Assembly: GCA_002281485.1 (NCBI GenBank)
Contig: NCGF01000009.1
Span: 1 to 64,000 of the forward strand
DNA: 64,000 nucleotides
Direction: 5' to 3'
Source: Sphingomonas sp. 28-66-16
Lineage (GTDB): Bacteria; Pseudomonadota; Alphaproteobacteria; Sphingomonadales; Sphingomonadaceae
Every line of letters starts with the position of its first letter. The first letter of the stretch is position 1. The translations under genes and the position numbers were made by a program. This document shows positions 1 to 64,000 of the stretch, piece after piece. The notes under the pieces are model-generated. The model ran no database searches and had not been told where the DNA came from. It was given only the letters and a program-made list of their open reading frames with translations.

Positions 1-60
1 GCCGATCAGCACGATCGGCTTGCCCTGCCAATCTTCCGGTGTGACGCGCTTTTGCAACAT
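1..60 (-). CDS. aroK: Probable shikimate kinase, N-terminal 20 codons only
   Basis: Only the first 20 codons lie in the window; the gene runs off the left edge. The ATG is the reverse complement of bases 58-60. The visible peptide starts MLQKRVTPEDW and ends in IVLIG, which fits the beta-strand leading into the P-loop of a small nucleoside/shikimate kinase. Shikimate kinase phosphorylates shikimate in chorismate synthesis. The assignment leans on my knowledge that aroK often lies divergent to the xer-accA region in sphingomonads; the P-loop itself is outside the window, so another P-loop kinase cannot be excluded. Confidence 0.5.
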   Translation of the reverse strand, partial: MLQKRVTPEDWQGKPIVLIG

Positions 61-149
61 TATTCTGGGGGCTATACAGCGTGGCTGCCGCTCGGGCAAA
101 AGGCCGCCGTGCCGACTCTGTCGGCGTGACCCCGTTTGCAAGGTTGATC

Positions 150-287
150 ATGCCCCGTTCTCTTATCGTCATAGCCGTCATCGCCGTGATCCTCGTCGGG
201 GGGCTGTTTGTGCTTGCCGGCCGCTCCGGTGAAAAGCCGCTTGTCCGGGTCGAAAAGGTCGTGCCGCTTGCGTCTCTCCAGAAATAG
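150..287 (+). CDS. Small single-pass membrane protein, 45 aa
   Basis: A 45-residue protein with a hydrophobic segment at about residues 4-23 (IVIAVIAVILVGG...) followed by a short basic/polar tail ending in SLQK. The ATG at 150 has AAGG about 8 bases upstream, which favours it over the in-frame ATG at 81. Its 3' end overlaps the TTG start of the next gene by 20 bases, so the two are probably translationally coupled. Function unknown; it looks like a small inner-membrane protein divergent from the kinase gene. The alternative is that the segment is an uncleaved signal anchor. Confidence 0.6.
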   Translation: MPRSLIVIAVIAVILVGGLFVLAGRSGEKPLVRVEKVVPLASLQK

Positions 288-2082
288 CGTCGCGCTGGGC
301 GCGCTCGCGCTCGGATTGGTCGCGCTGGGGTTGCCGGCGCTTGGCCAGGAAAAGCCCGAATCGATCCTGCCGCCGGGCTTCGGCGAGCCGGTCCCGCCCG
401 CGCCCGCGCCAAGCGAGGCGCCGCCATCGCCTCCCGCGTCGCGACCCGCATCGCCTGCACCGGGCAGCGTCGCTCAGCCCGTTACGGCCGCGCCCGCGGC
501 GGCGCCGGCGGGCGACGTGACCGACGAACTGGCGGCGGCGACGCCGATCGATCCGGCCGTGCTCGCGGCCTATGAACTGCCCGCCTATGCGCGGCGATCG
601 CTGGCGATGGTCGGGGTCGTCGGCACGCGCGAGGGCGGCCTTGCCGCCGATGCCTTTGGCGATGCCGACGGTCGGTTCCTCTCGACCTTGATGGGGCGTC
701 TCGATGCCCCGATCGCGTCGCGCTGGGTATCGATCGGGCTGCGCCGCGCGCTTGCGTCGCGGGTCAGCACCCCGCCGCACGTCAGCGGCGCCGATTTTGC
801 GGCCGAGCGCGCCTGGCTGCTGGTGCGGATGGGTGAGTCGATGGTGTCGCGCGCGCTGGTCGAAAGCGTCGATACCGATCGCTACACGCCCAAAATGTAC
901 GAAGCGGCGATGCAGGCTGCGCTCGCGACCGGCGACCCTGCGGTCGTCTGTCCGGTGGTCGACGCTGCCCAGACCGTCTCCACCGATCGCGCCTGGGTGC
1001 TGGCCGGCGCCATTTGTGCCGGCTTGGCCGGAAAGCCCGGGGTCGCCGGCCCGCTGATCGATGGCGCCAAACGCCGCGGCGTGGCGCGCGGTGTCGATAT
1101 CCTGCTCGCCGAAAAGGCCGTCGGCGCCGGTGCCCGGGGGGGGCGCGCCGTGACGATCGAGTGGGACGGCGTCGATCAGCTGACCAGCTGGCGCTACGGC
1201 ATGGCGATGGCAACCGGCGTGACGATCCCCGATCCGCTCTACGCGACGGTTGGCCGCCGCGTGCAATATTGGCGCGCGCAATCGCCGATGATCGACGCGC
1301 GTACCCGGGCGCCCTCTGCCGAACTGGCGGCGGCGCAGGGCGTGTTCTCGAACGCCGCGCTGGTCGATCTCTACGGAGAGGTCGAAAACGCCGATGAACA
1401 GAGTTCGGCCGAAGCGGGGGTCGCGCGTGACTTGCGAAGCGCCTATGTCGAGTCCGATCGTACCCAGCGCCTCACCGTGCTGCGGCAGCTGTGGGACGAA
1501 CCGAAGGACCGGCGCGGCCGCTATGCCCGCCTGGTGCTGACGGCGCGCGCGGCGTCGACGATTGCCCCGGCCTCGGATACCCCGGATGTCGACCGGCTCG
1601 TCGCGGCCATGCTCAGCGCCGGGCTCGATCGGTCGGCGCTGCGCTGGAAGGGCGACGTCGCACGCGGCAGCGATGCCTGGGCCATGCTGACGCTGGCGGA
1701 TGGCGGCGCTGTCGAGCCGCTGGGGCAAGGCGACGTCGACGCCTATCGCAGCCGCACGGCCGATCCGAGCGGGGCCAAGGTCCGGATGTTCTTCGCGGCG
1801 CTCGCCGGGCTTGGCCGGATCGATCGGGCGACTTCAGCTTCGCTTTCCGGGCGCTATGCGGTGGATCTGGCGATGCGCAACAGCTGGACGCGCGCGATCG
1901 ATCGGGCAGCAGCGAACCGCCAGCCGGGGACGGTGCTCCTGCTCGCGGCGGTCGGCATGCAGACCCCCAACTGGACCGGCGTGTCGCCGGCGGCGCTCTA
2001 CCATATCGTCGCCGCGCTGCAGCGCGTGGGGCTCGACGGCGAGGCACGGATGATCGCCGTCGAGGCGCTCACCCGGCTTTGA
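268..2082 (+). CDS. Secreted or periplasmic protein of unknown function, 604 aa
   Basis: I chose the TTG at 268 because it gives a clean signal peptide (MRLSRN, then an Ala/Leu/Gly-rich core ending near ALGQ at residues 23-26) and has AAAAGG about 9 bases upstream. The signal is followed by a Pro/Ala-rich linker at about residues 32-85, then a roughly 500-residue, mainly helical, Ala-rich domain without a motif I recognise; it could be an alpha-solenoid. It lies between the small membrane protein and a Xer recombinase, whose TTG start overlaps this stop (TTGA). The conserved neighbourhood with accA suggests a housekeeping rather than an acquired gene. No enzymatic function is claimed. Confidence 0.7.
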   Translation: MRLSRNSVALGALALGLVALGLPALGQEKPESILPPGFGEPVPPAPAPSEAPPSPPASRPASPAPGSVAQPVTAAPAAAPAGDVTDELAAATPIDPAVLAAYELPAYARRSLAMVGVVGTREGGLAADAFGDADGRFLSTLMGRLDAPIASRWVSIGLRRALASRVSTPPHVSGADFAAERAWLLVRMGESMVSRALVESVDTDRYTPKMYEAAMQAALATGDPAVVCPVVDAAQTVSTDRAWVLAGAICAGLAGKPGVAGPLIDGAKRRGVARGVDILLAEKAVGAGARGGRAVTIEWDGVDQLTSWRYGMAMATGVTIPDPLYATVGRRVQYWRAQSPMIDARTRAPSAELAAAQGVFSNAALVDLYGEVENADEQSSAEAGVARDLRSAYVESDRTQRLTVLRQLWDEPKDRRGRYARLVLTARAASTIAPASDTPDVDRLVAAMLSAGLDRSALRWKGDVARGSDAWAMLTLADGGAVEPLGQGDVDAYRSRTADPSGAKVRMFFAALAGLGRIDRATSASLSGRYAVDLAMRNSWTRAIDRAAANRQPGTVLLLAAVGMQTPNWTGVSPAALYHIVAALQRVGLDGEARMIAVEALTRL

Positions 2083-2984
2083 GCGCGGGCGGCGATCTCG
2101 CGCTGATCGATCGCTTCCTCGAAATGATGGCGGCCGAAAGCGGGGCGGCGAGCAACACGATCGCCGCCTATCGTAGCGACCTGATGCTCGCGTCCGACCA
2201 TCTCGAGCGCCGGCTGGCGGCGGCGACGCCGGTCGATCTGGCGCGGCTCGGCGAGGCGTGGGCGCCGCTCGCACGCGCGACCGTCGCGCGGAAATCGGCG
2301 GCGCTGCGGCGCTTCTTCGCGTTTCTGGCCGAAGAGGGGTTGCGCAGCGACGATCCCGGCGGCGCCCTGCCGAAGCCGGGCGCCGCGCGCCGCCTGCCCA
2401 AATCGCTGGCACGCGGCGATGTCGACCGGCTGTTCGATGCGATTGCCGGGCGACTCGCGCGGACGCCGGCCAATCCCCACGATCTGCGCCTCGCCGCGCT
2501 CGTCGAGCTGCTCTATGGCTCGGGCTTGCGGGCGAGCGAGCTGGTGTCGATCCCGCGCAATGCGGTGTCGCCCGATCGGCCCTTTCTGATCCTGCGCGGC
2601 AAGGGCGGGCGGGAACGGCTGGTGCCGATTTCGGATCGCGCGCGAGCGGCGGTCGCGGTGTGGCGGGACTGTGTGCCGCCCGACGCGCCCTGGCTGTTTC
2701 CAGGCGGCAAGCGCCATTTGTCGCGCATCAGGCTGTATCAGCTGCTCAAGGCGCTGGCCGCCGAAGCCGGGATCCCCCCCGATCGCGTCAGTCCGCACGT
2801 GCTCCGCCATGCCTTTGCCACCCACCTGCTCGAAGGCGGTGCCGATCTGCGTGCGCTTCAGCTGATGCTGGGGCATGCCGATATCGCGACCACCGAAATC
2901 TACACCCATGTCGACGGCAGTCGGCTGGTCGCGCTGGTCAACAGCCGCCATCCGCTCGTTGACCTTGCCCGCAGCGACGCCTAA
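2079..2984 (+). CDS. xerD: Site-specific tyrosine recombinase of the XerC/XerD family
   Basis: Xer recombinases resolve chromosome dimers at dif during cell division. The 301-residue protein has an N-terminal SAM-like core-binding domain (about residues 5-90) and a C-terminal catalytic domain with the full set of active residues: R151 (GLRASEL), K175 (GKGGRER), H240 and R243 (SPHVLRHAFATHLL), H266 (LGHADIATT) and nucleophile Y275 (IYTHV). Length is typical. The start is taken as TTG 2079, which overlaps the stop of the upstream gene and removes a long out-of-family N-terminal extension. Only 12 bases separate it from accA. Whether it is the XerC or XerD partner cannot be decided from sequence alone; XerD is the usual neighbour of accA in alphaproteobacteria. 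Confidence 0.85.
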   Translation: MSAGGDLALIDRFLEMMAAESGAASNTIAAYRSDLMLASDHLERRLAAATPVDLARLGEAWAPLARATVARKSAALRRFFAFLAEEGLRSDDPGGALPKPGAARRLPKSLARGDVDRLFDAIAGRLARTPANPHDLRLAALVELLYGSGLRASELVSIPRNAVSPDRPFLILRGKGGRERLVPISDRARAAVAVWRDCVPPDAPWLFPGGKRHLSRIRLYQLLKALAAEAGIPPDRVSPHVLRHAFATHLLEGGADLRALQLMLGHADIATTEIYTHVDGSRLVALVNSRHPLVDLARSDA

Positions 2985-2996
2985 CCGCACGGCCTG

Positions 2997-3944
2997 ATGG
3001 CAAGTTTCCTCGATTTTGAAAAACCGATCGCCGAATTGCAGGCACGCATCGACGAACTGCGCGAAACCGCGGCAGGCGGCGGGATCGACATTGATGCCGA
3101 GGTGCTCCGGCTGCAGGCCAAGTCCGATCGGCTGCTCCGCGACACCTATCTTCGGCTGACCCCGTGGCAGAAGACGCAGGTGGCGCGTCACGGCGATCGC
3201 CCGCATTTCAAACATTATCTCGCCGGGCTGTTCGACGATTTTCTGCCGCTCGCCGGCGACCGTGCCTTTGGCGACGACCAGGCGATTCTCGGCGGCCTTG
3301 CGCGCTTTCGCGGCCGGCGGGTGATGGTGATCGGCCATGAAAAGGGCGACGATACCGCGAGCCGGTTGCGCCACAATTTCGGCATGGGCAAGCCCGAAGG
3401 CTATCGCAAGGCGATCAGGCTGATGCAGCTTGCCGAGCGGTTCGGCCTGCCGGTGATCACCCTGGTCGATACCTCGGGGGCGTTTCCGGGCATCCAGGCC
3501 GAGGAGCGCGGCCAGGCCGAGGCGATCGCCCGGTCGACCGCGCAGTGCCTTGCGCTGCGCGTGCCGCTGGTGGCGGCGATCGTCGGTGAGGGCGGTTCGG
3601 GCGGCGCGGTGGCGCTGTCGGCGGGCAATCGCGTGCTGATGTTCGAGCACGCCGTCTATTCGGTGATTTCGCCCGAAGGCTGCGCCTCGATCCTGTGGCG
3701 GACAGGCGATCGCGCCGCCGACGCGGCCGAAGCGATGAAGGTGACCGCGCAGGACCTGAAGGCGCTTGGCGTGATCGACACGATCGTTCCCGAGCCGCTT
3801 GGCGGGGCCCAGCGCGACCCGGCAGCGGCGATCGGCAGTCTCGCCGATGCGCTGAGTGCGGCCCTGGCCGGTCTCGCGGGCCAGTCGGGGGATCAGCTAT
3901 GCCATGACCGGCGGCGCAAGTTTCTGGCGATGGGTCGGCTCTGA
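2997..3944 (+). CDS. accA: Acetyl-CoA carboxylase carboxyltransferase subunit alpha
   Basis: AccA and AccD form the carboxyltransferase that moves CO2 from biotin carboxyl-carrier protein to acetyl-CoA, giving malonyl-CoA for fatty-acid synthesis. The 315-residue protein matches the family: N-terminal coiled start LDFEKPI, then TPWQKTQVARH, the GHEKG segment, FGMGKPEGYRKA, the DTSGAFPGIQAEERGQ oxyanion region, GEGGSGGAVA, and a C-terminal RRRKFLAMGRL. Length is normal. The ATG at 2997 follows xerD by 12 bases with no strong ribosome binding site, suggesting coupling to it. The next feature downstream is a terminator hairpin serving the opposite strand. Confidence 0.97.
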   Translation: MASFLDFEKPIAELQARIDELRETAAGGGIDIDAEVLRLQAKSDRLLRDTYLRLTPWQKTQVARHGDRPHFKHYLAGLFDDFLPLAGDRAFGDDQAILGGLARFRGRRVMVIGHEKGDDTASRLRHNFGMGKPEGYRKAIRLMQLAERFGLPVITLVDTSGAFPGIQAEERGQAEAIARSTAQCLALRVPLVAAIVGEGGSGGAVALSAGNRVLMFEHAVYSVISPEGCASILWRTGDRAADAAEAMKVTAQDLKALGVIDTIVPEPLGGAQRDPAAAIGSLADALSAALAGLAGQSGDQLCHDRRRKFLAMGRL

Positions 3945-3976
3945 CGCCGGCGGACGCCGTCGATCCGGCACACACA

Positions 3977-4010
3977 GCAAAAGGGCGGCGAACCGAAGCC
4001 CGCCGCCCTT
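3977..4010 (-). terminator. Rho-independent terminator after flp pilin
   Basis: Bases 3981-3990 (aagggcggcg) and 4001-4010 (cgccgccctt) form a perfect 10-bp inverted repeat with a 10-base loop. Read on the minus strand the stem is followed by a T-rich run (CCCTTTTGC), as expected for an intrinsic terminator of the flp gene ending at 4037. On the plus strand there is no T-run after the stem, so termination of accA by the same hairpin is less certain. Confidence 0.7.
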
Positions 4011-4036
4011 CCCGCTGAGCGTAAGCTGGGAGAAGC

Positions 4037-4204
4037 TTACGAAGCCTTCATGTTCGACGACACGTTCGAGAACGTGGTCTTGAGCTGGTTGCCCAGGCCC
4101 TGCATCGCTGCGATCGCGGCAACCGCGATCAGGGCGGCGATCAGGCCGTATTCGATGGCGGTGGCGCCCTTGCTGTTCTTGATGAACTTGCGAATGGTCT
4201 GCAT
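4037..4204 (-). CDS. flp: Flp-family type IVb pilin
   Basis: A 55-residue Flp pilin, the major subunit of tight-adherence (Tad) pili. It shows the short basic leader (MQTIRKFIKNSKG), the hallmark processing region with TAIEYGLIAAL at about residues 14-24 and a following hydrophobic helix. The prepilin peptidase would cut after the leader Gly. ATG 4204 was chosen over upstream in-frame starts because GGAG lies upstream at proper spacing. A 16-bp perfect palindrome (4241-4256) sits 37 bases upstream. No Tad assembly genes are in this window, so the secretion machinery must be encoded elsewhere. A second pilin follows at 4325-4507. Confidence 0.9.
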   Translation of the reverse strand: MQTIRKFIKNSKGATAIEYGLIAALIAVAAIAAMQGLGNQLKTTFSNVSSNMKAS

Positions 4205-4240
4205 TTTCCGGTCTCCGTTGGTTGGCTTCAGTACCCGGCT

Positions 4241-4256
4241 GACCGGCATGCCGGTC
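4241..4256. promoter_or_regulatory. 16-bp perfect palindrome upstream of flp
   Basis: Bases 4241-4256 read gaccggcatgccggtc, a perfect dyad 37 bases upstream of the flp start at 4204. It could be an operator for a dimeric regulator, or form an RNA hairpin in the leader of flp or at the 3' end of the second pilin transcript. No T-run follows on either strand, so I do not call it a terminator. Confidence 0.4.
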
Positions 4257-4324
4257 GAGCAATTGCCGTTCTAGGAGAGCGAGGTTGACAAAGGTTTAAG
4301 CCCCGAAACGAAATTCGTGCCCCG

Positions 4325-4507
4325 TCAGCCGCCGCTGCGCGCCGTTTCGATCTTCGTGTTGACGTTGCCCCACATCGACGTCGTGCTGTTGGCGACTTCG
4401 ACGAAGGCGGCCACCATCGTGATGACGACCAGCGAGATGATCAGCCCGTATTCGATCGCGGTACCGCCCTTGCGATCTGACGCGATCCTTTTCATCAGCA
4501 TCAACAT
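4325..4507 (-). CDS. Second Flp-family pilin-like protein
   Basis: A 60-residue pilin homologue: Met-rich basic leader (MLMLMKRIASDRKGG), then TAIEYGLIISLVVIT, the Flp signature with the conserved Glu after the cleavage Gly, and a hydrophobic helix. It is clearly diverged from the pilin at 4037-4204 after the helix, so it may be a minor pilin or an alternative subunit. ATG 4507 is preferred (GGAA about 7 bases upstream); TTG 4513 and internal ATGs at 4501 and 4495 are possible. Same strand as the first pilin, 120 bases upstream, so possibly co-transcribed. Confidence 0.85.
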   Translation of the reverse strand: MLMLMKRIASDRKGGTAIEYGLIISLVVITMVAAFVEVANSTTSMWGNVNTKIETARSGG

Positions 4508-4569
4508 GCGCAATTTCCGTATCGCTGCGGTTCCCTGAACTGACCTGTTAAGCTAGGGACGGTTAACGA

Positions 4570-4998
4570 ATGACGAACATCGCCACTCAAGCGTCCGGCA
4601 GCGCGCTTTTCCCCGTGGTCGCCGCGGCGCTGGTCGATCGCGACGGGCGCATTCTCGTCCAGCAACGTCCGCCCGGCAAGCCGATGGCCGGGTTGTGGGA
4701 ATTCCCGGGCGGCAAGATCGACCCCGGCGAGACGCCCGAGCAGGCCCTGAGCCGCGAGCTGCGCGAGGAGCTTGGAATCGTCGTCACCGGGGCCTGCCTC
4801 GCGCCGGCGACCTTCGCGAGCGCGCCGCTCGGCGATCGCCACCTGCTGCTGCTGCTCTTCCTGTGCCGCAAGTGGGAAGGGGTTCCTGAGCCGATCGAGG
4901 CGACGGCGCTGCGATGGGTTCGCCCGGTCGAGATGCACGCGCTGGCAATGCCGCCCGCCGATCGTCCCCTGATCGGGTTGCTCGAAGCGCTGGTGTGA
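4570..4998 (+). CDS. mutT: 8-oxo-dGTP diphosphatase MutT (Nudix)
   Basis: MutT hydrolyses 8-oxo-dGTP and so prevents A:T to C:G mutation. The 142-residue protein carries a complete Nudix box at about residues 48-70: GGKIDPGE followed by RELREELGI, with the catalytic glutamates present. The preceding LVQQRPPGKPMAGLWEFPGG is the characteristic MutT context. Length is normal for the family. It stands divergent from the pilin pair and ends 10 bases before the convergent sufE. A broader Nudix role is possible, but the similarity to MutT proper is strong. Confidence 0.88.
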   Translation: MTNIATQASGSALFPVVAAALVDRDGRILVQQRPPGKPMAGLWEFPGGKIDPGETPEQALSRELREELGIVVTGACLAPATFASAPLGDRHLLLLLFLCRKWEGVPEPIEATALRWVRPVEMHALAMPPADRPLIGLLEALV

Positions 4999-5008
4999 CC
5001 GGGCTGCT

Positions 5009-5434
5009 CTACCCCGAGGCGAGGCGCGCCGCGGTCTCGCGGATCAGCGCGATCATGTTGGGGATACCCTGGGTCCGATTCGAGCTGAGCTGGTTGCCGA
5101 GATCGAACGGCGCCAGCGCGGCGGCGATGTCGCTCGCCAGAATGTCTGTCGGCGCGCTGTCCTGCACGGTCAGCAGGACGAGCGCGATGATGCCCTTGGT
5201 GATCGCGGCATTGCTGTCGGCGAGGAAATGAAGCGTCCCGTCGTCGCGACGCATCGGATAGACCCACACCGATGCCGAACATCCACGGACGAGCGTCGCA
5301 TCGGTTTTCAGCGGGTCGGGCATCGGCTCGAGCGCGCGCCCGAGATCGATCAACAGGCGGTAACGATCATCCTTGTCGAGAAAATCATACTCGTCGAAAA
5401 TCTCGGCGAGAGGGGGAGGGAGCGGGCTGGCCAT
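5009..5434 (-). CDS. sufE: Cysteine desulfuration protein SufE
   Basis: SufE accepts persulfide sulfur from the cysteine desulfurase SufS and passes it to the Fe-S scaffold. The 141-residue protein has the family's active-site loop VRGCSASVW with the sulfur-accepting C52, and the C-terminal LSSNRTQGIPNM segment. Length matches free-standing SufE. It follows the last small Psp-operon gene by 27 bases on the same strand, so it may share that transcript, though no suf genes are nearby. It converges with mutT. Confidence 0.92.
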   Translation of the reverse strand: MASPLPPPLAEIFDEYDFLDKDDRYRLLIDLGRALEPMPDPLKTDATLVRGCSASVWVYPMRRDDGTLHFLADSNAAITKGIIALVLLTVQDSAPTDILASDIAAALAPFDLGNQLSSNRTQGIPNMIALIRETAARLASG

Positions 5435-5461
5435 GGCCAGACCCCGCTACCGGGATGGGCT

Positions 5462-5698
5462 CTAAAGGTCCACCCCGGCGGCAATCGCTTCGAGCTTGCG
5501 GAGGCGTTCCTTGAGGTCGGCGATCTCGATGCGGGCGCTCGCGCTGGGCATCGTCGTCTTGGGTTCGCCCCGCACGGTGAGCTCCTGTTGCTTGAGCGCG
5601 AGCCAGCCGCGCCAGCCAGCCAGGCCTGCCATCGTCACCATGCCGAGTGCCATCAGGCCGGCCACGGCGAGGATGAGGTATAGCGACAGATCGATCAT
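5462..5698 (-). CDS. Small Psp-operon membrane protein with coiled coil, 78 aa
   Basis: Last of the five extra small genes downstream of pspC. One N-terminal membrane helix (about residues 5-28, LYLILAVAGLMALGM...), a WRGWLALKQQELTVRG juxtamembrane part, then a C-terminal helix with DLKERLRKLEAIAAG. That tail is a shortened form of the motif shared by the neighbouring genes and by PspB (consensus RLxxRIxxLERI). ATG 5698 has AAAGGA upstream; spacing to the gene before is 11 bases. Unlike its neighbours it lacks the final RDIDxLR-like end. Function unknown; location suggests a role in envelope stress sensing with PspA-C. Confidence 0.75.
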   Translation of the reverse strand: MIDLSLYLILAVAGLMALGMVTMAGLAGWRGWLALKQQELTVRGEPKTTMPSASARIEIADLKERLRKLEAIAAGVDL

Positions 5699-5709
5699 GA
5701 CAGGTCCTT

Positions 5710-5958
5710 TCAGAGCTTGTCGCGCAGCTTCTCGATCTCGCGATCGAGGCGCACGGCGTTGTTGTCGTCGGTCGCCAGCCGTTCGAGCACGGCGATCCGA
5801 TCCTTGAGCATCGCGACTTCTTCACGCAGCCGGCGCGCATCGCGGGAATCTGCGCCGTCGATCATGCCGGTGCCCTCGCGTGCCTTGAAGCGCGCCTGCA
5901 GCACCCGGCCGATCGTCACCACGATGATGATCCCGAGCACCATTTCGAATGGATTCAT
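5710..5958 (-). CDS. Small Psp-operon membrane protein with coiled coil, 82 aa
   Basis: One N-terminal membrane helix (about residues 5-20, MVLGIIIVVTIGRVL), a basic linker and a helical tail with LKDRIAVLERLATDD and a final LDREIEKLRDKL. These two blocks match PspB (RLEDRLNTIERIVS) and the PspC C terminus (DEIDSLR). The ATG at 5958 has AAGGGA about 9 bases upstream. It lies 44 bases after the preceding gene and 11 before the next, all on the minus strand. It resembles a PspB paralogue; no catalytic residues are apparent. Confidence 0.75.
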   Translation of the reverse strand: MNPFEMVLGIIIVVTIGRVLQARFKAREGTGMIDGADSRDARRLREEVAMLKDRIAVLERLATDDNNAVRLDREIEKLRDKL

Positions 5959-6002
5959 TGTCTTCGTCCCTTGAGAATATCGTTGTTCTTGTTGGTCCCG
6001 GG

Positions 6003-6269
6003 CTAGTTCAGCGAGCCGTCGCGAAGCGCCTCGATCTCGTCGGCGACATCGATGCCGCGATCGGTCACGATCCGCTCGAGCACCCGGACGCGCTCTTCGA
6101 GCCGGCCGGTATTGGCGGCATATTGGGCCGCGCGTTCAGCCACCATCTTTGCCTCGATCTCCATCTGCTTCTCGCGAAACGCCAGCCAGGGCCGGATGAT
6201 GAACACGCCGATCAAAACGACGAGCGGGATGCTGATTCCAAACAGGGGTATCAGGATGGGGCTGATCAT
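6003..6269 (-). CDS. Small Psp-operon membrane protein with coiled coil, 88 aa
   Basis: Start set at ATG 6269 (MISPILIP), preceded by GAGGATA at good spacing; longer upstream in-frame starts would overlap the previous gene. One hydrophobic segment at about residues 4-27, the sequence IRPWLAFREKQMEIEAK just inside the membrane, and a coiled-coil tail with GRLEERVRVLERIVTD and DEIEALRDGSLN. The tail is almost interchangeable with those of the genes at 6280 and 6622, showing a recent family relationship. Probable role in the Psp response by association with PspA, PspB or PspC; this is inferred from motif and operon position. Confidence 0.78.
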   Translation of the reverse strand: MISPILIPLFGISIPLVVLIGVFIIRPWLAFREKQMEIEAKMVAERAAQYAANTGRLEERVRVLERIVTDRGIDVADEIEALRDGSLN

Positions 6270-6279
6270 GGGGCTATCC

Positions 6280-6609
6280 TCAGTTGGTCCGGCCGCGGAG
6301 CAGCTCGATCTCGCGATCAAGGCTGTGCGCGCCGTCGGTGACGATCCGCTCGACATTGGCGAGCCGATCCTTGATCGAGCCCAGTTCGGCGCGGAGTTGG
6401 GCGTTCTCCTGGCTCAGCAGCTTGATCCGTTCGATCGATTCCTGATCGGTCTTGGGATAGATCGCCTGACCCCAGCTGCCATCGAGCGGATAGCCGTGGC
6501 GGATACGCATCCAGGTGGTCAGCACCCAGCCGATCATCCCGGCGACGCCGACGGCGGCAATTGCCGGACCCAGGGTCGTAAACAACGTTACTTTGTCGAC
6601 CGCGTTCAT
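6280..6609 (-). CDS. Small Psp-operon membrane protein with coiled coil, 109 aa
   Basis: Hydrophobic segment at about residues 10-33 (LGPAIAAVGVAGMIGWVLTTW), then MRIRHGYPLDG, a motif repeated as IRAKHGYPLEN in the upstream neighbour, and a coiled coil LLSQENAQLRAELGSIKDRLANVERIVTD ending in DREIELLRGRTN (described in pieces). GAGGGA lies upstream of ATG 6609. Twelve bases separate it from the preceding gene and ten from the next. The shared HGYPL motif shows that this gene and 6622-6915 arose by duplication. Unknown function; membrane-anchored coiled-coil partner for the Psp system is the best guess. Confidence 0.8.
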   Translation of the reverse strand: MNAVDKVTLFTTLGPAIAAVGVAGMIGWVLTTWMRIRHGYPLDGSWGQAIYPKTDQESIERIKLLSQENAQLRAELGSIKDRLANVERIVTDGAHSLDREIELLRGRTN

Positions 6610-6621
6610 CGTGTTTTCCCT

Positions 6622-6915
6622 CTAGCGAAGCGCGTCAATGTCGCGGGCGATGCGATCCGCGGGATCGGTGGCGATCCGTTCGAGGACCGAGATCCGCTCC
6701 TCGAGCCGACCGATCTGGCCGATCAGGCGCTGGTTTTCCGAAGACAGCAGGTTGATCGCTCGTTCGGCTTCGCGGTCGTCGGGATCGCGGCTGGCCTTGC
6801 CACCGAATTCGTTTTCCAGCGGATAGCCGTGCTTGGCGCGGATCCAGGTGGTTATCACCCACCCCGCCGTCGACATCATGATGATGAGTAGAATGAAAGA
6901 CTGACCGGAACCCAT
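6622..6915 (-). CDS. Small Psp-operon membrane protein with coiled coil, 97 aa
   Basis: First of the five extra genes after pspC. Membrane helix at about residues 6-25, the motif IRAKHGYPLEN just after it, then an acidic/basic stretch and a coiled coil with LLSSENQRLIGQIGRLEER, ISVLERIATD and the end RDIDALR. A strong AGGGAGGG ribosome binding site precedes ATG 6915. It starts 30 bases after the pspC stop. Its second half is closely similar to those of 6280, 6003 and PspB. I infer membership of a PspB-like family rather than a known enzyme family. Confidence 0.8.
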   Translation of the reverse strand: MGSGQSFILLIIMMSTAGWVITTWIRAKHGYPLENEFGGKASRDPDDREAERAINLLSSENQRLIGQIGRLEERISVLERIATDPADRIARDIDALR

Positions 6916-6945
6916 GATTTTCCCTCCCTATCCAGTCGGACCGGC

Positions 6946-7326
6946 TCAGCGCAGGCTGTCGATCTCATCGGCAAGACGCGTATTGCGGCTCGTGTACATC
7001 GTCTCGATGTCGGCGAGGCGGCGATCGATATCGCGGAACTTCGAGCGGACATCGCGCGTGGTGCGGGTCGGGTTGGAGCGCACGCCCTGCCAGAATTTGG
7101 CATCCTCGACGCTGTCATAGAGGCCGGTCGGCTTCGGGCTCGCCATCCAGGCGGTCAGCCAATAAGCCACCAGCGTCCAGGGGAACCCCCCGGCGAGCGT
7201 CAGGATCACCGCGCCGACGCGGACCCAGATGACCTCGACACCGGCATAGTCCGCGATCCCCGAGCAAACGCCCAGCCATTTGCTGTTCTGCTTGTCGAGA
7301 TAGAATTTGGTGCGGCTGGCACTCAT
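6946..7326 (-). CDS. pspC: Envelope stress response membrane protein PspC
   Basis: PspC is an inner-membrane sensor/effector that, with PspB, releases PspF from PspA under envelope stress. The 126-residue protein has the PspC domain at about residues 5-62 (KFYLDKQNSKWLGVCSGIADY, membrane segment around VGAVILTLAGGFPW) followed by a roughly 60-residue tail ending RRLADIETMY and DEIDSLR, resembling the tails of the downstream small proteins. AGGAGGA precedes ATG 7326. The gap to pspB is one base. Regulation is expected from the sigma-54 promoter at 8590-8607. Confidence 0.9.
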   Translation of the reverse strand: MSASRTKFYLDKQNSKWLGVCSGIADYAGVEVIWVRVGAVILTLAGGFPWTLVAYWLTAWMASPKPTGLYDSVEDAKFWQGVRSNPTRTTRDVRSKFRDIDRRLADIETMYTSRNTRLADEIDSLR

Positions 7327-7327
7327 C

Positions 7328-7606
7328 TCAATTCCTCCTGGTGATGTCGTAGTCGAGGGCTTCGGGGGCAGCGCTGCTGCCCAGCTTCCACTCGGGGTGA
7401 TCGGCGGAGACGATCCGTTCGATCGTGTTGAGCCGGTCTTCGAGCCGGCGGGCGGTATAGTGCAGTTCGTCGAGCAGCTTTTCGTCCTCGCCGGTCAGCG
7501 ACGCGCTCTGCTTCCACCGGGTGATGTAATGCAGGATGATCCAGGGCAGGCCGATGAAGAGGATGCCAAGGACGACCGCGACGGTGAGAAATTCTCCCAT
7601 GTCCAT
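7328..7606 (-). CDS. pspB: Envelope stress response membrane protein PspB
   Basis: A 92-residue PspB: N-terminal membrane helix (about residues 6-26, LTVAVVLGILFIGLPWIILHYI), then a cytoplasmic amphipathic part with LLDELHYTARRLEDRLNTIERIVSADHPEWK. In known systems PspB pairs with PspC to sense membrane stress. It is longer than enterobacterial PspB by a tail of about 20 residues. ATG 7606 lies one base after pspA's stop. Its RLEDRLNTIERIVS block is the template of the motif found in the five genes downstream of pspC. Confidence 0.88.
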   Translation of the reverse strand: MDMGEFLTVAVVLGILFIGLPWIILHYITRWKQSASLTGEDEKLLDELHYTARRLEDRLNTIERIVSADHPEWKLGSSAAPEALDYDITRRN

Positions 7607-7607
7607 C

Positions 7608-8276
7608 TCAGCCGGCCTTGCCGATCCGCGCCTTCAACGCGGCCAGATCGGCGTCGACCTTCTCGCTCGACCGCAGCTCGGCGATTTCTTCCTCGAGCGT
7701 CTTGGGCGGCGCGCCCAGGCTGAGCGCATCGGCGCGGCCTTCGGCGAAATCGACCCGGCGTTCCATCAGCTCGAAGCGCGAGAACGCATCCTGCACCTTG
7801 GGGCCGGCATAGGCTTCGCGCATCTTGACGCGATTATGGGCCGATTCGAGCCGCGTCGAAATCGTGTTCTGGCGGGTGCGCGCTTCGCGCAGCTTGTTCT
7901 GCAGCTTGGTGATGTCTTCCTCGGCGCTCTTGAGCGCGTCGTCGAGCACACCGATTTCGGCGGTCAGCTGATCGGCCATGTCGACTGCCTTCTGGCGTTC
8001 GACCAGCGCCGCCTTGGCGAGATCCTCGCGATCCTTCGACAGCGCCAGTTCGGCCTTCTCGGTCCAGCTGTCCTGCAGCTTCTCGAGCTTGGCGATGTGG
8101 CGCCGCATTTCCTTCTGGTCGGCGATCGTGCGCGCCGCGGAGGCGCGGACCTCGACCAGGGTCTCCTCCATTTCGAGGATGATCATGCGGATCATCTTCG
8201 CCGGGTCTTCGGCCTTGTCGAGCAAGTCGGTGACGTTGGCGGCGATGATGTCTCGGGTTCGCGAAAAAATGCCCAT
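7608..8276 (-). CDS. pspA: Phage shock protein A
   Basis: PspA (ESCRT-III/Vipp1 superfamily) binds damaged inner membrane and, unstressed, inhibits PspF. The 222-residue protein has the amphipathic N-terminal helix MGIFSRTRDIIAANVTDLLD, the EDPAKMIRMIILEMEETL block and a long coiled coil rich in Glu, Lys and Arg through residue 190. Length is typical. AAGGAG lies at ideal spacing from ATG 8276. It is the second gene of the operon, after the 51-residue ORF at 8374-8529, with a GC-rich hairpin (8324-8354) between the two. Confidence 0.97.
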   Translation of the reverse strand: MGIFSRTRDIIAANVTDLLDKAEDPAKMIRMIILEMEETLVEVRASAARTIADQKEMRRHIAKLEKLQDSWTEKAELALSKDREDLAKAALVERQKAVDMADQLTAEIGVLDDALKSAEEDITKLQNKLREARTRQNTISTRLESAHNRVKMREAYAGPKVQDAFSRFELMERRVDFAEGRADALSLGAPPKTLEEEIAELRSSEKVDADLAALKARIGKAG

Positions 8277-8323
8277 TGGGTAACTCCTTATGGTCGAAAT
8301 CTTGATCGATCGTCTGATTGGGT

Positions 8324-8354
8324 GCCGGGGCGGTCAGGGGCGGGCCGCCCCGGC
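8324..8354 (-). other. Strong intercistronic hairpin before pspA
   Basis: Bases 8324-8333 (gccggggcgg) and 8345-8354 (ccgccccggc) are a perfect, all-GC 10-bp inverted repeat with an 11-base loop. It lies in the leader between the 51-residue ORF and pspA on the operon's transcript. There is no T-run after it on the minus strand, so it is more likely a stability/processing element or Rho-related pause than an intrinsic terminator. It would separate levels of the small first gene from those of pspA. Confidence 0.55.
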
Positions 8355-8373
8355 AGAGCGCCGCTGACGAAGG

Positions 8374-8529
8374 TCAGGCGGTTCGCACTTCGGTCGTGGC
8401 GGCACCCTGTGCTGCCTGAATATGCGCCGGGGCCACCGCGCTCAACACGAAGGTGGCGCTGCAGACCATCGCGAAGGCAATCGCGGTGAGGGTGCGGGCT
8501 GGGCTGGTCGATTGATAGCCGTTGTTCAT
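8374..8529 (-). CDS. Small first gene of the psp operon, 51 aa
   Basis: Too short for ordinary gene calling but well supported: ATG at 8529, AAAGGAA about 8 bases upstream, and TGA at 8374-8376. The peptide begins MNNGYQSTSPARTL and has a hydrophobic core (AIAFAMVCSATFVLSAVAPA) at about residues 16-36, then a short polar end. It could be a signal peptide with a tiny mature part (after APAHIQA) or a single-pass membrane protein. It is the first gene downstream of the sigma-54 promoter and upstream of pspA, so it is expected to be induced with the Psp response. No homologue is known to me. Confidence 0.65.
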   Translation of the reverse strand: MNNGYQSTSPARTLTAIAFAMVCSATFVLSAVAPAHIQAAQGAATTEVRTA

Positions 8530-8589
8530 GGCATGGTTCCTTTGAATTTGCTCTGTCGATGCTGCCGCGATCGGCAGTTGCCCCTAGCT

Positions 8590-8607
8590 TCGCAGGAAGC
8601 GTGCCAA
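8590..8607 (-). promoter_or_regulatory. Sigma-54 (-24/-12) promoter of the psp operon
   Basis: Read on the minus strand the site is TTGGCACG-cttc-CTGCGA (reverse complement of 8590-8607). It matches the sigma-54 consensus TGGCACG-N4-TTGC with the invariant GG and GC exactly 12 bases apart and only the first T of TTGC replaced. It is about 60 bases upstream of the 51-residue ORF at 8529 and in the intergenic region with divergent pspF, the expected bacterial enhancer-binding activator. PspF sites should lie further upstream, between about 8620 and 8700. Confidence 0.85.
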
Positions 8608-8706
8608 TTTTGAAAATGGCGGATTTCGGGGATTTCTGAACAAAAGCTGTCAATCTCGCCCAATTCCGACTTGCCAACGGTTGGGAATTTACGCCAAGCA
8701 TTGGGG

Positions 8707-9759
8707 ATGGAACGAACGACCCAGGTCATCGGACAGTCGGGGGTCTTTCTCGACGTGCTCGAACGGGCGAGCCGGGCGGCCGCGCTCGACCGCCCGGTGC
8801 TGGTGATCGGCGAGCGCGGCACCGGCAAGGAACTCGTTACCGAACGCCTGCACCGGCTGAGCCCACGCTGGGATCAGCCGCTGGTGATCATGAACTGCGC
8901 CGCGTTGCCCGAAACCCTGATCGAGGCCGAATTGTTCGGCCATGAGGCGGGCGCGTTCACCGGCGCGACCAAGGCGCGGGTCGGACGGTTCGAGGAAGCG
9001 CATGGCGGCACGCTGTTTCTCGACGAACTCGGGACGCTGTCGATGGGCGCGCAGGAAAGGCTGCTCCGCGCGGTCGAATATGGCGAGGTAACCCGGATCG
9101 GCTCGTCGCGGCCGATCCGGGTGGATGTCCGGATCGTCGCCGCGACCAACGAGCATCTGCCCGACAAGGTCGATCGCCATGCCTTTCGCGCCGATCTGCT
9201 CGATCGTCTGTCGTTCGAGGTCGTCACGCTGCCACCATTGCGCGCGCGGGTGGGCGACGTCATGGTGCTTGCCGAGCATTTCGGGCGCCGCATGGCCTCC
9301 GAACTGGGCTGGCAAGACTGGCCGGGCTTCAGTCCGGCGGCGGCCGATGCGCTGGTCCGGTATCGCTGGCCCGGCAATGTCCGCGAGTTGCGCAACGTGG
9401 CCGAGCGCGCGGTCTATCGCTGGGAGCGCGACGGACCGATCGACGAGATTCATTTCGATCCGTTCGAATCCCCCTATAGTCCCGCGGTCCAGCCCCGCGA
9501 GGCGCCGCCGCCGGCGGGGGCAGCGGTCGAGACGCCGGTCGCTGCCGATGCTCACCCCGATGAACCGCTGGCGGCCTGTGATCCCGACGGCCCGTCGGAC
9601 TTCAAATCCCAGGTGGCGCGGTTCGAACGCGACTTGCTCGCGCGCTCGCTGAACGAGCATCGCTTCAACCAGCGCGCCACGGCGGAAGCGCTCGGCCTGA
9701 CCTATGATCAGCTTCGCCATGCGCTGCGGCGGCACGAGCTCCTGCCCGGGGCAGGCTGA
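8707..9759 (+). CDS. pspF: Phage shock operon activator PspF (sigma-54 enhancer-binding protein)
   Basis: A 350-residue AAA+ activator with no N-terminal sensory domain, as in PspF. It shows Walker A GERGTGKE at about residues 35-42, the sigma-54-contacting GAFTGA at residues 82-87, Walker B GGTLFLDELG, the arginine-finger region FRADLLDRLSF, and a C-terminal Fis-type helix-turn-helix (RATAEALGLTYDQLRHALRR). A Pro/Ala-rich linker precedes the HTH. ATG 8707 fits the family start (MERTTQVIGQS); TTG 8671 and TTG 8701 are alternatives since GGGG abuts the ATG too closely. Divergent from the psp operon, whose sigma-54 promoter it should activate. Confidence 0.92.
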   Translation: MERTTQVIGQSGVFLDVLERASRAAALDRPVLVIGERGTGKELVTERLHRLSPRWDQPLVIMNCAALPETLIEAELFGHEAGAFTGATKARVGRFEEAHGGTLFLDELGTLSMGAQERLLRAVEYGEVTRIGSSRPIRVDVRIVAATNEHLPDKVDRHAFRADLLDRLSFEVVTLPPLRARVGDVMVLAEHFGRRMASELGWQDWPGFSPAAADALVRYRWPGNVRELRNVAERAVYRWERDGPIDEIHFDPFESPYSPAVQPREAPPPAGAAVETPVAADAHPDEPLAACDPDGPSDFKSQVARFERDLLARSLNEHRFNQRATAEALGLTYDQLRHALRRHELLPGAG

Positions 9760-9852
9760 TTGTTCGATAAGAATCGGTTGCGCAACGACCTTGGCGGACC
9801 CAATTGGAAGCAGCCGCGTTGGCAGCGCGTAACCCAACCAGGAGGATACCCG

Positions 9853-10473
9853 ATGGCTTTCGAACTACCCGCCCTTCCTTACGCCAAGGACGCCCTTGCG
9901 CCGGTCATGTCGGCCGAGACCTTCGACTATCACCATGGCAAGCACCACAAGGCCTATGTCGACAAGACCAACGGCATGCTCGCCGATCATGGCCTCGAAG
10001 GTGCCAGGCTGACCGAGGTGATCAGGCACGCCAGGGAAAAGGGCGAAAAGGGCCTGTTCAACAATTCGGCGCAGATCTGGAATCACACTTTCTTCTGGCA
10101 TTCGCTGACCCCCGATTATGCCGCGCCGAGCGGCAAGCTGGCCGAGATGATCGCCAGCGATTTCGGCTCGACCGAGGAACTGGTGAAGAAGCTCGTCGCC
10201 GAATCGGCCAATCATTTCGCGAGCGGCTGGGGCTGGCTGGTGCTCGACGGCGGCAAGCTCAAGGTGACGTCGCTGCACGATGCCGACACGCCGGTGGTGT
10301 ACGACGGTATGAAGCCGCTGCTGACGATCGACGTCTGGGAGCATGCCTATTACATCGACTATCGCAATGCGCGCCCGGGCTATCTCGAGGCCGTCACCGG
10401 AAAGGTTCTGAACTGGGCGTTCGCCGCGCAGAATCTCGACGGCGAGGGCATCGCGCGCGCCGATCAGGGCTGA
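9853..10473 (+). CDS. sodB: Superoxide dismutase, Fe/Mn family
   Basis: Converts superoxide to oxygen and hydrogen peroxide in the cytoplasm. The 206-residue protein has the family metal ligands: H in YHHGKHHKAYV, H in NHTFFWHSL, and D and H in DVWEHAYYIDY. The FNNSAQIWNHTFFWHS and GSGWGWLV-like (ASGWGWLVLDGG) motifs point to the Fe-type SodB. ATG 9853 follows a strong GGAGGA. The reading frame is open further upstream but has no support there. No signal peptide. A hairpin follows the stop. Confidence 0.96.
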   Translation: MAFELPALPYAKDALAPVMSAETFDYHHGKHHKAYVDKTNGMLADHGLEGARLTEVIRHAREKGEKGLFNNSAQIWNHTFFWHSLTPDYAAPSGKLAEMIASDFGSTEELVKKLVAESANHFASGWGWLVLDGGKLKVTSLHDADTPVVYDGMKPLLTIDVWEHAYYIDYRNARPGYLEAVTGKVLNWAFAAQNLDGEGIARADQG

Positions 10474-10482
10474 TCGCGAAGC

Positions 10483-10503
10483 GCCCCGTCCTTCGGGCGG
10501 GGC
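10483..10503. terminator. Hairpin between convergent sodB and yciB
   Basis: Bases 10483-10491 (gccccgtcc) and 10496-10503 (ggcggggc) form an 8-bp stem with one bulged T around a TTCG tetraloop. It lies between two convergent stops (10473 and 10505) and could stop transcription from either side. There is no T-run, so it is not a textbook intrinsic terminator. Confidence 0.45.
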
Positions 10504-10504
10504 G

Positions 10505-11134
10505 TCAGCCTTCGGGCGGGATCGGCACGTCGGCCACCGGGTCACCCTCGGTCTGCAGCCCGTGGCGCATCAGCATCGGCATGTTCGCGACGGCGAAGAT
10601 CAGCGTCATCGGAATGACGCCCCAGAGCTTGTAGGCGACCCAGAAATCCCAGCTCGAATTGCGCCAGACCGCTTCGTTGAGAATGGCCTGGACGACAAAA
10701 AAGACGGCCCAGTTGATCGTCAACTGGCGCCAGCCTTTGGCCGATAGCCCGGGATAGGCGGTTTCGAGCACCGACTGGAGCAACGGGCGGCCCGTCACCA
10801 GACCGAACACCAGGACGCTCGCGAACATCAGATAGATCAACGTCGGCTTGATCTTGATGAACGTTTCGTTGTGGAAATAGATCGTCAGGCTCCCGAACAC
10901 GAGGACGAGCACGCCCGACATCCAGAGCATTGCCGAGATATGCCCGGTCTTCCAGCGCGATACGGCCATCGCGACCGCCGTGGCGACCATGAACGCGGCC
11001 GTCGCGGCGAGCACGCGGCTGATCTGTGCGCCGCCGACGAGGAAATTGACGCCGAAAAAGACGATGAGCGGACCGAAATCGATCGCCATCCGCAAGCCTG
11101 GGCTGGCGGGGGCGGGGTGGGGGTTACTGGCCAT
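10505..11134 (-). CDS. yciB: Septation protein A homologue (YciB/IspZ family)
   Basis: An integral inner-membrane protein of the YciB family, implicated in septation and envelope synthesis. The 209-residue protein has five or six hydrophobic helices, with family motifs near FGPLIVFFGVNF, SGVLVLVFGSLTIYFHNETFIKIKPTLIY (described only in part), GWRQLTINWAVFF and NEAVWRNSSWDFWVAYKLWG. ATG 11134 overlaps the end of ftsY by 11 bases and gives a polar N-terminal extension MASNPHPAP; M28 would also be possible in the longer frame. It is the last gene of the mtaB-ftsY-yciB unit and converges on sodB. Confidence 0.92.
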   Translation of the reverse strand: MASNPHPAPASPGLRMAIDFGPLIVFFGVNFLVGGAQISRVLAATAAFMVATAVAMAVSRWKTGHISAMLWMSGVLVLVFGSLTIYFHNETFIKIKPTLIYLMFASVLVFGLVTGRPLLQSVLETAYPGLSAKGWRQLTINWAVFFVVQAILNEAVWRNSSWDFWVAYKLWGVIPMTLIFAVANMPMLMRHGLQTEGDPVADVPIPPEG

Positions 11135-12062
11135 TGCCCATCCTTTCCACGCCGGCGATGATCCGCGCAACCTCCCGCGCGTCGAAGGGGCGTAGATCGC
11201 CGACCGATTCGCCGACGCCGATCGCGTGGATCGGCAGCCCGAACTGCTCGGCCGCCGCCACCAGCACGCCTCCCCGGGCGGTGCCGTCGAGCTTGGTCAT
11301 CACCAGCCCGGTCACCCCGGCGACTTCCCGGAACACCTCGATCTGCGCGAGCGCATTCTGCCCGGTGGTCGCGTCGAGCACGAGGATGACGTCATGGGGC
11401 GACGCCGGATCGATCTTGCCGAGCATCCGCTTGATCTTGGCGAGTTCGTCCATCAGTTCGCGCTTGTTCTGCAGCCGCCCCGCCGTATCGACGATCAGCG
11501 CGTCGATTCCCGTCGCGGTCGCCTTCTTGACCGCGTCGAACACGATTCCGGCGGCGTCGCCGCCTTCGGGACCGCGCACGATCGGCACCCCGATCCGATC
11601 GGCCCAGGTCGCGAGCTGGCCGATCGCCGCCGCGCGAAACGTGTCGCCCGCCGCGAGCATCACGCCATAATCCTGTTCGGTGAACAGATGCGCCAGCTTG
11701 GCGATCGTCGTCGTCTTGCCCGATCCGTTGACGCCGATCACGAGGATCACGTGCGGCCTCGGAAAGGCGCTGATCTCGATCGGGCGCGCGACCGTCTCCA
11801 GTACCTTCTCGATCTCTTCGGCGACGATCAGCCGGATGCCGAGCTCTTCCATGTTGCGCTCGAAATTGCCCTCGGCGAGCCGCGCGCGGATTCGCGCGGC
11901 GGTCTTGGGACCAAGATCGGAGGCGATCAGCGCTTCCTCGATGTCGTCGAGCGTCGCCTGGTCGAGCCGCCCGGTGCCCAGCCCGGCGAGGTTGCCGATC
12001 AGCCGGTCCGACGTCCGCCGGAACCCGCCGAGCAATTTATCGTGCCAGCTGGGATTGCTCAT
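11124..12062 (-). CDS. ftsY: Signal recognition particle receptor FtsY
   Basis: FtsY is the membrane-associated GTPase receptor for SRP. The 312-residue protein is nearly just the NG domain: N-terminal helical bundle (about residues 1-95), P-loop GVNGSGKTTTIAKLA, the GDTFRAAAIGQL insertion-box start, DTAGRLQNK, TKLDGTARGG and GVGESVGDLRPFD. The acidic A domain of long FtsY proteins is absent, as usual in many alphaproteobacteria. ATG 12062 overlaps the mtaB stop (ATGA), so the two are coupled. Its partner ffh is encoded in this same window at 15254. Confidence 0.97.
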   Translation of the reverse strand: MSNPSWHDKLLGGFRRTSDRLIGNLAGLGTGRLDQATLDDIEEALIASDLGPKTAARIRARLAEGNFERNMEELGIRLIVAEEIEKVLETVARPIEISAFPRPHVILVIGVNGSGKTTTIAKLAHLFTEQDYGVMLAAGDTFRAAAIGQLATWADRIGVPIVRGPEGGDAAGIVFDAVKKATATGIDALIVDTAGRLQNKRELMDELAKIKRMLGKIDPASPHDVILVLDATTGQNALAQIEVFREVAGVTGLVMTKLDGTARGGVLVAAAEQFGLPIHAIGVGESVGDLRPFDAREVARIIAGVERMGNGQ

Positions 12063-13315
12063 GCCGCCATCCCCGTCAGTCGCGTGCCGTCGACCGCGGT
12101 CACGGTCACGCGCGCGATCGATCCCGGCACCCGCATCTCCCCAAAGCTGATCTCGGCAAAATTGCCGGCATGGCCCCGATTGCCCGGGCGCTCGACCAGA
12201 ACCGAGTGGGTGGAGCCGACCAGCGAGGCGAGCCAGCGATCGCGCTGGGCCGCCGCGGCCGCACGCAACTTCGCGGCGCGGCGCTTGCGGGTGCCCGGTT
12301 CCACCTGCGGCATCCGCGCCGCCGGGGTGCCGTCGCGCGGCGAATAGGGAAAGACATGTGCGTGAACGATCGCGCACTCGTCGATCAGGGCGAGCGTGTT
12401 GGCGAACATCGCCTCGGTTTCGGTCGGAAAACCGGCGATCAGATCGGCGCCGATCGCGATCTCTTCCCGCGCCCGCTTGAGCCGGTCGACGATGGCGACG
12501 GCATCGCGCCGGCTGTGACGGCGCTTCATGCGTTTCAGGATCATGTCGTCGCCCGCCTGGAGCGACAAATGGAGATGCGGCATGATGCGGTGCTCGCCGG
12601 TGACCAGGTCGAACAGGCCATCATCGATCTCGATCGAATCGAGCGACGACAGACGCAGCCGCTCGAGTCTCGGCACGTGGCGGAGAATGCGTCCGACGAG
12701 CTGGCCCAGGCTGGGCGCGCCCGGCAGATCGGGGCCGTAGCTGGTGAGATCGACCCCCGTCAGCACGATCTCGCGATAGCCGCCATCGACGAGTTCGGCG
12801 ATGCGATCGATCACGATCCCGGCCGGTACCGACCGGCTGTTGCCGCGGCCAAAAGGGATCGTGCAGAAGGTGCAGCGGTGATCGCAGCCATTCTGGACCT
12901 CGACAAAGGCACGGGCATGGGCGGCAAAGCTGGTCGCCAGATGCGGCGCGGTGGCGCGCACCTGCATGATGTCGCTGACGATCATGCGCGCCGACGACGC
13001 CCAGGCCGCGACGCTGAGCTTGTCACCATTGCCGATCACCCGATCGACCTCGGGCATGGCGGCAAAGCCCGCCGGATCGATCTGCGCGGCGCATCCGGTG
13101 ACGACGAGTTCGGCCTCGGGTCGATCGCGGCGCGCCCGCCGGATCGCCTGGCGAGTCTCGGCGACGGCGGCAGCGGTCACCGCGCAGCTGTTGACCACGA
13201 CCATGTCGCGACCGTGCGTCAGCGCGCGGATCGTTTCGCTTTCGGCCAGATTGAGCCGGCAGCCGAGGCTGATGATGGCGGGTTCGGGCGCGAGGGCAGG
13301 GGCATTGGCAGACAT
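12059..13315 (-). CDS. mtaB: tRNA (t6A37-C2)-methylthiotransferase MtaB
   Basis: A radical-SAM enzyme that turns t6A37 of tRNA into ms2t6A. The 418-residue protein has the N-terminal UPF0004 domain with three cluster cysteines (LGCRLN, NSCAVT, TGCAAQ) at about residues 19, 44 and 75, the radical-SAM CX3CX2C motif CDHRCTFC at about residue 145, and a C-terminal RNA-binding region. GCRLNxxE and the short TRAM-poor tail favour MtaB over MiaB. It is first in a tight unit with ftsY and yciB; about 57 bases separate it from the convergent-oriented EAL gene end, which is on the same strand. Confidence 0.93.
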   Translation of the reverse strand: MSANAPALAPEPAIISLGCRLNLAESETIRALTHGRDMVVVNSCAVTAAAVAETRQAIRRARRDRPEAELVVTGCAAQIDPAGFAAMPEVDRVIGNGDKLSVAAWASSARMIVSDIMQVRATAPHLATSFAAHARAFVEVQNGCDHRCTFCTIPFGRGNSRSVPAGIVIDRIAELVDGGYREIVLTGVDLTSYGPDLPGAPSLGQLVGRILRHVPRLERLRLSSLDSIEIDDGLFDLVTGEHRIMPHLHLSLQAGDDMILKRMKRRHSRRDAVAIVDRLKRAREEIAIGADLIAGFPTETEAMFANTLALIDECAIVHAHVFPYSPRDGTPAARMPQVEPGTRKRRAAKLRAAAAAQRDRWLASLVGSTHSVLVERPGNRGHAGNFAEISFGEMRVPGSIARVTVTAVDGTRLTGMAA

Positions 13316-13372
13316 TGGCGCCGATCTAGGGAGCGGCGCGCGCGAAGTCCATCGGTCGCCGTTTGCCCGGTG

Positions 13373-15010
13373 CTAGCCCGCCTTGCGCTGCTCGTCGGTC
13401 GGATCGACCTCGGCGACTGCCACCGGTCGGGCCGGCGGGCTTTGCAGCAGCCGGCGCTCGGCGAGCAGCCGCCGCGTGCTCGTGGCGTTGAGCGGGCGAC
13501 CGTAGAGATAGCCCTGGCCCTTGCTGCACCCCAGCGCGCGCAATCGCTCTTCGATCGCCGAATCCTCGATCCCCTCGGCGGTGATCGGCAGGTTCAGGCT
13601 TTCGCCGAGCCGGGCAATCGCCGTCACGATCGCGGCGCTTTCGGCATTTTCGTTGATCGAGCTGACAAAGCTGCGATCGATCTTGAGCCGATCGAAGGGC
13701 AGCGCGCGCAGGTGGGCCAGCGAACTATAGCCGGTGCCAAAATCGTCGAGCGAAAGGCGGATGCCCTGATTCTTCAGCGAGCCGACGATCGATTGCGCGA
13801 GCGCCAGATTCTCGAACAAGGCGGTCTCGGTGATCTCGATCTCGAGCCGTTCGGCGGGGAAGCCGGTTTCGGTGAGCACCTTGATGATCTTCTGCGCCAA
13901 CCACGGATCGCGCAGCTGCCATGGCGAGAGATTGACCGACAGCGTCAGCCCATGGTCCCAGTCCTTCGCCGCCATGAAGGCTTGCCGCATGATCGACAGC
14001 GACAGATCGGCGATCATCCCGGTTTCCTCGGCGATCGGAATGAACTTGTCGGGCGGGATCAGACCGCGCAGCGGATGTTCCCAGCGCGCCAGCACCTCGA
14101 AACCGTGCAGCCGACCCGTGATCAGATCGACCTGCTGCTCGAAATAGGGGATGATCTCGTTGCGCGGGATTGCCGTCCGCAGCCCGACTTCGAGCTCGTT
14201 GCGTGCCTGCAACTCGCGCTCCATCGACAGATCGAACCAGGCGAAGCGATTGCGGCCGGCATTCTTGGCCGCGTACATGGCGATGTCCGCGCTGCGCATC
14301 AGCGCATCGATGCTCGGGCAATCGAAATCGGATCGGGCGATGCCGATCGAGACGCTGATATGGAGTTGCAGGCCTTCGGCGGTGAACGGCTGGGCCATTC
14401 GCGACACGAGCCGCTCGGCAATGCGCTCGACGGTGTTGGGATGGGCGGGATCGAACAGAAACGCGCAGGCGAACTCATCCCCGCCGAAGCGCGCCGTCAA
14501 CGCGACCGACGGCATTACCGCAGCGATCTCGAGCGCCACCTGGCGCAGCAGGGCATCGCCGGTCGCGTGGCCATGCATGTCGTTGACGGTCTTGAAATGA
14601 TCGAGGTCGAGCATCAGCATCGCCATCGCCTTTTGGCGCCGATCAGCCTGGACGAACATCGCCGCCCCCTCCTCGGAGAGCGAGCGGCGATTGTGGAACC
14701 CGGTGAGCGGATCGCGAGCGGCGAGCAATTGGGCGCGTTCTTCGGCGGCGGCGCGAATCTCCACCTCGCGACGCAGATCGGTATGGCGGCGCCAGCCGAA
14801 CAGGATGAGCGCGACGTTGAGCAGCAGCGCGATGACCAGCGTCTGGTCGACGGCTTCGCCGCCCGAGACATAATGCTGGAGCGACGCGGACAGCACCGAA
14901 CTGCCGGTGCCGACGAACATCAGGATGGCCGCGACGGTGATCGCCCCGCTGATCAGATCGCGCCGCGCCTGCTTTGGCCTGGCCGTGTGGTCGGTGCCCT
15001 CTGGCGCCAT
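13373..15010 (-). CDS. Membrane GGDEF-EAL cyclic-di-GMP signalling protein
   Basis: A 545-residue protein with two N-terminal membrane helices (about residues 20-75), a GGDEF domain with intact ARFGGDEF, and an EAL domain. The EAL domain has an EVLARW variant of the signature, SVNLSPWQL, EIEITETAL, the DDFGTGYSSL loop, KIDRSFV and TAEGIED, so phosphodiesterase residues look complete. No RxxD inhibitory site is evident before GGDEF. ATG 15010 has AAAGG about 9 bases upstream; ATG 15034 would add eight residues. It may make, break or both make and break c-di-GMP; activity cannot be told from sequence. Stand-alone gene, divergent from ffh. Confidence 0.93.
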   Translation of the reverse strand: MAPEGTDHTARPKQARRDLISGAITVAAILMFVGTGSSVLSASLQHYVSGGEAVDQTLVIALLLNVALILFGWRRHTDLRREVEIRAAAEERAQLLAARDPLTGFHNRRSLSEEGAAMFVQADRRQKAMAMLMLDLDHFKTVNDMHGHATGDALLRQVALEIAAVMPSVALTARFGGDEFACAFLFDPAHPNTVERIAERLVSRMAQPFTAEGLQLHISVSIGIARSDFDCPSIDALMRSADIAMYAAKNAGRNRFAWFDLSMERELQARNELEVGLRTAIPRNEIIPYFEQQVDLITGRLHGFEVLARWEHPLRGLIPPDKFIPIAEETGMIADLSLSIMRQAFMAAKDWDHGLTLSVNLSPWQLRDPWLAQKIIKVLTETGFPAERLEIEITETALFENLALAQSIVGSLKNQGIRLSLDDFGTGYSSLAHLRALPFDRLKIDRSFVSSINENAESAAIVTAIARLGESLNLPITAEGIEDSAIEERLRALGCSKGQGYLYGRPLNATSTRRLLAERRLLQSPPARPVAVAEVDPTDEQRKAG

Positions 15011-15082
15011 GCGCTCACGCCTTTTGTGGTCCATGGCTGACGTCTGACACGGCAGGGGTGTAAATGACGTTAAGTCGGATGG

Positions 15083-15111
15083 TTGCGAAAGGGTGGTGTT
15101 TGAGCTAGAGG
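15083..15111 (+). promoter_or_regulatory. Candidate sigma-70-type promoter for ffh
   Basis: TTGCGA at 15083-15088 and TAGAGG at 15106-15111 are separated by 17 bases. The match to TTGACA/TATAAT is partial, so this is a candidate only. Transcription would start near 15118 and give a leader of about 135 bases containing the hairpin at 15162-15193 and the eight-codon ORF at 15238. Confidence 0.35.
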
Positions 15112-15161
15112 ATCCCCAGATCGTTCCGGATCGGAGCGCGCGAAGAGCAAGCCCAAGGGCT

Positions 15162-15200
15162 AAGCTGGCCGACGAGGTTTCGTCCGCCAGCTTCTTTTGC
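15162..15200 (+). terminator. Terminator-like hairpin in the ffh leader
   Basis: Bases 15162-15169 (aagctggc) pair perfectly with 15186-15193 (gccagctt); inside, GACG and CGTC pair around a six-base loop with one symmetric mismatch. The stem is followed by CTTTTGC on the plus strand. The upstream gene is on the other strand, so the only plus-strand transcript it could stop is that of ffh itself, making it an attenuator candidate. Confidence 0.5.
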
Positions 15201-15237
15201 GTTTGTGCGGTTTGATGCGATCGATGAGGAGTTTTTG

Positions 15238-15264
15238 ATGTTCGGCCCAGTTCATGTTCGATAG
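15238..15264 (+). promoter_or_regulatory. Eight-codon leader ORF overlapping the ffh start
   Basis: ATG 15238 has GAGGAG six bases upstream, the best ribosome binding site in this region, and encodes MFGPVHVR followed by TAG at 15262-15264. The ffh ATG at 15254 lies inside this ORF in the +1 frame and has no ribosome binding site of its own at usual spacing. Translation of ffh therefore probably depends on re-initiation or slippage back from the leader ORF, or the GAGGAG acts across an unusually long gap of 22 bases. Confidence 0.55.
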
Positions 15265-16750
15265 TCTCAGCGAACGGCTCGGCGGCGTGTTCGACCGTCT
15301 TCGGGGGCGCGGTGCGCTGACCGAGGCAGACGTGCGCGCGGCGATGCGCGAGGTGCGCGTGGCGCTGCTCGAGGCCGATGTCGCGCTGCCGGTCGCGCGC
15401 GATTTCGTCGACAAGGTGACCGAGCAGGCGGTCGGGCAGAATGTCCTGCGCTCGGTCACGCCGGGGCAGATGGTCGTCAAGCTCGTCAACGACGCGCTCA
15501 CCGAGATGCTCGGCGCCGACGAGAGCGAACTCGCGCTCGATGTCGCGCCGCCGGCGATCATCATGATGGTCGGGCTGCAGGGCTCGGGCAAGACGACGAC
15601 CACAGCCAAGCTCGCCAAACGGCTGAGCAAGCGCGACGGCAAGAAGGTGCTGATGGCGTCGCTCGACGTCAATCGCCCCGCCGCGCAGGAGCAGCTGGCG
15701 ACGCTGGGGACGCAGGCCGAGGTGGCGACGCTGCCGATCGTCGCCGGTCAGCGCCCGGTCGAGATCGCCCGGCGCGCGCTGCAGGCGGCGAAGCTGCAGG
15801 GCTATGACGTGCTGATGCTCGATACGGCGGGCCGGTTGCATGTCGATCAGGCGCTGATGGACGAGATGAAGGCGATCGCCGACATCGCGACCCCCAATGA
15901 AATCCTGCTCGTGGTCGACGCGCTGACCGGGCAGGACGCGGTCAACGTCGCGCAGAATTTCTCCGAGCAGGTGCCGCTCACGGGTGTCGTGCTGACCCGG
16001 ATGGACGGCGATGCGCGTGGCGGCGCGGCGCTGTCGATGCGCGCGGTGACCGGCAAGCCGATCAAGTTCGCGGGCACCGGCGAAAAGATCGACGCGATCG
16101 AGGCGTTCCATCCTGGTCGGGTGGCCGGGCGGATCCTCGGCATGGGCGATGTCGTCAGCCTCGTCGAGCGCGCGGCGGAATCGATCCAGGCAGAAGATGC
16201 CGAGCGCATGGCCGCGAAGATGGCCAAGGGCCAGTTCGACATGGACGATCTGCGGGCGCAGCTCGCGCAGATGCGGCGGATGGGCGGTCTGGGCGCGCTG
16301 GCGGGGATGATCCCCGGCATGAAGAAGGCGCAGGCGGCGATGGCCTCGGGCGCCGTCGACGAGAAGATCCTGCTGCGGATGGACGCGATGATCACCTCGA
16401 TGACGCAGAAGGAGCGATCTAAACCCGAAATCCTCTCCGCCAAGCGCAAGATCCGGATCGCCAAGGGCAGCGGCACGACGGTGCAGGACGTCAACAAGCT
16501 GTTGAAGATGCACCAGGAAATGTCGACCGCGATGAAGAAGTTCAAGAAGATGGGCGGCATGAAGGGCATGATGGCGATGCTCGGCAAGGGCGGCATGGGC
16601 GGTCTCGGCAATGCCATTGGCGGCCCCGAACTCGGCGACATGATGGGGAAGGCTGGCGGCGGCCTGCCCGGGCCGGGCGGCGGCAATCCGCTCGGCGGCA
16701 TGCCCAAGCTGCCGCCGGGTTTCGAAAATTTCATCAAGAAGAAGAAGTAA
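15254..16750 (+). CDS. ffh: Signal recognition particle protein Ffh (SRP54)
   Basis: Ffh binds SRP RNA and signal sequences of nascent membrane proteins. The 498-residue protein has the N domain (MFDSLSERLGGVFD onward), the G domain with P-loop GLQGSGKTTTTAKLA at about residue 107, DTAGRLHVDQ, TRMDGDARGGAALS and GTGEKIDAIEAFHP, then a Met-rich M domain with the RRMGGLG and SKRKRRIAKGSG-like (AKRKIRIAKGSGTTVQDVN) RNA-binding segment. The C terminus is Gly/Met/Pro-rich, longer than in E. coli. Start chosen at ATG 15254 by family alignment despite the overlapping leader ORF. First gene of the ffh-rpsP-rimM cluster. Confidence 0.97.
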   Translation: MFDSLSERLGGVFDRLRGRGALTEADVRAAMREVRVALLEADVALPVARDFVDKVTEQAVGQNVLRSVTPGQMVVKLVNDALTEMLGADESELALDVAPPAIIMMVGLQGSGKTTTTAKLAKRLSKRDGKKVLMASLDVNRPAAQEQLATLGTQAEVATLPIVAGQRPVEIARRALQAAKLQGYDVLMLDTAGRLHVDQALMDEMKAIADIATPNEILLVVDALTGQDAVNVAQNFSEQVPLTGVVLTRMDGDARGGAALSMRAVTGKPIKFAGTGEKIDAIEAFHPGRVAGRILGMGDVVSLVERAAESIQAEDAERMAAKMAKGQFDMDDLRAQLAQMRRMGGLGALAGMIPGMKKAQAAMASGAVDEKILLRMDAMITSMTQKERSKPEILSAKRKIRIAKGSGTTVQDVNKLLKMHQEMSTAMKKFKKMGGMKGMMAMLGKGGMGGLGNAIGGPELGDMMGKAGGGLPGPGGGNPLGGMPKLPPGFENFIKKKK

Positions 16751-16869
16751 CCTGCCCGATCCGACCCGTCCCTGGCGAAGCCGGGGTCAACAGCGGCAAG
16801 GGCACAACCGACAACCATAAGACTCCAGCGTGCGCTGGAGTGACGATCAGAAAGAAGAGAGACTAGATC

Positions 16870-17370
16870 ATGGCACTGAGCATTAGACTGTCGCGTGGCG
16901 GCTCCAAGAAGCGTCCCTATTACCGCGTCGTTGTCGCCGACGCGCGTAGCCCGCGCGATGGCCGCTTCATCGAGAAGATCGGTACCTATAACCCGCTGCT
17001 CGCCAAGGATTCGCCCGACCGGATCAAGCTCGACGCCGATCGCGCCAAGCATTGGCTGAGCGTGGGGGCGCAGCCGACCGACCGCGTCGCGCGCTTCCTC
17101 GACGTGCTCGGCGTCAAGGAGCGTCCGGCGCGCAACAACCCCAACAAGGGCAAGCCCGGCGAAAAGGCGACCGAACGCGCCGAGGAGCGCGCCGAGAAGG
17201 CGAAGGCCGCCGAGGAAGCCGCCGCAGAGGCAGCCGCCGCGCCGGCGCCGGCGCCTGCGCCCGAGCCCGAAGCCGAGCAGGTTGCCGAAGCAGTCGCCGA
17301 GGAAACCCCGCCGGTCGACGCGGCGCCCGACGCTGCCGCCGAGACCGAAGAAAAGCCTGCCGAGGCCTGA
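16870..17370 (+). CDS. rpsP: 30S ribosomal protein S16 with long C-terminal tail
   Basis: S16 stabilises the 5' domain of 16S rRNA. The first ~85 residues are canonical ([32 protein letters not shown], given in part). The protein then continues to 166 residues through a Lys/Arg/Glu segment (about 90-120) and an Ala/Pro/Glu-rich acidic tail, roughly twice the usual S16 length. Such tails are known in some alphaproteobacteria; their function is unclear. GAAAGAAGAGAGA lies upstream of the ATG. The stop shares its last base with the rimM start, so the two are coupled. Confidence 0.97.
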
Positions 17371-17846
17371 TGCCGGCGGATCGCCCCGTCACCCTGGCCG
17401 TCGTGATCGGCGCGCATGGGGTGGCGGGAGAGGTGCGGTTGAAGGTTTTCGCCGAGGACCTGAAGCCGTATACGAGCTTCAACGGCGGCGCGCTGACGCT
17501 GAAATCGGCGCGCCACGGCAGCAGCGGCACGATCGCCCGCTTTGCCGAGATCGCCGATCGCAACGCCGCCGAAGCGATGCGCGGGACCGAATTGACGGTG
17601 CCGCGCGCTGCGCTCCCGCCTCTCGGCGAGGGTGAATATTATCACACCGACCTCCTCGGCCTGCCCGTCGTCTCAGATCATGGGGAGGCGGTCGGTACTG
17701 TTGTCGCGATCGACAATTTCGGCGCGGGCGACGTGCTGGAAATCGAGCGCCCGGACAAGAAGCGGTTCATGGTGCCGATGCGGGTGGAGGCCGTGCCCGA
17801 ATGGGATGGCGTCCGGCTCGTGATCGCGACCGACTTCATCGGCTGA
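17370..17846 (+). CDS. rimM: Ribosome maturation factor RimM
   Basis: RimM assists maturation of the 30S head and binds S19. The 158-residue protein has the N-terminal RimM barrel (VIGAHGVAGEVRLKVF and the RGTELTVPRAALPPL end) and a C-terminal PRC-barrel (EYYHTDLLGLPV, VVAIDNFGAGDVLEIE, FMVPM). ATG 17370 uses the A of the rpsP TGA. Length is slightly below the usual 165-180. In most relatives trmD follows directly; here two unrelated genes (17881-20661) intervene. Confidence 0.95.
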   Translation: MPADRPVTLAVVIGAHGVAGEVRLKVFAEDLKPYTSFNGGALTLKSARHGSSGTIARFAEIADRNAAEAMRGTELTVPRAALPPLGEGEYYHTDLLGLPVVSDHGEAVGTVVAIDNFGAGDVLEIERPDKKRFMVPMRVEAVPEWDGVRLVIATDFIG

Positions 17847-17880
17847 GCGCGATCGGCGGCGGGGGCCGCGCGGTCGCGGG

Positions 17881-19224
17881 TCAGGCGGCTTCGAGATCTC
17901 TGATCAGCACCAAACGGTCTCTGCCCGCGCCCTTGGCCGAGTAGAGACTGATGTCAGCGATCTTGAGCGCGACCGCGAAGCTCGATTCGCCGACCAGCAC
18001 GAGACCCACGCTGGCGGTGACCGGCGTGTGGAGTTGCGGCACCATCTCGGCCGCGAACAGCGTTACGCGCGTGCGTAGCCGTTCGGCCTCGTCGGCCACT
18101 TCGGCGGCATCGCCGTGGAGCAGCAGCACGAACTCCTCGCCGCCGATGCGTCCCGCCACCGCGGTCCCCGACGCCAGCGCCGCCGCGGCCGCCTGGATCA
18201 CCCGGTCGCCGACGTCATGACCATAGCGATCATTGACTGCCTTGAAATGATCGAGATCGACGATCGCGATGGCAAAGGGCCGCCGGTCGGCGAATGCCCG
18301 TTCTATCGCGCGGCGATTGTTCAGGCCGGTGAGCGCGTCGCTGTGGGCGATGACATGCAGCGCACTGGCAGTGGCGCGTGCCTCGTCATGCTCGCGCTTC
18401 AGCCGCAGAAAGCGATCACCGATGCCGATCGCGGTCAGCATCACCTCGAAGCCCAGTGCGCCGAACAGCGCGAACAGGAACATCGTGAAGGGAGTCGCCA
18501 GAAAGATGTCGTGAAAAAGGCTCGCGCCATAGACCGCGAGCACGCAACTCCATGCCGCTGACTGGAAACGCGCGGTTCGGCTGCCGCGTCGCCATGCCTG
18601 GGCGAGCGTATAGCACATCAACAGGAGCGTGCCGACCAGCACGGCGTTGCGAAATGTCATGTAGAGTGGCGGGCAATCGGGGATCAGCATCGCTGGGGTG
18701 GTGATCAAGATCGCCGGCGCGGTCCAGCCGAGCAGGCGATAGACCCGGGGGGCGATCATGCCTGGCTCGATATACGCACGGACGAATGGTCCGGTGACGG
18801 CCACCGAAAGATCGAACAGCAAACACAGATAAACCTGCCGGGCAAAGCTGTGCGCGCCAAGCGCGGCGCCCATGTCGAGCGGGGACAGCCCTACCGTTAG
18901 CGCAAAATAGATGAATGCGCGCAGGCTCTGCCACACTAGGAACCGCTCGCGCAGCACCGAATAGAAAGCGGCATTATAAGCGATCGAAAAGAGCAGCAGC
19001 CCCAGGAAAATCCCGGTGAAGGCGCCGTCCCAGCTCATCGTGGTGCGATCGGCGAAGCTCGATTGGGCGAGCGCGGGCGAGGCCGTCCACGCGACCGACA
19101 ACATGACTGTCCCAGCGGTGATCCGCGGCAAGATACGCCCGAGCATCCGCTGGTGGTAGGCGGCCGAGGTAATAACACGGTTAATGGCGCGCCGGTGGAC
19201 GATCAGGACCTGCGTGACAATCAT
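17881..19224 (-). CDS. Membrane-bound diguanylate cyclase, 7TM sensor plus GGEEF
   Basis: A 447-residue protein whose N terminus has a signal-like segment ending ASPALAQ, then about seven membrane helices of the 7TMR-DISM type, a short coiled coil (FLRLKREHDEARA), and a GGDEF domain with DALTGLNNRRAIE, DLDHFKAVNDRYGHDVGD and active site RIGGEEF. No RxxD inhibitory site is seen. It should make c-di-GMP in response to a membrane or periplasmic signal. ATG 19224 has AGGGCGAG upstream; ATG 19146 would begin right at the signal segment. It is inserted, on the opposite strand, between rimM and trmD. Confidence 0.9.
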   Translation of the reverse strand: MIVTQVLIVHRRAINRVITSAAYHQRMLGRILPRITAGTVMLSVAWTASPALAQSSFADRTTMSWDGAFTGIFLGLLLFSIAYNAAFYSVLRERFLVWQSLRAFIYFALTVGLSPLDMGAALGAHSFARQVYLCLLFDLSVAVTGPFVRAYIEPGMIAPRVYRLLGWTAPAILITTPAMLIPDCPPLYMTFRNAVLVGTLLLMCYTLAQAWRRGSRTARFQSAAWSCVLAVYGASLFHDIFLATPFTMFLFALFGALGFEVMLTAIGIGDRFLRLKREHDEARATASALHVIAHSDALTGLNNRRAIERAFADRRPFAIAIVDLDHFKAVNDRYGHDVGDRVIQAAAAALASGTAVAGRIGGEEFVLLLHGDAAEVADEAERLRTRVTLFAAEMVPQLHTPVTASVGLVLVGESSFAVALKIADISLYSAKGAGRDRLVLIRDLEAA

Positions 19225-19305
19225 TCTCGCCCTGTTGTTCGCAGCGGCGCCGGTCGTCTTGCGACCCTTGAGCGCTCGCTGTTTCCATCGACTGTGCGGG
19301 CGGCT

Positions 19306-20661
19306 ATGCTCAAGGAAATGACCGGGACGAAAGCAGAGCGCGAGATCGCGGCCCTCCGACGCCGCGTTTCTTCCAATCCTGGCGACCTTGTCGGCAGGCA
19401 CAATCTTGCCGTCGCTCTGCGGACCGTCGGTCGGTTCGAGGAGGCGCTGGGGGAGGTCGAACTGGCTTATGATGGCGGCCTACGAGGCGCCGAAACACGG
19501 ACGGTTCGTGCAAACCTGCTGGCCGATCTTGCCCGATATGACGAGGCGGTAACGGAATACCGCAAGCTGCTGGCGGTTCACCCCGATGCGATCGCCGCGC
19601 ACGAAACGCTTTCACGCCTATTGCCCCAGCGCGGTCAGCGCGCAACCGCGCTCGACAGCTACAGAGCGGCACTCAATCGCGCGCCGCAACTAGGCATGCT
19701 TTGGGTGTCGGCGATGCAGGCGGCGTGCGACCTCGGTGATCATCTCCAGCTGCTTTCCTGGGCAAAGGCGGCAAACGCGCGGTTCGGCAACGATACCATG
19801 ATCACGGTATTTGCAGCCCAGGCGATGGCGGGCCTCGGCGATTTTGTGGAAGCGCGCAACCTGCTGAACAATGCCGTGGCGGCCGATCCAGACTATGTGC
19901 CGGCGATCACGACGCTTGCCTTTTACCTCCTTCAGCACGGCGATGCGCGGGCGGCGGAGCGACACTTGTTGCGCGCCACGGTGCTCGAGCCCGACAACCA
20001 GTCCGCCTGGTCGCTTCTCACGGTTGCGTGGCGCCTGCTAGACGACGCCCGCGAGACATGGCTTGCGGATTATGAGCGGCAAGTGATGTGGAGCGACCTC
20101 GACATTGATTGTGGGGCATTAGCCGTTCGGCTGACCGGACTGCATGATACGCTGGCCGCGCCAGCGGACCAGTCTTTGCGGGGGGGCACCCAAACCCGCG
20201 GTGACCTTTTCAGCATGCGTGATCCCCTGATCGAGCAGTTGGCGAAGGAAATCAAAAGGTCGGTCGAAATTCAGCTCGCGGCATTGCCGGATGATCCCTC
20301 ACACCCCTTCCTGCGACGCAAGGCCGAACGGATAATCTTCGAGGGTTCGTGGTCGGTGCGGTTGCTCAGCAAAGGCTATCATATCAGCCATATTCACCCG
20401 AAAGGCTGGTTGAGTTCGGCATGCTACATCGCGCTGCCGGCGGGGTTGGAAAGCGACATTGGCGAGGGAGCACTCGAATTCGGCGTGCCCGATGCGAAAT
20501 TGGGGCTTTCACTGGAACCTCGCCGGACGCTCGCCCCGATCGAAGGCCGGCTGGTCATCTTCCCCTCCTATTACTGGCATGGCACCCGCCGCTTCGTGCG
20601 CAACGCGCCACGGCTCACGGTGGCCTTTGACGCGCTGCCCGGCGGTCGCGAGCCGGGATGA
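19306..20661 (+). CDS. TPR protein with C-terminal 2-oxoglutarate/Fe(II) oxygenase-like domain
   Basis: A 451-residue soluble protein. Residues about 10-270 are tetratricopeptide-like helical repeats ([21 protein letters not shown], given in part). The C-terminal ~110 residues match the putative 2OG-Fe(II) oxygenase family that often follows TPRs: [20 protein letters not shown] with the first iron-ligand region near residue 360, GALEFGVPD, then [17 protein letters not shown] with the distal His near residue 424. Likely a hydroxylase with unknown substrate. ATG 19306 was chosen; ATG 19318 is possible. It is divergent from the diguanylate cyclase and sits 97 bases before trmD. Confidence 0.85.
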
Positions 20662-20758
20662 TCAATGGCGCGGCAGTAGCGTGCAGGATGGGCAGCGTCG
20701 CTCCGCTCGGCCTTGGCCATGTTGCCGCCGCCATCGATCAAGGCCAATGGTGCGGGTC

Positions 20759-21490
20759 ATGAGTTTTGCCGCCACCATCCTCACACTGTACCCCGACATG
20801 TTTCCCGGGCCGCTCGGCCAGTCGATCGCGGGCAGGGCGCTGATCGAAGGCAAATGGGCACTCGAGGCCGTGAACATCCGTGACTTCGCGACCGACAAGC
20901 ATCGCACCGTCGATGACACGCCAGCGGGCGGCGGCGCCGGGATGGTGTTGCGCGCCGATGTCGTCGCTGCGGCGCTCGACAGCGTTGCCGACGACCGGCC
21001 GATCATTGCGATGACACCGCGGGGCTCTCCACTGACGCAGGCACGGGTTCGGGCGCTTGCGGGTGGTACCGGCGCGATCATCCTGTGCGGCAGGTTTGAA
21101 GGCTTTGACGAGCGCTTGTTCGAGGCACGCGCCATCGAACAAGTCTCGATCGGCGACTATATATTGTCCGGCGGAGAAATGGGCGCGCTGGTGCTGCTCG
21201 ACGCTTGCATTCGGCTGCTTCCCGGCGTAATGGGCGCGCCTTCAAGCGGTGATGACGAGAGCTTCGAAAGCGGCCTGCTCGAATACCCGCAATATACCCG
21301 ACCTGCTGAATGGGAAGGGCGCACGATCCCCGAAGTGCTGCGATCGGGGGATCATGCGAAAATTTCGGCATGGCGCAAGTCGATGGCCGAAACCGATACA
21401 CGGCTAAGGAGGCCGGACCTTTGGGAGCGTCATGACGGCGCTCGGGTCAAGTCTCCCTCTGGCGCGCGGCGACAGACGAAGGAAGAATGA
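20759..21490 (+). CDS. trmD: tRNA (guanine-N1-)-methyltransferase TrmD
   Basis: TrmD methylates G37 of tRNAs to prevent +1 frameshifting. The 243-residue SPOUT enzyme shows [38 protein letters not shown], the knot residues [10 protein letters not shown] and [14 protein letters not shown], and a C-terminal helical domain. ATG 20759 matches the family start; ATG 20747 would add four residues. A 7-bp inverted repeat (20709-20715 with 20739-20745) lies just upstream. The usual coupling to rimM is lost here because two genes are inserted; trmD must rely on read-through or a promoter within 20662-20758. RplS starts two bases downstream. Confidence 0.96.
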
Positions 21491-21491
21491 G

Positions 21492-21884
21492 ATGAATCTC
21501 ATCCAGACGATCGAAGCCGAGAACATTGCCAAGTTTCTCGAAACCAAGACGATTCCTGATTTCCGCCCCGGCGACACGCTGAAGGTCGGCGTGAAGGTCG
21601 TCGAAGGCGAGCGCACCCGCGTTCAGAATTACGAAGGCGTATGCATCGCCCGCTCGAACAAGGGCATGGGCAGCAACTTCACCGTGCGCAAGATTTCGTT
21701 CGGCGAAGGCGTGGAGCGCGTCTTCCCGCTCTATTCGCCCAACATCGATTCGATCGAAGTCGTCCGCAAGGGCGTCGTTCGGCGCGCCAAGCTCTATTAT
21801 CTGCGCGGTCTGCGCGGCAAGCGCGCGCGTATCGCCGAGCGTCGCGATCCGCGCCCGGCCAAGGACAGCACGGCGGCCGAATAA
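21492..21884 (+). CDS. rplS: 50S ribosomal protein L19
   Basis: L19 sits at the 30S-50S interface. The 130-residue protein has the family start ([15 protein letters not shown]), [31 protein letters not shown] (described in part), [15 protein letters not shown], and the basic [18 protein letters not shown] end with a short acidic tail. AAGGAAGA precedes ATG 21492. It is the last gene of the ffh cluster and is followed by an intrinsic terminator. Confidence 0.97.
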
Positions 21885-21913
21885 CCCGCCGGCGATCGCC
21901 CGATCGCAGGAAA

Positions 21914-21951
21914 AAAGGCGCGGGAGGCTTTTGCTTTCCGCGCCTTTGTTA
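21914..21951. terminator. Bidirectional terminator after rplS
   Basis: Bases 21914-21925 (aaaggcgcggga) pair with 21936-21947 (ttccgcgccttt), a 12-bp stem with one G-T pair and a ten-base loop. The plus-strand product ends in CCTTTGTT and the minus-strand product in CCTTTTTT, so the hairpin can stop both rplS and the convergent gene ending at 21949. The minus-strand stop codon lies within a few bases of the stem. Confidence 0.8.
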
Positions 21952-23382
21952 TGCGGGCATCAGCCGCCATCCCGTCGCCAGCAGCACGACGATCGCTGCC
22001 GGCAGATAGGCGATCACAGCGCGCCGCCACGGTAGCTGCCGCGCCGTGACGAGATCGGCCGCGACCATGACCGAGGCGAGCGCGGCGGCCAGCATCGTCC
22101 AGAGATGATAGCGAAGTTCGGAGGCGACGCTGACGAGCAGATAGCCGAGCCCGTAGATCGCGCTCGATGCCGCCAGCGGCACGATCAGGCGCGCGCTCGG
22201 CAGGCCGGGCGCCATGATCAGTGCGCCCAGCGCGAGCGCGATGTAGACGATCGGCCATTCGACAGGGGTGGGCGACAGCGCCGCCGCCGCATTCGCCACC
22301 AGCGTCGTCACGACGTTTCGGTGAATGTGATAGTGCCATGGGTTCGGTGCGTCGGTCATCTGTCCGGCCACCTCGCTTTCGCGGTGGACGAGGAACCGCG
22401 TCGCGATGTTGAAGTGCACGAGCCGGTGTCGGGCATAAGCGACCGGATTCGCCAGAATGGCGCGACCCCAGAAGAGTTCGGGGCTCAGGTGGTGATTGGC
22501 GAACCAGTCCTGGATCTTGTAGAATCCAATCGGACATTCTCGATCGACCCACCAGCTATAGCTGTCCCATTTGACCGGATCGTAACAGGTTCTATTGACC
22601 CGCACCGGATCAGCGATGCCGTCGAGCGGTGGAAACGCGTCGTGGCCGGCATGATAGGTAATGCCGCCAAGGTCGAAGATCACCAGCGACAACGCGACCC
22701 CGCTCGGTTCGGCGCGAAGCGCCCGGTTGGCGAGCGGCAGCGCCGCCATCATCAACGCCGACAGGACCAGCGTCGTCGCGATGACCCTCGGCCATGTCGC
22801 CCGAAATCGCGCCGGCACCAGCGCCAGCGCAATCGGTACCGTCGCCATGAAGGCGTTGAAGCGCAGCGTCGAAGCTGCGACGAGCAGCGCGATCCCCAAC
22901 AGCCGCCAGCCGAGGCGGCCGGTAGCAAGATCGCCGACCAGCGCCAGGATTCCGCATGCGACCATGATCGCGCCCGTCATCAGACAATCCTTGAGCACTG
23001 CGCCCATCAGTCCGATCGATATCGGCATCAGCGCGCAGGCGATCACGGCGGGGGCAAGCCAGGGGCGGCGGCTTCGCCACGCCCAGCAGGCGATCAGACC
23101 GAGCCCGATCCACAACAGGGCGAGCTGGAGGGCAAGCATCGGTAGCGTGCCGGGATGAAGCGGGATCAGCTGCCGCCACAGCCATTCCATCGCGGGCGGG
23201 TGCCAGTCATCGAATTTGCCCGACAGTGCCTGCTCATATTGCCGCTCGGCATCCCAGGACATCAGGCCGGGCCAATAGCCGATCAAGCTCCCGCCAATCC
23301 CGACCATCGCGAGCGCGGCCGCCAGCAGCGCCGGCGTGCGCCCTTCAGCCATGGAGTGCGCCGGCCCCAACGTCGTGGTCAT
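21949..23382 (-). CDS. Polytopic membrane protein, glycosyltransferase-C-like
   Basis: A 477-residue protein with about ten hydrophobic helices. A conserved-looking acidic/aromatic loop (YWPGLMSWDAERQYEQALSGKFDDWHPP, given in part) follows the first helix, and a large external loop (about residues 250-345) carries several Trp, Cys and His residues. The Asp-containing first loop and topology resemble GT-C fold glycosyltransferases such as the ArnT/PMT relatives, but I recognise no exact family. Start ATG 23382; M11 is possible. It is convergent with rplS and divergent from the peptidase gene. Confidence 0.75.
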   Translation of the reverse strand: MTTTLGPAHSMAEGRTPALLAAALAMVGIGGSLIGYWPGLMSWDAERQYEQALSGKFDDWHPPAMEWLWRQLIPLHPGTLPMLALQLALLWIGLGLIACWAWRSRRPWLAPAVIACALMPISIGLMGAVLKDCLMTGAIMVACGILALVGDLATGRLGWRLLGIALLVAASTLRFNAFMATVPIALALVPARFRATWPRVIATTLVLSALMMAALPLANRALRAEPSGVALSLVIFDLGGITYHAGHDAFPPLDGIADPVRVNRTCYDPVKWDSYSWWVDRECPIGFYKIQDWFANHHLSPELFWGRAILANPVAYARHRLVHFNIATRFLVHRESEVAGQMTDAPNPWHYHIHRNVVTTLVANAAAALSPTPVEWPIVYIALALGALIMAPGLPSARLIVPLAASSAIYGLGYLLVSVASELRYHLWTMLAAALASVMVAADLVTARQLPWRRAVIAYLPAAIVVLLATGWRLMPA

Positions 23383-23521
23383 GCCTATCCCCCTGGGCAG
23401 CTGAGCGACGCCCGCTGCGCGCTGTTCGCTGGCGCCTCTTTACGACAATGACCGGGCCAGCGATAAAGATTCATTCGCTGCCATTCGCGCGGCGCAGAGA
23501 TATCGGAACTGGAGATGATGC

Positions 23522-25768
23522 ATGGCCAAGTCATGGTTGGTGGTGAGCGCGGCGCTTGCTTGCCTTTCCGCGCCGTCGCTTGCGGCTGAGTCCATGCCCA
23601 CCGGTACCGCGAACCCGCCCCGGCAACTCACGCTCGATCGGTTGTTTTCAAGCCCCGATCTGTCGGGGCCCCAGCCGCGTGCGCTCCGCCTGTCGCCCCA
23701 TGGCAACCTGCTCACCTCGCTGCGGGCGCGTCCCGACGAGAAGGAACGCTTCGATCTCTGGGCGCTCGACACCCGGACCGGCAAGGAACGGATGCTCGTC
23801 GATTCGAAGCAGATCGGCTCGGGCGCCGAGCTGTCCGAGGCCGAGAAGATGCAGCGCGAGCGCGCCCGCATCGGCGGGTCCAAGGGGATCGTCGCCTATG
23901 ACTGGTCCCCCGACGGCAAATCGATTCTGGTGCCGCTCGACGGCGATCTGTTCCTCGCCACGCTCGACGGCAAGGTAACGCGGCTGACCGAGTCCAAGCA
24001 GGGCGAGCTGAATGCCGTGATCAGCCCGGCAGGGGGTTATGTAAGCTTCGTCCGCGACCAAAATCTCTTCGTCCAGCCAGTCACGGGCGGCGAGGCGCGG
24101 GCGCTGACCACGACCGGCGCCGGCACGGTGCATTGGGGCGAGGCCGAGTTCGTCGCGCAGGAGGAAATGGACCGCCGGACGGGCTATTGGTGGTCGCCGG
24201 GCGACCGGCTGATCGCCATCGAGAAGTTCGACGATGCCCCGGTCGGCGTCGTCACCCGCACGGCGATCGGCGCCGAGGGCACTACGGTGTTCGATCAGCG
24301 CTATCCGGCGGCAGGCACCCCCAACGCGCTCGTCGAGCTCTATGTGATGAAGCCCGATGGCTCGGCGCCGGTGAAGGTCGATCTCGGCAGCAATCCCGAC
24401 ATCTATCTCGCCCGCGTGAACTGGACGCCCGACGGATCGGCGCTGCTCGTCCAGCGCGAGAGCCGCGACCAGAAGACGCTCGACGTGCTCCAGGTCGATC
24501 CGGCCACGGGCACGTCGTTCGTGCTGTTCACCGAAAAGGCCGACGCCAGAAGCTGGATCAACCTGACCGACGCCTATCGCCTGATGCGCGACGGCAGCCT
24601 GATCTGGGCATCGGAGCGGAGCGGCTATCGCCACCTCTATCGCTTTGCCATGGGCGCATGGACCCAGCTGACGAGTGGCGACTGGGCGGTCGCCTATCTC
24701 GCCGGAGTCGATGAGGCAAAGGGACGGTTGTATTTCGCGGGCAACAAGGATGGCGTGCTCGAACAGCATCTCTATGCGGTCGATATCGCCCGCCCGAACG
24801 TCATCACCCGGCTGACCGAGCCGGGTTGGTGGAACGGCGGCACCATGGACGGCGCGGCCACACGGATCATCGTCTCGCGCTCCAATCCGAACCAGCCGAC
24901 GCAGATCTATCTGGCCGATGCGACCGGCAAGCGGCTGTCGTGGATCAACGAGAATGCACTCAAGGAAGGGCATCCCTATTATCCCTATCTCGCCAGCCAT
25001 CGCGACCGCACATTTGGCACGTTGAAGGCAGCGGATGGGACGACGCTCTATTGGGAGATGATCACCCCGCCGCTCGAGCCGGGCAAGAAATATCCCGTCT
25101 TCTTCCAGCATTATGGCGGCCCCGGTACCGGCCAGCAGGTCACGCGCGCCTGGGACGGGGCCCTGCCGCAGTTCATCGTCGACCAAGGCTACGTCTTCTT
25201 CCAGATCGACAATCGCGGCTCGTACAATCGCGGCAAGGCGTTCGAGGATCACATCTACCACGCGATGGGCAGCGTCGAGGTCGCCGATCAGCTTGCGGGA
25301 GCAAGGTTCATCGAGGCGCAACCCTTTGTCGATCCCGATCGGGTGGCGACCTTCGGCTGGTCTTACGGCGGCTACATGACTCTCAAGATGCTCGAGGCGA
25401 ACCCTGGCGTCTATGCGGCCGGGATCGCCGGTGCGCCGGTGACCAAGTGGGAATTGTACGACACCCACTATACCGAGCGTTATCTGGGCGATCCGGGCAA
25501 GGACCCGAAAAGCTATGCCAGTTCCAACGCGCTCGCCGATGCGGCCAGGATCGCCGATCCGCTGCTGCTGATCCACGGCATGTCCGACGACAATGTCGTG
25601 TTCGAGAATTCGACCGCCTTTGCCGCCACGATGCAGCGCCATGCCCGGCCGTTCGAGATGATGTTCTATCCCGGCCAGACCCACCGCGTCGGTGGCCCCG
25701 GCATCAGCGAGCATCTTTGGCGGACGATCCTCGACTTCCTCGATCAGCGAATGCCGGCGAAGAAATAA
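23522..25768 (+). CDS. Dipeptidyl-peptidase IV (S9B) exported peptidase
   Basis: Removes X-Pro or X-Ala dipeptides from peptide N termini in the periplasm. The 748-residue protein has a signal peptide ending ALACLSAPSLAAE, an eight-bladed propeller domain (about residues 50-490) with the double-Glu substrate anchor AQEEMDRRTGYWW near 214, and a C-terminal alpha/beta-hydrolase domain with S614 (GWSYGGYM), D689 (GMSDDNV) and H721 (GQTHRV). Length is typical. GGAG lies about 9 bases before ATG 23522. Secreted S9 peptidases of this kind are numerous in sphingomonads. It stands alone, upstream of asd. Confidence 0.95.
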   Translation: MAKSWLVVSAALACLSAPSLAAESMPTGTANPPRQLTLDRLFSSPDLSGPQPRALRLSPHGNLLTSLRARPDEKERFDLWALDTRTGKERMLVDSKQIGSGAELSEAEKMQRERARIGGSKGIVAYDWSPDGKSILVPLDGDLFLATLDGKVTRLTESKQGELNAVISPAGGYVSFVRDQNLFVQPVTGGEARALTTTGAGTVHWGEAEFVAQEEMDRRTGYWWSPGDRLIAIEKFDDAPVGVVTRTAIGAEGTTVFDQRYPAAGTPNALVELYVMKPDGSAPVKVDLGSNPDIYLARVNWTPDGSALLVQRESRDQKTLDVLQVDPATGTSFVLFTEKADARSWINLTDAYRLMRDGSLIWASERSGYRHLYRFAMGAWTQLTSGDWAVAYLAGVDEAKGRLYFAGNKDGVLEQHLYAVDIARPNVITRLTEPGWWNGGTMDGAATRIIVSRSNPNQPTQIYLADATGKRLSWINENALKEGHPYYPYLASHRDRTFGTLKAADGTTLYWEMITPPLEPGKKYPVFFQHYGGPGTGQQVTRAWDGALPQFIVDQGYVFFQIDNRGSYNRGKAFEDHIYHAMGSVEVADQLAGARFIEAQPFVDPDRVATFGWSYGGYMTLKMLEANPGVYAAGIAGAPVTKWELYDTHYTERYLGDPGKDPKSYASSNALADAARIADPLLLIHGMSDDNVVFENSTAFAATMQRHARPFEMMFYPGQTHRVGGPGISEHLWRTILDFLDQRMPAKK

Positions 25769-25851
25769 GCGCGGCAACGTCGGTTGACTGGACAAAGCGG
25801 TGCGGGAGCCTATTTCCCGCGCTGACATCATCGTTTTCAGGATATCGATCA

Positions 25852-26883
25852 ATGAGTGGCTATCGGATCGTGGTCGTCGGCGCGACCGGCAATGTCGGGC
25901 GCGAGATGCTCAACATTCTTGCCGAGCGCGAATTTCCGCTGGCGGACGTCGCGGCAGTCGCCTCGTCGCGCAGCCAGGGTACCGAGATAGATTTCGGCGA
26001 CAGCGGGCGCATGCTGAAGGTGCAGAGCCTCGAGCATTTCGACCCCGCCGGGTGGGACATGGCGCTGTTCGCGATCGGGTCCGAAGGGTCTCGGTTGCAC
26101 GCACCGCGCTTTGCCGCCGCTGGCTGCACCGTGATCGACAATGCGTCCGAATACCGGATGGACCCCGATGTGCCGCTGATCGTGCCCGAGGTGAATCCGC
26201 AGGACATCGACGGCTATGCCCGCAAGAACATAATCGCCAACCCCAATTGCTCGACCGCGCAGATGGTCGTGGCGCTCAAGCCGCTGCACGATTACGCGAC
26301 GATCAAGCGCGTCGTCGTGTCGACCTATCAATCGGTCTCGGGCGCAGGCAAGGCCGGGATGGACGAGCTGTTCGAGCAGAGCCGCAACATCTTCGTCGGC
26401 GACAGCGCCGAACCGCACAAGTTCACCAAGCAGATCGCCTTCAACGTGATCCCGCATATCGACAGCTTCCTTGATGATGGCTTCACCAAGGAAGAGTGGA
26501 AGATGGTGGTCGAAACCAAGAAGATCCTCGACACCAAGATCAAGGTCGTCGCGACCTGTGTCCGCGTGCCGGTGTTCGTCGGCCATTCGGAAGCGATCAC
26601 GATCGAGTTTGAGCGAGAAATTTCGGCCAAGAAGGCGCAATCGATCCTGCGCGAGGCGCCCGGCGTGATGCTGGTCGATAAGCGCGAGGACGGCGGCTAT
26701 GTCACCCCCGTCGAATGCGTCGGCGATTACGCCACCTTTGTCAGCCGGGTGCGCGAGGACCCCACCGTCGATAACGGCCTGGTGCTGTGGTGTGTGAGCG
26801 ACAATCTGCGCAAGGGGGCGGCGCTCAATGCGGTGCAGATCGCGGAGTTACTTGGCCGGCGGCATCTGAAGAAGGCGGCTTGA
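25852..26883 (+). CDS. asd: Aspartate-semialdehyde dehydrogenase
   Basis: Reduces beta-aspartyl phosphate to aspartate semialdehyde for lysine/DAP, threonine and methionine. The 343-residue protein has the NADP-binding GATGNVGREML, catalytic C133 in NPNCSTAQ, STYQSVSGAG, and the substrate-binding R and H in the CVRVPVFVGHSEAI segment. Length and motifs are those of the Gram-negative alphaproteobacterial type. ATG 25852 has AGGA upstream. It is followed after 4 bases by a RES-domain gene with GTG start, so a single transcript through 28622 is plausible. Confidence 0.97.
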   Translation: MSGYRIVVVGATGNVGREMLNILAEREFPLADVAAVASSRSQGTEIDFGDSGRMLKVQSLEHFDPAGWDMALFAIGSEGSRLHAPRFAAAGCTVIDNASEYRMDPDVPLIVPEVNPQDIDGYARKNIIANPNCSTAQMVVALKPLHDYATIKRVVVSTYQSVSGAGKAGMDELFEQSRNIFVGDSAEPHKFTKQIAFNVIPHIDSFLDDGFTKEEWKMVVETKKILDTKIKVVATCVRVPVFVGHSEAITIEFEREISAKKAQSILREAPGVMLVDKREDGGYVTPVECVGDYATFVSRVREDPTVDNGLVLWCVSDNLRKGAALNAVQIAELLGRRHLKKAA

Positions 26884-26887
26884 ACGG

Positions 26888-27424
26888 GTGGCGGGATCGT
26901 CGGTCCCGCTCCTGACGATCAGAGGGCGCTATTTCCGCGCGATCCTTGCCGACCGCGTTGGCGATGTGCTTGCGCCGCCGGGGCCCGCTAGGGCTGGCCG
27001 TTACCATCGGCCGGGCCAGCCCGCGCTGTACATGTCACCCGACGGCGCATGGGCGCGCATCGCTGTGTCGGGCTATATGCGCGAGGATGGCCGCCCCCGA
27101 GTCATCGTTCCGCTTGAGCTCGGTGAGGCTCGTGTTTTCGATCAGCGGGATGAAAGCGTTTGCGCGCTACTGGGCATCGACCGTGAACGCTCCAATGTTC
27201 CCTGGCGGCCGGAACTGGCCGCTGGTCGCGAGCCGCCCTCGTGGCGCAATGCCGATTCGGCGCGGGCGCTCGGCGCTGATGGGATCATCGATCGGTCGCG
27301 GCATATTCCAGGCGGTTGGCATGTGACGTTGTTTCGGTGGAACCAGCCGGGTGCACCGACCGTCGCCGTTGCCGGCACCGCGTTTCCGGCTATCCTGAGC
27401 GACAGCGAACAACATTCGGGATGA
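26888..27424 (+). CDS. RES-domain protein (toxin-like fold), no antitoxin partner seen
   Basis: The 178-residue protein fits the RES fold: GRYHRPGQPALYMSPDG near residues 37-53 corresponds to the conserved R..G.paLY.s segment, followed by VIVPLEL. RES toxins degrade NAD+ and normally sit beside an Xre-family antitoxin; none is present. Where RES proteins usually have a catalytic Glu after the ALY motif, this one reads AWARIAVSGY, so activity is doubtful. GTG 26888 is the start, with AAGGCGG upstream. It overlaps the next gene (ATGA). Probably a domesticated RES protein linked to asd by position only. Confidence 0.65.
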   Translation: MAGSSVPLLTIRGRYFRAILADRVGDVLAPPGPARAGRYHRPGQPALYMSPDGAWARIAVSGYMREDGRPRVIVPLELGEARVFDQRDESVCALLGIDRERSNVPWRPELAAGREPPSWRNADSARALGADGIIDRSRHIPGGWHVTLFRWNQPGAPTVAVAGTAFPAILSDSEQHSG

Positions 27425-27867
27425 ACATGACTGACCAAATCGAGGGCGGCTGTCGGTGCGGCGCATGCCGTTATACGCTGGCGAGTGAGAAGATGCCGCC
27501 AGTCTATGCCTGCCACTGCCTATACTGCCAGACCTGGTCGGGCAGCGCTTTCACCGAACAGGCAATTATCCGTAGCGAGACGATCACCGCGACCGGCCCG
27601 ATCGTGGACTATGCCGCAAGCCGGTCGAGCGGCGGCGTCTCCACGCAATTTATCTGCGGTGTGTGTCATACGCGGCTGTGGAACACCAACACGGTGTGGC
27701 GGGCAATAGCGGTGGTGCGCGCCGGGACGCTTGACGCCAGCGACGAGCTCATTCCACTGATGCACATCTGGACCAAGCGCAAGCAGCCCTGGCTGACGAT
27801 CGATCCCGCCGTGCTGAGTTTCGCGGAAAATGCACCGCCGGCTGAATTCATGAAGCTATTGGCATGA
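27421..27867 (+). CDS. GFA family (glutathione-dependent formaldehyde-activating-like) zinc protein
   Basis: A 148-residue GFA/CENP-V fold protein. It has the two zinc sites in GGCRCGACRYTL and ACHCLYCQTWSG (residues about 10-45) and the later CGVCHTRLWNT. Members bind zinc and often glutathione; most are functionally unassigned. ATG 27421 overlaps the RES gene's stop; the stop overlaps the next gene's ATG. The three genes 26888-28622 form a tightly overlapped unit. Confidence 0.88.
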   Translation: MNMTDQIEGGCRCGACRYTLASEKMPPVYACHCLYCQTWSGSAFTEQAIIRSETITATGPIVDYAASRSSGGVSTQFICGVCHTRLWNTNTVWRAIAVVRAGTLDASDELIPLMHIWTKRKQPWLTIDPAVLSFAENAPPAEFMKLLA

Positions 27868-28622
27868 GCGAACCATTGCCAATTCATCATTTCACCGGTT
27901 TCGATGGCACCGATCTCGTTTGGCGCGAGATCGGTGGAGGGCGGCCCGTCGTGCTGCTCCACGGGCTCTTCTCCAACGCCGTCACCAACTGGATCCGCTA
28001 CGGCCATGCCGCAGCCATCGCTGCACGCGGCTTTCGCGTGATCATGCCCGATCTACGCGCGCACGGCGACAGCGCCAATCCGCATGATGCCGCCGCCTAT
28101 CCGACCGATGTGCTAGCCGCAGACGGGCTCGCCCTGATCGCGCACCTCGAGCTCGATGATTACGATCTCGGCGGTTATTCGCTGGGCGGTCGAACGACGG
28201 CCCGAATGCTCGCGCTCGGGGCGTCGCCGCGCCGGGTCGTTATCGCGGGGATGGGCTATGAAGGCCTGACCCGGACGGGCAACCGTAGCGACTTCTTTCG
28301 CCGCGTCCTGACCCTGCGGGGCGGGTTCGACAAGGGCACGCCCGAGTGGTTCGCCGATGCTTTCCTGAAATCGAGCGGGGGCGACGCCAGGGCGTTGATC
28401 CACATCCTCGACACCTTCGTCGACATGACCGACGCCGAGCTCGCCCGCATCGGGCAGCCGGTGCTGATTTTATCTGGCAAGGATGATCTGGACAACGGAT
28501 CGGCCGAGGCGCTTGCCCGCGCGTTGCCCGATGCGCGCTATCAGGCGATTCCAGGCAATCACATGAGCGCGGTCGTCAAGCCCGGGCTTGGCGTGGCGAT
28601 CGCCGATTTTCTCGCGGGTTGA
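27864..28622 (+). CDS. Alpha/beta-fold hydrolase
   Basis: A 252-residue cytoplasmic hydrolase with oxyanion motif VVLLHGLFSNA, nucleophile elbow GGYSLGGRTT with Ser near residue 106, acidic residue in SGKDDLDNG, and catalytic His in GNHMSAV near the C terminus. Length and architecture are those of esterase/haloperoxidase-like proteins. Substrate unknown. ATGA overlap with the GFA gene; 57 bases separate it from the next gene. Confidence 0.9.
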   Translation: MSEPLPIHHFTGFDGTDLVWREIGGGRPVVLLHGLFSNAVTNWIRYGHAAAIAARGFRVIMPDLRAHGDSANPHDAAAYPTDVLAADGLALIAHLELDDYDLGGYSLGGRTTARMLALGASPRRVVIAGMGYEGLTRTGNRSDFFRRVLTLRGGFDKGTPEWFADAFLKSSGGDARALIHILDTFVDMTDAELARIGQPVLILSGKDDLDNGSAEALARALPDARYQAIPGNHMSAVVKPGLGVAIADFLAG

Positions 28623-28679
28623 CCGCCCGAGCTCGGGCTGCTCTTTGGTCAATCATCTGACATTGCCAGGGGACTCAGC

Positions 28680-30524
28680 ATGATCCGAACCGGACTCTCG
28701 GCCATTGCGCTCAGCATTGGCCTCGCCAGCGCGCCCGCGCTCGCAGAGAAAAAGCCCGTCGCCGCCACTGCGCCAGCGCCTGCCGCGCTCACGCCCGCCG
28801 ATGCCGACGCGTTCGTCGCCGATGCCGAAAAGCAATTGTTCGATTTTTCGATCGACGCCAGCCGGGTCGCCTGGGTCAATGCGACCTATATCACCGACGA
28901 TACCGATGCGCTTGCCGCCAAGAGCGGTGCCGATGCCACCAGGATGGCGGTGCAGTTCGCGCTGGAAGCGGCGAAATATCGGAAGATCGACGGGCTGTCG
29001 CCCGACACGATCCGCAAGCTCGATCTGCTGCGCGGGGGCATTACCTTGCCCGCTCCGACCACGCCTGGCGCCGCCGACGAACTCTCGACGATCGTCACAC
29101 GGATGTCGTCGCAATATGGCAAGGGCCGGGGTACGCTCGACGGCAAGCCGATCAGCGGCAGCGATATCGAAGCGGCGATGGGCACGACGCGCGATCCCGC
29201 CAAGCTCAAGGAGATGTGGGTCAGCTGGCACGACAATGTCGGCGCGCCGATGCACGACGATTATGCCCGGATGGTCGAGATTTCGAACAAAGGCGCGCAC
29301 GAGCTCGGTTACAAGGACGTCGGCGCGATGTGGCGCTCGGGCTATGACATGAGCCCCGAGGAATTCGGCGCGCTGACCGACAGATTGTGGCGCCAGGTCG
29401 AGCCGCTCTACCGCGCGCTCCACACCTATGTCCGCTGGAAGCTCAATGAGAAATATGGCGATACCGTCCAGTCGAAGACCGGGCCGATCCGCGCCGATCT
29501 GCTCGGCAACATGTGGGCGCAGGAATGGGGCAATATCTATGACGTCGTCGCCCCCAAGGGCGCGGGCGATCTGGGGTTCGATACCGGCAACTTGCTCAAG
29601 GCCAAGGGCTATGATGCGATCAAGATGGTCAAGGCGGGGGAGGGCTTTTATTCGTCGCTCGGCTTCGCCCCGCTCCCCGATACTTTCTGGACCCGCTCGC
29701 AGTTTCTGAAACCCGCCGACCGTGAAGTGATCTGCCATGCCTCGGCCTGGGATATCGACAGCGTCGACGATCTCCGGATCAAGATGTGCATCAAGGTGAA
29801 TGGCGATGATTTTGTCACCGTCCATCATGAGCTGGGGCATAATTATTATCAGCGCGCCTACAACAAGCTGCCTTTCCTCTATCGCAACGGCGCGAATGAC
29901 GGCTTCCATGAGGCAATCGGCGATTTCGTCGCCTTGTCGATCACGCCCAAATATCTGGTCGACATCGGGCTGCTCGATCCCGCCAAGGTGCCGAGCGAGG
30001 ACAAGGACATCGGTCTGCTGCTGCGGCAGGCGATGGACAAGATCGCGTTCCTGCCGTTCGGGCTGTTGATCGACAAATGGCGCTGGGGGGTGTTTTCGGG
30101 GGTGATCCAGCCCGAAGGCTATCAGGCGGCCTGGGATGCGCTGCGGCTGCAATATCAGGGCGTGGTGCCGCCGGTCGAGCGCGACGACACGCGCTTCGAT
30201 CCCGGCGCCAAATATCACGTGCCGGCAAGCGTACCCTATACGCGCTATTTCCTCGCGCGCCTGCTCCAGTTCCAATTCTATCAGGCGGCGTGCCAGCAGG
30301 CCGGTTTCACCGGGCCGCTCCACCGCTGCTCGATCTACGGCGACAAGGCAGTCGGCGCCAAGCTCGATGCGATGCTGGCGCTCGGCCAGTCCAAGCCATG
30401 GCCTGATGCGCTCGAAGCGTTCACCGGCAGCCGCGAAATTTCCGGCCAGGCGATGGTCGATTACTTTGCGCCGCTCAAGGCCTGGCTCGACGAGCAGAAC
30501 AAGGGCAAGCCGAGCGGCTGGTAG
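28680..30524 (+). CDS. M2 family peptidyl-dipeptidase (bacterial ACE homologue)
   Basis: A 614-residue exported metallopeptidase. Signal peptide MIRTGLSAIALSIGLASAPALAE, an Ala/Pro linker, then the all-helical M2 domain with zinc motif HELGH at residues 383-387 and the third ligand Glu (HEAIGD) near 411; the chloride-site and substrate residues around KYHVPASVPYTRYFLA are also present. It releases C-terminal dipeptides in the periplasm. AGGGGA precedes the ATG. It lies alone after the hydrolase trio. Confidence 0.95.
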   Translation: MIRTGLSAIALSIGLASAPALAEKKPVAATAPAPAALTPADADAFVADAEKQLFDFSIDASRVAWVNATYITDDTDALAAKSGADATRMAVQFALEAAKYRKIDGLSPDTIRKLDLLRGGITLPAPTTPGAADELSTIVTRMSSQYGKGRGTLDGKPISGSDIEAAMGTTRDPAKLKEMWVSWHDNVGAPMHDDYARMVEISNKGAHELGYKDVGAMWRSGYDMSPEEFGALTDRLWRQVEPLYRALHTYVRWKLNEKYGDTVQSKTGPIRADLLGNMWAQEWGNIYDVVAPKGAGDLGFDTGNLLKAKGYDAIKMVKAGEGFYSSLGFAPLPDTFWTRSQFLKPADREVICHASAWDIDSVDDLRIKMCIKVNGDDFVTVHHELGHNYYQRAYNKLPFLYRNGANDGFHEAIGDFVALSITPKYLVDIGLLDPAKVPSEDKDIGLLLRQAMDKIAFLPFGLLIDKWRWGVFSGVIQPEGYQAAWDALRLQYQGVVPPVERDDTRFDPGAKYHVPASVPYTRYFLARLLQFQFYQAACQQAGFTGPLHRCSIYGDKAVGAKLDAMLALGQSKPWPDALEAFTGSREISGQAMVDYFAPLKAWLDEQNKGKPSGW

Positions 30525-30577
30525 GTCGGCGGCCTGGCATTCAGATCATCGCGATCGGTTCCATGGCGATTGCCCTC

Positions 30578-30635
30578 GGCGCGCCCGCATGCTAGGCGCG
30601 CCAGCTTCTTGGGTTCAGGCTGGTCGGAACCAGCC
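30578..30635 (+). promoter_or_regulatory. Structured leader of rpmE
   Basis: Two inverted repeats lie before rpmE. Bases 30578-30585 and 30595-30602 are two copies of ggcgcgcc, which can pair with a nine-base loop. Bases 30618-30624 (ggctggt) pair with 30629-30635 (accagcc) around cgga. The second hairpin ends about 5 bases before the AAAGG ribosome binding site of rpmE. L31 genes in several phyla have autoregulatory leaders, so this may be one; that is inference. Confidence 0.45.
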
Positions 30636-30653
30636 AATGACAAAGGCACGACG

Positions 30654-30884
30654 ATGAAAAAAGACACGCATCCCGATTATCACATGATCACCGTTCAGAT
30701 GACCGACGGCAGCAGCTATCAGACGCGCTCGACCTGGGGCAAGGAAGGCGATCTGATGACGCTCGAAATCGATCCGCTCGCGCACCCGGCCTGGACCGGC
30801 GGCAATTCTCGGATGCTCGACGCTGGCGGCCAGGTGGCCCGCTTCAACAAGCGTTTCGGCGGTATTTCGCTCGCCAAGAAGTGA
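30654..30884 (+). CDS. rpmE: 50S ribosomal protein L31
   Basis: A 76-residue L31 with the family start [10 protein letters not shown] and the diagnostic [24 protein letters not shown] and [15 protein letters not shown]. It has no cysteine pairs, so it is the zinc-free (C-minus) form. AAAGG lies about 9 bases before ATG 30654. A candidate structured leader precedes it. Followed by a PilZ gene 73 bases later. Confidence 0.96.
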
Positions 30885-30957
30885 TCCCCGACGCGTCGTT
30901 AACGGCGCGTTAGGCTCGACCGAATAGGATTTCCTCATATCCATGTGAGGAGTGCCG

Positions 30958-31293
30958 ATGTTCGCCGCCGAATTCGAACCCGCCCAGGCTAACGGACGCC
31001 GGCGTTCGCCGCGCGCACCGGTGTCGCTTGATGCGAAAATCGGCCGCGGCGGGCTCGATCGGACCTTGTGCCGCGTGGTCGATCTGTCGATCCACGGCGC
31101 GCGCTTGCAGACCTATTCGGGCTTGCGCGCAGGCACGATGATCTGGCTGACGCTCCCGCAGATCGGTCAGGTTGCCGCCAATATAATCTGGGCCGATGAT
31201 TTCGCCGCCGGCTGCCAGTTTCAGACGCCGCTCGACGAAGACGCGCTGCAGACGCTGATCGAGCTCGATCAGCCCGTCGGGAAGCCGGGCTGA
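30958..31293 (+). CDS. PilZ-domain protein
   Basis: A 111-residue single-domain PilZ protein, a c-di-GMP receptor family. It has the RRRSPRAPV arginine-rich segment and the DLSIHGARLQT (D/NxSxxG) motif, both needed for ligand binding, in the usual order about 25 residues apart. AGGAG at 30948-30952 supports ATG 30958 over GTG 30952. Could transmit the signal of the window's two cyclase-type proteins, though they are not adjacent. It converges with the TonB receptor gene; only five bases separate the stops. Confidence 0.88.
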   Translation: MFAAEFEPAQANGRRRSPRAPVSLDAKIGRGGLDRTLCRVVDLSIHGARLQTYSGLRAGTMIWLTLPQIGQVAANIIWADDFAAGCQFQTPLDEDALQTLIELDQPVGKPG

Positions 31294-31298
31294 GCGCT

Positions 31299-33464
31299 TC
31301 AGAAGCTCATTTTCGCGTTCAGCCGGATATCGCGTCCCGGTAGAGGTGCGAAATCCTTGAGCAGGCTCGCATGCCGCCGACCCTCGCTTCCGAACAGATT
31401 GTTGGCGATCAGCCGTAGCTGCAATCCCTTAGCCCCCAGCGGCTTCCAGCCGAATTGAAGATTTACCGTGACGAAGCCGCGCGTCGGCGTCTCGAACGCA
31501 GATACGCGCGATTGGGGTGTGATCCATTCGATTTCGGCCCGGCTGGTCAGGCGATCGCCACCGACATCGGCCCCGGCGAGCAGGCGGAGTGGAGGGATTC
31601 GCGGCACCGGCGCGCCACCGGTGAGCGTCGCATGCGCATAATCGATCAACGCGTCGGCGGCAATTTTCCAGTCGCCGGCCTGCCCGACCTCGATATTCCC
31701 CTGGATCTCATAGCCATAATAAGCGGCGCCGCTCTCGAGAAACAGGAAAACGGGAAGACCGTCCCTGCTCGCACCATTTTCACGGGCGAAGATGATGTTC
31801 GGATAGCGCGTGTAATATCCGGTCGCCGAGGCCGACCATCCCGGCCCGCCACCGCGCAAAATTGCCTCTACGCCCCAGCTGCGCTCGAGCCCGAGCGCCG
31901 GATTGCCGATCAATTGTCCCTGCGTGCCGGGGTCGATGCCCTGGGTGAACAGCTCTTCGACGACCGGCGCCCGCTGCTGATAAAAGGCATTGAGCGCCAC
32001 CTTCCAATCGCGCGAGAGGCTGTAATTGGCGCCGGCCGCGATCGACACGGGATCGAACGAACGATCGATCGCCGGGTTGAACAGGATCGGATCGACCGAC
32101 GATCGGATCGCGACATGCTCGTAACGCACCGCGGCCTCGAGCCGCAGCGGCGCCAGATCGATCTCGCCAAGTGTGAACAGGCTGAGTTGGGTGGTCCGGG
32201 TCGGTGGCAGCAGCGGGGCGGGGCCGGTGACGGTGAAATCGCGCTGATAGAGTTGCGCGCCGAGCGTTGCCTTGAGCTGGCTCGTGCCGCCGACCACGGC
32301 CTCGAGCCTCGCCTCATAGGCGGTATTGAGGAAATTGGCGGTGATCGGCCCCCCGACGTTAACTTCATGATGCACATAGTCGGCCCAGCCGAAACGGGCC
32401 CGAACGGTGTCGATGACGCCCCCGGTATCGAATTCGAGGCGGAAATCGAGCCGCTGCTGATCAAGATCGATCCGGGTGTCGGGAACCGGCGTCGCCGGAT
32501 CGAACGAGAACCGCGTCGGCAGACCATAGACGCTCTCATAGTTGGCGAAAGACAGGCCGATATGGCCGTTGTCGTAGACCAAGGACGCGCCGGCGGCTGC
32601 CTCCCAAGTTTCGAAGCCACTGTTCGGCAGTCGCCCCTGCAAACCGGCCAGCCTGCGGATGGCGGGATCGGCCGACGCGGCAGCGTCGGCGCGCGGTCCC
32701 GGCGCCACGATGAACCCGCCCGTGGTGACGTCGTCGCCGATCAGATATTGGCCATCGGCGTGCAGAACCATGTGCGGTCCCGACGCGACGTCGATGCGCG
32801 CGCCGATACTCCCGTCGATGGCGGCGCTGTCGAAGCCGGCCCTTGCGACTCCTGCGACGCCGTCGGGCGGTCGGCGGCGGGGAATGCGCCCGCTCACGCT
32901 GTTGACGACGCCGCCGAGCGACCCGGCGGCGTAGAGGATCGAAACCGGGCCGCGCAGTAACTCGATCCGGTCGGCCACGAGCGGATTGAGCGCGACGGCA
33001 TGATCGGGGCTTGTGGTCGAGGCATCGAGCGTGCCGATTCCGTCGATCACCACGCGGGCGCGTTCGCCAGTGAAGCCCCGCAGCACTGGGCGCGCAGCGC
33101 TCGGCCCGAACGACGTTGACGAGGCACCGGGCAGATGGGCGAGCGTTTCGCCGATCGTTGCACTCAACCGGGTTTCGAGCTGGACACCGCTGAGCACGTT
33201 GCCCGAGGCGGTCTCGTTGGTCCGGCGGCGGAGGCGCACGCCGGTCACGACGATCTCGGGCGGCAGATCGGCCATCGGCATTATGCTGACGGCCTCGGTT
33301 GTCGTCATGCCGTCGACCATCTCGACCATCGCCGCATCCTGCGTGCGACCGTCGGGCTGGTGCTCGACGTCGACCGATGGCGCCGACTGCGCCAATAGTG
33401 GGGCGGCGCTCGTGCAGAGCGCCGCCCCGACAATGACCCGGACGATTGGGGTGGTTCGGATCAC
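31299..33464 (-). CDS. TonB-dependent outer-membrane receptor
   Basis: A 721-residue receptor. I chose GTG 33464, which has GGAG six bases upstream and gives a signal peptide ending SAAPLLAQ. A TonB-box-like PEIVVTGVRLRRR follows near residue 70, then the plug (VLRGFTGERARVVIDGIGTLDA in part, IELLRGPVSILYAAG) and a 22-strand barrel ending in an aromatic residue (LNAKMSF). Substrate is unknown; sequence is of the colicin I/ferric or vitamin receptor type. The next gene upstream on the same strand encodes a secreted protein and probably belongs to the same operon, 23 bases apart. Confidence 0.92.
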   Translation of the reverse strand: MIRTTPIVRVIVGAALCTSAAPLLAQSAPSVDVEHQPDGRTQDAAMVEMVDGMTTTEAVSIMPMADLPPEIVVTGVRLRRRTNETASGNVLSGVQLETRLSATIGETLAHLPGASSTSFGPSAARPVLRGFTGERARVVIDGIGTLDASTTSPDHAVALNPLVADRIELLRGPVSILYAAGSLGGVVNSVSGRIPRRRPPDGVAGVARAGFDSAAIDGSIGARIDVASGPHMVLHADGQYLIGDDVTTGGFIVAPGPRADAAASADPAIRRLAGLQGRLPNSGFETWEAAAGASLVYDNGHIGLSFANYESVYGLPTRFSFDPATPVPDTRIDLDQQRLDFRLEFDTGGVIDTVRARFGWADYVHHEVNVGGPITANFLNTAYEARLEAVVGGTSQLKATLGAQLYQRDFTVTGPAPLLPPTRTTQLSLFTLGEIDLAPLRLEAAVRYEHVAIRSSVDPILFNPAIDRSFDPVSIAAGANYSLSRDWKVALNAFYQQRAPVVEELFTQGIDPGTQGQLIGNPALGLERSWGVEAILRGGGPGWSASATGYYTRYPNIIFARENGASRDGLPVFLFLESGAAYYGYEIQGNIEVGQAGDWKIAADALIDYAHATLTGGAPVPRIPPLRLLAGADVGGDRLTSRAEIEWITPQSRVSAFETPTRGFVTVNLQFGWKPLGAKGLQLRLIANNLFGSEGRRHASLLKDFAPLPGRDIRLNAKMSF

Positions 33465-33487
33465 TGTCGCTCCAGCAAGCGCGTCGG

Positions 33488-34705
33488 TCAGTTGATGCGA
33501 TAGACCACGGGGCAGTTGACGATGAAGCCAACCGCGCGGAAATCCCCGCCATCGAGACTCTTGATCAGGCCGCGCGTCGACATCTCGGCCGCTTGGAGCG
33601 CACTGGTGAGGCGATAGCGATAGCCCTTCTGGATCGCCTCCGGCGTCCAAACCGCCGGGAACAGGCGCCACAACGGCGAATAATCGAGGTTGATCGTCGG
33701 GATGCCGCCAAGCACGTTGAGCGGACCTCCTTCGCCGCTCAGCGCGCTGTACAACCCCTGGCGGTGCGGATTGTCCGCCCCCATCGGGCCATTGACGACG
33801 ACGACGATCCGTTCGGCCGCCTCGCCGGGCGACGCGTCCTCGAGCATCGACGGCAGCCCGTTGAGTGCGGGCGTGTACGTCGCGTTTTCCAGCGTCGCGA
33901 CGAGCTTGTCGTTCGCCTCGGTCGACAGATACTGGATCGGCTTGTCGAAGGTGAAACCGAGCGTCATCTTGAGCGTCACGGTCTCGTCGCGCGGGCAGAT
34001 GGCGACGACCTTGTCATGTACCTTGTCATGATTGACGTTGCCGTCACACATCGTGTTGAGTTCGGCCTCCGGCGTCATCGATACGACGGGAGCGTTGAGC
34101 AGCACGCCGGTCGCGGCATTGGTGACTCGCACCAGCGGCGTGTAGCTGGCATCGCCAACCGAACCGGGCTGGAAGCTCTTGGGCGGGAAGGGGGCATCGG
34201 CCGGACCGGGCTCGATCGCCAGCCGGGGCGAAAAATCGACCACCCCTCCGGAGAAAGTGAACGAGCCGTCGCGCTCGATGGTCGCGGTGCGCGCGGCCAT
34301 GCTGGTTTCGCCATAGGACATCTTCGGCGCATAGTTGACACCGTGGAGTTCCGAGAGATGCTCGTCGGTCGTATCGGTAATGACGAACCACACCGGGCGA
34401 CCGTCCCTCAGCTTGCCCTTGCGCAGCGGCAGCGTCATCGTTCCCTTTTCCAGATCGATATGCGCTGATTTCATCAGCAGGACCGGGCCGAGAAATTCCG
34501 GCTTCACTTCCGAGGGAGAAGGCTGAGCGACGATCGTCCGCAGGTCCTTGTAGATCGATGCCGGTGCACGACGAATTTCGTCGAGCGGCCGGCCCTCCTT
34601 GCCGCGAACGACGACTTCGGCGTTCGACGGGGCGGCTGCCACCGTTGCCAACAGCGCGACGCCGCCCATCAGCAGCGCCCGTTTCTTCAGCTCAATGTTC
34701 GGCAT
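33488..34705 (-). CDS. Secreted protein of unknown function paired with a TonB receptor, 405 aa
   Basis: ATG 34705 has AAAGGGAG upstream and starts a signal peptide (MPNIELKKRALLMGGVALL...) cleaved near SNAE. The mature part is rich in beta-type sequence with motifs VWFVITDTTDEHLSELHGVNYAPK (partial) and VVVVNGPMGADNPHRQGLYSAL (partial), and two isolated cysteines (CDGN, CPRDE) plus one at the end, possibly a disulfide. I know no family. Its position 23 bases before the receptor gene suggests that it captures, carries or modifies the receptor's substrate. Confidence 0.7.
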   Translation of the reverse strand: MPNIELKKRALLMGGVALLATVAAAPSNAEVVVRGKEGRPLDEIRRAPASIYKDLRTIVAQPSPSEVKPEFLGPVLLMKSAHIDLEKGTMTLPLRKGKLRDGRPVWFVITDTTDEHLSELHGVNYAPKMSYGETSMAARTATIERDGSFTFSGGVVDFSPRLAIEPGPADAPFPPKSFQPGSVGDASYTPLVRVTNAATGVLLNAPVVSMTPEAELNTMCDGNVNHDKVHDKVVAICPRDETVTLKMTLGFTFDKPIQYLSTEANDKLVATLENATYTPALNGLPSMLEDASPGEAAERIVVVVNGPMGADNPHRQGLYSALSGEGGPLNVLGGIPTINLDYSPLWRLFPAVWTPEAIQKGYRYRLTSALQAAEMSTRGLIKSLDGGDFRAVGFIVNCPVVYRIN

Positions 34706-34943
34706 GTGCCACTCCCTTTGTTCGCAATCATGCGCGCGCCAGGACACCACGCGTCAGGTCGCCGCGTGACAGCAATCGATGAGAATGGGCGGACAGGCTT
34801 TCACGATGTCATGGGTTTTGCGAAAGCTTGCGGCGCGACAGCGAGGAATGAGGCCATCCCCGGAACGCGCGGGCTTGAGCAATAAGTCGATAGCGCCGCG
34901 CGGGGCATCGCCGTATGGAGGGCCCAACGGAGCGCGCGTCGCG

Positions 34944-35303
34944 ATGGCTTGGAAGCAACTCTCTTCGTGGTTCGTCAAGGAACGCAAGCCATTGCCCGAG
35001 CGGCCGATGCCGTTGACGATGGTCACGTTGCGCGGAATCGAGGGCGCCAACGCCGACGAAATCGCATTTTATGCCGAAGCCGAACTCGATGCGCTGGTCG
35101 GCTGGGCGCAATCTGGGCGCCTGGTGCTCGCGTTCGCGGCCGTCGAGCGAGATGAGATCAACCTGATGTGCAGCGACCCGATCGACCAGATGCGCCGCTG
35201 CATCGACGAATTGCCGCTGGTCGCAGCGGGGCTCGTCGAGGTGGATATGCGGGTCGTGCTGTCGCTCCGATTGAACGGGACCGGGCCTGCGTCGGTGCAT
35301 TGA
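34944..35303 (+). CDS. Small protein of ferredoxin-like (muconolactone-isomerase-like) fold
   Basis: From ATG 34944 the protein has 119 residues; the frame is open further upstream but the extra 55 residues look like spurious translation. The C-terminal ~85 residues (AFYAEAELDALVGWAQSGRL, in part, then LMCSDPIDQMRRCIDELPLV) resemble muconolactone isomerase/YCII-type dimeric alpha-beta barrels, which often act as small-molecule-binding or isomerase subunits. GGAG lies about 10 bases upstream. It is divergent from the secreted-protein gene and precedes an AraC-type regulator by 183 bases. Confidence 0.5.
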   Translation: MAWKQLSSWFVKERKPLPERPMPLTMVTLRGIEGANADEIAFYAEAELDALVGWAQSGRLVLAFAAVERDEINLMCSDPIDQMRRCIDELPLVAAGLVEVDMRVVLSLRLNGTGPASVH

Positions 35304-35486
35304 CGGCGCACCCGGTCGACCGAACCGCGCCGGGACTTCCCTGATCTTGCGCTTTTGTCGGACGCGCGACCGATTGTGCTCCCCGGTTTCGGACCGGTTC
35401 ATATAAATAGTCTCCGCCCTTCAGGGCCTTGGCTTGTCGCGCCGACGGCGCCCAGCGGCCGAGCACCTTAGGCGAGGATTGCGACG

Positions 35487-36395
35487 ATGCGCCAAGACCC
35501 ATCGGATCGTGCCGCCTGTCGGGCGTCGACCGGCATAGCGCGATACGACTCGATCAACTTCTCCCGCACGCCGATTGCCGATCTCGTCTCGCATCCGGCG
35601 AGCCGCCTGACCATGATCCGGCATCTCGGCGTTCAGGGCGACGGCATCGTTTCATCGACGAGCAGTCATGACGACGCCGCGTCGCTGCTGATCAATCTGA
35701 CGTCGCATGGGCGTTATCGCGGGCGGGTCGGCGGCGAACCGGTCGACAAGCCATTGCAACGCGGTCATGTGAGCTTCGTGCCGGCGGGCATCGATATCGA
35801 TATCGAATATCCGGCATCGCACAGCGCGCTGCTGTTATATGTTCCGCTGGACATCATCGCCGCGACCCTGCCGAAAGCCAGCGGCGCCAAGCCCGGCTCG
35901 ATCCACTGCGAGCGCAACGATCGCCTGGCGCAGCTGGTGTTCATGATCGAGAGCGAAATCCGCACGCCCGGCTTCGCGTCTGACCTGATGATCGATGGGC
36001 TGATGCGGGCGATCATGACGATCGTCGCGCGCCATCAATCGCCGACGCCCGATGGCCAGCGGCTCTATATGTCGCCCGCCAAGCTCAACCGCGTGATCGA
36101 ATATGTCGAAGCAAATCTCGACGGCGATATCGGACTCGACGACCTGGCAAGGATCGCTGGCCTTTCACCGTTTCATTTCTCGCGGGTCTTCAAGCTCGCG
36201 ACCGGCGAGACGCCCTATCATTTCCTCGGCTCGAGGCGGTTGAACCGCGCGCGCGCCTTGCTCGCGCGGGGAGAGATGCCGCTCGCCGAGCTGGCGCTCG
36301 CCTGCGGTTTTGCCAGTCAATCGCATTTCACGGCGGCCTTCACCAAGTCAATGGGCATCTCGCCGGGCCGATACCGCAAACAGCGGCTTGGTTGA
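35487..36395 (+). CDS. AraC-family transcriptional regulator
   Basis: A 302-residue regulator with an N-terminal ligand-binding domain of unclear type (about residues 1-190) and a C-terminal double helix-turn-helix (IGLDDLARIAGLSPFHFSRVF and PLAELALACGFASQSHFTAAF in part) ending SMGISPGRYRK. GAGG lies before ATG 35487. It directly precedes the outer-membrane protein gene at 36492 and is a plausible activator of it or of the small gene upstream. Ligand unknown. Confidence 0.93.
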   Translation: MRQDPSDRAACRASTGIARYDSINFSRTPIADLVSHPASRLTMIRHLGVQGDGIVSSTSSHDDAASLLINLTSHGRYRGRVGGEPVDKPLQRGHVSFVPAGIDIDIEYPASHSALLLYVPLDIIAATLPKASGAKPGSIHCERNDRLAQLVFMIESEIRTPGFASDLMIDGLMRAIMTIVARHQSPTPDGQRLYMSPAKLNRVIEYVEANLDGDIGLDDLARIAGLSPFHFSRVFKLATGETPYHFLGSRRLNRARALLARGEMPLAELALACGFASQSHFTAAFTKSMGISPGRYRKQRLG

Positions 36396-36491
36396 ACGCA
36401 CGACAGCAATTTGCCGATAAAGCGTCGGCGTTGCGAAATAAGCCTCGGCGCTTCCCCTTTACTGTCCGTCGGGCAAATAGGGAGTGATCCG

Positions 36492-37349
36492 ATGGCACAT
36501 CGCACGTTTCGTAAATCAGCAATCCTTGCCGCGTTGATTTCCGCGATCACCGCAGGCGACGCGGCATCTGCAAAGGAAACTTTGCCGGCGCCGGCGTGGA
36601 CGCCGCTCGATTTCGCCACTTTCAGCCAAGAGCTTGGCGCAACGTGGATCCCGGTGCCGAATGGCGACAGCGGGGCGCCCCGTCAGGGATGGCTCAACAC
36701 CGCCGACGGCTTTTTCACTCGCGAGGCGCATGTCGCGTACAGCTACACCGATGCCGGCCCCGGTGACGACGCCGAAGCAGCGCTTGTGCGCTTCAACTAT
36801 CCGTTGACGCGGCGGCTCTGGGCGGGAGTCGAAGTGCCCTTCTATCAGCGCGCCCGGGTCGGCAGTTACATCGGCGACATTCGCCTCAATACGCTGGTCA
36901 TGCTGGCTGAGACACGCAATGTCTCGATCAACGCGGGTGTCGGCTGGCGCATTCCGACCGGCGACACCCGGCTGGGGGGCGATGAGTTCACCGCCCAGCC
37001 ACAGATCAACCTCTGGACCGATGTCGGCCGTGGCTTCTCGATCAGGGGGCGGCTCGGTTACGAGTTTGGCAGCCGCGCCGTGCCGGATGCCTTCGTGCTC
37101 AACGCGACCATCGGCCAGACCGTGACGCCGCATGCGAAAGCTCCGTTCGGCGATCTGACCTGGTATGTCGCGGGCAATTATCGCGAAGCGACAACCGGCC
37201 TCGGCAACAGTTTCGTCTCGATTACACCGGGCTTGCGTACCCATGTCGGGGGCAACCTTTTTCTGCTCGCCGGCGTCGAATTTCCCGTGACCGACACGCG
37301 GCAATCCTTCAGCCAGCGTTATATCGTCCAGCTCGTTCAGGGCTTCTGA
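36492..37349 (+). CDS. Outer-membrane beta-barrel protein, 285 aa
   Basis: ATG 36492 has GGAG upstream and gives a signal peptide ending AGDAASAKE. The mature protein alternates amphipathic strands (VAYSYTDAGPGDD, LWAGVEVPFYQRARVG, VSINAGVGWRIPTGDTR) and ends in a terminal Phe (YIVQLVQGF), as expected for Bam-inserted barrels. It resembles the transporter-type family linked to phenol and hydrocarbon degradation pathways (MetA-pathway type). Substrate unknown. Its last 41 bases overlap the convergent AraC gene. The AraC protein upstream may regulate it. Confidence 0.75.
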   Translation: MAHRTFRKSAILAALISAITAGDAASAKETLPAPAWTPLDFATFSQELGATWIPVPNGDSGAPRQGWLNTADGFFTREAHVAYSYTDAGPGDDAEAALVRFNYPLTRRLWAGVEVPFYQRARVGSYIGDIRLNTLVMLAETRNVSINAGVGWRIPTGDTRLGGDEFTAQPQINLWTDVGRGFSIRGRLGYEFGSRAVPDAFVLNATIGQTVTPHAKAPFGDLTWYVAGNYREATTGLGNSFVSITPGLRTHVGGNLFLLAGVEFPVTDTRQSFSQRYIVQLVQGF

Positions 37350-38286
37350 CGGCCGGCGTGTCGAACGGCGACGCCGTAGCGGCGTTGCCAGCGTCGGCCC
37401 GCCCGCGAAAGATTGCCGGGGTCACACCGATCGTCTCGCGGAACCGCGTCGAGAATTGGGCGTGCGTCGCAAAACCCGTGTCGCGCGCGATCTGGGCGAT
37501 CGGTCGATCGCTCTCGCGCAACATCGCGGCTGCGGCCCTGATGCGCATCTGGAGCAGATAGGTGTAGGGCGGCACCCCACTCGCTTGGCGGAAAGCGCGC
37601 ACGAAATGATAGCGGCTGTAGCCGGCGACGCGCGCGAGATCGTCGAGCGATATCCGTTCTTGCAGATGCGCATCGATGAATTCGCGCACCCGGGCGATGG
37701 TGCGCGGCGTCAGGGTAATCCGACCCGACGTTCGAAACACGCCTCCCGATGCCGAGGTCGCCGCGAGGCGCAGCAGCAGCGCATCGAGATAATCGTCGGC
37801 CACCGCTGCCCAATCGGGATCGTACCGACTCGCGATCAGGAGATCGAACAGAGCAGCGACATGGCGATCGCTCTGCCCGACCGTCTCGGCCAGACCGACC
37901 GATGCCGGATCACGATCGAAGGCCTGCGAGACCACGTCGGCAAAGCGCTCCGGCGCGACAAACAAATGCGCGAAGGCGATCGGCCCTTCGGTGTCCCAGC
38001 GATAGATGCTGCCGCTTTCGATCGTGGTGAAGGCGTTGAGCGGCACATCGACGATGTGGCATCTCGACCCGGCAATACGCTTGACGCGTTTCGGGCCGCC
38101 GCGGTGCAGCACGATGAGGTGATGATCGAGCGCGGGTTGCCGCATCTTCGCGCTGGTGCCGGCCCAGCACTGCAGAAACGCGCGATCGAATCGCGCCGGA
38201 CCGCCGATGGTCTCGGCCGATGCTGCCCAGTCGCGCCAATCCTCGGGCTGCATGCCCGGACGCGTCGGCAAATGGCGCTGAGTCAT
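37309..38286 (-). CDS. AraC-family transcriptional regulator, convergent with OM protein
   Basis: A 325-residue regulator: N-terminal sensing domain (about 1-220; the start MTQRHLPTRPGMQPEDWRDW is partly conserved in the AraC-binding family) and C-terminal HTH pair (ISLDDLARVAGYSRYHFVRAF and PIAQIARDTGFATHAQFSTRF). It ends in a 30-residue tail that overlaps the end of the outer-membrane protein gene on the other strand by 41 bases. ATG 38286 has GGGGGAAA upstream; upstream in-frame Met codons give an unlikely extension. Possible targets are unknown. Confidence 0.9.
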   Translation of the reverse strand: MTQRHLPTRPGMQPEDWRDWAASAETIGGPARFDRAFLQCWAGTSAKMRQPALDHHLIVLHRGGPKRVKRIAGSRCHIVDVPLNAFTTIESGSIYRWDTEGPIAFAHLFVAPERFADVVSQAFDRDPASVGLAETVGQSDRHVAALFDLLIASRYDPDWAAVADDYLDALLLRLAATSASGGVFRTSGRITLTPRTIARVREFIDAHLQERISLDDLARVAGYSRYHFVRAFRQASGVPPYTYLLQMRIRAAAAMLRESDRPIAQIARDTGFATHAQFSTRFRETIGVTPAIFRGRADAGNAATASPFDTPAVRSPERAGRYNAG

Positions 38287-38538
38287 GCCGTTTCCCCCAA
38301 CCGCAACGGCAAAAGCATAACCAATATCGGCCGCCGAACAACGCGACGCCGCAATATCCGGTGCGACCGAACGGCAAACCGGTGCGCCATGGGCGTGGCC
38401 GGGCAATCCTTACGGCAGCGGCTGAACGCCCGTTCGATCGAGCAGGGTCGCAACCACATAACAAATCGGGGGTTGTAGCGTGGCGGCAGGATGATAGCTT
38501 GACGATGCGTTAAGCATATATGCCGGGAGCCGGGTCCG

Positions 38539-39033
38539 TTGAAGCGTTGCCCGAAATGCGGGGAGAATACCGGTAGCGACGCGACGAGCTGCCGGGTTTG
38601 CGGGCGAACCTTTGCCGTGGTCGGGACGCGCGACAAATTGCTCATCATCGGGGTTGCCGCGTTGCTGATGGGCGCTGGCTGGACGTTCGTTCCCGCCGAT
38701 TTCGGCAAGCGCCGGGACAACACCGATCCCGCCCCCAAGGCGCCGGGATTTGCCGCGCGAAATCGCTTCGCCGAAAACGTACCCGCTCTCCCAGAGCCTG
38801 CACGTCGTGATCTGTTCGGCGGGCTATTGGCCGCGTCGGGCGAAAAATGCAGCGAAGTCCGCAAGACTCAGTTCCTCGGCACGCGCGATGGCATGGCCTA
38901 TTGGAACGTCCGCTGCACCGGATCGGGAGACTGGTTCGTGCAGATCAAGAACGACTCGTCGGCGACGGTGGTCAGTTGCGCCGAACTGAAGAAGGTCAAT
39001 GGCCGTTGCTGGCGATCCATCGACCGCGAATGA
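38539..39033 (+). CDS. Zinc-ribbon membrane protein, 164 aa
   Basis: Start is TTG 38539 with GGGAG upstream, giving MKRCPKCGENTGSDATSCRVCGRTF: two CxxC knuckles forming a zinc ribbon (residues 4-23). A membrane helix follows (about 33-52, LLIIGVAALLMGAGWTFVP). The C-terminal half, probably outside the membrane, has three cysteines (KCSEV, RCTGS, SCAEL plus RCWRS) and a compact beta-type domain. Function unknown; zinc-ribbon plus anchor proteins are common in proteobacteria. Upstream lie 250 bases without a gene. Confidence 0.7.
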   Translation: MKRCPKCGENTGSDATSCRVCGRTFAVVGTRDKLLIIGVAALLMGAGWTFVPADFGKRRDNTDPAPKAPGFAARNRFAENVPALPEPARRDLFGGLLAASGEKCSEVRKTQFLGTRDGMAYWNVRCTGSGDWFVQIKNDSSATVVSCAELKKVNGRCWRSIDRE

Positions 39034-39126
39034 TCGGATGATAGCCCTGCGTCCGTCAGGCGCTGTGGCTGACGGCTGATGACACCCCGCCGGACCTATC
39101 CCGGCGCTGGATCGTTGGCGGTGGAT

Positions 39127-40713
39127 ATGAAACTTCCCTCCTCCTCCGCGACGTCGGCGGTGCGCTTCCTGGCACCCATGCTGGCTGTTTCGGCTGCGAA
39201 CGCTACTCCGGCCGTCGCTGTTTCGTCGACGCGGGCGGAATATGCTGCGCCGGCGCAGGAACAAATGCCGATTTCCGCAGACCAGTTGCGTACCGCCGCA
39301 ACCGATCAATCGACCCGGCAATTCTACGAGGGGAACGGATGGCGCCCGATATGGTCCGACAGCGCGGCAAAGGCGCTGCAACAGAGCCTGGCCGAACGCG
39401 ACCGCCATGGTCTCGACCGGCTCGACTTTCTCGACAGCCCGCTCCCGGCGGGCGGCGCTGCTCGGGAGGTCGCGCTAACGAGAGGGGCTTTGCGCTATGC
39501 GCGAGCGTTGGCGCATGGCGTCACCGATCCGGCCGACCTGCATGTGGTCCGCACCATACCGCGAGATCAATCCGATCCGGGCAAGCAGCTTGTGACGGCG
39601 ATCGCGGCGGGGAAGCTGGGCGTGTGGCTCACGAGCCTTGCGCCGCAGGATGCGGACTATGCCCGGCTGTCGCAGGCGTATCTTGTCGCGCGGCACGAAA
39701 CCGGCTCGATCGACGAGGCAGAAATCGGCGCCGGCGTGATCCGTGTAGGCGATACCGACAGCCGCGTGCGCGCCATCGTCGAGCAACTCGTCGGTGGCGA
39801 ATATCTCGCCAAACTCCAGGCCAATGCCGTGCCGGAGGTGCCACCGGCTGCGCCAACCGGCCCCGAGCGCTATACGCAAGACATCGCCGACGCCGTCGCG
39901 CGCCTGCAGCGAGACTATGGCATTGCCGCAGACGGCATCATCGGCCCCGATACGCTCGAAGTGCTCAACCTGCGACCCGGCGACAGAGCACGGACGCTGG
40001 CGGTGGCACTCGAACGACTTCGCTGGCTCACGCGCGCACCACCGGCGACGCGGATCGACGTGAACACCGCGTCCGCGTTGCTCTTCTACTATCGCGACGG
40101 CAAGCTGGTGGACAGCCGCCGGGTTATCGTCGGCCAACCTGGCAAGGAAACGCCCCAACTGCGCGCGCCGATGTTCCGGCTCGTCGCCAATCCGACCTGG
40201 ACGATCCCCAAATCCATCCAGCACGGCGAAATGGCCCGGGTCAGCGCCGCCTATCTGCGACGGAACCGGATGATCCGACGAAACGGCTGGATCATCCAGA
40301 AATCGGGGCCGGGCAACGCCCTGGGCCTCGTCAAGTTCGACATGAAGGACAAATATGCGATCTACCTGCACGACACGTCGGCGCCATCGCTGTTCGAACG
40401 CAGCGAACGTCATCTAAGTCACGGCTGTGTGCGGGTGGCCGATGCGTCGGGATTCGCCCAGCTGATTGCCGAGGATCAGGGAATCGCCGACCAATGGGCT
40501 CAAGCGCGCGCGTCTGGCAGCCAGAAGTTCGTCCCGCTGCCGCATCAGATTCCCGTGCGCTTGCTCTATCACAACGCGTTCGTGGACGGGCAGGGCGCTG
40601 TCGCCTATCGCACTGATCCCTATGGTTGGAACGCGCCAATCGCGAAGGCGCTCGGATTCGGCAAGGTCTCGAATGTGCGGGTGCGCGCCGGGGCCGGCGA
40701 TATCAGCCCGTGA
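39127..40713 (+). CDS. L,D-transpeptidase of the YcbB/LdtD type
   Basis: Makes 3-3 cross-links or attaches proteins to peptidoglycan. The 528-residue exported protein has a signal-like N terminus, a scaffold domain (QFYEGNGWRPIWSD, family 'L,D-TPase scaffold'), a peptidoglycan-binding repeat (VARLQRDYGIAADGIIGPDTL, in part) near residues 255-290, and a YkuD catalytic domain with VNPTWTIPKSI-like strand and active-site C434 in HLSHGCVRV. ATG 39127 was chosen for the signal peptide; ATG 39079 would add 16 residues. Stand-alone, followed by tamA. Confidence 0.92.
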   Translation: MKLPSSSATSAVRFLAPMLAVSAANATPAVAVSSTRAEYAAPAQEQMPISADQLRTAATDQSTRQFYEGNGWRPIWSDSAAKALQQSLAERDRHGLDRLDFLDSPLPAGGAAREVALTRGALRYARALAHGVTDPADLHVVRTIPRDQSDPGKQLVTAIAAGKLGVWLTSLAPQDADYARLSQAYLVARHETGSIDEAEIGAGVIRVGDTDSRVRAIVEQLVGGEYLAKLQANAVPEVPPAAPTGPERYTQDIADAVARLQRDYGIAADGIIGPDTLEVLNLRPGDRARTLAVALERLRWLTRAPPATRIDVNTASALLFYYRDGKLVDSRRVIVGQPGKETPQLRAPMFRLVANPTWTIPKSIQHGEMARVSAAYLRRNRMIRRNGWIIQKSGPGNALGLVKFDMKDKYAIYLHDTSAPSLFERSERHLSHGCVRVADASGFAQLIAEDQGIADQWAQARASGSQKFVPLPHQIPVRLLYHNAFVDGQGAVAYRTDPYGWNAPIAKALGFGKVSNVRVRAGAGDISP

Positions 40714-40850
40714 GCGACGAAATCGCGGTCAAATGGCGGCGGGTGGGTTGCCGGCCCCGTCGGTCGGGCACACGGCGGCGCTGATCGCGGAGCGGGAACT
40801 TTGTCGAAGATGCCGGGTTGGGCAGACCGGGACGTCAGGGAAGCGGGCGA

Positions 40851-42932
40851 GTGGGCATCAAGTCGGTAATACTGTTCGCCTGCCTTGCCAGCCATCCGAT
40901 TGACGCCAAAGCGCTCGCGCAGACTCAGGCCGATCCGTCGAAGGACGCGCGCGGCCCGGACGCAGACCCCTCCCGCGATGCGCCGATCATTTCCGAGCGC
41001 CAGTTCGATGCTGCGCTGCCGCTGATCGACCCCGCCCTGAGCGACCCGCTGCCGCCGATCGATCAGGCCGAGCTGCCGCTGCCGACGACTAAGACGCCGC
41101 CCGACCCGGCGCTCACCGAGCCGTTGCCGGCGCTCGGCGCGTTCAACGTCACGCCCCCGCCCGCCGCAGCCGAAGCCGCGCCCGAGGCAGCGCCCAGCGT
41201 ACATTATTCGGTTGCCGTGGAGGGGCTCGACAAAGTCGATCTGGAAGGCCGGTTCCGCTCGCTTTCGGCGCTCGATAACGGCGATGGCGATGCCGCCAGC
41301 GGCGCCGTCATCACCGCGCGCGCCAAGGAGGATGAGGACCTAGCGGTCCGGCTGCTGAAGTCGGAAGGCTATTATGACGCCGTCGCCACCTCACTGGTCA
41401 ATCCTGTCACCGATCAACCCAATCGCATGCGTGCCACGATTAGCGTCACCCCCGGGCCACGCTATACGCTCGGTACGATCGCGGTCACCGGCCCGGCGAC
41501 CGTGCCGGCCGATCTGGCGCGCACCGCATTGCCGCTGAAATCTGGCGACCCGATCGTGGCCGCAATGATCCAGGGCGCGGAGGCGTCGGTCAGCGTCCGA
41601 CTGCCGCAGAAGGGCTATCCTTTCGCGATGCTCGGTCAGCGCGATATCGTCCTCGATGATCGCGATGCCACCGGCGACTATAGCCTGCCCGTCGATCCCG
41701 GGCCGCGATCGAGCTTCGGCAGGATCGTCAATGCCGGCGACGCGGTATTCGCGCCCGATCATGTCGCGCTGCTGGCCCGCTTCAGGCCGGGGGCGCTGTA
41801 CGACAGCCGGCGGGTCGAGGATCTGCGTGAAGCGCTGGTGGCAACCAGCCTGTTGTCCTCGGTTGCGATCCAACCCGTCCGCACCGGCGAAACTCGCGCC
41901 GACGGCACCGAGCAGGTCGATCTCGAGGTTCGCCAGCAAAAAGGACCCGCGCGCACGCTCGCCGCGAGCTTGGGCTATGCGACTGGCGAAGGCTTCAAGC
42001 TGCAGGGCAATTGGACTCACCGAAATCTTTTCCCGCCCGAAGGCGCGCTGACTGCCGATCTCGTGCTGGGTAGCCAGCAACAGTCGATTGGCGGCAGCTT
42101 TCGCCGCTCGAACGCCGGCAGACGCGACAGAACGGTGTTGTTGAAGGCGCGCGCCTCGCACGACAATTTCGCGGCGTATGAAGCCTATACGATGACCTTG
42201 AGCGGGCGCATCTCGCGTGATTCGACGCCGATCTGGCAGAAGCGCTGGACCTACAGCTATGGGTTCGACTTGACGGCGACCGACGAACGCCGTGCCGATC
42301 CGACCCGCGGCCGAGACGACGGCACCTATCTGATCGCGGCGCTGCCCGGCGAACTCGGCTATGACCGGTCCAACAGCATCCTCAATCCGACCAGCGGCTT
42401 TCGCCTCTTGGGCCGGTTGAGCCCGGAATATTCGAAACGTCTCAATTCGGGGGGCGGATCGGACATCTATTTTCGCGCCCAGCTCGACGCGACCGGCTAT
42501 TATCCGATCAGCGACAGCTTCGTGGTCGCCGGGCGCGTCCGGTTCGGGTCGATCATCGGCGCGAACCGCGATGCGATCGCCCCTTCGCGGCGCTTCTATG
42601 CGGGCGGCGGCGGCTCGGTGCGAGGCTTCGGCTACCAGCAACTGGGACCGCGCGATGCGAACGACAACCCGCTTGGCGGCCGCGGCCTCACCGAGTTCGC
42701 GCTCGAAGGACGCTATCGCTTCGGCAATCTGGGCATCGTTCCCTTCATCGATGCCGGACAAGTGAGCGAATCGAGCGTGCCGAGCCTGAAGGGTCTGCGG
42801 TTCGGCGCCGGTATCGGCGGGCGGCTCTATACCAATTTCGGGCCGCTCCGGATCGATGTCGCGACGCCGATCAACCGCCGGCCCGGTGAATCGGTGATCA
42901 CGCTCTATCTGTCGATCGGGCAGGCATTTTGA
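40851..42932 (+). CDS. tamA: Translocation and assembly module protein TamA (Omp85 family)
   Basis: TamA is the outer-membrane partner of TamB in inserting certain outer-membrane proteins and moving lipids. The 693-residue protein has a signal peptide (GTG 40851, ending DAKALAQ), a Pro/Asp-rich N-terminal segment, three POTRA-like repeats (about residues 125-370) and a C-terminal 16-strand barrel with the Omp85 loop GGGGSVRGFGYQQLGP and terminal Phe (SIGQAF). The extra Pro-rich segment before the POTRAs is longer than usual. GTG has GGGAAGCGGG upstream. Its stop overlaps the TTG start of tamB. Confidence 0.9.
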   Translation: MGIKSVILFACLASHPIDAKALAQTQADPSKDARGPDADPSRDAPIISERQFDAALPLIDPALSDPLPPIDQAELPLPTTKTPPDPALTEPLPALGAFNVTPPPAAAEAAPEAAPSVHYSVAVEGLDKVDLEGRFRSLSALDNGDGDAASGAVITARAKEDEDLAVRLLKSEGYYDAVATSLVNPVTDQPNRMRATISVTPGPRYTLGTIAVTGPATVPADLARTALPLKSGDPIVAAMIQGAEASVSVRLPQKGYPFAMLGQRDIVLDDRDATGDYSLPVDPGPRSSFGRIVNAGDAVFAPDHVALLARFRPGALYDSRRVEDLREALVATSLLSSVAIQPVRTGETRADGTEQVDLEVRQQKGPARTLAASLGYATGEGFKLQGNWTHRNLFPPEGALTADLVLGSQQQSIGGSFRRSNAGRRDRTVLLKARASHDNFAAYEAYTMTLSGRISRDSTPIWQKRWTYSYGFDLTATDERRADPTRGRDDGTYLIAALPGELGYDRSNSILNPTSGFRLLGRLSPEYSKRLNSGGGSDIYFRAQLDATGYYPISDSFVVAGRVRFGSIIGANRDAIAPSRRFYAGGGGSVRGFGYQQLGPRDANDNPLGGRGLTEFALEGRYRFGNLGIVPFIDAGQVSESSVPSLKGLRFGAGIGGRLYTNFGPLRIDVATPINRRPGESVITLYLSIGQAF

Positions 42933-45900
42933 CGGCGTCGCGAATAGTGCGCTGGCTGGGCATGTCGCTGGCCGGGCTGATAGCGCTCGTCGGGGTGCTG
43001 CTGCTCGGGATCAATACCGGGCCGGGGCGGCAATTCGTCGCGAACCAGCTTGCCGGCTATACCCTGGCATCAGGGCTAAAATTCGACATCGGTCGGCTCG
43101 ACGGGTCGCTTTACGGCAAGCTGGTGATCCATGATCTCCGGATCAGCGACCCGAACGGCGTCTTCGCGACGGCCCAGCTCGTCCGGCTCGACTGGCGACC
43201 GTTTGCGTATCTGAACGGTCACGTCGACATACGATCGCTCACCGCTCCGCAAGTGACGGTGAGGCGTTTGCCGACGCTCACGCCCAGCGATCCTAACACG
43301 CCGATCTTGCCCGATCTCGACATCGATGTCGGGCGAATGAAGGTCGACCGGCTGGTGCTGCTGGCGCCCGTCACGGGCACGCGGCAAGTCGCGGCGATCG
43401 ATGCGAAGGCGCATATCGCCGACGCGCGTGCGCAGGTGAGCGGCAGGGCGCGATCGAGCATGGGCGACGCGCTGGACGTGATCATCGACGCGATTCCTGA
43501 TCAGGATCGGCTCGTGCTGGATGCGCGCCTCGATGCGCCGTCCGGCGGGGCGATCGCCGGGCTGGCCGGGCTCGGGGCGCCGCTGGTCGCGCGCCTCGGC
43601 GGCAAGGGGAGCTGGAAGGCCTGGGACGGGACTTTGCGCGTAAGCTCGGGCGGCCAACCGCTGGCGGCGGTCGAGCTGAGGGCGCGAGAGGGGATATTCA
43701 CCGTCAAGGGGGCGATGCGGCCCGACCTGGTCGTCACCGGTCCTGTCGCGCGCCTCACGGCACCGAGGGTGATGATCGACGCCGCCGTGGCGCTCCAGAA
43801 TCGCCGCGCCGATACCCGGATCGCGCTTCGCTCGCCGGCGCTCGCGGTCGCGGCGAACGGTCTGCTCGATCTGGCGGCGAACCGCTTTCGTCGCTTCAGG
43901 GTCGAGGCGCAATTGCTCAAGCCGGGCTCGATCGCGGCAAATCTCAACGGCAACAACGTTCGGCTGGCGCTCGCGCTCGACGGCCCTTTCGCGCGACCAG
44001 CGGTCGATTACACGCTGCGGGCGGACGCGATCGGCTTCGGCTCGACCGTCGTCGAGGGGTTGACTGCCCGGGGCAAGTCGCAGGTCGATGCCGATCGCAT
44101 CCTGGTCCCCGTCGCCGCCCGCGCGCGGCGCGTATCGGGGCTGAACGCCGCGGCCGGAGGCCTGCTCACCAATGTTGCGATCGACGGCGATATCGCGATC
44201 AGCGGCAGCACCGCGCTTTCCGACAACCTCCGGATCCGATCGGACAAGATCGCCGCGACCGCCGTGATCGTCGCCGATCTGGCAGGGGGGACCTATCGCG
44301 GGGCGCTCAAAGGACGCGTGAACGACTATCTGGTCGACGGGGTCGGCATCATCGATCTGACTACCGACGTGAAGCTTGCCAGCGCGGCATCGGGGGGCTT
44401 CGGGTTGCAGGGCCATATCGCCGCGCAGACCGTGAAGATCACCAACGCGGGCGCCCGCGATTTCCTGGGCGGGCAGACGATCGTGTCGACCGATCTCGGC
44501 TTCGGCGCCGACGGGGTCACCCGGATCAGCCAGCTGCGCCTCTCCGCACCGCAGTTCCGGATCACGTCGGGCGAGGGCAGCTATCGCCCCGACGGGGCGA
44601 TCGCCTTTCGCGGTGCCGGCTATTCCACCCGCTATGGGCCGCTGACCGTCGGCGTCACCGGCACCGTGCAACAGCCGCTGGTGCGATTGCACGCCGACCG
44701 GCCGGGGCTTGGCGTCGGGCTCGCGAACGTCGACGCGACGATCAGCGGCACCGGCAGCGGCTATGCCGTCAAGGCGGCGGGCGGCTCGAGCTATGGGCCG
44801 TTCAGCGCCGACGCTTTCGTCCGATCGGCGAAGGGACCATTGACGATCGACGTCAACAAGGCGCGCTTCGCCGAGGTCGATTTCGCCGGGCGGGTGGCGC
44901 AGACCCAGGCAGGGCCGTTTGCCGGCCGCCTGACCGCCAACGGACGCGGGATTTCGGGCGACGTTCAATTGGGCGCGGAAGGCAAGGTCCAGCGCGCCGA
45001 GCTGTCGGCAACCGCCAGCGGCGCGCGGATCCCGGGGGCGACCCCGATCACGATCGATCGCGCGATCGTCAAGGCGACGGCGATCCTCTACCCCGATGCG
45101 CCGTCGGTCGTCGGCGACGCGCAGCTTGCCGGCCTACGGCGCGGCGCGTTCGTCCTCAAAACGGCGCGCGCGAAGATCGATTATCGCGGTGGTCGCGGCA
45201 CCGCGCAACTGGTCGCGAACGGCCAGAGCGCGACCAGCTTCGACATCGCCGCCAACGCGCAGCTCTCGCCCAAGCGCTACCGCATCGCCGCGCAGGGACA
45301 TGCCGGCGGTGTCGCCTTCAGCCTCGCCCAGCCTGCTCAGGTCAGGATCGATGGCGCGCGCTACACCCTCCTTCCCGTGACGATCATATTGCCGCAAGGG
45401 CGCGTCGATATCGCCGGGCGCTACGGCGACGGACTGCGGGTGCAGTCGCGCTTCGACAATCTCGATCTGTCGATCGCCAATGCCTTTTCGCCAGGCCTGG
45501 GGATCGGCGGGCGCGGGACGGGCAGCCTGAACCTCGTCCAGCCGAGCGGGAGCGCGGTTCCCGATGCCGACCTCAGGCTCGATATCAGCAATTTCACGCG
45601 GGCGGGCGTCGCCGGTGCATCCGAGCCCGTCAATATCGCAGCAATCGGGCAGTTGCGCGGGGAGGGCGCGACGCTCAATGCCCTGATCCGGCAACGCGGC
45701 GTGCAGATCGGCCGGATGCAGGCGCGGCTTGCCTCGCTCGGTGGCGGAGGGCGTTGGAGCGACAGGCTGTTCGCTGCACCGCTCAGCGGCGGGATCCGCT
45801 ATAACGGCCCTGCCGAGGTGCTCTGGTCGCTGGCGGCGATCACCAGCCAGCGGGTTGCCGGGCAGATCGGCGTGGCCGCCGATTTCACCGGGCGGCTCGG

Positions 45901-47077
45901 CCAGCCGCAGCTGACGGGCGTGCTGCGCGCCAATGATCTGACCTATGACAACGACACCTACGGCACGCATATCCAGTCGATCAAGCTCGAGGGACGCTTC
46001 ACCAACGACCGGCTCGAGCTGACCCGGTTCGACGGCCGGGCCGGCAGCGGCACGGTGCAAGCGACCGGGAGCATCGGCTTTGCCGCCGACAGCGGCTTCC
46101 CGATCGATCTTCGCGCCAAGCTCGCCAACGCCCGGCTCGCCCGCAGCGATGCGCTGGGCGCGGTGGTATCGGGCACTCTCGCCATCATCAACGATCGCGC
46201 CAGTGGCGCGCGGATCGAGGGCGACCTTCGGCTCCCTCAGGCCAGCTACGACGTCGTCCGCCAGGGCGCCGCCGAGATCGCCGAACTGAGCGGGGTCCGC
46301 CGCCGCGGCACGACGATCGCCGCTGCGCGCGCCGAGGCAGAGACGGCGGGCCCGCCGGGCCTGTTCAAGCTCGACCTGCGCGTTCGCGCGGACAATCAGG
46401 TTTATGTCAGGGGCATGGGCCTCGAAGCCGAATGGTCGACCGATCTGCGCGTGCGGGGAACATCGGCCCAGCCCATCATCACCGGCGACGTCAATCTGGT
46501 CCGCGGCACCTACAGTTTCGCCGGACGTCGCTTCGATCTCGACGATTCGAGCAAGATCACTTTTGTCGGCGGCCGCACGATCGACCCGGTGCTGGCGATC
46601 AGCGCGAGCACCAGCGTGAATGGGATCACCGCCACGATCAACATCAGCGGGACCGCGCAGAAGCCGACCATCGCGTTCGGATCGTCGCCGACGCTCCCGC
46701 AGGACGAAATTCTGTCACGCCTGTTGTTCGGCACCTCGGTCACGTCCTTGTCGGCAACCCAGGCGCTCCAGCTGGCCGCCGCATTCAATTCGCTGCGCGG
46801 ATCGGGTGGCGGGCTCAACCCGCTCGGCAAGCTGCGGTCGGCCACGGGAATCGACCGGCTGCGCATTCTCGGCGCGGATCAATCGACCGGTCGCGGCACC
46901 GCGATCGCGGCCGGGCAATATATCACGAACAACATCTATGTGGAGATCATCACCGACGCGCGCGGCTTCACCGCCACGCAGATCGAGGTCTCGCTGTCGA
47001 AGGCGCTGAGCCTGTTGTCGCAAGCGGGCGGATCGGGTGGCACCAACGCGACGCTGCGCTATTCGAAGGATTATTGA
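42929..47077 (+). CDS. tamB: Translocation and assembly module protein TamB
   Basis: A 1382-residue AsmA-like bridge protein of the periplasm. N-terminal membrane anchor at about residues 10-30 (LGMSLAGLIALVGVLLLG), the start of a DUF490/AsmA-type repeat (RLDGSLYGKLVIHDLRISD), a very long region of beta-taco repeats, and a C-terminal DUF490 domain with FVGGRTIDPVLAISAS, ISGTAQKPTIAFGSSPTLPQDEILSRLLFG (partial). TTG 42929 overlaps the tamA TGA (TTGA), a tight operon. It likely spans the periplasm and carries phospholipids or precursors. It is somewhat longer than E. coli TamB (1259). Confidence 0.93.
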   Translation: MTASRIVRWLGMSLAGLIALVGVLLLGINTGPGRQFVANQLAGYTLASGLKFDIGRLDGSLYGKLVIHDLRISDPNGVFATAQLVRLDWRPFAYLNGHVDIRSLTAPQVTVRRLPTLTPSDPNTPILPDLDIDVGRMKVDRLVLLAPVTGTRQVAAIDAKAHIADARAQVSGRARSSMGDALDVIIDAIPDQDRLVLDARLDAPSGGAIAGLAGLGAPLVARLGGKGSWKAWDGTLRVSSGGQPLAAVELRAREGIFTVKGAMRPDLVVTGPVARLTAPRVMIDAAVALQNRRADTRIALRSPALAVAANGLLDLAANRFRRFRVEAQLLKPGSIAANLNGNNVRLALALDGPFARPAVDYTLRADAIGFGSTVVEGLTARGKSQVDADRILVPVAARARRVSGLNAAAGGLLTNVAIDGDIAISGSTALSDNLRIRSDKIAATAVIVADLAGGTYRGALKGRVNDYLVDGVGIIDLTTDVKLASAASGGFGLQGHIAAQTVKITNAGARDFLGGQTIVSTDLGFGADGVTRISQLRLSAPQFRITSGEGSYRPDGAIAFRGAGYSTRYGPLTVGVTGTVQQPLVRLHADRPGLGVGLANVDATISGTGSGYAVKAAGGSSYGPFSADAFVRSAKGPLTIDVNKARFAEVDFAGRVAQTQAGPFAGRLTANGRGISGDVQLGAEGKVQRAELSATASGARIPGATPITIDRAIVKATAILYPDAPSVVGDAQLAGLRRGAFVLKTARAKIDYRGGRGTAQLVANGQSATSFDIAANAQLSPKRYRIAAQGHAGGVAFSLAQPAQVRIDGARYTLLPVTIILPQGRVDIAGRYGDGLRVQSRFDNLDLSIANAFSPGLGIGGRGTGSLNLVQPSGSAVPDADLRLDISNFTRAGVAGASEPVNIAAIGQLRGEGATLNALIRQRGVQIGRMQARLASLGGGGRWSDRLFAAPLSGGIRYNGPAEVLWSLAAITSQRVAGQIGVAADFTGRLGQPQLTGVLRANDLTYDNDTYGTHIQSIKLEGRFTNDRLELTRFDGRAGSGTVQATGSIGFAADSGFPIDLRAKLANARLARSDALGAVVSGTLAIINDRASGARIEGDLRLPQASYDVVRQGAAEIAELSGVRRRGTTIAAARAEAETAGPPGLFKLDLRVRADNQVYVRGMGLEAEWSTDLRVRGTSAQPIITGDVNLVRGTYSFAGRRFDLDDSSKITFVGGRTIDPVLAISASTSVNGITATINISGTAQKPTIAFGSSPTLPQDEILSRLLFGTSVTSLSATQALQLAAAFNSLRGSGGGLNPLGKLRSATGIDRLRILGADQSTGRGTAIAAGQYITNNIYVEIITDARGFTATQIEVSLSKALSLLSQAGGSGGTNATLRYSKDY

Positions 47078-47253
47078 CCTCGGCAGGGGCTCGAGGGGCG
47101 ACAAGGCCGGCGATGAAGGAGCGGCAACGATCGCCCGGCCACCATGAGGGGCGTGCCAGCATCGCTCGCCACGCAAGGAGGTTGCTGTTCGAATCCGGTT
47201 ATCGTTCTGCGACGCTATCTGGCAGCGAAATTTCTTGGACACCCGATCTGCCG

Positions 47254-47814
47254 TTACTTGTCTCGGCAAATCGTCGCCACTTTAAACGCCGCGTCGAGGT
47301 CGCCGGCATCCAGAACAAGTTTCATTGCGCCGGCGCAATCGCCTCTCAATATGAGGTGAGCAGCTTGCCCTGCGAGAACCCGCAACTCGAAAGAGCCCAT
47401 TTCAATCGTGTCCTCGCGCGGCGGGAACCGCCTTTCCGTTGGCGCTTTTTGCGTACCACCCTCAACGATGAGCGGCGAAGGCGATATGTTGGAGGCGACC
47501 GGCTCGGGCGTCGCAGGGCGACCGCCTGGATCAACGAACTCGACAACGCGAACGTCCCACTTGGCCAGCTGGTACAAAATCTTCACCCGGCACTGCCGAC
47601 TAGCTTCGTTGCGAAGGAACACGCGGGCCGGCTCGCCGGCGGCCCATCGCTTCGACCGCTGACGAAATTCCGCATCATTCAGAACCTTGTCGGCCAGTTG
47701 CACCACGCATTCATTCTTGCGACGCGCGACCACAACGATGTCGTCCGGCCCCGGCGTGGCCGGCTCCTGCTGACCATTGGCGGATAGAGCGATGGCAAGT
47801 AACGATGATAACAT
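47254..47814 (-). CDS. Small exported protein of unknown function, 186 aa
   Basis: MLSSLLAIALSANGQQ gives a weak signal sequence, followed by PGPDDIVVVARRKN, a motif often seen just after the signal in sphingomonad exported proteins, and a cysteine-containing domain (NECVVQLADK, RQCRVKIL, RGDCAGAMKL, ATICRDK) that could form two disulfides. No known family. ATG 47814 has no clear ribosome binding site, so the start is uncertain. It is convergent with tamB across a 176-base gap in which I see nothing further. Confidence 0.6.
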   Translation of the reverse strand: MLSSLLAIALSANGQQEPATPGPDDIVVVARRKNECVVQLADKVLNDAEFRQRSKRWAAGEPARVFLRNEASRQCRVKILYQLAKWDVRVVEFVDPGGRPATPEPVASNISPSPLIVEGGTQKAPTERRFPPREDTIEMGSFELRVLAGQAAHLILRGDCAGAMKLVLDAGDLDAAFKVATICRDK

Positions 47815-47831
47815 AGGTGAGTCTTAGATCA

Positions 47832-48065
47832 TTATCGAATGCGCGAAAAGCTTGGGCTTTGGCGCTGGAGCACGTTTTCAGACACAATATAGGTCGCGCG
47901 CGGAGGCATGGGCGAAACGCCCTGCTTTCGCCGCCATTCGCGGATCAGCGTGAGCAGATCGCCGGTTTGCCGCCGCCGCGTGGTGATGGTGATGCCGATC
48001 TGCTCGCAATGCACGATGCCATGCGCATTCAGCGGTAATCCGGTGCGCCATGCCGTTCGCGTCAT
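47832..48065 (-). CDS. Possible small protein, 77 aa, poorly supported
   Basis: An ORF with plausible but not distinctive composition (TRRRQTGDLLTLIREWRRKQGV in part), no ribosome binding site before ATG 48065 and no recognised domain. It could be a remnant or an unrecognised DNA-binding-like peptide; the codon bias is not obviously coding. Two 14-bp tandem repeats (48050-48063 and 48064-48077) overlap its start. Listed so that the stretch is not left blank. Confidence 0.3.
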   Translation of the reverse strand: MTRTAWRTGLPLNAHGIVHCEQIGITITTRRRQTGDLLTLIREWRRKQGVSPMPPRATYIVSENVLQRQSPSFSRIR

Positions 48066-48272
48066 GCCATTCGCGTCGCCGCGATGATGCTCTGGACATG
48101 GTTTGCTGTCAGCCCACTGCTGGTCCGGGCGGCTCGATTGAGCGCAGCACCCGAGCCCTGAAATGGCGGTTTCAGCTCAGGACGCCGCGCACTGGAAAAA
48201 TCAGAACGAGCGGCATCTTTGGTGCCCGAATCGTCGATGCGCGGATTTGCGCCGTCGGAGGAAATGGTGACA

Positions 48273-48362
48273 TGGCGGACAGGGTGGGATTCGAACCCAC
48301 GGTGGGCTTGCACCCACGGCGGTTTTCAAGACCGCTGCCTTAAACCACTCGGCCACCTGTCC
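48273..48362 (-). tRNA. tRNA-Ser (anticodon TGA)
   Basis: On the minus strand the 90-base gene starts GGACAGGTGGCCGAGTGG, has the long variable arm of type-II tRNAs, anticodon TGA (forward bases 48326-48328, loop CTTGAAA between GCGGT and ACCGC), the GGTTCGAATCC T-arm and an encoded G-CCA end at 48273-48276. Acceptor stem GGACAGG/CCTGTCC pairs perfectly. It reads UCN serine codons. It is divergent from the lytic transglycosylase gene. Confidence 0.96.
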
Positions 48363-48372
48363 ACACGGTCGT

Positions 48373-48402
48373 CGCTTAGGGCCGATGCGATCTTTTGTGC
48401 AA
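48373..48402 (-). promoter_or_regulatory. Candidate promoter of tRNA-Ser
   Basis: On the minus strand TTGCAC (reverse of 48397-48402) and TAAGCG (reverse of 48373-48378) are 18 bases apart, and the second element ends about 10 bases before the tRNA 5' end at 48362. The -35 match is good; the -10 is weak, as is common in GC-rich alphaproteobacteria. Confidence 0.4.
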
Positions 48403-48423
48403 GAGGCGGGGTGAAGGGGGTTC

Positions 48424-49500
48424 ATGTCCGGAGAGCGCTGTGGCACACCCGATTGCATGAGGGGCATCACCAAAATTATCCGTCGATGGATCGGGCTGGC
48501 CGGCGCGCTCGGTTGCTGCCTGGCGGCCGGGACGGCAGGCGCGCAGGACGAGAGCGGCTTTCAGGCGTTTCTCGGCACGTTGCGGACACAGGCGGAGGCG
48601 CGCGGCATCACGCGCGCGACGCTCGATTCGGTGTTGCCGGGGCTGACCTTCAATGCCCGCGTGATCGAACTCGATCGCGCGCAGCCGGGCGCCAATCCCA
48701 ACGCGCCGATTCCCGATTTCGAACCCTATCGCGCCCGCCATGTCGATTCGGCGCGGATCAATCGCGGTCGGCAGGTCTATCTCGCGCAGCGCTCGCGGCT
48801 CGCGCGGATCGAGCAGGAAACCGGCGTGCCCGAATCGATCATGGTCGCGATCTGGGGGCATGAAACCAACTATGGCGACGTGACCGGCAATTTCGATCTG
48901 CCGCGCGCGCTCGCCTCGCTCGCCTATGAGGGGCGAAGGCGCGACCTGTTCAGCGGTGAATTTCTGGCCGTGCTCGAGATGATGGATCGCGGCGTGCCGC
49001 GCGAGCAGCTGAAGGGAAGCTGGGCGGGCGCGACGGGCAATCCGCAATTCCTGCCGTCGATCTATCTGCGCCTCGCGCGCGACGGCGATGGCGACGGCAA
49101 GGCCGATATCTGGACCAGCGACGCCGATACGCTCGCCTCGATCGCCAATTATTTCGTCAACGCCGGCTGGCGGGCGGGCGAGCCATGGGGGCTGGCGGTT
49201 TCGGTCCCCGGCAACCTCGATCGCGCGGCGGTGCGCAACCGGACGACCGCGCCGCGCTGTGCGCGCGTATTCGAACGGCATAGCGCGTGGCGGACGATGG
49301 CCGAATGGCGGGCAATGGGAATCGTGCCGCTCAATCGATCCTGGCCGGCCGATCGCATCCAGGCGACGCTGCTCGAGCCCGATGGCCCCGGCAAGCCCGG
49401 CTATCTGCTAACGAGCAACTACCGGGTCATCCTCGATTATAATTGCTCGAATTTTTATGCGCTTTCGGTGGGGTTGCTGGCCGATGCCGTCGATCATTAA
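48424..49500 (+). CDS. Lytic murein transglycosylase, MltB/SLT_2 family
   Basis: Cleaves peptidoglycan to 1,6-anhydro-muropeptides. The 358-residue exported protein has a signal peptide (to about AGAQ), then the SLT_2 domain with ESIMVAIWGHETNYGDVTGNFDL, where the Glu of WGHETNYG is the catalytic acid, RRDLFSGEFLAVLEM, GSWAGATGNPQFLPS and DGDGDGKADIWTSDADTLASIANY (in part). Start at ATG 48424 is preferred because AAGGGGG lies upstream, although the n-region is long; ATG 48457 is the alternative. It is just ahead of another wall-related gene. Confidence 0.94.
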   Translation: MSGERCGTPDCMRGITKIIRRWIGLAGALGCCLAAGTAGAQDESGFQAFLGTLRTQAEARGITRATLDSVLPGLTFNARVIELDRAQPGANPNAPIPDFEPYRARHVDSARINRGRQVYLAQRSRLARIEQETGVPESIMVAIWGHETNYGDVTGNFDLPRALASLAYEGRRRDLFSGEFLAVLEMMDRGVPREQLKGSWAGATGNPQFLPSIYLRLARDGDGDGKADIWTSDADTLASIANYFVNAGWRAGEPWGLAVSVPGNLDRAAVRNRTTAPRCARVFERHSAWRTMAEWRAMGIVPLNRSWPADRIQATLLEPDGPGKPGYLLTSNYRVILDYNCSNFYALSVGLLADAVDH

Positions 49501-50371
49501 GCCGCTGACCGGGCTCGTCATGGCGCTGGCCGTCGCGGGTTGCGGCGGCGGCAAGGATCTGCGGGTCGGGGCCGGTCCGCCCCCCGGCTATGACACGCCG
49601 ACCGGGCCCGGACCGCAGGGCGCGTCGCAGGGCGCGCCCGGCGAGGGGCGCTATGACGAGGTCGGCTATGCCAGCTGGTATGGCGAGGAAATGGGGAGTG
49701 GCCGCACCGCTTCGGGCCGCCCGTTCGATCCCGGCGCGATCACCGCCGCGCATCTGACGCTGCCGCTCGGCAGTTTCGTCGAGATTACGGCGCTCGACAG
49801 CGGCAAGACGATCGTCGCGATGGTCGACGATCGCGGCCCCTATCGCGGCGGTCGCCTCGTCGATCTGTCGCGCGGGGCGGCGCAAGCGCTGGGAATCGAT
49901 CGCGCGGGAATCGCGGCGGTCCGGGTTCGGCGGGTCGATCCGCCGATCGCCGATCAGGCGGCGCTCCGCGAGGGACGCGCGGCCTCGCCCCGGATCGATG
50001 CGCCGCCGGTATTGATCAAGGCCCTGCGTCGGCGATTGCCACCGGCGCCCAATGCAGCCGCGCCGCCACCGTTCGCGGCGGCGCCGAAACCCCCGCGCGA
50101 GCGCCCCGGCGCGTCCTATGGCGTGCCCGGCCAGGCGGCGGCGGCGCCTGCGGCCGCATCAAGGGCGGGCTTCTACGTCCAAGTCGCCGCCTTTGCGTCG
50201 CGCCAGCGCGCCGAGGCGCTGGCGCAAGGCCTGAATGGGTCGCTCCAGGCCGCCGGCAGCATCTATCGCGTGCGGCTCGGCCCCTATGCCGATCAGGCAG
50301 CGGCCGAACGCGCGCGTGACGCCGCCGCCGCACGCGGCTATGGCGACGCTCGCATCGTTCGCGATGAGTAA
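49484..50371 (+). CDS. rlpA: RlpA-family lipoprotein with SPOR domain
   Basis: The 295-residue lipoprotein has lipobox VAGC (LALAVAGC) after MPSIIKPLTGLVM, a double-psi beta-barrel (YASWYGEEMGSGRTASGRPFD, DDRGPYRGGRLVDLSRGAA in part) as in septal lytic transglycosylase RlpA, and a C-terminal SPOR domain (about residues 225-295, GFYVQVAAFASRQRAEALA) that binds denuded septal glycan. A Pro/Ala-rich linker joins them. ATG 49484 overlaps the end of the preceding gene by 17 bases. Likely acts in daughter-cell separation. Confidence 0.92.
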   Translation: MPSIIKPLTGLVMALAVAGCGGGKDLRVGAGPPPGYDTPTGPGPQGASQGAPGEGRYDEVGYASWYGEEMGSGRTASGRPFDPGAITAAHLTLPLGSFVEITALDSGKTIVAMVDDRGPYRGGRLVDLSRGAAQALGIDRAGIAAVRVRRVDPPIADQAALREGRAASPRIDAPPVLIKALRRRLPPAPNAAAPPPFAAAPKPPRERPGASYGVPGQAAAAPAAASRAGFYVQVAAFASRQRAEALAQGLNGSLQAAGSIYRVRLGPYADQAAAERARDAAAARGYGDARIVRDE

Positions 50372-50399
50372 CCACCAGCGTACGGAATCCAATCGCCCC

Positions 50400-51572
50400 A
50401 TGAAACAGCTCGTCAGTGCCTTCGTCCTCCTGCTGCTCGCGGCCGCCACGCCGGCCGCCGCGGCACCGCCGCCGTTCGATACGCCGGCGCCGGTCGCCTT
50501 CATGCAGGATCTGTCGTCGGGCGCGATTCTCTATGCAAAGGATGCCGATCGGCGGATGCCGCCGGCGTCGCTCGCGAAGATCATGACGGTCTATGTCGCC
50601 TTCGACATGATCAAGCGCGGCGAGCTCAAGCTCGACACCGAATTCACCGTTCGGCCCGAGACCTGGCAGAAATGGCATGGCCCAGCAGCCGGTTCGACGA
50701 TGTTCCTCTCTCCCAACGAGAAGGTCAGCGTCGCCAACCTGCTCTATGGCATCATCACCTTGTCGGGCAATGACGCCTGCGTCGTGCTCGCCGAAGGGAT
50801 TTCGGGGACCGAAGAAGCGTTCGTCTCGCGGATGAACGAGCAGGCGAAGCGGCTTGGGCTGCGCAACAGCCATTTCGGCACTTCGAACGGCTGGCCCGAT
50901 GGCGGCGTCACTTACGTCACCGCACGCGACCTTGCAGCGCTTGCCACCGCAACGATCCAGCACTTTCCCGATCTTTACAAGCGCTTCTATTCGAAGCCCA
51001 ATTTCACCTGGGGCAAGACGCTCGGCTCGGGTCAGGCGATCACCCAGGCCAATCGCGATCCGCTGCTCGGCCGCGTCGCGGGGGCGGACGGGCTCAAGAC
51101 CGGCCATACCGAGGAGGCCGGCTATGGCTTTACCGGGTCGGCCGAGCAGAATGGGCGGCGGCTCGTGATCGTGCTTGCCGGGCTCACCAGCTTCAACCAG
51201 CGGATCGAGGAGTCGGTCCGTTTCATGGAGTGGGGCTTTCGCGCATGGCAGGCCAAGCCGATCGTCGCCAAGGGCCGCAAGGTCGAGACCGCCGCCGTCC
51301 AGCTCGGCGCGGCCAATACGGTAGATCTCATCGCCCCGCGCGACCTGACCGCGACGCTGCCCGGCGGCGCGGTGCCCGATCTCCAGCTGCGCGTCGTCTA
51401 TGACGGCCCGATCAAGGCGCCGATCAAGGCCGGTCAGCATATCGCCGATCTGGTGGTGATGTCGCCCGGCATGCAGCCGCAACATCTGCCGCTGGTCGCT
51501 GCCAAGGACGTGCCGCTCGCGGGCTTTTTCGGCCGGGCCTGGGCGGGGCTGCTGTCGCTGTTCGGCATGTGA
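50400..51572 (+). CDS. D-alanyl-D-alanine carboxypeptidase (PBP5/6-like, DacA family)
   Basis: Trims the pentapeptide stem. The 390-residue exported protein has a signal peptide (MKQLVSAFVLLLLAAATPAAAA), the serine active-site S57-x-x-K60 (ASLAKI), SGN at residues 122-124, the KTG triad (DGLKTGHTEEAG) and a C-terminal DacA-type beta domain plus membrane-associating amphipathic end (AGFFGRAWAGLLSLFG). ATG 50400 was chosen; ATG 50364 would extend into rlpA. Its stop overlaps the GTG start of tmk. Confidence 0.94.
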   Translation: MKQLVSAFVLLLLAAATPAAAAPPPFDTPAPVAFMQDLSSGAILYAKDADRRMPPASLAKIMTVYVAFDMIKRGELKLDTEFTVRPETWQKWHGPAAGSTMFLSPNEKVSVANLLYGIITLSGNDACVVLAEGISGTEEAFVSRMNEQAKRLGLRNSHFGTSNGWPDGGVTYVTARDLAALATATIQHFPDLYKRFYSKPNFTWGKTLGSGQAITQANRDPLLGRVAGADGLKTGHTEEAGYGFTGSAEQNGRRLVIVLAGLTSFNQRIEESVRFMEWGFRAWQAKPIVAKGRKVETAAVQLGAANTVDLIAPRDLTATLPGGAVPDLQLRVVYDGPIKAPIKAGQHIADLVVMSPGMQPQHLPLVAAKDVPLAGFFGRAWAGLLSLFGM

Positions 51573-52195
51573 TCGGGCGCTTCATTTCGCTCGAGGGCGG
51601 GGAAGGGGCCGGCAAGTCGACCCAGGCAAGGCGCTTGCAGGCGGCGCTCGCCGATCGCGGCATCCGGACCGTGGTGACGCGCGAGCCCGGCGGCAGCGAG
51701 GGTGCCGAAGCGATCCGGGCGTTGCTGATGCAAGGCGATGTCGGCCGCTGGAGCGCCCACACGGAGGCATTGCTGTTCGCCGCGGCGCGCGCGGACCATG
51801 TCGAAAAGCTGATCCGGCCCGCGCTCGGCGCTGGCCAATGGGTGATCTGCGACCGTTATATCGACAGCACCCGCGCCTATCAGGGGATCGCCGGCGGGAT
51901 CGACGATGCCGCGATCCTCGCGCTGCACGGTTTCGGATCGCGCGGGCTGCTGCCCGATCGCACGTTCGTGCTCGAAATCGGGGTCGAGGAGGGGCGGGCG
52001 CGATCGGAAGCGCGCGACGGCATCGCGGCGGATCGCTTCGCCGCGCGCGGCGCGGCGTTCCACGAGGCCGTCACAGGGGCGTTCCGCGAATTTGCCGCCG
52101 CCGAACCCGATCGGTTCCGGGTGATCGACGGCGGGCTTTCGCCCGGTGAGGTTGGTGCCGCGATCCTTGCCGCGCTTGGCGATCTGTTGCCATGA
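51569..52195 (+). CDS. tmk: Thymidylate kinase
   Basis: Phosphorylates dTMP to dTDP. The 208-residue protein has the P-loop GGEGAGKST at about residues 10-18, the DRY motif CDRYIDSTRAYQG, the REPGGS loop (TREPGGSEGAEAIR) and a lid-type region. GTG 51569 overlaps the preceding gene's TGA; the end overlaps holB (ATGA). In relatives this gene is followed by holB and metG, as here. Confidence 0.96.
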   Translation: MIGRFISLEGGEGAGKSTQARRLQAALADRGIRTVVTREPGGSEGAEAIRALLMQGDVGRWSAHTEALLFAAARADHVEKLIRPALGAGQWVICDRYIDSTRAYQGIAGGIDDAAILALHGFGSRGLLPDRTFVLEIGVEEGRARSEARDGIAADRFAARGAAFHEAVTGAFREFAAAEPDRFRVIDGGLSPGEVGAAILAALGDLLP

Positions 52196-53193
52196 GCGAA
52201 GACGCGCTGACGCTGCCGCTTGGCAATGACGAGGCGCATGCGGCGTTTCGCGCGGCGATGTCGAGCGGCGCGCTGCACCATGCCTGGCTGTTCAGCGGCC
52301 CCGAGGGGATCGGCAAGGCGCGCTTCGCGCGGGTGGCGGCGCTGCGGCTGCTGGCCGAGGCGGCGCGGCCCGAAACGCTCGCGCCGGGCTTCGACGTGCC
52401 GGCCGACGATCCGGCCCGTGCGCTGATCGCCGGCGGCGCGCACCCCGACTATCGCGAGCTCGTGCGCATGCCCAAGGACGCCGCCAAGCCCGACGGCGAT
52501 CTCGCGCGCAGCATTCCGATCGCGCAGGTGCGCGCATTGCTGCCGATGTTCGCGACGACGCCGTCGATGTCCGCGCGCCGGGTGGTGATCATCGATGCGG
52601 TCGACGATCTCGAACGCCCCGGGGCCTCGAACGCGCTGCTCAAGAATCTCGAGGAGCCGCCAGCAGGGACGATCTTTCTGCTGGTGAGCCATGCGCCGGG
52701 GCGCCTGTTGCCGACGATCCGATCACGCTGCCGGCGGCTGCGCTTCAACCCGCTCGACGATGCCACGATGGAAACCGTGTTGCGCGGTCACCTGCCCGAG
52801 GCCAGCCCGACCGAAATCACCGCCTTGATCCGCGCCGGCGACGGATCGCCGGGGCGCGCGCTGCGCTATGCCGGGCTCGACATGGCCGCGCTCGACGACG
52901 TCATGACGCTGATTGCGCGGACCGGCGACGGATCGAGCGCCGCCCGCAGCAAGCTGGCCAAGGCGCTCGCGCTCAAGGCCGCGCAACCGCGCTACGAGGC
53001 GTTTCTCGATCGGGTGCCGAGCTTCATCGCCGAGGCGGCAACCGCGCGCACGGGGGCCGATCTCGACCGCGCGCTCGACGCCTATGACAATGCCCGCGCC
53101 GTGGCGGTCAGCGCGCGTGCGCTGTCGCTCGACCAGCAGGCGACGGTCTACGAGCTGGCGGGGCTCGTCGCCCGGCTCGCGCCGGCGCCCTGA
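52192..53193 (+). CDS. holB: DNA polymerase III subunit delta-prime
   Basis: Part of the clamp loader that opens the beta sliding clamp. The 333-residue protein starts (after an alphaproteobacterial extension) with HAWLFSGPEGIGKARFARVA, has VVIIDAVDDLERPGASNALLKNLEEPPAGTIFLLVSHAPGRLLPTIRSRCRRLRF (given in part), which contains the SRC motif and the sensor 1 region, and a collar domain. ATGA overlap with tmk. The gene metG follows after about 50 bases. Confidence 0.94.
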   Translation: MSEDALTLPLGNDEAHAAFRAAMSSGALHHAWLFSGPEGIGKARFARVAALRLLAEAARPETLAPGFDVPADDPARALIAGGAHPDYRELVRMPKDAAKPDGDLARSIPIAQVRALLPMFATTPSMSARRVVIIDAVDDLERPGASNALLKNLEEPPAGTIFLLVSHAPGRLLPTIRSRCRRLRFNPLDDATMETVLRGHLPEASPTEITALIRAGDGSPGRALRYAGLDMAALDDVMTLIARTGDGSSAARSKLAKALALKAAQPRYEAFLDRVPSFIAEAATARTGADLDRALDAYDNARAVAVSARALSLDQQATVYELAGLVARLAPAP

Positions 53194-53247
53194 GCAGGCG
53201 CTGCGACGAGGCTTCATTTGCCGGGGGCGATGCTCTAGGGACCGGGC

Positions 53248-54804
53248 ATGGCCGAACCCTTTTATATCACGACCGCGATCAACTACCCCAATGGCCGGCC
53301 GCACATCGGCCATGCCTATGAGGCGATCGCCGCCGACGCGATCGCGCGCTTCCAGCGCCAGGCGGGGCGCGACGTCCGCTTCCAGACCGGCACCGACGAG
53401 CACGGGCTGAAGATGATGCAGACGGCGCGCGACCGCGGCATCGCGACGCGCGCGCTGGCCGATGAAATGTCCGGCTACTTCAGGGAAATGGCCGACAAGC
53501 TTAACATCAGCTTCGATCGCTTCATCCGCACCACCGACGCCGATCATTATGCCGCCAGCCAGGCGATCTGGCAGGCGATGGCGGCGGCGGGCGACCTTTA
53601 TCTCGATCGGTACGAGGGCTGGTATTCGGTCCGCGACGAGGCCTTTTACGACGAAAAGGAACTGGTCGACGGGGAGGGGGGCAAGCTTTCGCCGCAGGGC
53701 ACGCCGGTCGAATGGACCGCCGAGGAGACCTGGTTCTTTCGCCTGTCGAAATATCAGCAGCCCTTGCTCGATCTTTATGCGGCCAACCCCGAATTCATCC
53801 GCCCCGAAAGCCGGCGCAACGAGATCATGCGCTTCGTCGAGGGCGGGCTGAGCGACCTTTCGGTATCGCGCACGAGCTTCGACTGGGGGGTGCCGGTGCC
53901 GGGATCGCCCGGGCATGTGATGTATGTCTGGGTCGACGCCCTGACCAACTATCTCACCGGGATCGGCTATCCCGAGATGGACGGCGCGCTGGCGCGGTTC
54001 TGGCCCGCCGATCTGCACCTGATCGGCAAGGATATCGTCCGCTTCCACGCGGTCTATTGGCCGGCCTTCCTGATGTCGGCGCACATGCCGCTGCCGAAGC
54101 AGGTTTTCGGCCATGGCTTCGTGCTCGCGCGCGACGGCAGCAAAATGTCGAAATCGGCAGGCAATGTCGCCGATCCGCTGGTGCTGGCGGACGCGTTCGG
54201 GGTCGATGCGCTGCGCTATTTCCTGCTGCGCGACATCAGCTTCGGTCAGGACGGCAGCTATTCGCCCGAGGCGATCGTGCTGCGCGCCAATGCCGATCTC
54301 GCCAACAGCTTCGGCAATCTGGCGCAGCGGACCTTGTCGTTCATCGCCAAGAACCTCGAGGGAAAGCTGCCGAGCGTGGGCACCGGCGATCCCGCCGATG
54401 CCGAATTGCTCGCAAGCGTCGCCGAAGCGATCGACGGTTTCCGCAGCGGCTTCGAGGAGATGGCGCTGTCGCAGGCGACCGAAGCCTGGATGCGCGGGGT
54501 GTTCGCCTGCAACCAATATATCGATGTCCAGGCGCCCTGGGCACTGCGCAAGACCGATCCCGAACGGATGCACGCCGTGCTCGGTACGCTGGTACGCGCG
54601 ATCCACGATCTGGCGATCGCCATCCTGCCGGTCGTGCCGGCGTCTGCGGCCAAGATCCTCGACCAGATCGGCGCCGAGGCGCGCGATCACGCCGCGCTCG
54701 GCAACGATGGCTGGTACCAGACGCTCGCCGCCGACGACTTCCGGATCGCGCCGCCGACGGGCGTCTTTCCCCGGCTCGAGGTGCCAGCGGAGGAGTCCGC
54801 ATGA
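53248..54804 (+). CDS. metG: Methionyl-tRNA synthetase
   Basis: Charges tRNA-Met. The 518-residue class I enzyme has HIGH (RPHIGHAYEA, about residue 19), KMSKS (GSKMSKSAGNV, about residue 298) and the anticodon-binding helical domain (ATEAWMRGVFACNQYID). No CXXC zinc knuckle is visible, and the C-terminal tRNA-binding domain of longer MetGs is absent, as in other alphaproteobacteria. GACCGGGC precedes ATG 53248. Its stop overlaps tatD (ATGA). Confidence 0.97.
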   Translation: MAEPFYITTAINYPNGRPHIGHAYEAIAADAIARFQRQAGRDVRFQTGTDEHGLKMMQTARDRGIATRALADEMSGYFREMADKLNISFDRFIRTTDADHYAASQAIWQAMAAAGDLYLDRYEGWYSVRDEAFYDEKELVDGEGGKLSPQGTPVEWTAEETWFFRLSKYQQPLLDLYAANPEFIRPESRRNEIMRFVEGGLSDLSVSRTSFDWGVPVPGSPGHVMYVWVDALTNYLTGIGYPEMDGALARFWPADLHLIGKDIVRFHAVYWPAFLMSAHMPLPKQVFGHGFVLARDGSKMSKSAGNVADPLVLADAFGVDALRYFLLRDISFGQDGSYSPEAIVLRANADLANSFGNLAQRTLSFIAKNLEGKLPSVGTGDPADAELLASVAEAIDGFRSGFEEMALSQATEAWMRGVFACNQYIDVQAPWALRKTDPERMHAVLGTLVRAIHDLAIAILPVVPASAAKILDQIGAEARDHAALGNDGWYQTLAADDFRIAPPTGVFPRLEVPAEESA

Positions 54805-55580
54805 GCTTCATCGACAGTCATTGCCACCTGAATTACAAGGGGTTGGCCGAGCAACAGCAGGAAGTGCTCGAACGCGCCCGACACGCTGGCGTCGAGACGA
54901 TGCTGACGATTTCGACCCGCGAAAGCGAATGGGATGACGTCATCGCCATCGCCGAGCGCGAGGCCGACGTCTGGGCGACCGTCGGTATTCATCCGCACGA
55001 AGCCGATCAGCACGGCCATATCGACACCGCCAAGCTCGTCGAGCGTGCAGCGCATCCCCGCGTCGTCGGGATCGGCGAGAGCGGGCTCGATTATTATTAC
55101 GACCATAGCGACCGCGCGCGCCAGCAGACGAGCTTTCGGGCGCATATCGCCGCAGCGCGCGAGACCGGGCTGCCGATCGTCGTCCATACCCGTGACGCCG
55201 AAGACGATACCGCCGCGATCCTGCGCGAGGAAATGGGGAAGGGCGCCTATCCCGGCGTCATCCACTGTTTCACCGCGAGCGGGGCGTTCGCCGACATCGC
55301 GCTCGAACTTGGCCTGTACATCTCGATTTCGGGAATCGTGACCTTCAAGAACGCCCGCGACCTGCAGGAAACCGCCGCGCGGCTGCCGATCGAGCGGCTG
55401 CTGATCGAAACCGATTCACCGTTTCTCGCGCCGGTGCCGCACCGTGGCAAGACCGGCGAGCCCGCCTTCGTCGCCGATACCGCGCGCTTTCTGGCCGAGC
55501 TGCGCGGGATTGACGTCATGACGCTCGCCGAAGCGACGACGACCAATTTTCATCGCCTGTTTACCAAAGTGACGCCATGA
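54801..55580 (+). CDS. TatD-family metal-dependent hydrolase
   Basis: A 259-residue TIM-barrel metal-dependent DNase/hydrolase of the TatD/YcfH group: DSHCHLNY, GIHPHEA, GIGESGLDYYYDHSD, VVHTRDAEDD, GVIHCFTAS and ETDSPFLAP carry the expected metal ligands. Physiological role unclear (DNA repair nuclease in some). GGAGG precedes ATG 54801, which overlaps metG's stop. Gene order with metG is conserved among alphaproteobacteria. Confidence 0.94.
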   Translation: MSFIDSHCHLNYKGLAEQQQEVLERARHAGVETMLTISTRESEWDDVIAIAEREADVWATVGIHPHEADQHGHIDTAKLVERAAHPRVVGIGESGLDYYYDHSDRARQQTSFRAHIAAARETGLPIVVHTRDAEDDTAAILREEMGKGAYPGVIHCFTASGAFADIALELGLYISISGIVTFKNARDLQETAARLPIERLLIETDSPFLAPVPHRGKTGEPAFVADTARFLAELRGIDVMTLAEATTTNFHRLFTKVTP

Positions 55581-56341
55581 AGGTGCGGATATTGGGATCG
55601 GGCACTTCTTCGGGCGTGCCGCGGATCGGCAATGACTGGGGCGATTGCGACCCGAACGAACCGCGCAACCGGCGCACCCGCGCCTCGATTCTGATCGAAA
55701 CGGCGACCACGCGCATCCTCGTCGATACCAGCCCGGATCTGCGCGAGCAGCTCCTCGCGGCAGGGGTGAGCGACGTCGACGCGGTTATCTGGACGCACGA
55801 CCATGCCGATCATTGCCATGGCATCGACGATCTTCGGCAGCTCTTCCATGCGCGCGGCCAGCCCGTGCGCGGTCTCGCCCGCCGCGAAACGCTCGCCCTG
55901 CTCGCCAGCCGGTTTCGCTATGCCTTCGACGGCCGCGATGCCTATCCGCCGACGGTGTCGGGCGAATTGCTGCCCGATCGACTGGTCATCGGCGATATTA
56001 CCGTGCACGTCGTCGATCAGCCGCACGGCGCGATCACGTCGGCCGGACTGCGCTTTGAATCGGGCGGCAAAGCGATTGTTTATTCGACTGATTTCAATGA
56101 ATTGACACCAGATATGGTGGCTTTGTATCAACAGCCCGATGTGTGGGTCGTCGATGCCTTGCGGCATCGTCCGCACCCGACCCATCCGCACCTTGCGCAG
56201 ACGCTCGAGTGGATCAGCCAGTTGCGGCCGCGCCACGCAATCCTGGTGCATATGGACCAGTCGATGGACTATGCCACGCTGGTGCCGACGCTGCCGGCCG
56301 GAGTCGAGCCGGGCTATGACGGGCTGGAGAAGCAGATGTGA
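55577..56341 (+). CDS. MBL-fold metallohydrolase (PhnP-like)
   Basis: A 254-residue metallo-beta-lactamase-fold hydrolase with the metal motif HDHADHCHG, distal ligand DFNE and HVDQPHG/HPTHPH segments. Close to PhnP/RNase Z-like phosphodiesterases that often sit beside tatD. Substrate unassigned. ATGA overlap at both ends (tatD before, GTGA with the next gene after). Confidence 0.92.
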   Translation: MKVRILGSGTSSGVPRIGNDWGDCDPNEPRNRRTRASILIETATTRILVDTSPDLREQLLAAGVSDVDAVIWTHDHADHCHGIDDLRQLFHARGQPVRGLARRETLALLASRFRYAFDGRDAYPPTVSGELLPDRLVIGDITVHVVDQPHGAITSAGLRFESGGKAIVYSTDFNELTPDMVALYQQPDVWVVDALRHRPHPTHPHLAQTLEWISQLRPRHAILVHMDQSMDYATLVPTLPAGVEPGYDGLEKQM

Positions 56342-56952
56342 GCGGCGATACCGGGCTCTCGGTGGTGATGCTGGCGGTGATGCTTATCCTGCCGCTATCG
56401 GCGCTCGCGGCGCGCCGGCTACCGATCGGTCAGACGCTGCGGATGGCGCTCATCTGGCTGGCGATCTTTGCTGCTGGCCTGATCCTGGCAACGTTGTGGA
56501 CGCGCAACCGCGATTATGTCGACGGGTTCCTGGCCGATGCCGGGATGCGCTCGGTCGTCGTGACCGGCCGCACGGTGGAAATTCCGCGCGGCGAAGGCGG
56601 CCATTTCTGGGCCGATGTCCGGATCAACGGCGTCGCGCGGCGGATGCTCATCGATACCGGTGCCACGGGCACGGCGATCTCGCGGGCCACGGCGATGGCG
56701 GCAGGCATTGCCGTCGATGAGACCTTCGGCGTGATGGTCGATACCGCCAACGGCACCGTGCTCGATCATCGCGCGACGATCGATCGCTTCGAACTCGGGC
56801 CGATCACGGCGCGCCGCGTGCCGGTTCTGGTCGGCAATGCCCAGAATGACGATCTGCTGGGCATCGACTTCCTGTCTTCGCTCAAGAGCTGGAAGGCCGA
56901 GGGCAACCGGCTCATCCTCGAGCCGCACGCCTCGCCATCACATTTAACATAA
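56338..56952 (+). CDS. Retropepsin-like aspartic protease, membrane-anchored
   Basis: A 204-residue protein with two N-terminal membrane helices (about residues 8-25 and 37-53), then a single retropepsin-like domain with DTGAT (MLIDTGATGTAISRA) near residue 107 and LLGIDFLSSLKSW near the C terminus. It matches the TIGR02281-type clan AA protease family; as with retroviral proteases it should act as a dimer. GTG 56338 overlaps the previous stop (GTGA). Natural substrate unknown. Confidence 0.88.
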   Translation: MSGDTGLSVVMLAVMLILPLSALAARRLPIGQTLRMALIWLAIFAAGLILATLWTRNRDYVDGFLADAGMRSVVVTGRTVEIPRGEGGHFWADVRINGVARRMLIDTGATGTAISRATAMAAGIAVDETFGVMVDTANGTVLDHRATIDRFELGPITARRVPVLVGNAQNDDLLGIDFLSSLKSWKAEGNRLILEPHASPSHLT

Positions 56953-57000
56953 TGTATATTATCGATCTTGGATTTCGCCGAACCGGGAGGCCCCCCGCTC

Positions 57001-57753
57001 ATGGTTGACCGGCTGGTAACCATCATGGCGCGGCTGCGCCATCCGACCGAGGGCTGCGATTGGGATCGCGTCCAGACTTTCGAAACGATCGCGCCATACA
57101 CGATCGAGGAAGCCCATGAAGTCGCCGATGCCATTGCGCGCGGCGATATCGCCGACTTGAAGGACGAGCTTGGCGATCTGCTGCTTCAGGTCGTGTTCCA
57201 CAGCCGCATCGCCGAGGAAGCCGGCCATTTCGCGCTTCCCGATGTCGTCGCCGCGATCAGCGACAAGATGGAGCGCCGCCACCCGCATTTGTTCGGCGCG
57301 CCGCCGGGCGTCGCCGGCGGCGACGTCCCTCGCCTGTGGGAACAAATCAAGGCCGACGAGCGTGCAGCGAAAGGCGCCGACAGCGCGCTCGATGGCGTCG
57401 CGCTCGGCCTGCCGGCGCTGATGCGCGCCGAAAAGCTCCAGAAACGTGCCGGCCGAGTGGGGTTCGACTGGCCCGATCCGAGCGGCGCGCGCGCCAAGAT
57501 CGACGAGGAACTGGCCGAGGTCGAAGCCGCTGCGACCGACGATCATCGCGCCGAGGAGATCGGCGACCTGCTGTTCGCCGTCGTCAACTGGGCGCGCAAG
57601 ATGGGTGTCGACCCCGAAGCCGCGCTCCGCCGGGCGAATGCGAAGTTCGAACGCCGGTTTCGGGCGATGGAGGCATTAGCTGGCGACGACTTTGCGGGGC
57701 TCGACCTCGAGGCGAAAGAAGCGCTCTGGGGCGCGGTGAAGGCCGAAGAATAG
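57001..57753 (+). CDS. mazG: Nucleoside triphosphate pyrophosphohydrolase MazG
   Basis: Hydrolyses NTPs to NMP and PPi; modulates (p)ppGpp and housecleaning. The 250-residue protein has two MazG domains: EEAHEVADAI and KDELGDLLLQVVFHS (about residues 40-75), and EELAEVEAA with EEIGDLLFAVVNWARK (about residues 170-205). GGGAGG nine bases before ATG 57001 favours this start over TTG 56968. It is convergent with hflX, with 37 bases between the stops. Confidence 0.96.
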   Translation: MVDRLVTIMARLRHPTEGCDWDRVQTFETIAPYTIEEAHEVADAIARGDIADLKDELGDLLLQVVFHSRIAEEAGHFALPDVVAAISDKMERRHPHLFGAPPGVAGGDVPRLWEQIKADERAAKGADSALDGVALGLPALMRAEKLQKRAGRVGFDWPDPSGARAKIDEELAEVEAAATDDHRAEEIGDLLFAVVNWARKMGVDPEAALRRANAKFERRFRAMEALAGDDFAGLDLEAKEALWGAVKAEE

Positions 57754-57790
57754 GCGCGCCGGGCGCCACCTTCAGCGTTGCAGGCCGAAA

Positions 57791-59083
57791 CTATTCGCCG
57801 CGCGTCCCGAACCGTTCCCAATCACGCTCGCTCATCCGCACCTCATAGACGGGCTGGTCGTCTTCGAGCCAGTGATCGAGCACCTCGCCATGCTGGTGAA
57901 GCCACGCGGCGCCCGCCCCGTCGCCGGCATCGAGCGTGACGATGTAGCGGCGATGCTCCTCGGTCAGCCGCGCGGCTATGGTCGCGAGCATCGCGGTGAT
58001 CCCTTCCCCGCCGAGCGCCGATATCGCCACGACGTCGGGCCGCCGCGCCGCTTCGGCGAGAATATCGGCGCGCGCGGTCTCGTCGAGCAGATCGAGCTTG
58101 TTCCAGGCCTCGAAGCGCGGGGTCGTCTCGGCCACGCCGAGTTCGGCAAGGACCTTCTCGACATCGGCGCGCTGCGCGTCGCTGTCGGGATGCGCGATGT
58201 CGCGGACATGGACGAGCAGATCGGCCGACACCACCTCCTCGAGCGTTGCCTTGAACGCCGCCACCAGCTGGGTCGGCAGATCGGAGACGAAGCCGACCGT
58301 GTCGGAGAGGATCGCCTTGTCGATGCCGGGCAGCGAAATCTGCCGCAGCGTCGGATCGAGCGTGGCGAAGAGCAGATCCTCGACCATGACATGCGATCCG
58401 GTCAGCCGGTTGAACAAGGTCGACTTGCCGGCATTGGTATAGCCGACCAGCGCGATCACCGGCCAGGGCGCCCGCTGGCGGCGATCGCGGTGAAGACCGC
58501 GGGTGCGGCTGACCTGTTCGAGTTCGCGCTTGAGCCGGGCCATCCGGTCGCGGATCAGGCGCCGGTCGGCCTCGATCTGGGTTTCGCCGGGGCCGCCGAG
58601 AAAGCCGAAGCCGCCGCGCTGGCGCTCGAGATGGGTCCAGCTGCGGACCAACCGCCCCGCCTGATAGTCGAGATGGGCAAGCTCGACCTGCAGCCGCCCT
58701 TCGGCGGTCGCGGCGCGTTCGCCGAATATTTCGAGGATCAGCCCGGTCCGGTCGATCACCTTGGCTTCGAGCGCCTTTTCGAGGTTGCGCTGCTGGACCG
58801 GGGTGAGCGCGGCGTCGAAAATGACGAGCTGGGCGTCTTCCATGCGGGCGGCGGCGGCGATCGTTTCGATCTGCCCCTGCCCGATCAGCGTCGCCGGGCG
58901 CGTGGTGCGCACGCGCACGGCGATCCGATCGGCGACGACGAGCCCGATCGCGGCCGCGAGCCCGGCGGTCTCGGCCAGTCGCGCCTCGCTGTCGCGCGCG
59001 GCGAGGCCTTGTTCGGGCAGCACGACGATGGCGCGGGCCCCGCGCGCGAATTCGCCGCGATCGCGTTCAAACCCGGTACTCAA
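57791..59083 (-). CDS. hflX: Ribosome-associated GTPase HflX
   Basis: A 430-residue GTPase that rescues stalled ribosomes. N-terminal HflX domain with GQGQIETIA-type segment ([14 protein letters not shown]), [39 protein letters not shown] (given in part), then a G domain with [22 protein letters not shown] and NKLD. TTG 59083 overlaps the hfq TGA (TTGA), so hflX is translated with hfq, as is usual for this pair. Convergent with mazG. Confidence 0.95.
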
Positions 59084-59571
59084 TCTTCCGTCAAATCTGT
59101 TGATTCTTCGGCGAGATTGAGCGGGCTGGCCGGTTGCACCGTCGATACCGCATGCTTGTAGACGAGCTGCGCCATCCCGTCGCGCTGGAGCAACATGCAG
59201 AACAGGTCATAGGCGGCGATATAGCCCTGCAGCATCACCCCGTTGACCAGGAACATCGTCACCGGCTCGCCGGATTTGCGGACGGCGTTGAGGAATATCT
59301 CCTGCAGCAACGGCGCCTTTCGTTGCGCCTCGACCATCGCGTCGAGGATCGCACCGGTATCGACCGGGCCCGACGGCATGATCGTCGAGATCGCATGCTT
59401 GTAGATGAGCTGCGACTGACCGTCACGGCGGAGGAGGACCGAGAAATTGTCGAACCAGGTGACGATTCCCTGCAGCTTGACGCCCTTGACGAGAAACATC
59501 GTCACCGGTGCCTTGGAACGGCGCAGCGAATTGAGGAACAGATCCTGGAGAGAGGGGTGCTTGTCAGCCAT
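59080..59571 (-). CDS. hfq: Tandem Hfq: two Sm-like Hfq domains in one chain
   Basis: Hfq is the RNA chaperone for small-RNA regulation, normally a 70-100-residue subunit of a homohexamer. Here the 163-residue chain has two complete Hfq cores: residues 5-70 ([34 protein letters not shown]) and 88-151 ([34 protein letters not shown]), joined by a 17-residue linker. The second copy has E for D9 and M for K31, so the two faces may differ. A pseudo-hexamer of three chains is expected. ATG 59571 has AAGGAA about 7 bases upstream; ATG 59574 is possible. The short C-terminal tail is acidic. Confidence 0.95.
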
Positions 59572-59703
59572 CATCGTTTCCTTGTTCTTGGCGGGTAGTG
59601 TCCCGCGATGCGCCGGTGGCCGGCGTCCCATGTTGGTTTGCCCGGAAGAGAGCGGGCTCAGTCTAGATTGCGAGGCCGTTGCCGTCCATATCGCCCGTGA
59701 TCC

Positions 59704-61083
59704 TCAGTCCTCGCGCGTTTCGGTGATGCCCAGCAGCTTGAGCTTGCGATGCAGCGCCGATCGCTCCATCCCGATAAACGTCGCGGTGCGCGAGATGTTT
59801 CCCGAAAAGCGCCGGATCTGGACGCGCAGATATTCGCGCTCGAAGCGCTCGCGGGCTTCGCGCAGCGGCGCCCCCATGATCGCGCTGCTGCCATTGCCGG
59901 CCGCGAGATCGCCCTGCTCGCCCATCACCTCGGCCGGCAGCAGATCGATATCGATCCGCCCGATCCGGTCGCCGGGCGCCAGGATGATCGTCCGTTCGAC
60001 GACGTTGCGCAACTGGCGGACATTGCCCGGCCACTCGTAGGATTGCAGCGCCACCATGGCGTCGTCGGCGATTTCGGGCGTCGGCACGCGCCGTTGCGCG
60101 GCATAGTGCGCGGCGAAATGATGCACGAGCGCCGGGATGTCCTCGCGCCGCTCGGCGAGCCCGGGGATGACGACGGGCACGACGTTCAGGCGGTAATAGA
60201 GGTCCTCGCGAAACCGGCCCTCGGCGATCTCGACGGTCAGGTCGCGCGCGGTGGCGGACACGACGCGCACGTCGACTCGGACGAGGCGTTGCCCGCCGAC
60301 GCGGTTGAACGCCTGATCGGTCAGGACGCGCAGAATCCGGCCCTGGGTCGCCATCGGCATATCGGCGATCTCATCGAGAAACAGCGTGCCGCCATGCGCC
60401 TGCTCGAGCAGTCCGGGACGAACGACATCACCGCCCTCCTCGATCCCGAACAATTCCTCCTCGACGCGCTCGGGCGTCATCCGGGCGGCGCTGACGACGA
60501 TGAACGGCGCGTCGGCGCGCTGGCTCCAGCTATGGAGCAGGCGCGCGGCGACCTCCTTGCCGACGCCGGCGCCGCCCATCACCAGCACCCGGCTGCCGGT
60601 CGAGGCGACTCGCTTGAGGGTCGCACGGACGCCATTGATCGCCGCCGAGCTGCCGGTCAGTTCATCCTCGCGCCCCGCCGACGCCCGCAGCGACGCCACT
60701 TCGCGCTTGAGCCGCTCGGTCTCGGTCGCGCGCTCGACGAGCAGCAGCAGCCGCTCCGCCTCGAACGGCTTTTCGATGAAATCGGCCGCCCCCCGCCTGA
60801 TCGCCGAAACCGCGGTATCGAGGTTGCCATGGCCCGAAATGACGAGGACGGGGATGGTCGGATCGCGGCGTTTCAGCTCGTCGAGCAATTCCAGCCCGTC
60901 GAGCCGCGATCCGTGCAGCCAGACGTCAAGCAGCACCAGCGAGGGGCGCCGCATCGCGATCGCCTCGAGCGCGGCATCGCTGTCGGCGGCGCAGCGGGTT
61001 TCATAGCCCTCGTCCTCGAGCACGCCCGAGACGAGATCGCGAATATCGAGTTCGTCGTCGACGACGAGAATGTCGATCGCCAT
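59704..61083 (-). CDS. ntrX: Response regulator NtrX
   Basis: Partner of NtrY in nitrogen and redox-related control. The 459-residue protein has a receiver domain with phospho-acceptor D53 (LLDVWLHG), an AAA+ domain with Walker A GGAGVGKE (residues 170-177), Walker B GGTLFLDEIA, and a C-terminal Fis-type HTH. The sigma-54-binding GAFTGA loop is missing: the segment runs EEELFGIEEGGDVVRPGLLEQ, so activation of sigma-54 promoters by this protein is unlikely. Starts three bases downstream of the ntrY stop. Confidence 0.95.
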   Translation of the reverse strand: MAIDILVVDDELDIRDLVSGVLEDEGYETRCAADSDAALEAIAMRRPSLVLLDVWLHGSRLDGLELLDELKRRDPTIPVLVISGHGNLDTAVSAIRRGAADFIEKPFEAERLLLLVERATETERLKREVASLRASAGREDELTGSSAAINGVRATLKRVASTGSRVLVMGGAGVGKEVAARLLHSWSQRADAPFIVVSAARMTPERVEEELFGIEEGGDVVRPGLLEQAHGGTLFLDEIADMPMATQGRILRVLTDQAFNRVGGQRLVRVDVRVVSATARDLTVEIAEGRFREDLYYRLNVVPVVIPGLAERREDIPALVHHFAAHYAAQRRVPTPEIADDAMVALQSYEWPGNVRQLRNVVERTIILAPGDRIGRIDIDLLPAEVMGEQGDLAAGNGSSAIMGAPLREARERFEREYLRVQIRRFSGNISRTATFIGMERSALHRKLKLLGITETRED

Positions 61084-61086
61084 GGG

Positions 61087-63333
61087 TCAGTTGTTCCGAT
61101 TTCTGGTGAGGACGGCGGGCCGCTCCTCGTCATCCCCGGTGGTCGGGGTGCCGCCGTCGAGCGCGGCGAGGCTGACCGCGTCCAAGGTCAGGGTAACGAC
61201 GGTGCCCCCGCCCTCGCGATCGGTGAAGCTGATCGTCCCGAGATGCTCCTCGGCGATCTTCTTGACGATGGCGAGGCCAAGGCCGGTGCCGCGCGCGCGC
61301 GTGGTCATATAGGGTTCGATGATCCGGTCGCGCTCGAACGGCAGGCCAACGCCGGTATCGCTGACCGAGATCGTCACACAGCGCTCGTCGCGTTGGGCGA
61401 GCGCCAGCGTGACCACACCACTGGCTTCGTCGCCCCGCGCCGTAATCGCCTCGACCGCATTCTTGACGATGTTGGTCAGCGCCTGGCTCAGCTGGCGTCG
61501 GTCGCAGACCAGCGCGATCGGGGCGCCCTCGTGATCGAAGCGGAACTCGATCCGGCTATGCGCCACCTCGTGCAGGAACAACACCTGACGGGCGATGTCG
61601 TTGAGCGACTCTTCACGGAAAACCGGCTTGGGCATGCGCGCAAACGACGAGAATTCGTCGACCATCCGGCGCAGATCGCCGACCTGGCGGACGATCGTTT
61701 CGGTCAGCCGGGTAAAGGTGCCGTCGTCGTCGGCGATCTGCTTGCGGTAGCGGCGCTGCAACCGCTCGGCAGCAAGCTGGATGGGGGTAAGCGGGTTCTT
61801 GATCTCATGCGCGATGCGCCGCGCCACGTCCGACCATGCGGCGCGGCGCTGATCGAGCAATTGCTGGGTGATGTCGTCGAAGGTGAGGATGAGCCCGGCT
61901 TCGGCATGCGCGATCTTGACCGCCAGCGTGCGCGCCTCGCCGCGCGCGGTGACCTGAACGACGGCTTCGCGCGCTTCCTCGCGCAGCAGCGCGTCGAGTT
62001 CGGGCGCGATATCAATCAACGGGCGCCCGACCGGGCTTGCCTCTCCCCTCCCGAGCAGCGCGAGCGCGGAGCTGTTGATCAGGCGGATATGCCGGTCACT
62101 GTCGATCAGCACGACGCCGGCGGTTACGCCCGACATCACCGTTTCGATCAGCGCGCGCCGGCTGTCGAGCTGGTCATTGGCGGCGACCAGCGCGCCGGTC
62201 TGCTCCTGCAAGCGCCCCGTCATTGCGTTGAAGGCACTCGAAAGGGTGCCGATCTCGTCCTTCGACTTGGGTTGTCGGACCCGCACGCTGAGATCGCCCT
62301 CGGCCACCGCGCGTGCCGCCGCTACCAGCTCGCCGACGGGTCTCACGAGGCGATCAGCGACCTCCAGCGCAACCCATACCGCGATTCCCACGATCAGCAG
62401 CGATATCAGCAGTAACGCGGCGTTGAACTGGAGTTGCAGCGATCGCGACCGATCGAGCAGCGATTGATAGTCGATGAGAATTTTCTCGCCCCGCTTCAAT
62501 TGCATGTCGAGCTTCGGGTCGAAAACGCGCGCCGCGTAAAGATAGGTTTTCTCGCGAGGATCGAGCGGGGTCACGACGCCGACCCGGTCCTTGCCGCGCA
62601 CTACCACGCTCTTGGTACCGCTCCGCAGTTTGGCGATCATCTGCGGGGTGATCAGCGTATCGAGATCGTCGCGATCATAGGGATTGACCATGATCAGCCG
62701 ATGCGCCGTTCCGTCAGCGCCGATCTGGACGATCAATCCTTCGGAAAGCTCGCGATTGAGCACCTGATAGGCAAAGCCCTTCTGGAATTCGGGGCTGCTG
62801 CTGTCCCAGCTCTGCAGATAATAGCGCAGATCGCCGCCCATCGTGACGGTCTCGCGGTTGACGCGATCAAGTTCGGCCTCGAAATTTTCGCGGGCGAGCA
62901 TCGAAGCGTTTTCGAGCACGCTGCGGGCGCGATCCGAAAACCAGAACTCGACGCCATATTGGAACAGCAGCGACGCAAAGATCACGACGAACAGCGTCGG
63001 CACCGCTGATACGACCGAGAACAGCGCTACCAGTCGAACATGAAGCCGCCCGCCACCGCCGATCGGCGACCGTTCGGCGCGGCGCATCGCTACACGGCGC
63101 CCGAGCAGGACGAGCAGCGCCATGCCGGGCAGAAGATTGGCGACGAGGATCAGCGCCACCAGCGGTGGCGTCAGCAGGGTCGGGCTCGAAACGCCGCGCG
63201 CGATGATGAAATAACTGCCCACCGCTACCGCGACCGCGACGGCAAGAACCATGAGTTCGACAATTGGTGTTACCGCCGATCGCCCCCGATCCTCGGCCTC
63301 GGTTCCGCCAGATTGCAAGTGGGAGGCGTTCAT
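61087..63333 (-). CDS. ntrY: Sensor histidine kinase NtrY
   Basis: A 748-residue membrane kinase: three or four N-terminal helices (about residues 25-115), an extracytoplasmic region to about 300, another helix, HAMP (DRLVRPVGELVAAARAVAEGD, in part), PAS (ETVMSGVTAGVVLIDSD), then HisKA with RIAHEIKNPLTP (phospho-His near residue 520) and HATPase_c with N-box NIVKNAVEA and G boxes SDTGVGLPF and TGLGLAI. It senses an unknown signal and phosphorylates NtrX. It lies 92 bases upstream of... downstream of ntrC on the same strand. Confidence 0.95.
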   Translation of the reverse strand: MNASHLQSGGTEAEDRGRSAVTPIVELMVLAVAVAVAVGSYFIIARGVSSPTLLTPPLVALILVANLLPGMALLVLLGRRVAMRRAERSPIGGGGRLHVRLVALFSVVSAVPTLFVVIFASLLFQYGVEFWFSDRARSVLENASMLARENFEAELDRVNRETVTMGGDLRYYLQSWDSSSPEFQKGFAYQVLNRELSEGLIVQIGADGTAHRLIMVNPYDRDDLDTLITPQMIAKLRSGTKSVVVRGKDRVGVVTPLDPREKTYLYAARVFDPKLDMQLKRGEKILIDYQSLLDRSRSLQLQFNAALLLISLLIVGIAVWVALEVADRLVRPVGELVAAARAVAEGDLSVRVRQPKSKDEIGTLSSAFNAMTGRLQEQTGALVAANDQLDSRRALIETVMSGVTAGVVLIDSDRHIRLINSSALALLGRGEASPVGRPLIDIAPELDALLREEAREAVVQVTARGEARTLAVKIAHAEAGLILTFDDITQQLLDQRRAAWSDVARRIAHEIKNPLTPIQLAAERLQRRYRKQIADDDGTFTRLTETIVRQVGDLRRMVDEFSSFARMPKPVFREESLNDIARQVLFLHEVAHSRIEFRFDHEGAPIALVCDRRQLSQALTNIVKNAVEAITARGDEASGVVTLALAQRDERCVTISVSDTGVGLPFERDRIIEPYMTTRARGTGLGLAIVKKIAEEHLGTISFTDREGGGTVVTLTLDAVSLAALDGGTPTTGDDEERPAVLTRNRNN

Positions 63334-63425
63334 CGTTGCCTGAATACAACGTCACCGTTGCCAAGAAAACACATATTATCCATTTTGTCGCATATCGGGG
63401 CCGCCCTGCCCGTTTCGGGAGCAAT

Positions 63426-64000
63426 TCACTCGAGCGCGGTGCTGATGCCAAGGGTATCGAGCCGCTTGCGCAGCGTATTCCGATTGATCCCCAGCGCGCG
63501 CGCCGTGCGCAGTTGATTATAGCCATGCCGCGCCAGCAATGCCTCGATCATCGGGCGTTCGACCTCGGCGATCAGCCGCTCGTAGAGTGTGCCATCGTCG
63601 AGCGCCGCCGGCGTTTCGCGGGCAATCCGCTCGATCCGGGCGCGGATCGCCGCGTCGATGCCGGGATCGGGCTGGGCAGCCAAACCGAGATCGGGCGGCG
63701 CGGCGCCGAGCATCGCGCCGATTTCGCCGGCCCCGATGATTTCGTCGCGGCTGAGGACGGCGATCCGGCGCATGATGTTCTCGAGTTCGCGAACATTGCC
63801 GGGCCATCCATAACGCTCGAGCGCCGCGATCGCCGGTTCGCTCAATTGCTTGCGCGGCAGGCCCTGTTCGGCGGCACGATCGAGAAAATGACGCGCGAGC
63901 AGGGCGATATCCTGGCGTCGCTCGCGCAGGGCGGGCAGGATGATCGGGACGACGTTGAGCCGGTAGAACAAATCCTCGCGGAACCGCCCCTGGGCGACGA
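63426..64000 (-). CDS. ntrC: Nitrogen regulation protein NtrC, C-terminal part (open at right edge)
   Basis: Only about 190 C-terminal codons are in the window. They cover the end of the AAA+ domain ([35 protein letters not shown]) and the Fis-type DNA-binding domain ([25 protein letters not shown]). NtrC activates sigma-54 nitrogen genes. The link to ntrYX downstream is the standard alphaproteobacterial ntrBC-ntrYX order; ntrB should lie just outside the window. Assignment to NtrC rather than another enhancer-binding protein rests on this order and the tail match. Confidence 0.88.

Follow-up and report, generated by a model that had tools for sequence, protein, structure and literature searches.

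Small membrane genes with PspB- and PspC-like tails in the psp operon of a Sphingomonas

To our knowledge, work on PspB and PspC is almost all enterobacterial and concerns one PspB and one PspC. Passages of two papers describe both enterobacterial proteins as regulators (PMC5596341, PMC3068692) and the PspC tail as necessary for binding PspA (PMC3068692, PMC5596341). According to the same passages, PspA is bound by the C-terminal cytoplasmic domain of PspC in the on state (PMC5596341), the topology of the E. coli PspC tail is disputed (PMC3068692), and PspBC of Yersinia complexes with mislocalised secretin multimers (PMC5596341). Additional copies appear in passages of PMC11237479: one clause there mentions 'PspB duplicates' within psp operons and gives AOL22920.1 as an example, and the passages also note 'PspC fused to a divergent C-terminal PspB'. 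Common ground with the locus described here lies in additional PspB within the operon and a PspC sequence resembling PspB, whereas those passages give no array this large, no sphingomonad distribution, no PspC-type tails and no anchor exchange. Beyond the 'PspB duplicates' clause, no description of the sphingomonad array itself was found in the open-licence PMC literature.

Zymomonas mobilis is by taxonomy a member of the same family as the host of the window. In passages of three papers, ZMO1061 is given as a phage shock gene, ZMO1062 as hypothetical, ZMO1063-1065 as pspABC and ZMO1067 as SufE, and the psp genes are up under ethanol and in xylose (PMC3495753, PMC8645129, PMC7064620). This locus numbering allows one gene, ZMO1066, between pspC and sufE; the name has no occurrence in PMC3495753 and PMC8645129, nor was it seen in PMC7064620.

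Gene layout of the psp locus

The window, the whole stretch of 64,000 nt from Sphingomonas sp. 28-66-16 that was analysed, shows the layout of a Psp system under PspF/sigma-54: a divergent pspF, pspA-pspB-pspC and a sigma-54-type site. The gene for the sigma-54 activator PspF lies on the plus strand (8671..9759, start codon uncertain; TIGR02974, 471.7 bits, cut-off 443.55), and the remaining genes of the locus lie on the minus strand. These are pspA (7608..8276; TIGR02977, 278 bits, cut-off 242.95), pspB (7328..7606; PF06667, 88.7 bits, and TIGR02976, 82.2 bits, both above cut-off) and pspC (6946..7326; TIGR02978, 119.8 bits, cut-off 104). Downstream of pspC, the five consecutive genes of 78-109 codons that the sequence-only reading had pointed out were all recovered as minus-strand ORFs, named o1 (6622..6915, 97 aa), o2 (6280..6609, 109 aa), o3 (6003..6269, 88 aa), o4 (5710..5958, 82 aa) and o5 (5462..5698, 78 aa). 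For o3, the longest ORF begins at 6356 and would overlap o2, and the start giving 6003-6269 was taken. The array is followed by sufE (5009..5434, minus strand; PF02657, 112.8 bits).

The genes are closely packed, with gaps of 1 nt (pspA-pspB), 1 nt (pspB-pspC), 30 nt (pspC-o1), 12 nt (o1-o2), 10 nt (o2-o3), 44 nt (o3-o4), 11 nt (o4-o5) and 27 nt (o5-sufE); within the genus, 142 of 156 intergenic gaps measure at most 50 nt. A search for operon breaks found no sigma-70-like promoter, and none of the four terminators found (3.1 expected) is on the operon's own strand; there is thus no sign of an internal break, and we infer that the array is co-transcribed with pspABC. Upstream of the operon, a candidate sigma-54-type promoter site, TGGCACGCTTCCTGCG (8591..8606, minus strand), was called by its match to the sigma-54 consensus. 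The pattern TGGCACGNNNNYTGCR has a single exact match across the window, with three matches at one mismatch against 2.44 expected. Of 98 psp loci, 75 have a looser sigma-54 pattern in the 700 nt preceding pspA, a raw count without shuffled control. Between promoter and pspA, the ORF list contains a small hydrophobic ORF of 51 aa (8374..8529, minus strand), for whose product no Pfam match was found at E 0.05; similar ORFs are visible at this place in other psp loci.

Kinship of the array proteins

The block R....hER/LhxTD...(E/D)IxxLR is common to o1-o4. The recurring block had been ascribed to all five genes, which stands for these four and fails for o5: its end, IEIADLKERLRKLEAIAAGVDL, retains the ER...LE part and possesses neither TD nor the REIxxLR end. 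Other motifs were found as first described, namely HGYPL in the linkers of o1 and o2, RLEDRLNTIERIVS in PspB and the terminal DEIDSLR of PspC.

Together, o1-o4 constitute one protein family with a membrane helix followed by a predicted cytoplasmic coiled-coil helix. Hydropathy and charge point to a single membrane helix with a predicted N-out/C-in topology, K/R being richer after the helix than before it in 140 of 147 array proteins (34 PspB proteins were also scored); the bias is slight in o2 (1.3 vs 1.9 K/R). The AlphaFold2 model of o2 consists of a helix (3-38), a linker and a second helix (54-108), with a pLDDT of 76.5 and a pTM of 0.30. Mean identity in o1-o4 amounts to 65-82% in the tails vs 38-47% in the first 30 columns, where script-picked gene starts of the relatives add some noise, compared with 60% and 63% for PspB.

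Like PspB (PF06667/TIGR02976), the array proteins possess one N-terminal membrane helix and then an RxxxxER helix, and are encoded in the same operon. Unlike PspB, which in this genus continues with ADHPEW or ADNPDF and is without the TD...(E/D)IxxLR end, o1-o4 have that end, and several members sit beside a true pspB. The PspC tail (about 62-121 of TIGR02978), which reads RRLADIE..YTS....LADEIDSLR in this genus, is similar to the array tails; the array proteins differ from PspC by carrying the tail on their own single anchor, and the PspC membrane domain PF04024 gave no match in o1-o5 at E 1.

None of o1-o5 passes a curated PspB or PspC cut-off (PF06667, TIGR02976, TIGR02978). The closest are o3 (TIGR02976, E 2.3e-4, 21.4 bits for a cut-off of 51.7; PF06667, E 0.0017, 18.8 for 25.6) and o4 (TIGR02976, E 3.8e-4, 20.7 for 51.7; PF06667, E 0.0015, 19.0 for 25.6). 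TIGR02976 alone is matched by o1 (11.9 for 51.7 bits), while o2 matches TIGR02978 at positions 72-119 (E 0.0025, under cut-off); o2 and o5 are not listed among the PF06667/TIGR02976 matches. When the host's own genome was searched with the array profile (limit E 10), o1, o2, o3 and o4 ranked on top, followed by the PspC tail (1.1e-4, matched at 6946-7068), PspB (0.007) and o5 (0.057), and one unrelated place came below o5 at E 0.36.

Profile comparison by hhalign was run on a subset of profile pairs, including o6, a further kind found in relatives. Against o1, the profiles of o2, o3, o4 and o6 each scored 98.4-99.7%, with 0/60 shuffled decoys as good in each case. Against PspB and the PspC tail, o1-o3 reached 61-83% and 66-88%, respectively, and again no decoy of 60 did as well. 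For o6, the values were 70% with PspB, yet 4/60 decoys attained the real score, and 94% with the PspC tail (1/60). The o4 profile was weak in both comparisons (6.7%, 2/60 decoys, with PspB, where its reversed profile came higher at 11%; 6%, 3/60, with the PspC tail), and o5 gave 0.4% (19/60) and 0.5% (9/60). As a proven family member o5 was rejected, since it scored 16% vs o1 with 7/60 decoys as good; it has counterparts in relatives and is retained as a conserved neighbour, and its inclusion in the set by the sequence-only reading is not supported. A membrane ORF of 39-43 aa (s40), present in 9 of 33 same-genus loci, was likewise rejected as kin (hhalign 0.15-0.8%).

A scan of 28 array members against NCBIfam (18950 models, E<=0.01) returned pspC (12/28) and pspB (11/28) as the commonest matches. 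The proposed duplication of a PspB-type protein is upheld in part, as an expansion related to PspB within a psp operon, but the tail appears equally PspC-like. Relatives outside the family are better matched to the PspC tail; six of the seven scanned gave a PspB or PspC hit at E<=0.01, and the one from L258 gave none. TIGR02978 is matched over positions 62-121 (E 1.3e-6) by an orphan, L255, whose genome belongs to another class, and over 82-121 (E 1.1e-6) by a single-helix protein that adjoins pspABC in L259, from a further genome of the host's class; these ranks were taken from kinship assignment. In the PDB, the array profile found seven sequences to E 0.1 and no Psp protein among them; the matches are a designed coiled coil, reovirus sigma-1, potassium-channel chains and prefoldin. 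Such unrelated helical chains reach E 0.0055, so composition accounts for part of any weak score. Judged from the profile and NCBIfam comparisons, the shared tail is no closer to PspB than to the C-terminal tail of PspC, with kinship best for o1-o3, weaker for o4 and unsupported for o5.

Distribution and anchor replacement

The expected co-occurrence with pspA-pspB-pspC in sphingomonads was borne out by a family sample of one genome per genus (65 psp loci) and by 33 loci cut out from the same genus. Array genes follow pspC, with pspA alongside, in 64 of 65 genera (63 when o5 is uncounted) and in 33/33 same-genus loci, the latter with 3-6 genes each. The array usually comprises three to six genes across the family (median 4, range 0-8) and is reduced to 0-2 in 7/65 genera, which makes it dispensable to the Psp system. 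An o5 counterpart is present in 58/65 family loci. Downstream, sufE lies on the same strand in 62/65 genera, no more than about 400 nt away in 59 of them, and comes next in 31/33 same-genus loci; L035 ends earlier, and none was found in L049. Throughout the genus the same kinds can be told apart, mostly in one order, so the array is not a recent local duplication. The named loci were retrieved via o5, which biases their counts; the 78 with pspC in view have 3-6 genes each.

Two genera (G624 and G632) lack pspA, PspB and the array altogether, and G299, a family genome in the order sample, gave no array-profile match. In a single case, G088, pspA, a tail-less PspC and two array genes are kept without PspB; the tail is present in the other 65 of the 66 PspCs examined. 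Orphan members distant from psp (L067, L182, L251-L257) indicate that the family is not everywhere tied to psp, and the phylum-level orphans are only supposed to be gammaproteobacterial.

Comparison of sister genomes revealed replacement of the anchor with the tail kept in 16/287 comparisons (register-proof count), and the reverse, a replaced tail with the anchor kept, in 0/287; control genes gave 0/149 in either direction. The 53 sister pairs share genomes, and the 16 cases represent about six clusters. Replacement falls in pspB, o1, o3 and o4, with none in o2 (0/34 comparisons) or o5 (0/49). A higher count, 27/287 (control 2/149), was discarded because windows compared out of register had raised it, and all o2 cases disappeared in the rerun.

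Possible roles of the array

The reading we favour, tentatively and at slightly less than even confidence, is that the array proteins are accessory Psp membrane adaptors, in which an exchangeable anchor carries an extra tail of the PspB/PspC type that probably binds PspA/PspC. The PspF/sigma-54 promoter would drive the array together with pspABC. We infer that the tails may pair with PspB/PspC and among themselves and would provide extra docking sites holding PspA at the inner membrane, which could give more PspA capacity and a longer or relocated response; the differing exchangeable anchors may decide where, or on which damaged partner, the tail is shown. A wider proposal, which we regard as possible though less likely, is a modular Psp system of about 3-8 adaptors with one PspA-docking tail and cassette-like, lineage-swapped anchors (that of pspB too), able to stand in for PspB and the PspC tail as in G088.

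The differences between anchors of different kinds, and their occasional replacement between sisters with tails kept, would also suit a multi-input sensor, as suggested by the sequence-only reading, in which the array proteins would be PspB-type regulators, each with an anchor that senses a different membrane lesion and signals to PspC/PspA, much as PspB/PspC regulate in enterobacteria (passages of PMC5596341 and PMC3068692). However, the genes are located inside the operon they would activate, so that sensing would rely on basal expression; since the PspF/sigma-54 promoter apparently precedes them, most of the protein would be produced after induction. A copy number ranging from 0 to 8 also counts against it, and we consider such a sensor rather unlikely. 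Two Flp-type pilin ORFs lie about 1 kb away, and Flp-type pilins are parts of a secretin-using machine. These ORFs, the anchors replaced over kept tails and the Yersinia secretin complex (passage of PMC5596341) would be in keeping with effectors whose anchors bind misplaced proteins, e.g. secretins, and evolve under arms races with phage or the products of rivals, but the lack of replacement in o2 and o5 is at odds with it, and we consider this improbable.

Extra tails could instead act as brakes, competing for PspC or PspB and damping the response as feedback. The promoter probably common with pspABC and the resemblance of the tails to PspB and PspC alike would allow this, but it leaves unexplained the two members of G088, where PspB and the PspC tail are absent, and we hold it to be quite improbable. 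The lowest probability goes to unrelated small membrane proteins, whose likeness to PspB/PspC would be coiled-coil composition and whose operon place hitch-hiking: the sub-cut-off matches, the weak scores of unrelated helical chains and the orphans distant from psp speak for it, but the own-genome ranking, the decoy tests of o1-o3, the PspC-tail matches of relatives at about 1e-6, the family-wide psp linkage and the absence of the array where psp is absent make it very unlikely.

The array offers many separate single-helix versions of one tail on different anchors, a natural test of anchor vs tail. G088 is a natural case without pspB and the PspC tail, and some sister operons differ by a single anchor. 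A possible role would also follow for several small genes per genome in a large environmental family, of which the window's five fall under all curated cut-offs. These findings suggest that the array is a modular extension of a bacterial membrane-repair system.

Layout of the psp locus and anatomy of the array proteins

The psp locus in the window is canonical, with a divergent pspF (8671-9759, plus strand) followed by pspA, pspB and pspC on the minus strand, and every one of the four exceeds at least one curated cut-off. Downstream of pspC on the same strand lie five small genes, o1 to o5 (the array), separated by gaps of 10-44 nt, and then sufE (5009-5434, minus strand; Fe-S sulfur acceptor), the usual neighbour downstream of the array. 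It starts 27 nt after the last array gene and is possibly co-transcribed with psp. A sigma-54-type site upstream of the operon (8591-8606) is the sole exact match in the window to the pattern; 3 matches with one mismatch were found against 2.44 expected. In 75/98 psp loci a looser pattern lies no more than 700 nt upstream of pspA (uncontrolled count). The scan of 4900-8750 found neither a sigma-70-like promoter nor, for the operon strand, any terminator-like site.

Between the sigma-54 site and pspA sits a hydrophobic ORF of 51 residues (8374-8529, minus strand). In Zymomonas, ZMO1062 occupies this position by gene number, and it rises together with the psp genes (PMC8645129). Similar small ORFs are seen at the same place in relatives, while the loci L193, L240 and L046 carry a 162-172-residue protein matching the TonB C-terminal model (PF03544), just below cut-off in L046. 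About 1 kb from the array are two minus-strand Flp-type pilin ORFs, 4037-4249 (PF04964) and 4325-4513 (PF04964 match below cut-off). Tad pili use a secretin, and secretins are the classical Psp inducers.

Every array protein has a single hydrophobic helix near its N-terminus, the anchor. Mean K/R numbers by kind are 0-1.3 before the helix and 1.9-4.8 within 15 residues after it, and K/R is commoner after the helix in 140/147 proteins; the positive-inside rule thus predicts an N-out/C-in topology, with o2 the least clear case. The AlphaFold2 model of o2 (27 sequences; mean pLDDT 76.5, pTM 0.30) consists of helix 3-38, a loop holding the HGYPL...W...YP linker, and helix 54-108. Across 28 members of o1, o2, o3, o4 and o6 (a further kind found in relatives), the invariant columns are the R, E and T of the tail block and the terminal I-x-x-L-R, and D follows the block T in at least 90%.

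Probable kinship with PspB and the PspC tail

The sequence-only reading had all five genes sharing this block with PspB and the PspC tail. Single-sequence searches gave weak matches, all below cut-off: PspB was hit by o3 and o4 (E 2e-4 to 2e-3), and PspC positions 72-119 by o2 (E 0.0025). Among 18950 NCBIfam models, the commonest families matched by the 28 members were pspC (12/28) and pspB (11/28); in the Pfam scan PspB was matched by 6/28, followed by a coiled-coil family with 3. Profile-profile comparisons were each checked against 60 shuffled decoys. The o2, o3, o4 and o6 profiles matched that of o1 at 98.4-99.7%, with 0/60 decoys as good. Kinship with both is supported for o1, o2 and o3, which matched PspB at 61, 83 and 77% and the PspC tail at 67, 88 and 66% (decoys 0/60 each). 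The matches are weak for o4 (6.7% and 6.1%; equal-scoring decoys 2/60 and 3/60), whose reversed profile outscored the real one against PspB, and array kinship is unsupported by these comparisons for o5 and for s40, a small membrane ORF of some same-genus loci. The o6 profile reached 70% with PspB and 94% with the PspC tail (equal-scoring decoys 4/60 and 1/60); PspB and PspC tail profiles gave no mutual match (0.5%).

In its own genome, the array profile ranked o1, o2, o3, o4, the PspC tail, PspB and o5, and then one unrelated place. Outside the family, 6/7 scanned proteins match PspB or PspC at E<=0.01, and matches to the PspC model TIGR02978 at loci L255 (E 1.3e-6) and L259 (E 1.1e-6) strengthen the link of the array to PspC. 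We judge the tails of o1-o4 to be probably homologous to PspB and the PspC tail, and file these genes as a PspB/PspC-tail-like family, not as PspB members proper.

Distribution of the array

The o1 gene is present in 33/36 other Sphingomonas genomes, and the array profile also finds matches in the remaining 3 (G005, G007, G019). At each of 33 extracted loci pspC is followed by 3-6 array genes (s40 not counted), usually in the order (o6) o1 o2 o3 (s40) o4 o5, with sufE following in 31/33. The s40 ORF, 39-43 residues with a single helix and an arginine-rich, RDRP...RRAER-like tail, precedes o4 at L036:4433-4564 and in eight other same-genus loci; profile comparison and domain scan found no kin. 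At locus L178 (QDFQ01000001.1), titled Arthrobacter sp. TPD3018, one gene shares 60% identity with o5, much as in neighbouring Sphingomonas records; mislabelling or contamination of the assembly therefore seems likely.

PspB was found in 66/69 family genomes, sampled at one per genus with our own included. The expected co-occurrence with pspA-pspB-pspC in sphingomonads was borne out: among 65 loci cut out (own genome aside), 64 have at least one array gene (63/65 without counting o5), L243 being the single case with none. At least three are present in 58/65 and three to six in 53/65 (median 4, largest 8), and sufE lies downstream on the same strand in 62/65, at about 400 nt or closer in 59/62. 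Three genera lack a PspB match. Two (G624, G632) have neither pspA nor array matches; the third, G088, keeps pspA and has two array genes directly after a pspC whose product stops after the membrane part, with no tail-profile match. The tail profile reaches at least 20 bits in the remaining 65/66 PspCs examined. This single case has the appearance expected of substitution for PspB and the PspC tail.

The array profile matches 269/296 genomes of the order sample, mostly 2-8 times per family genome and mostly once in other families, with no match in one family genome (G299). In the class sample 13/289 genomes match, four being family members, and PspB exceeds its cut-off in 26 non-family genomes (overlapping class sample, n=278). 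At E<=1e-4, 27/299 genomes of the phylum sample match: 13 in the family, 2 further in the class and 12 outside it, with one or two matches each. Orphan array-family genes away from psp lie at L067:3496-3768, beside an apparent rpoD, and at L182:4727-5209, beside what we take from the sequence to be dut and coaBC. Further orphans were seen at L251-L257, in genomes outside the class; these seven places from the phylum sample (five genomes) have no psp genes within ~3 kb. Two psp operons have two PspC-domain genes, with an array-like gene after them (L068:3102-3787) or between them (L258:2454-3493). Outside the family, one array gene accompanies pspABC and a second pspC at L068, and at L259 pspABC stands with a second PspB and a PspC-tail protein of one helix; both look like smaller versions of the array theme.

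Anchor replacement and a proposed working

Across the genus, mean identity for o1-o4 is 65-82% in the last 40 columns and 38-47% in the first 30, against 69% and 58% for o5, and 60% and 63% for PspB, whose end is PspB-specific and variable. Sister operons (pspA at least 92% identical; 53 pairs among 101 loci) were compared for anchor replacement, defined as an anchor-coding stretch at most 70% identical with a tail at least 85% identical. It occurred in 16/287 comparisons, grouping into about six genome clusters: pspB 4/53, o1 4/48, o3 6/50 and o4 2/53, with o2 at 0/34 and o5 at 0/49. The reverse was found in 0/287, and either pattern in 0/149 comparisons of the control genes pspC, sufE and pspF. 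In 13/16 cases a more distant genome matches one anchor better by at least 15 points, favouring exchange over fast drift.

In print, PMC11237479 mentions 'PspB duplicates' in psp operons, its example AOL22920.1 presumably coming from a sphingomonad, and proposes that PspC may carry a fused divergent PspB. The text consulted in PMC9239133 describes no array of this kind, and in the open-licence literature searched no title or abstract deals with its size or distribution, with tails of the PspC type or with exchange of anchors. We file it as a variant of the Psp system not previously described, as far as searched.

Array proteins acting as sensors, as anti-secretin effectors or as brakes are all live rivals in weighing what the array does. 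The literature describes a complex of PspB with PspC in the inner membrane. The array would add further tails of the PspB/PspC kind, each on a separate anchor, from which we infer that it most likely provides additional membrane contacts for PspA/PspC, formed upon induction, with the anchors perhaps selecting place or partner.
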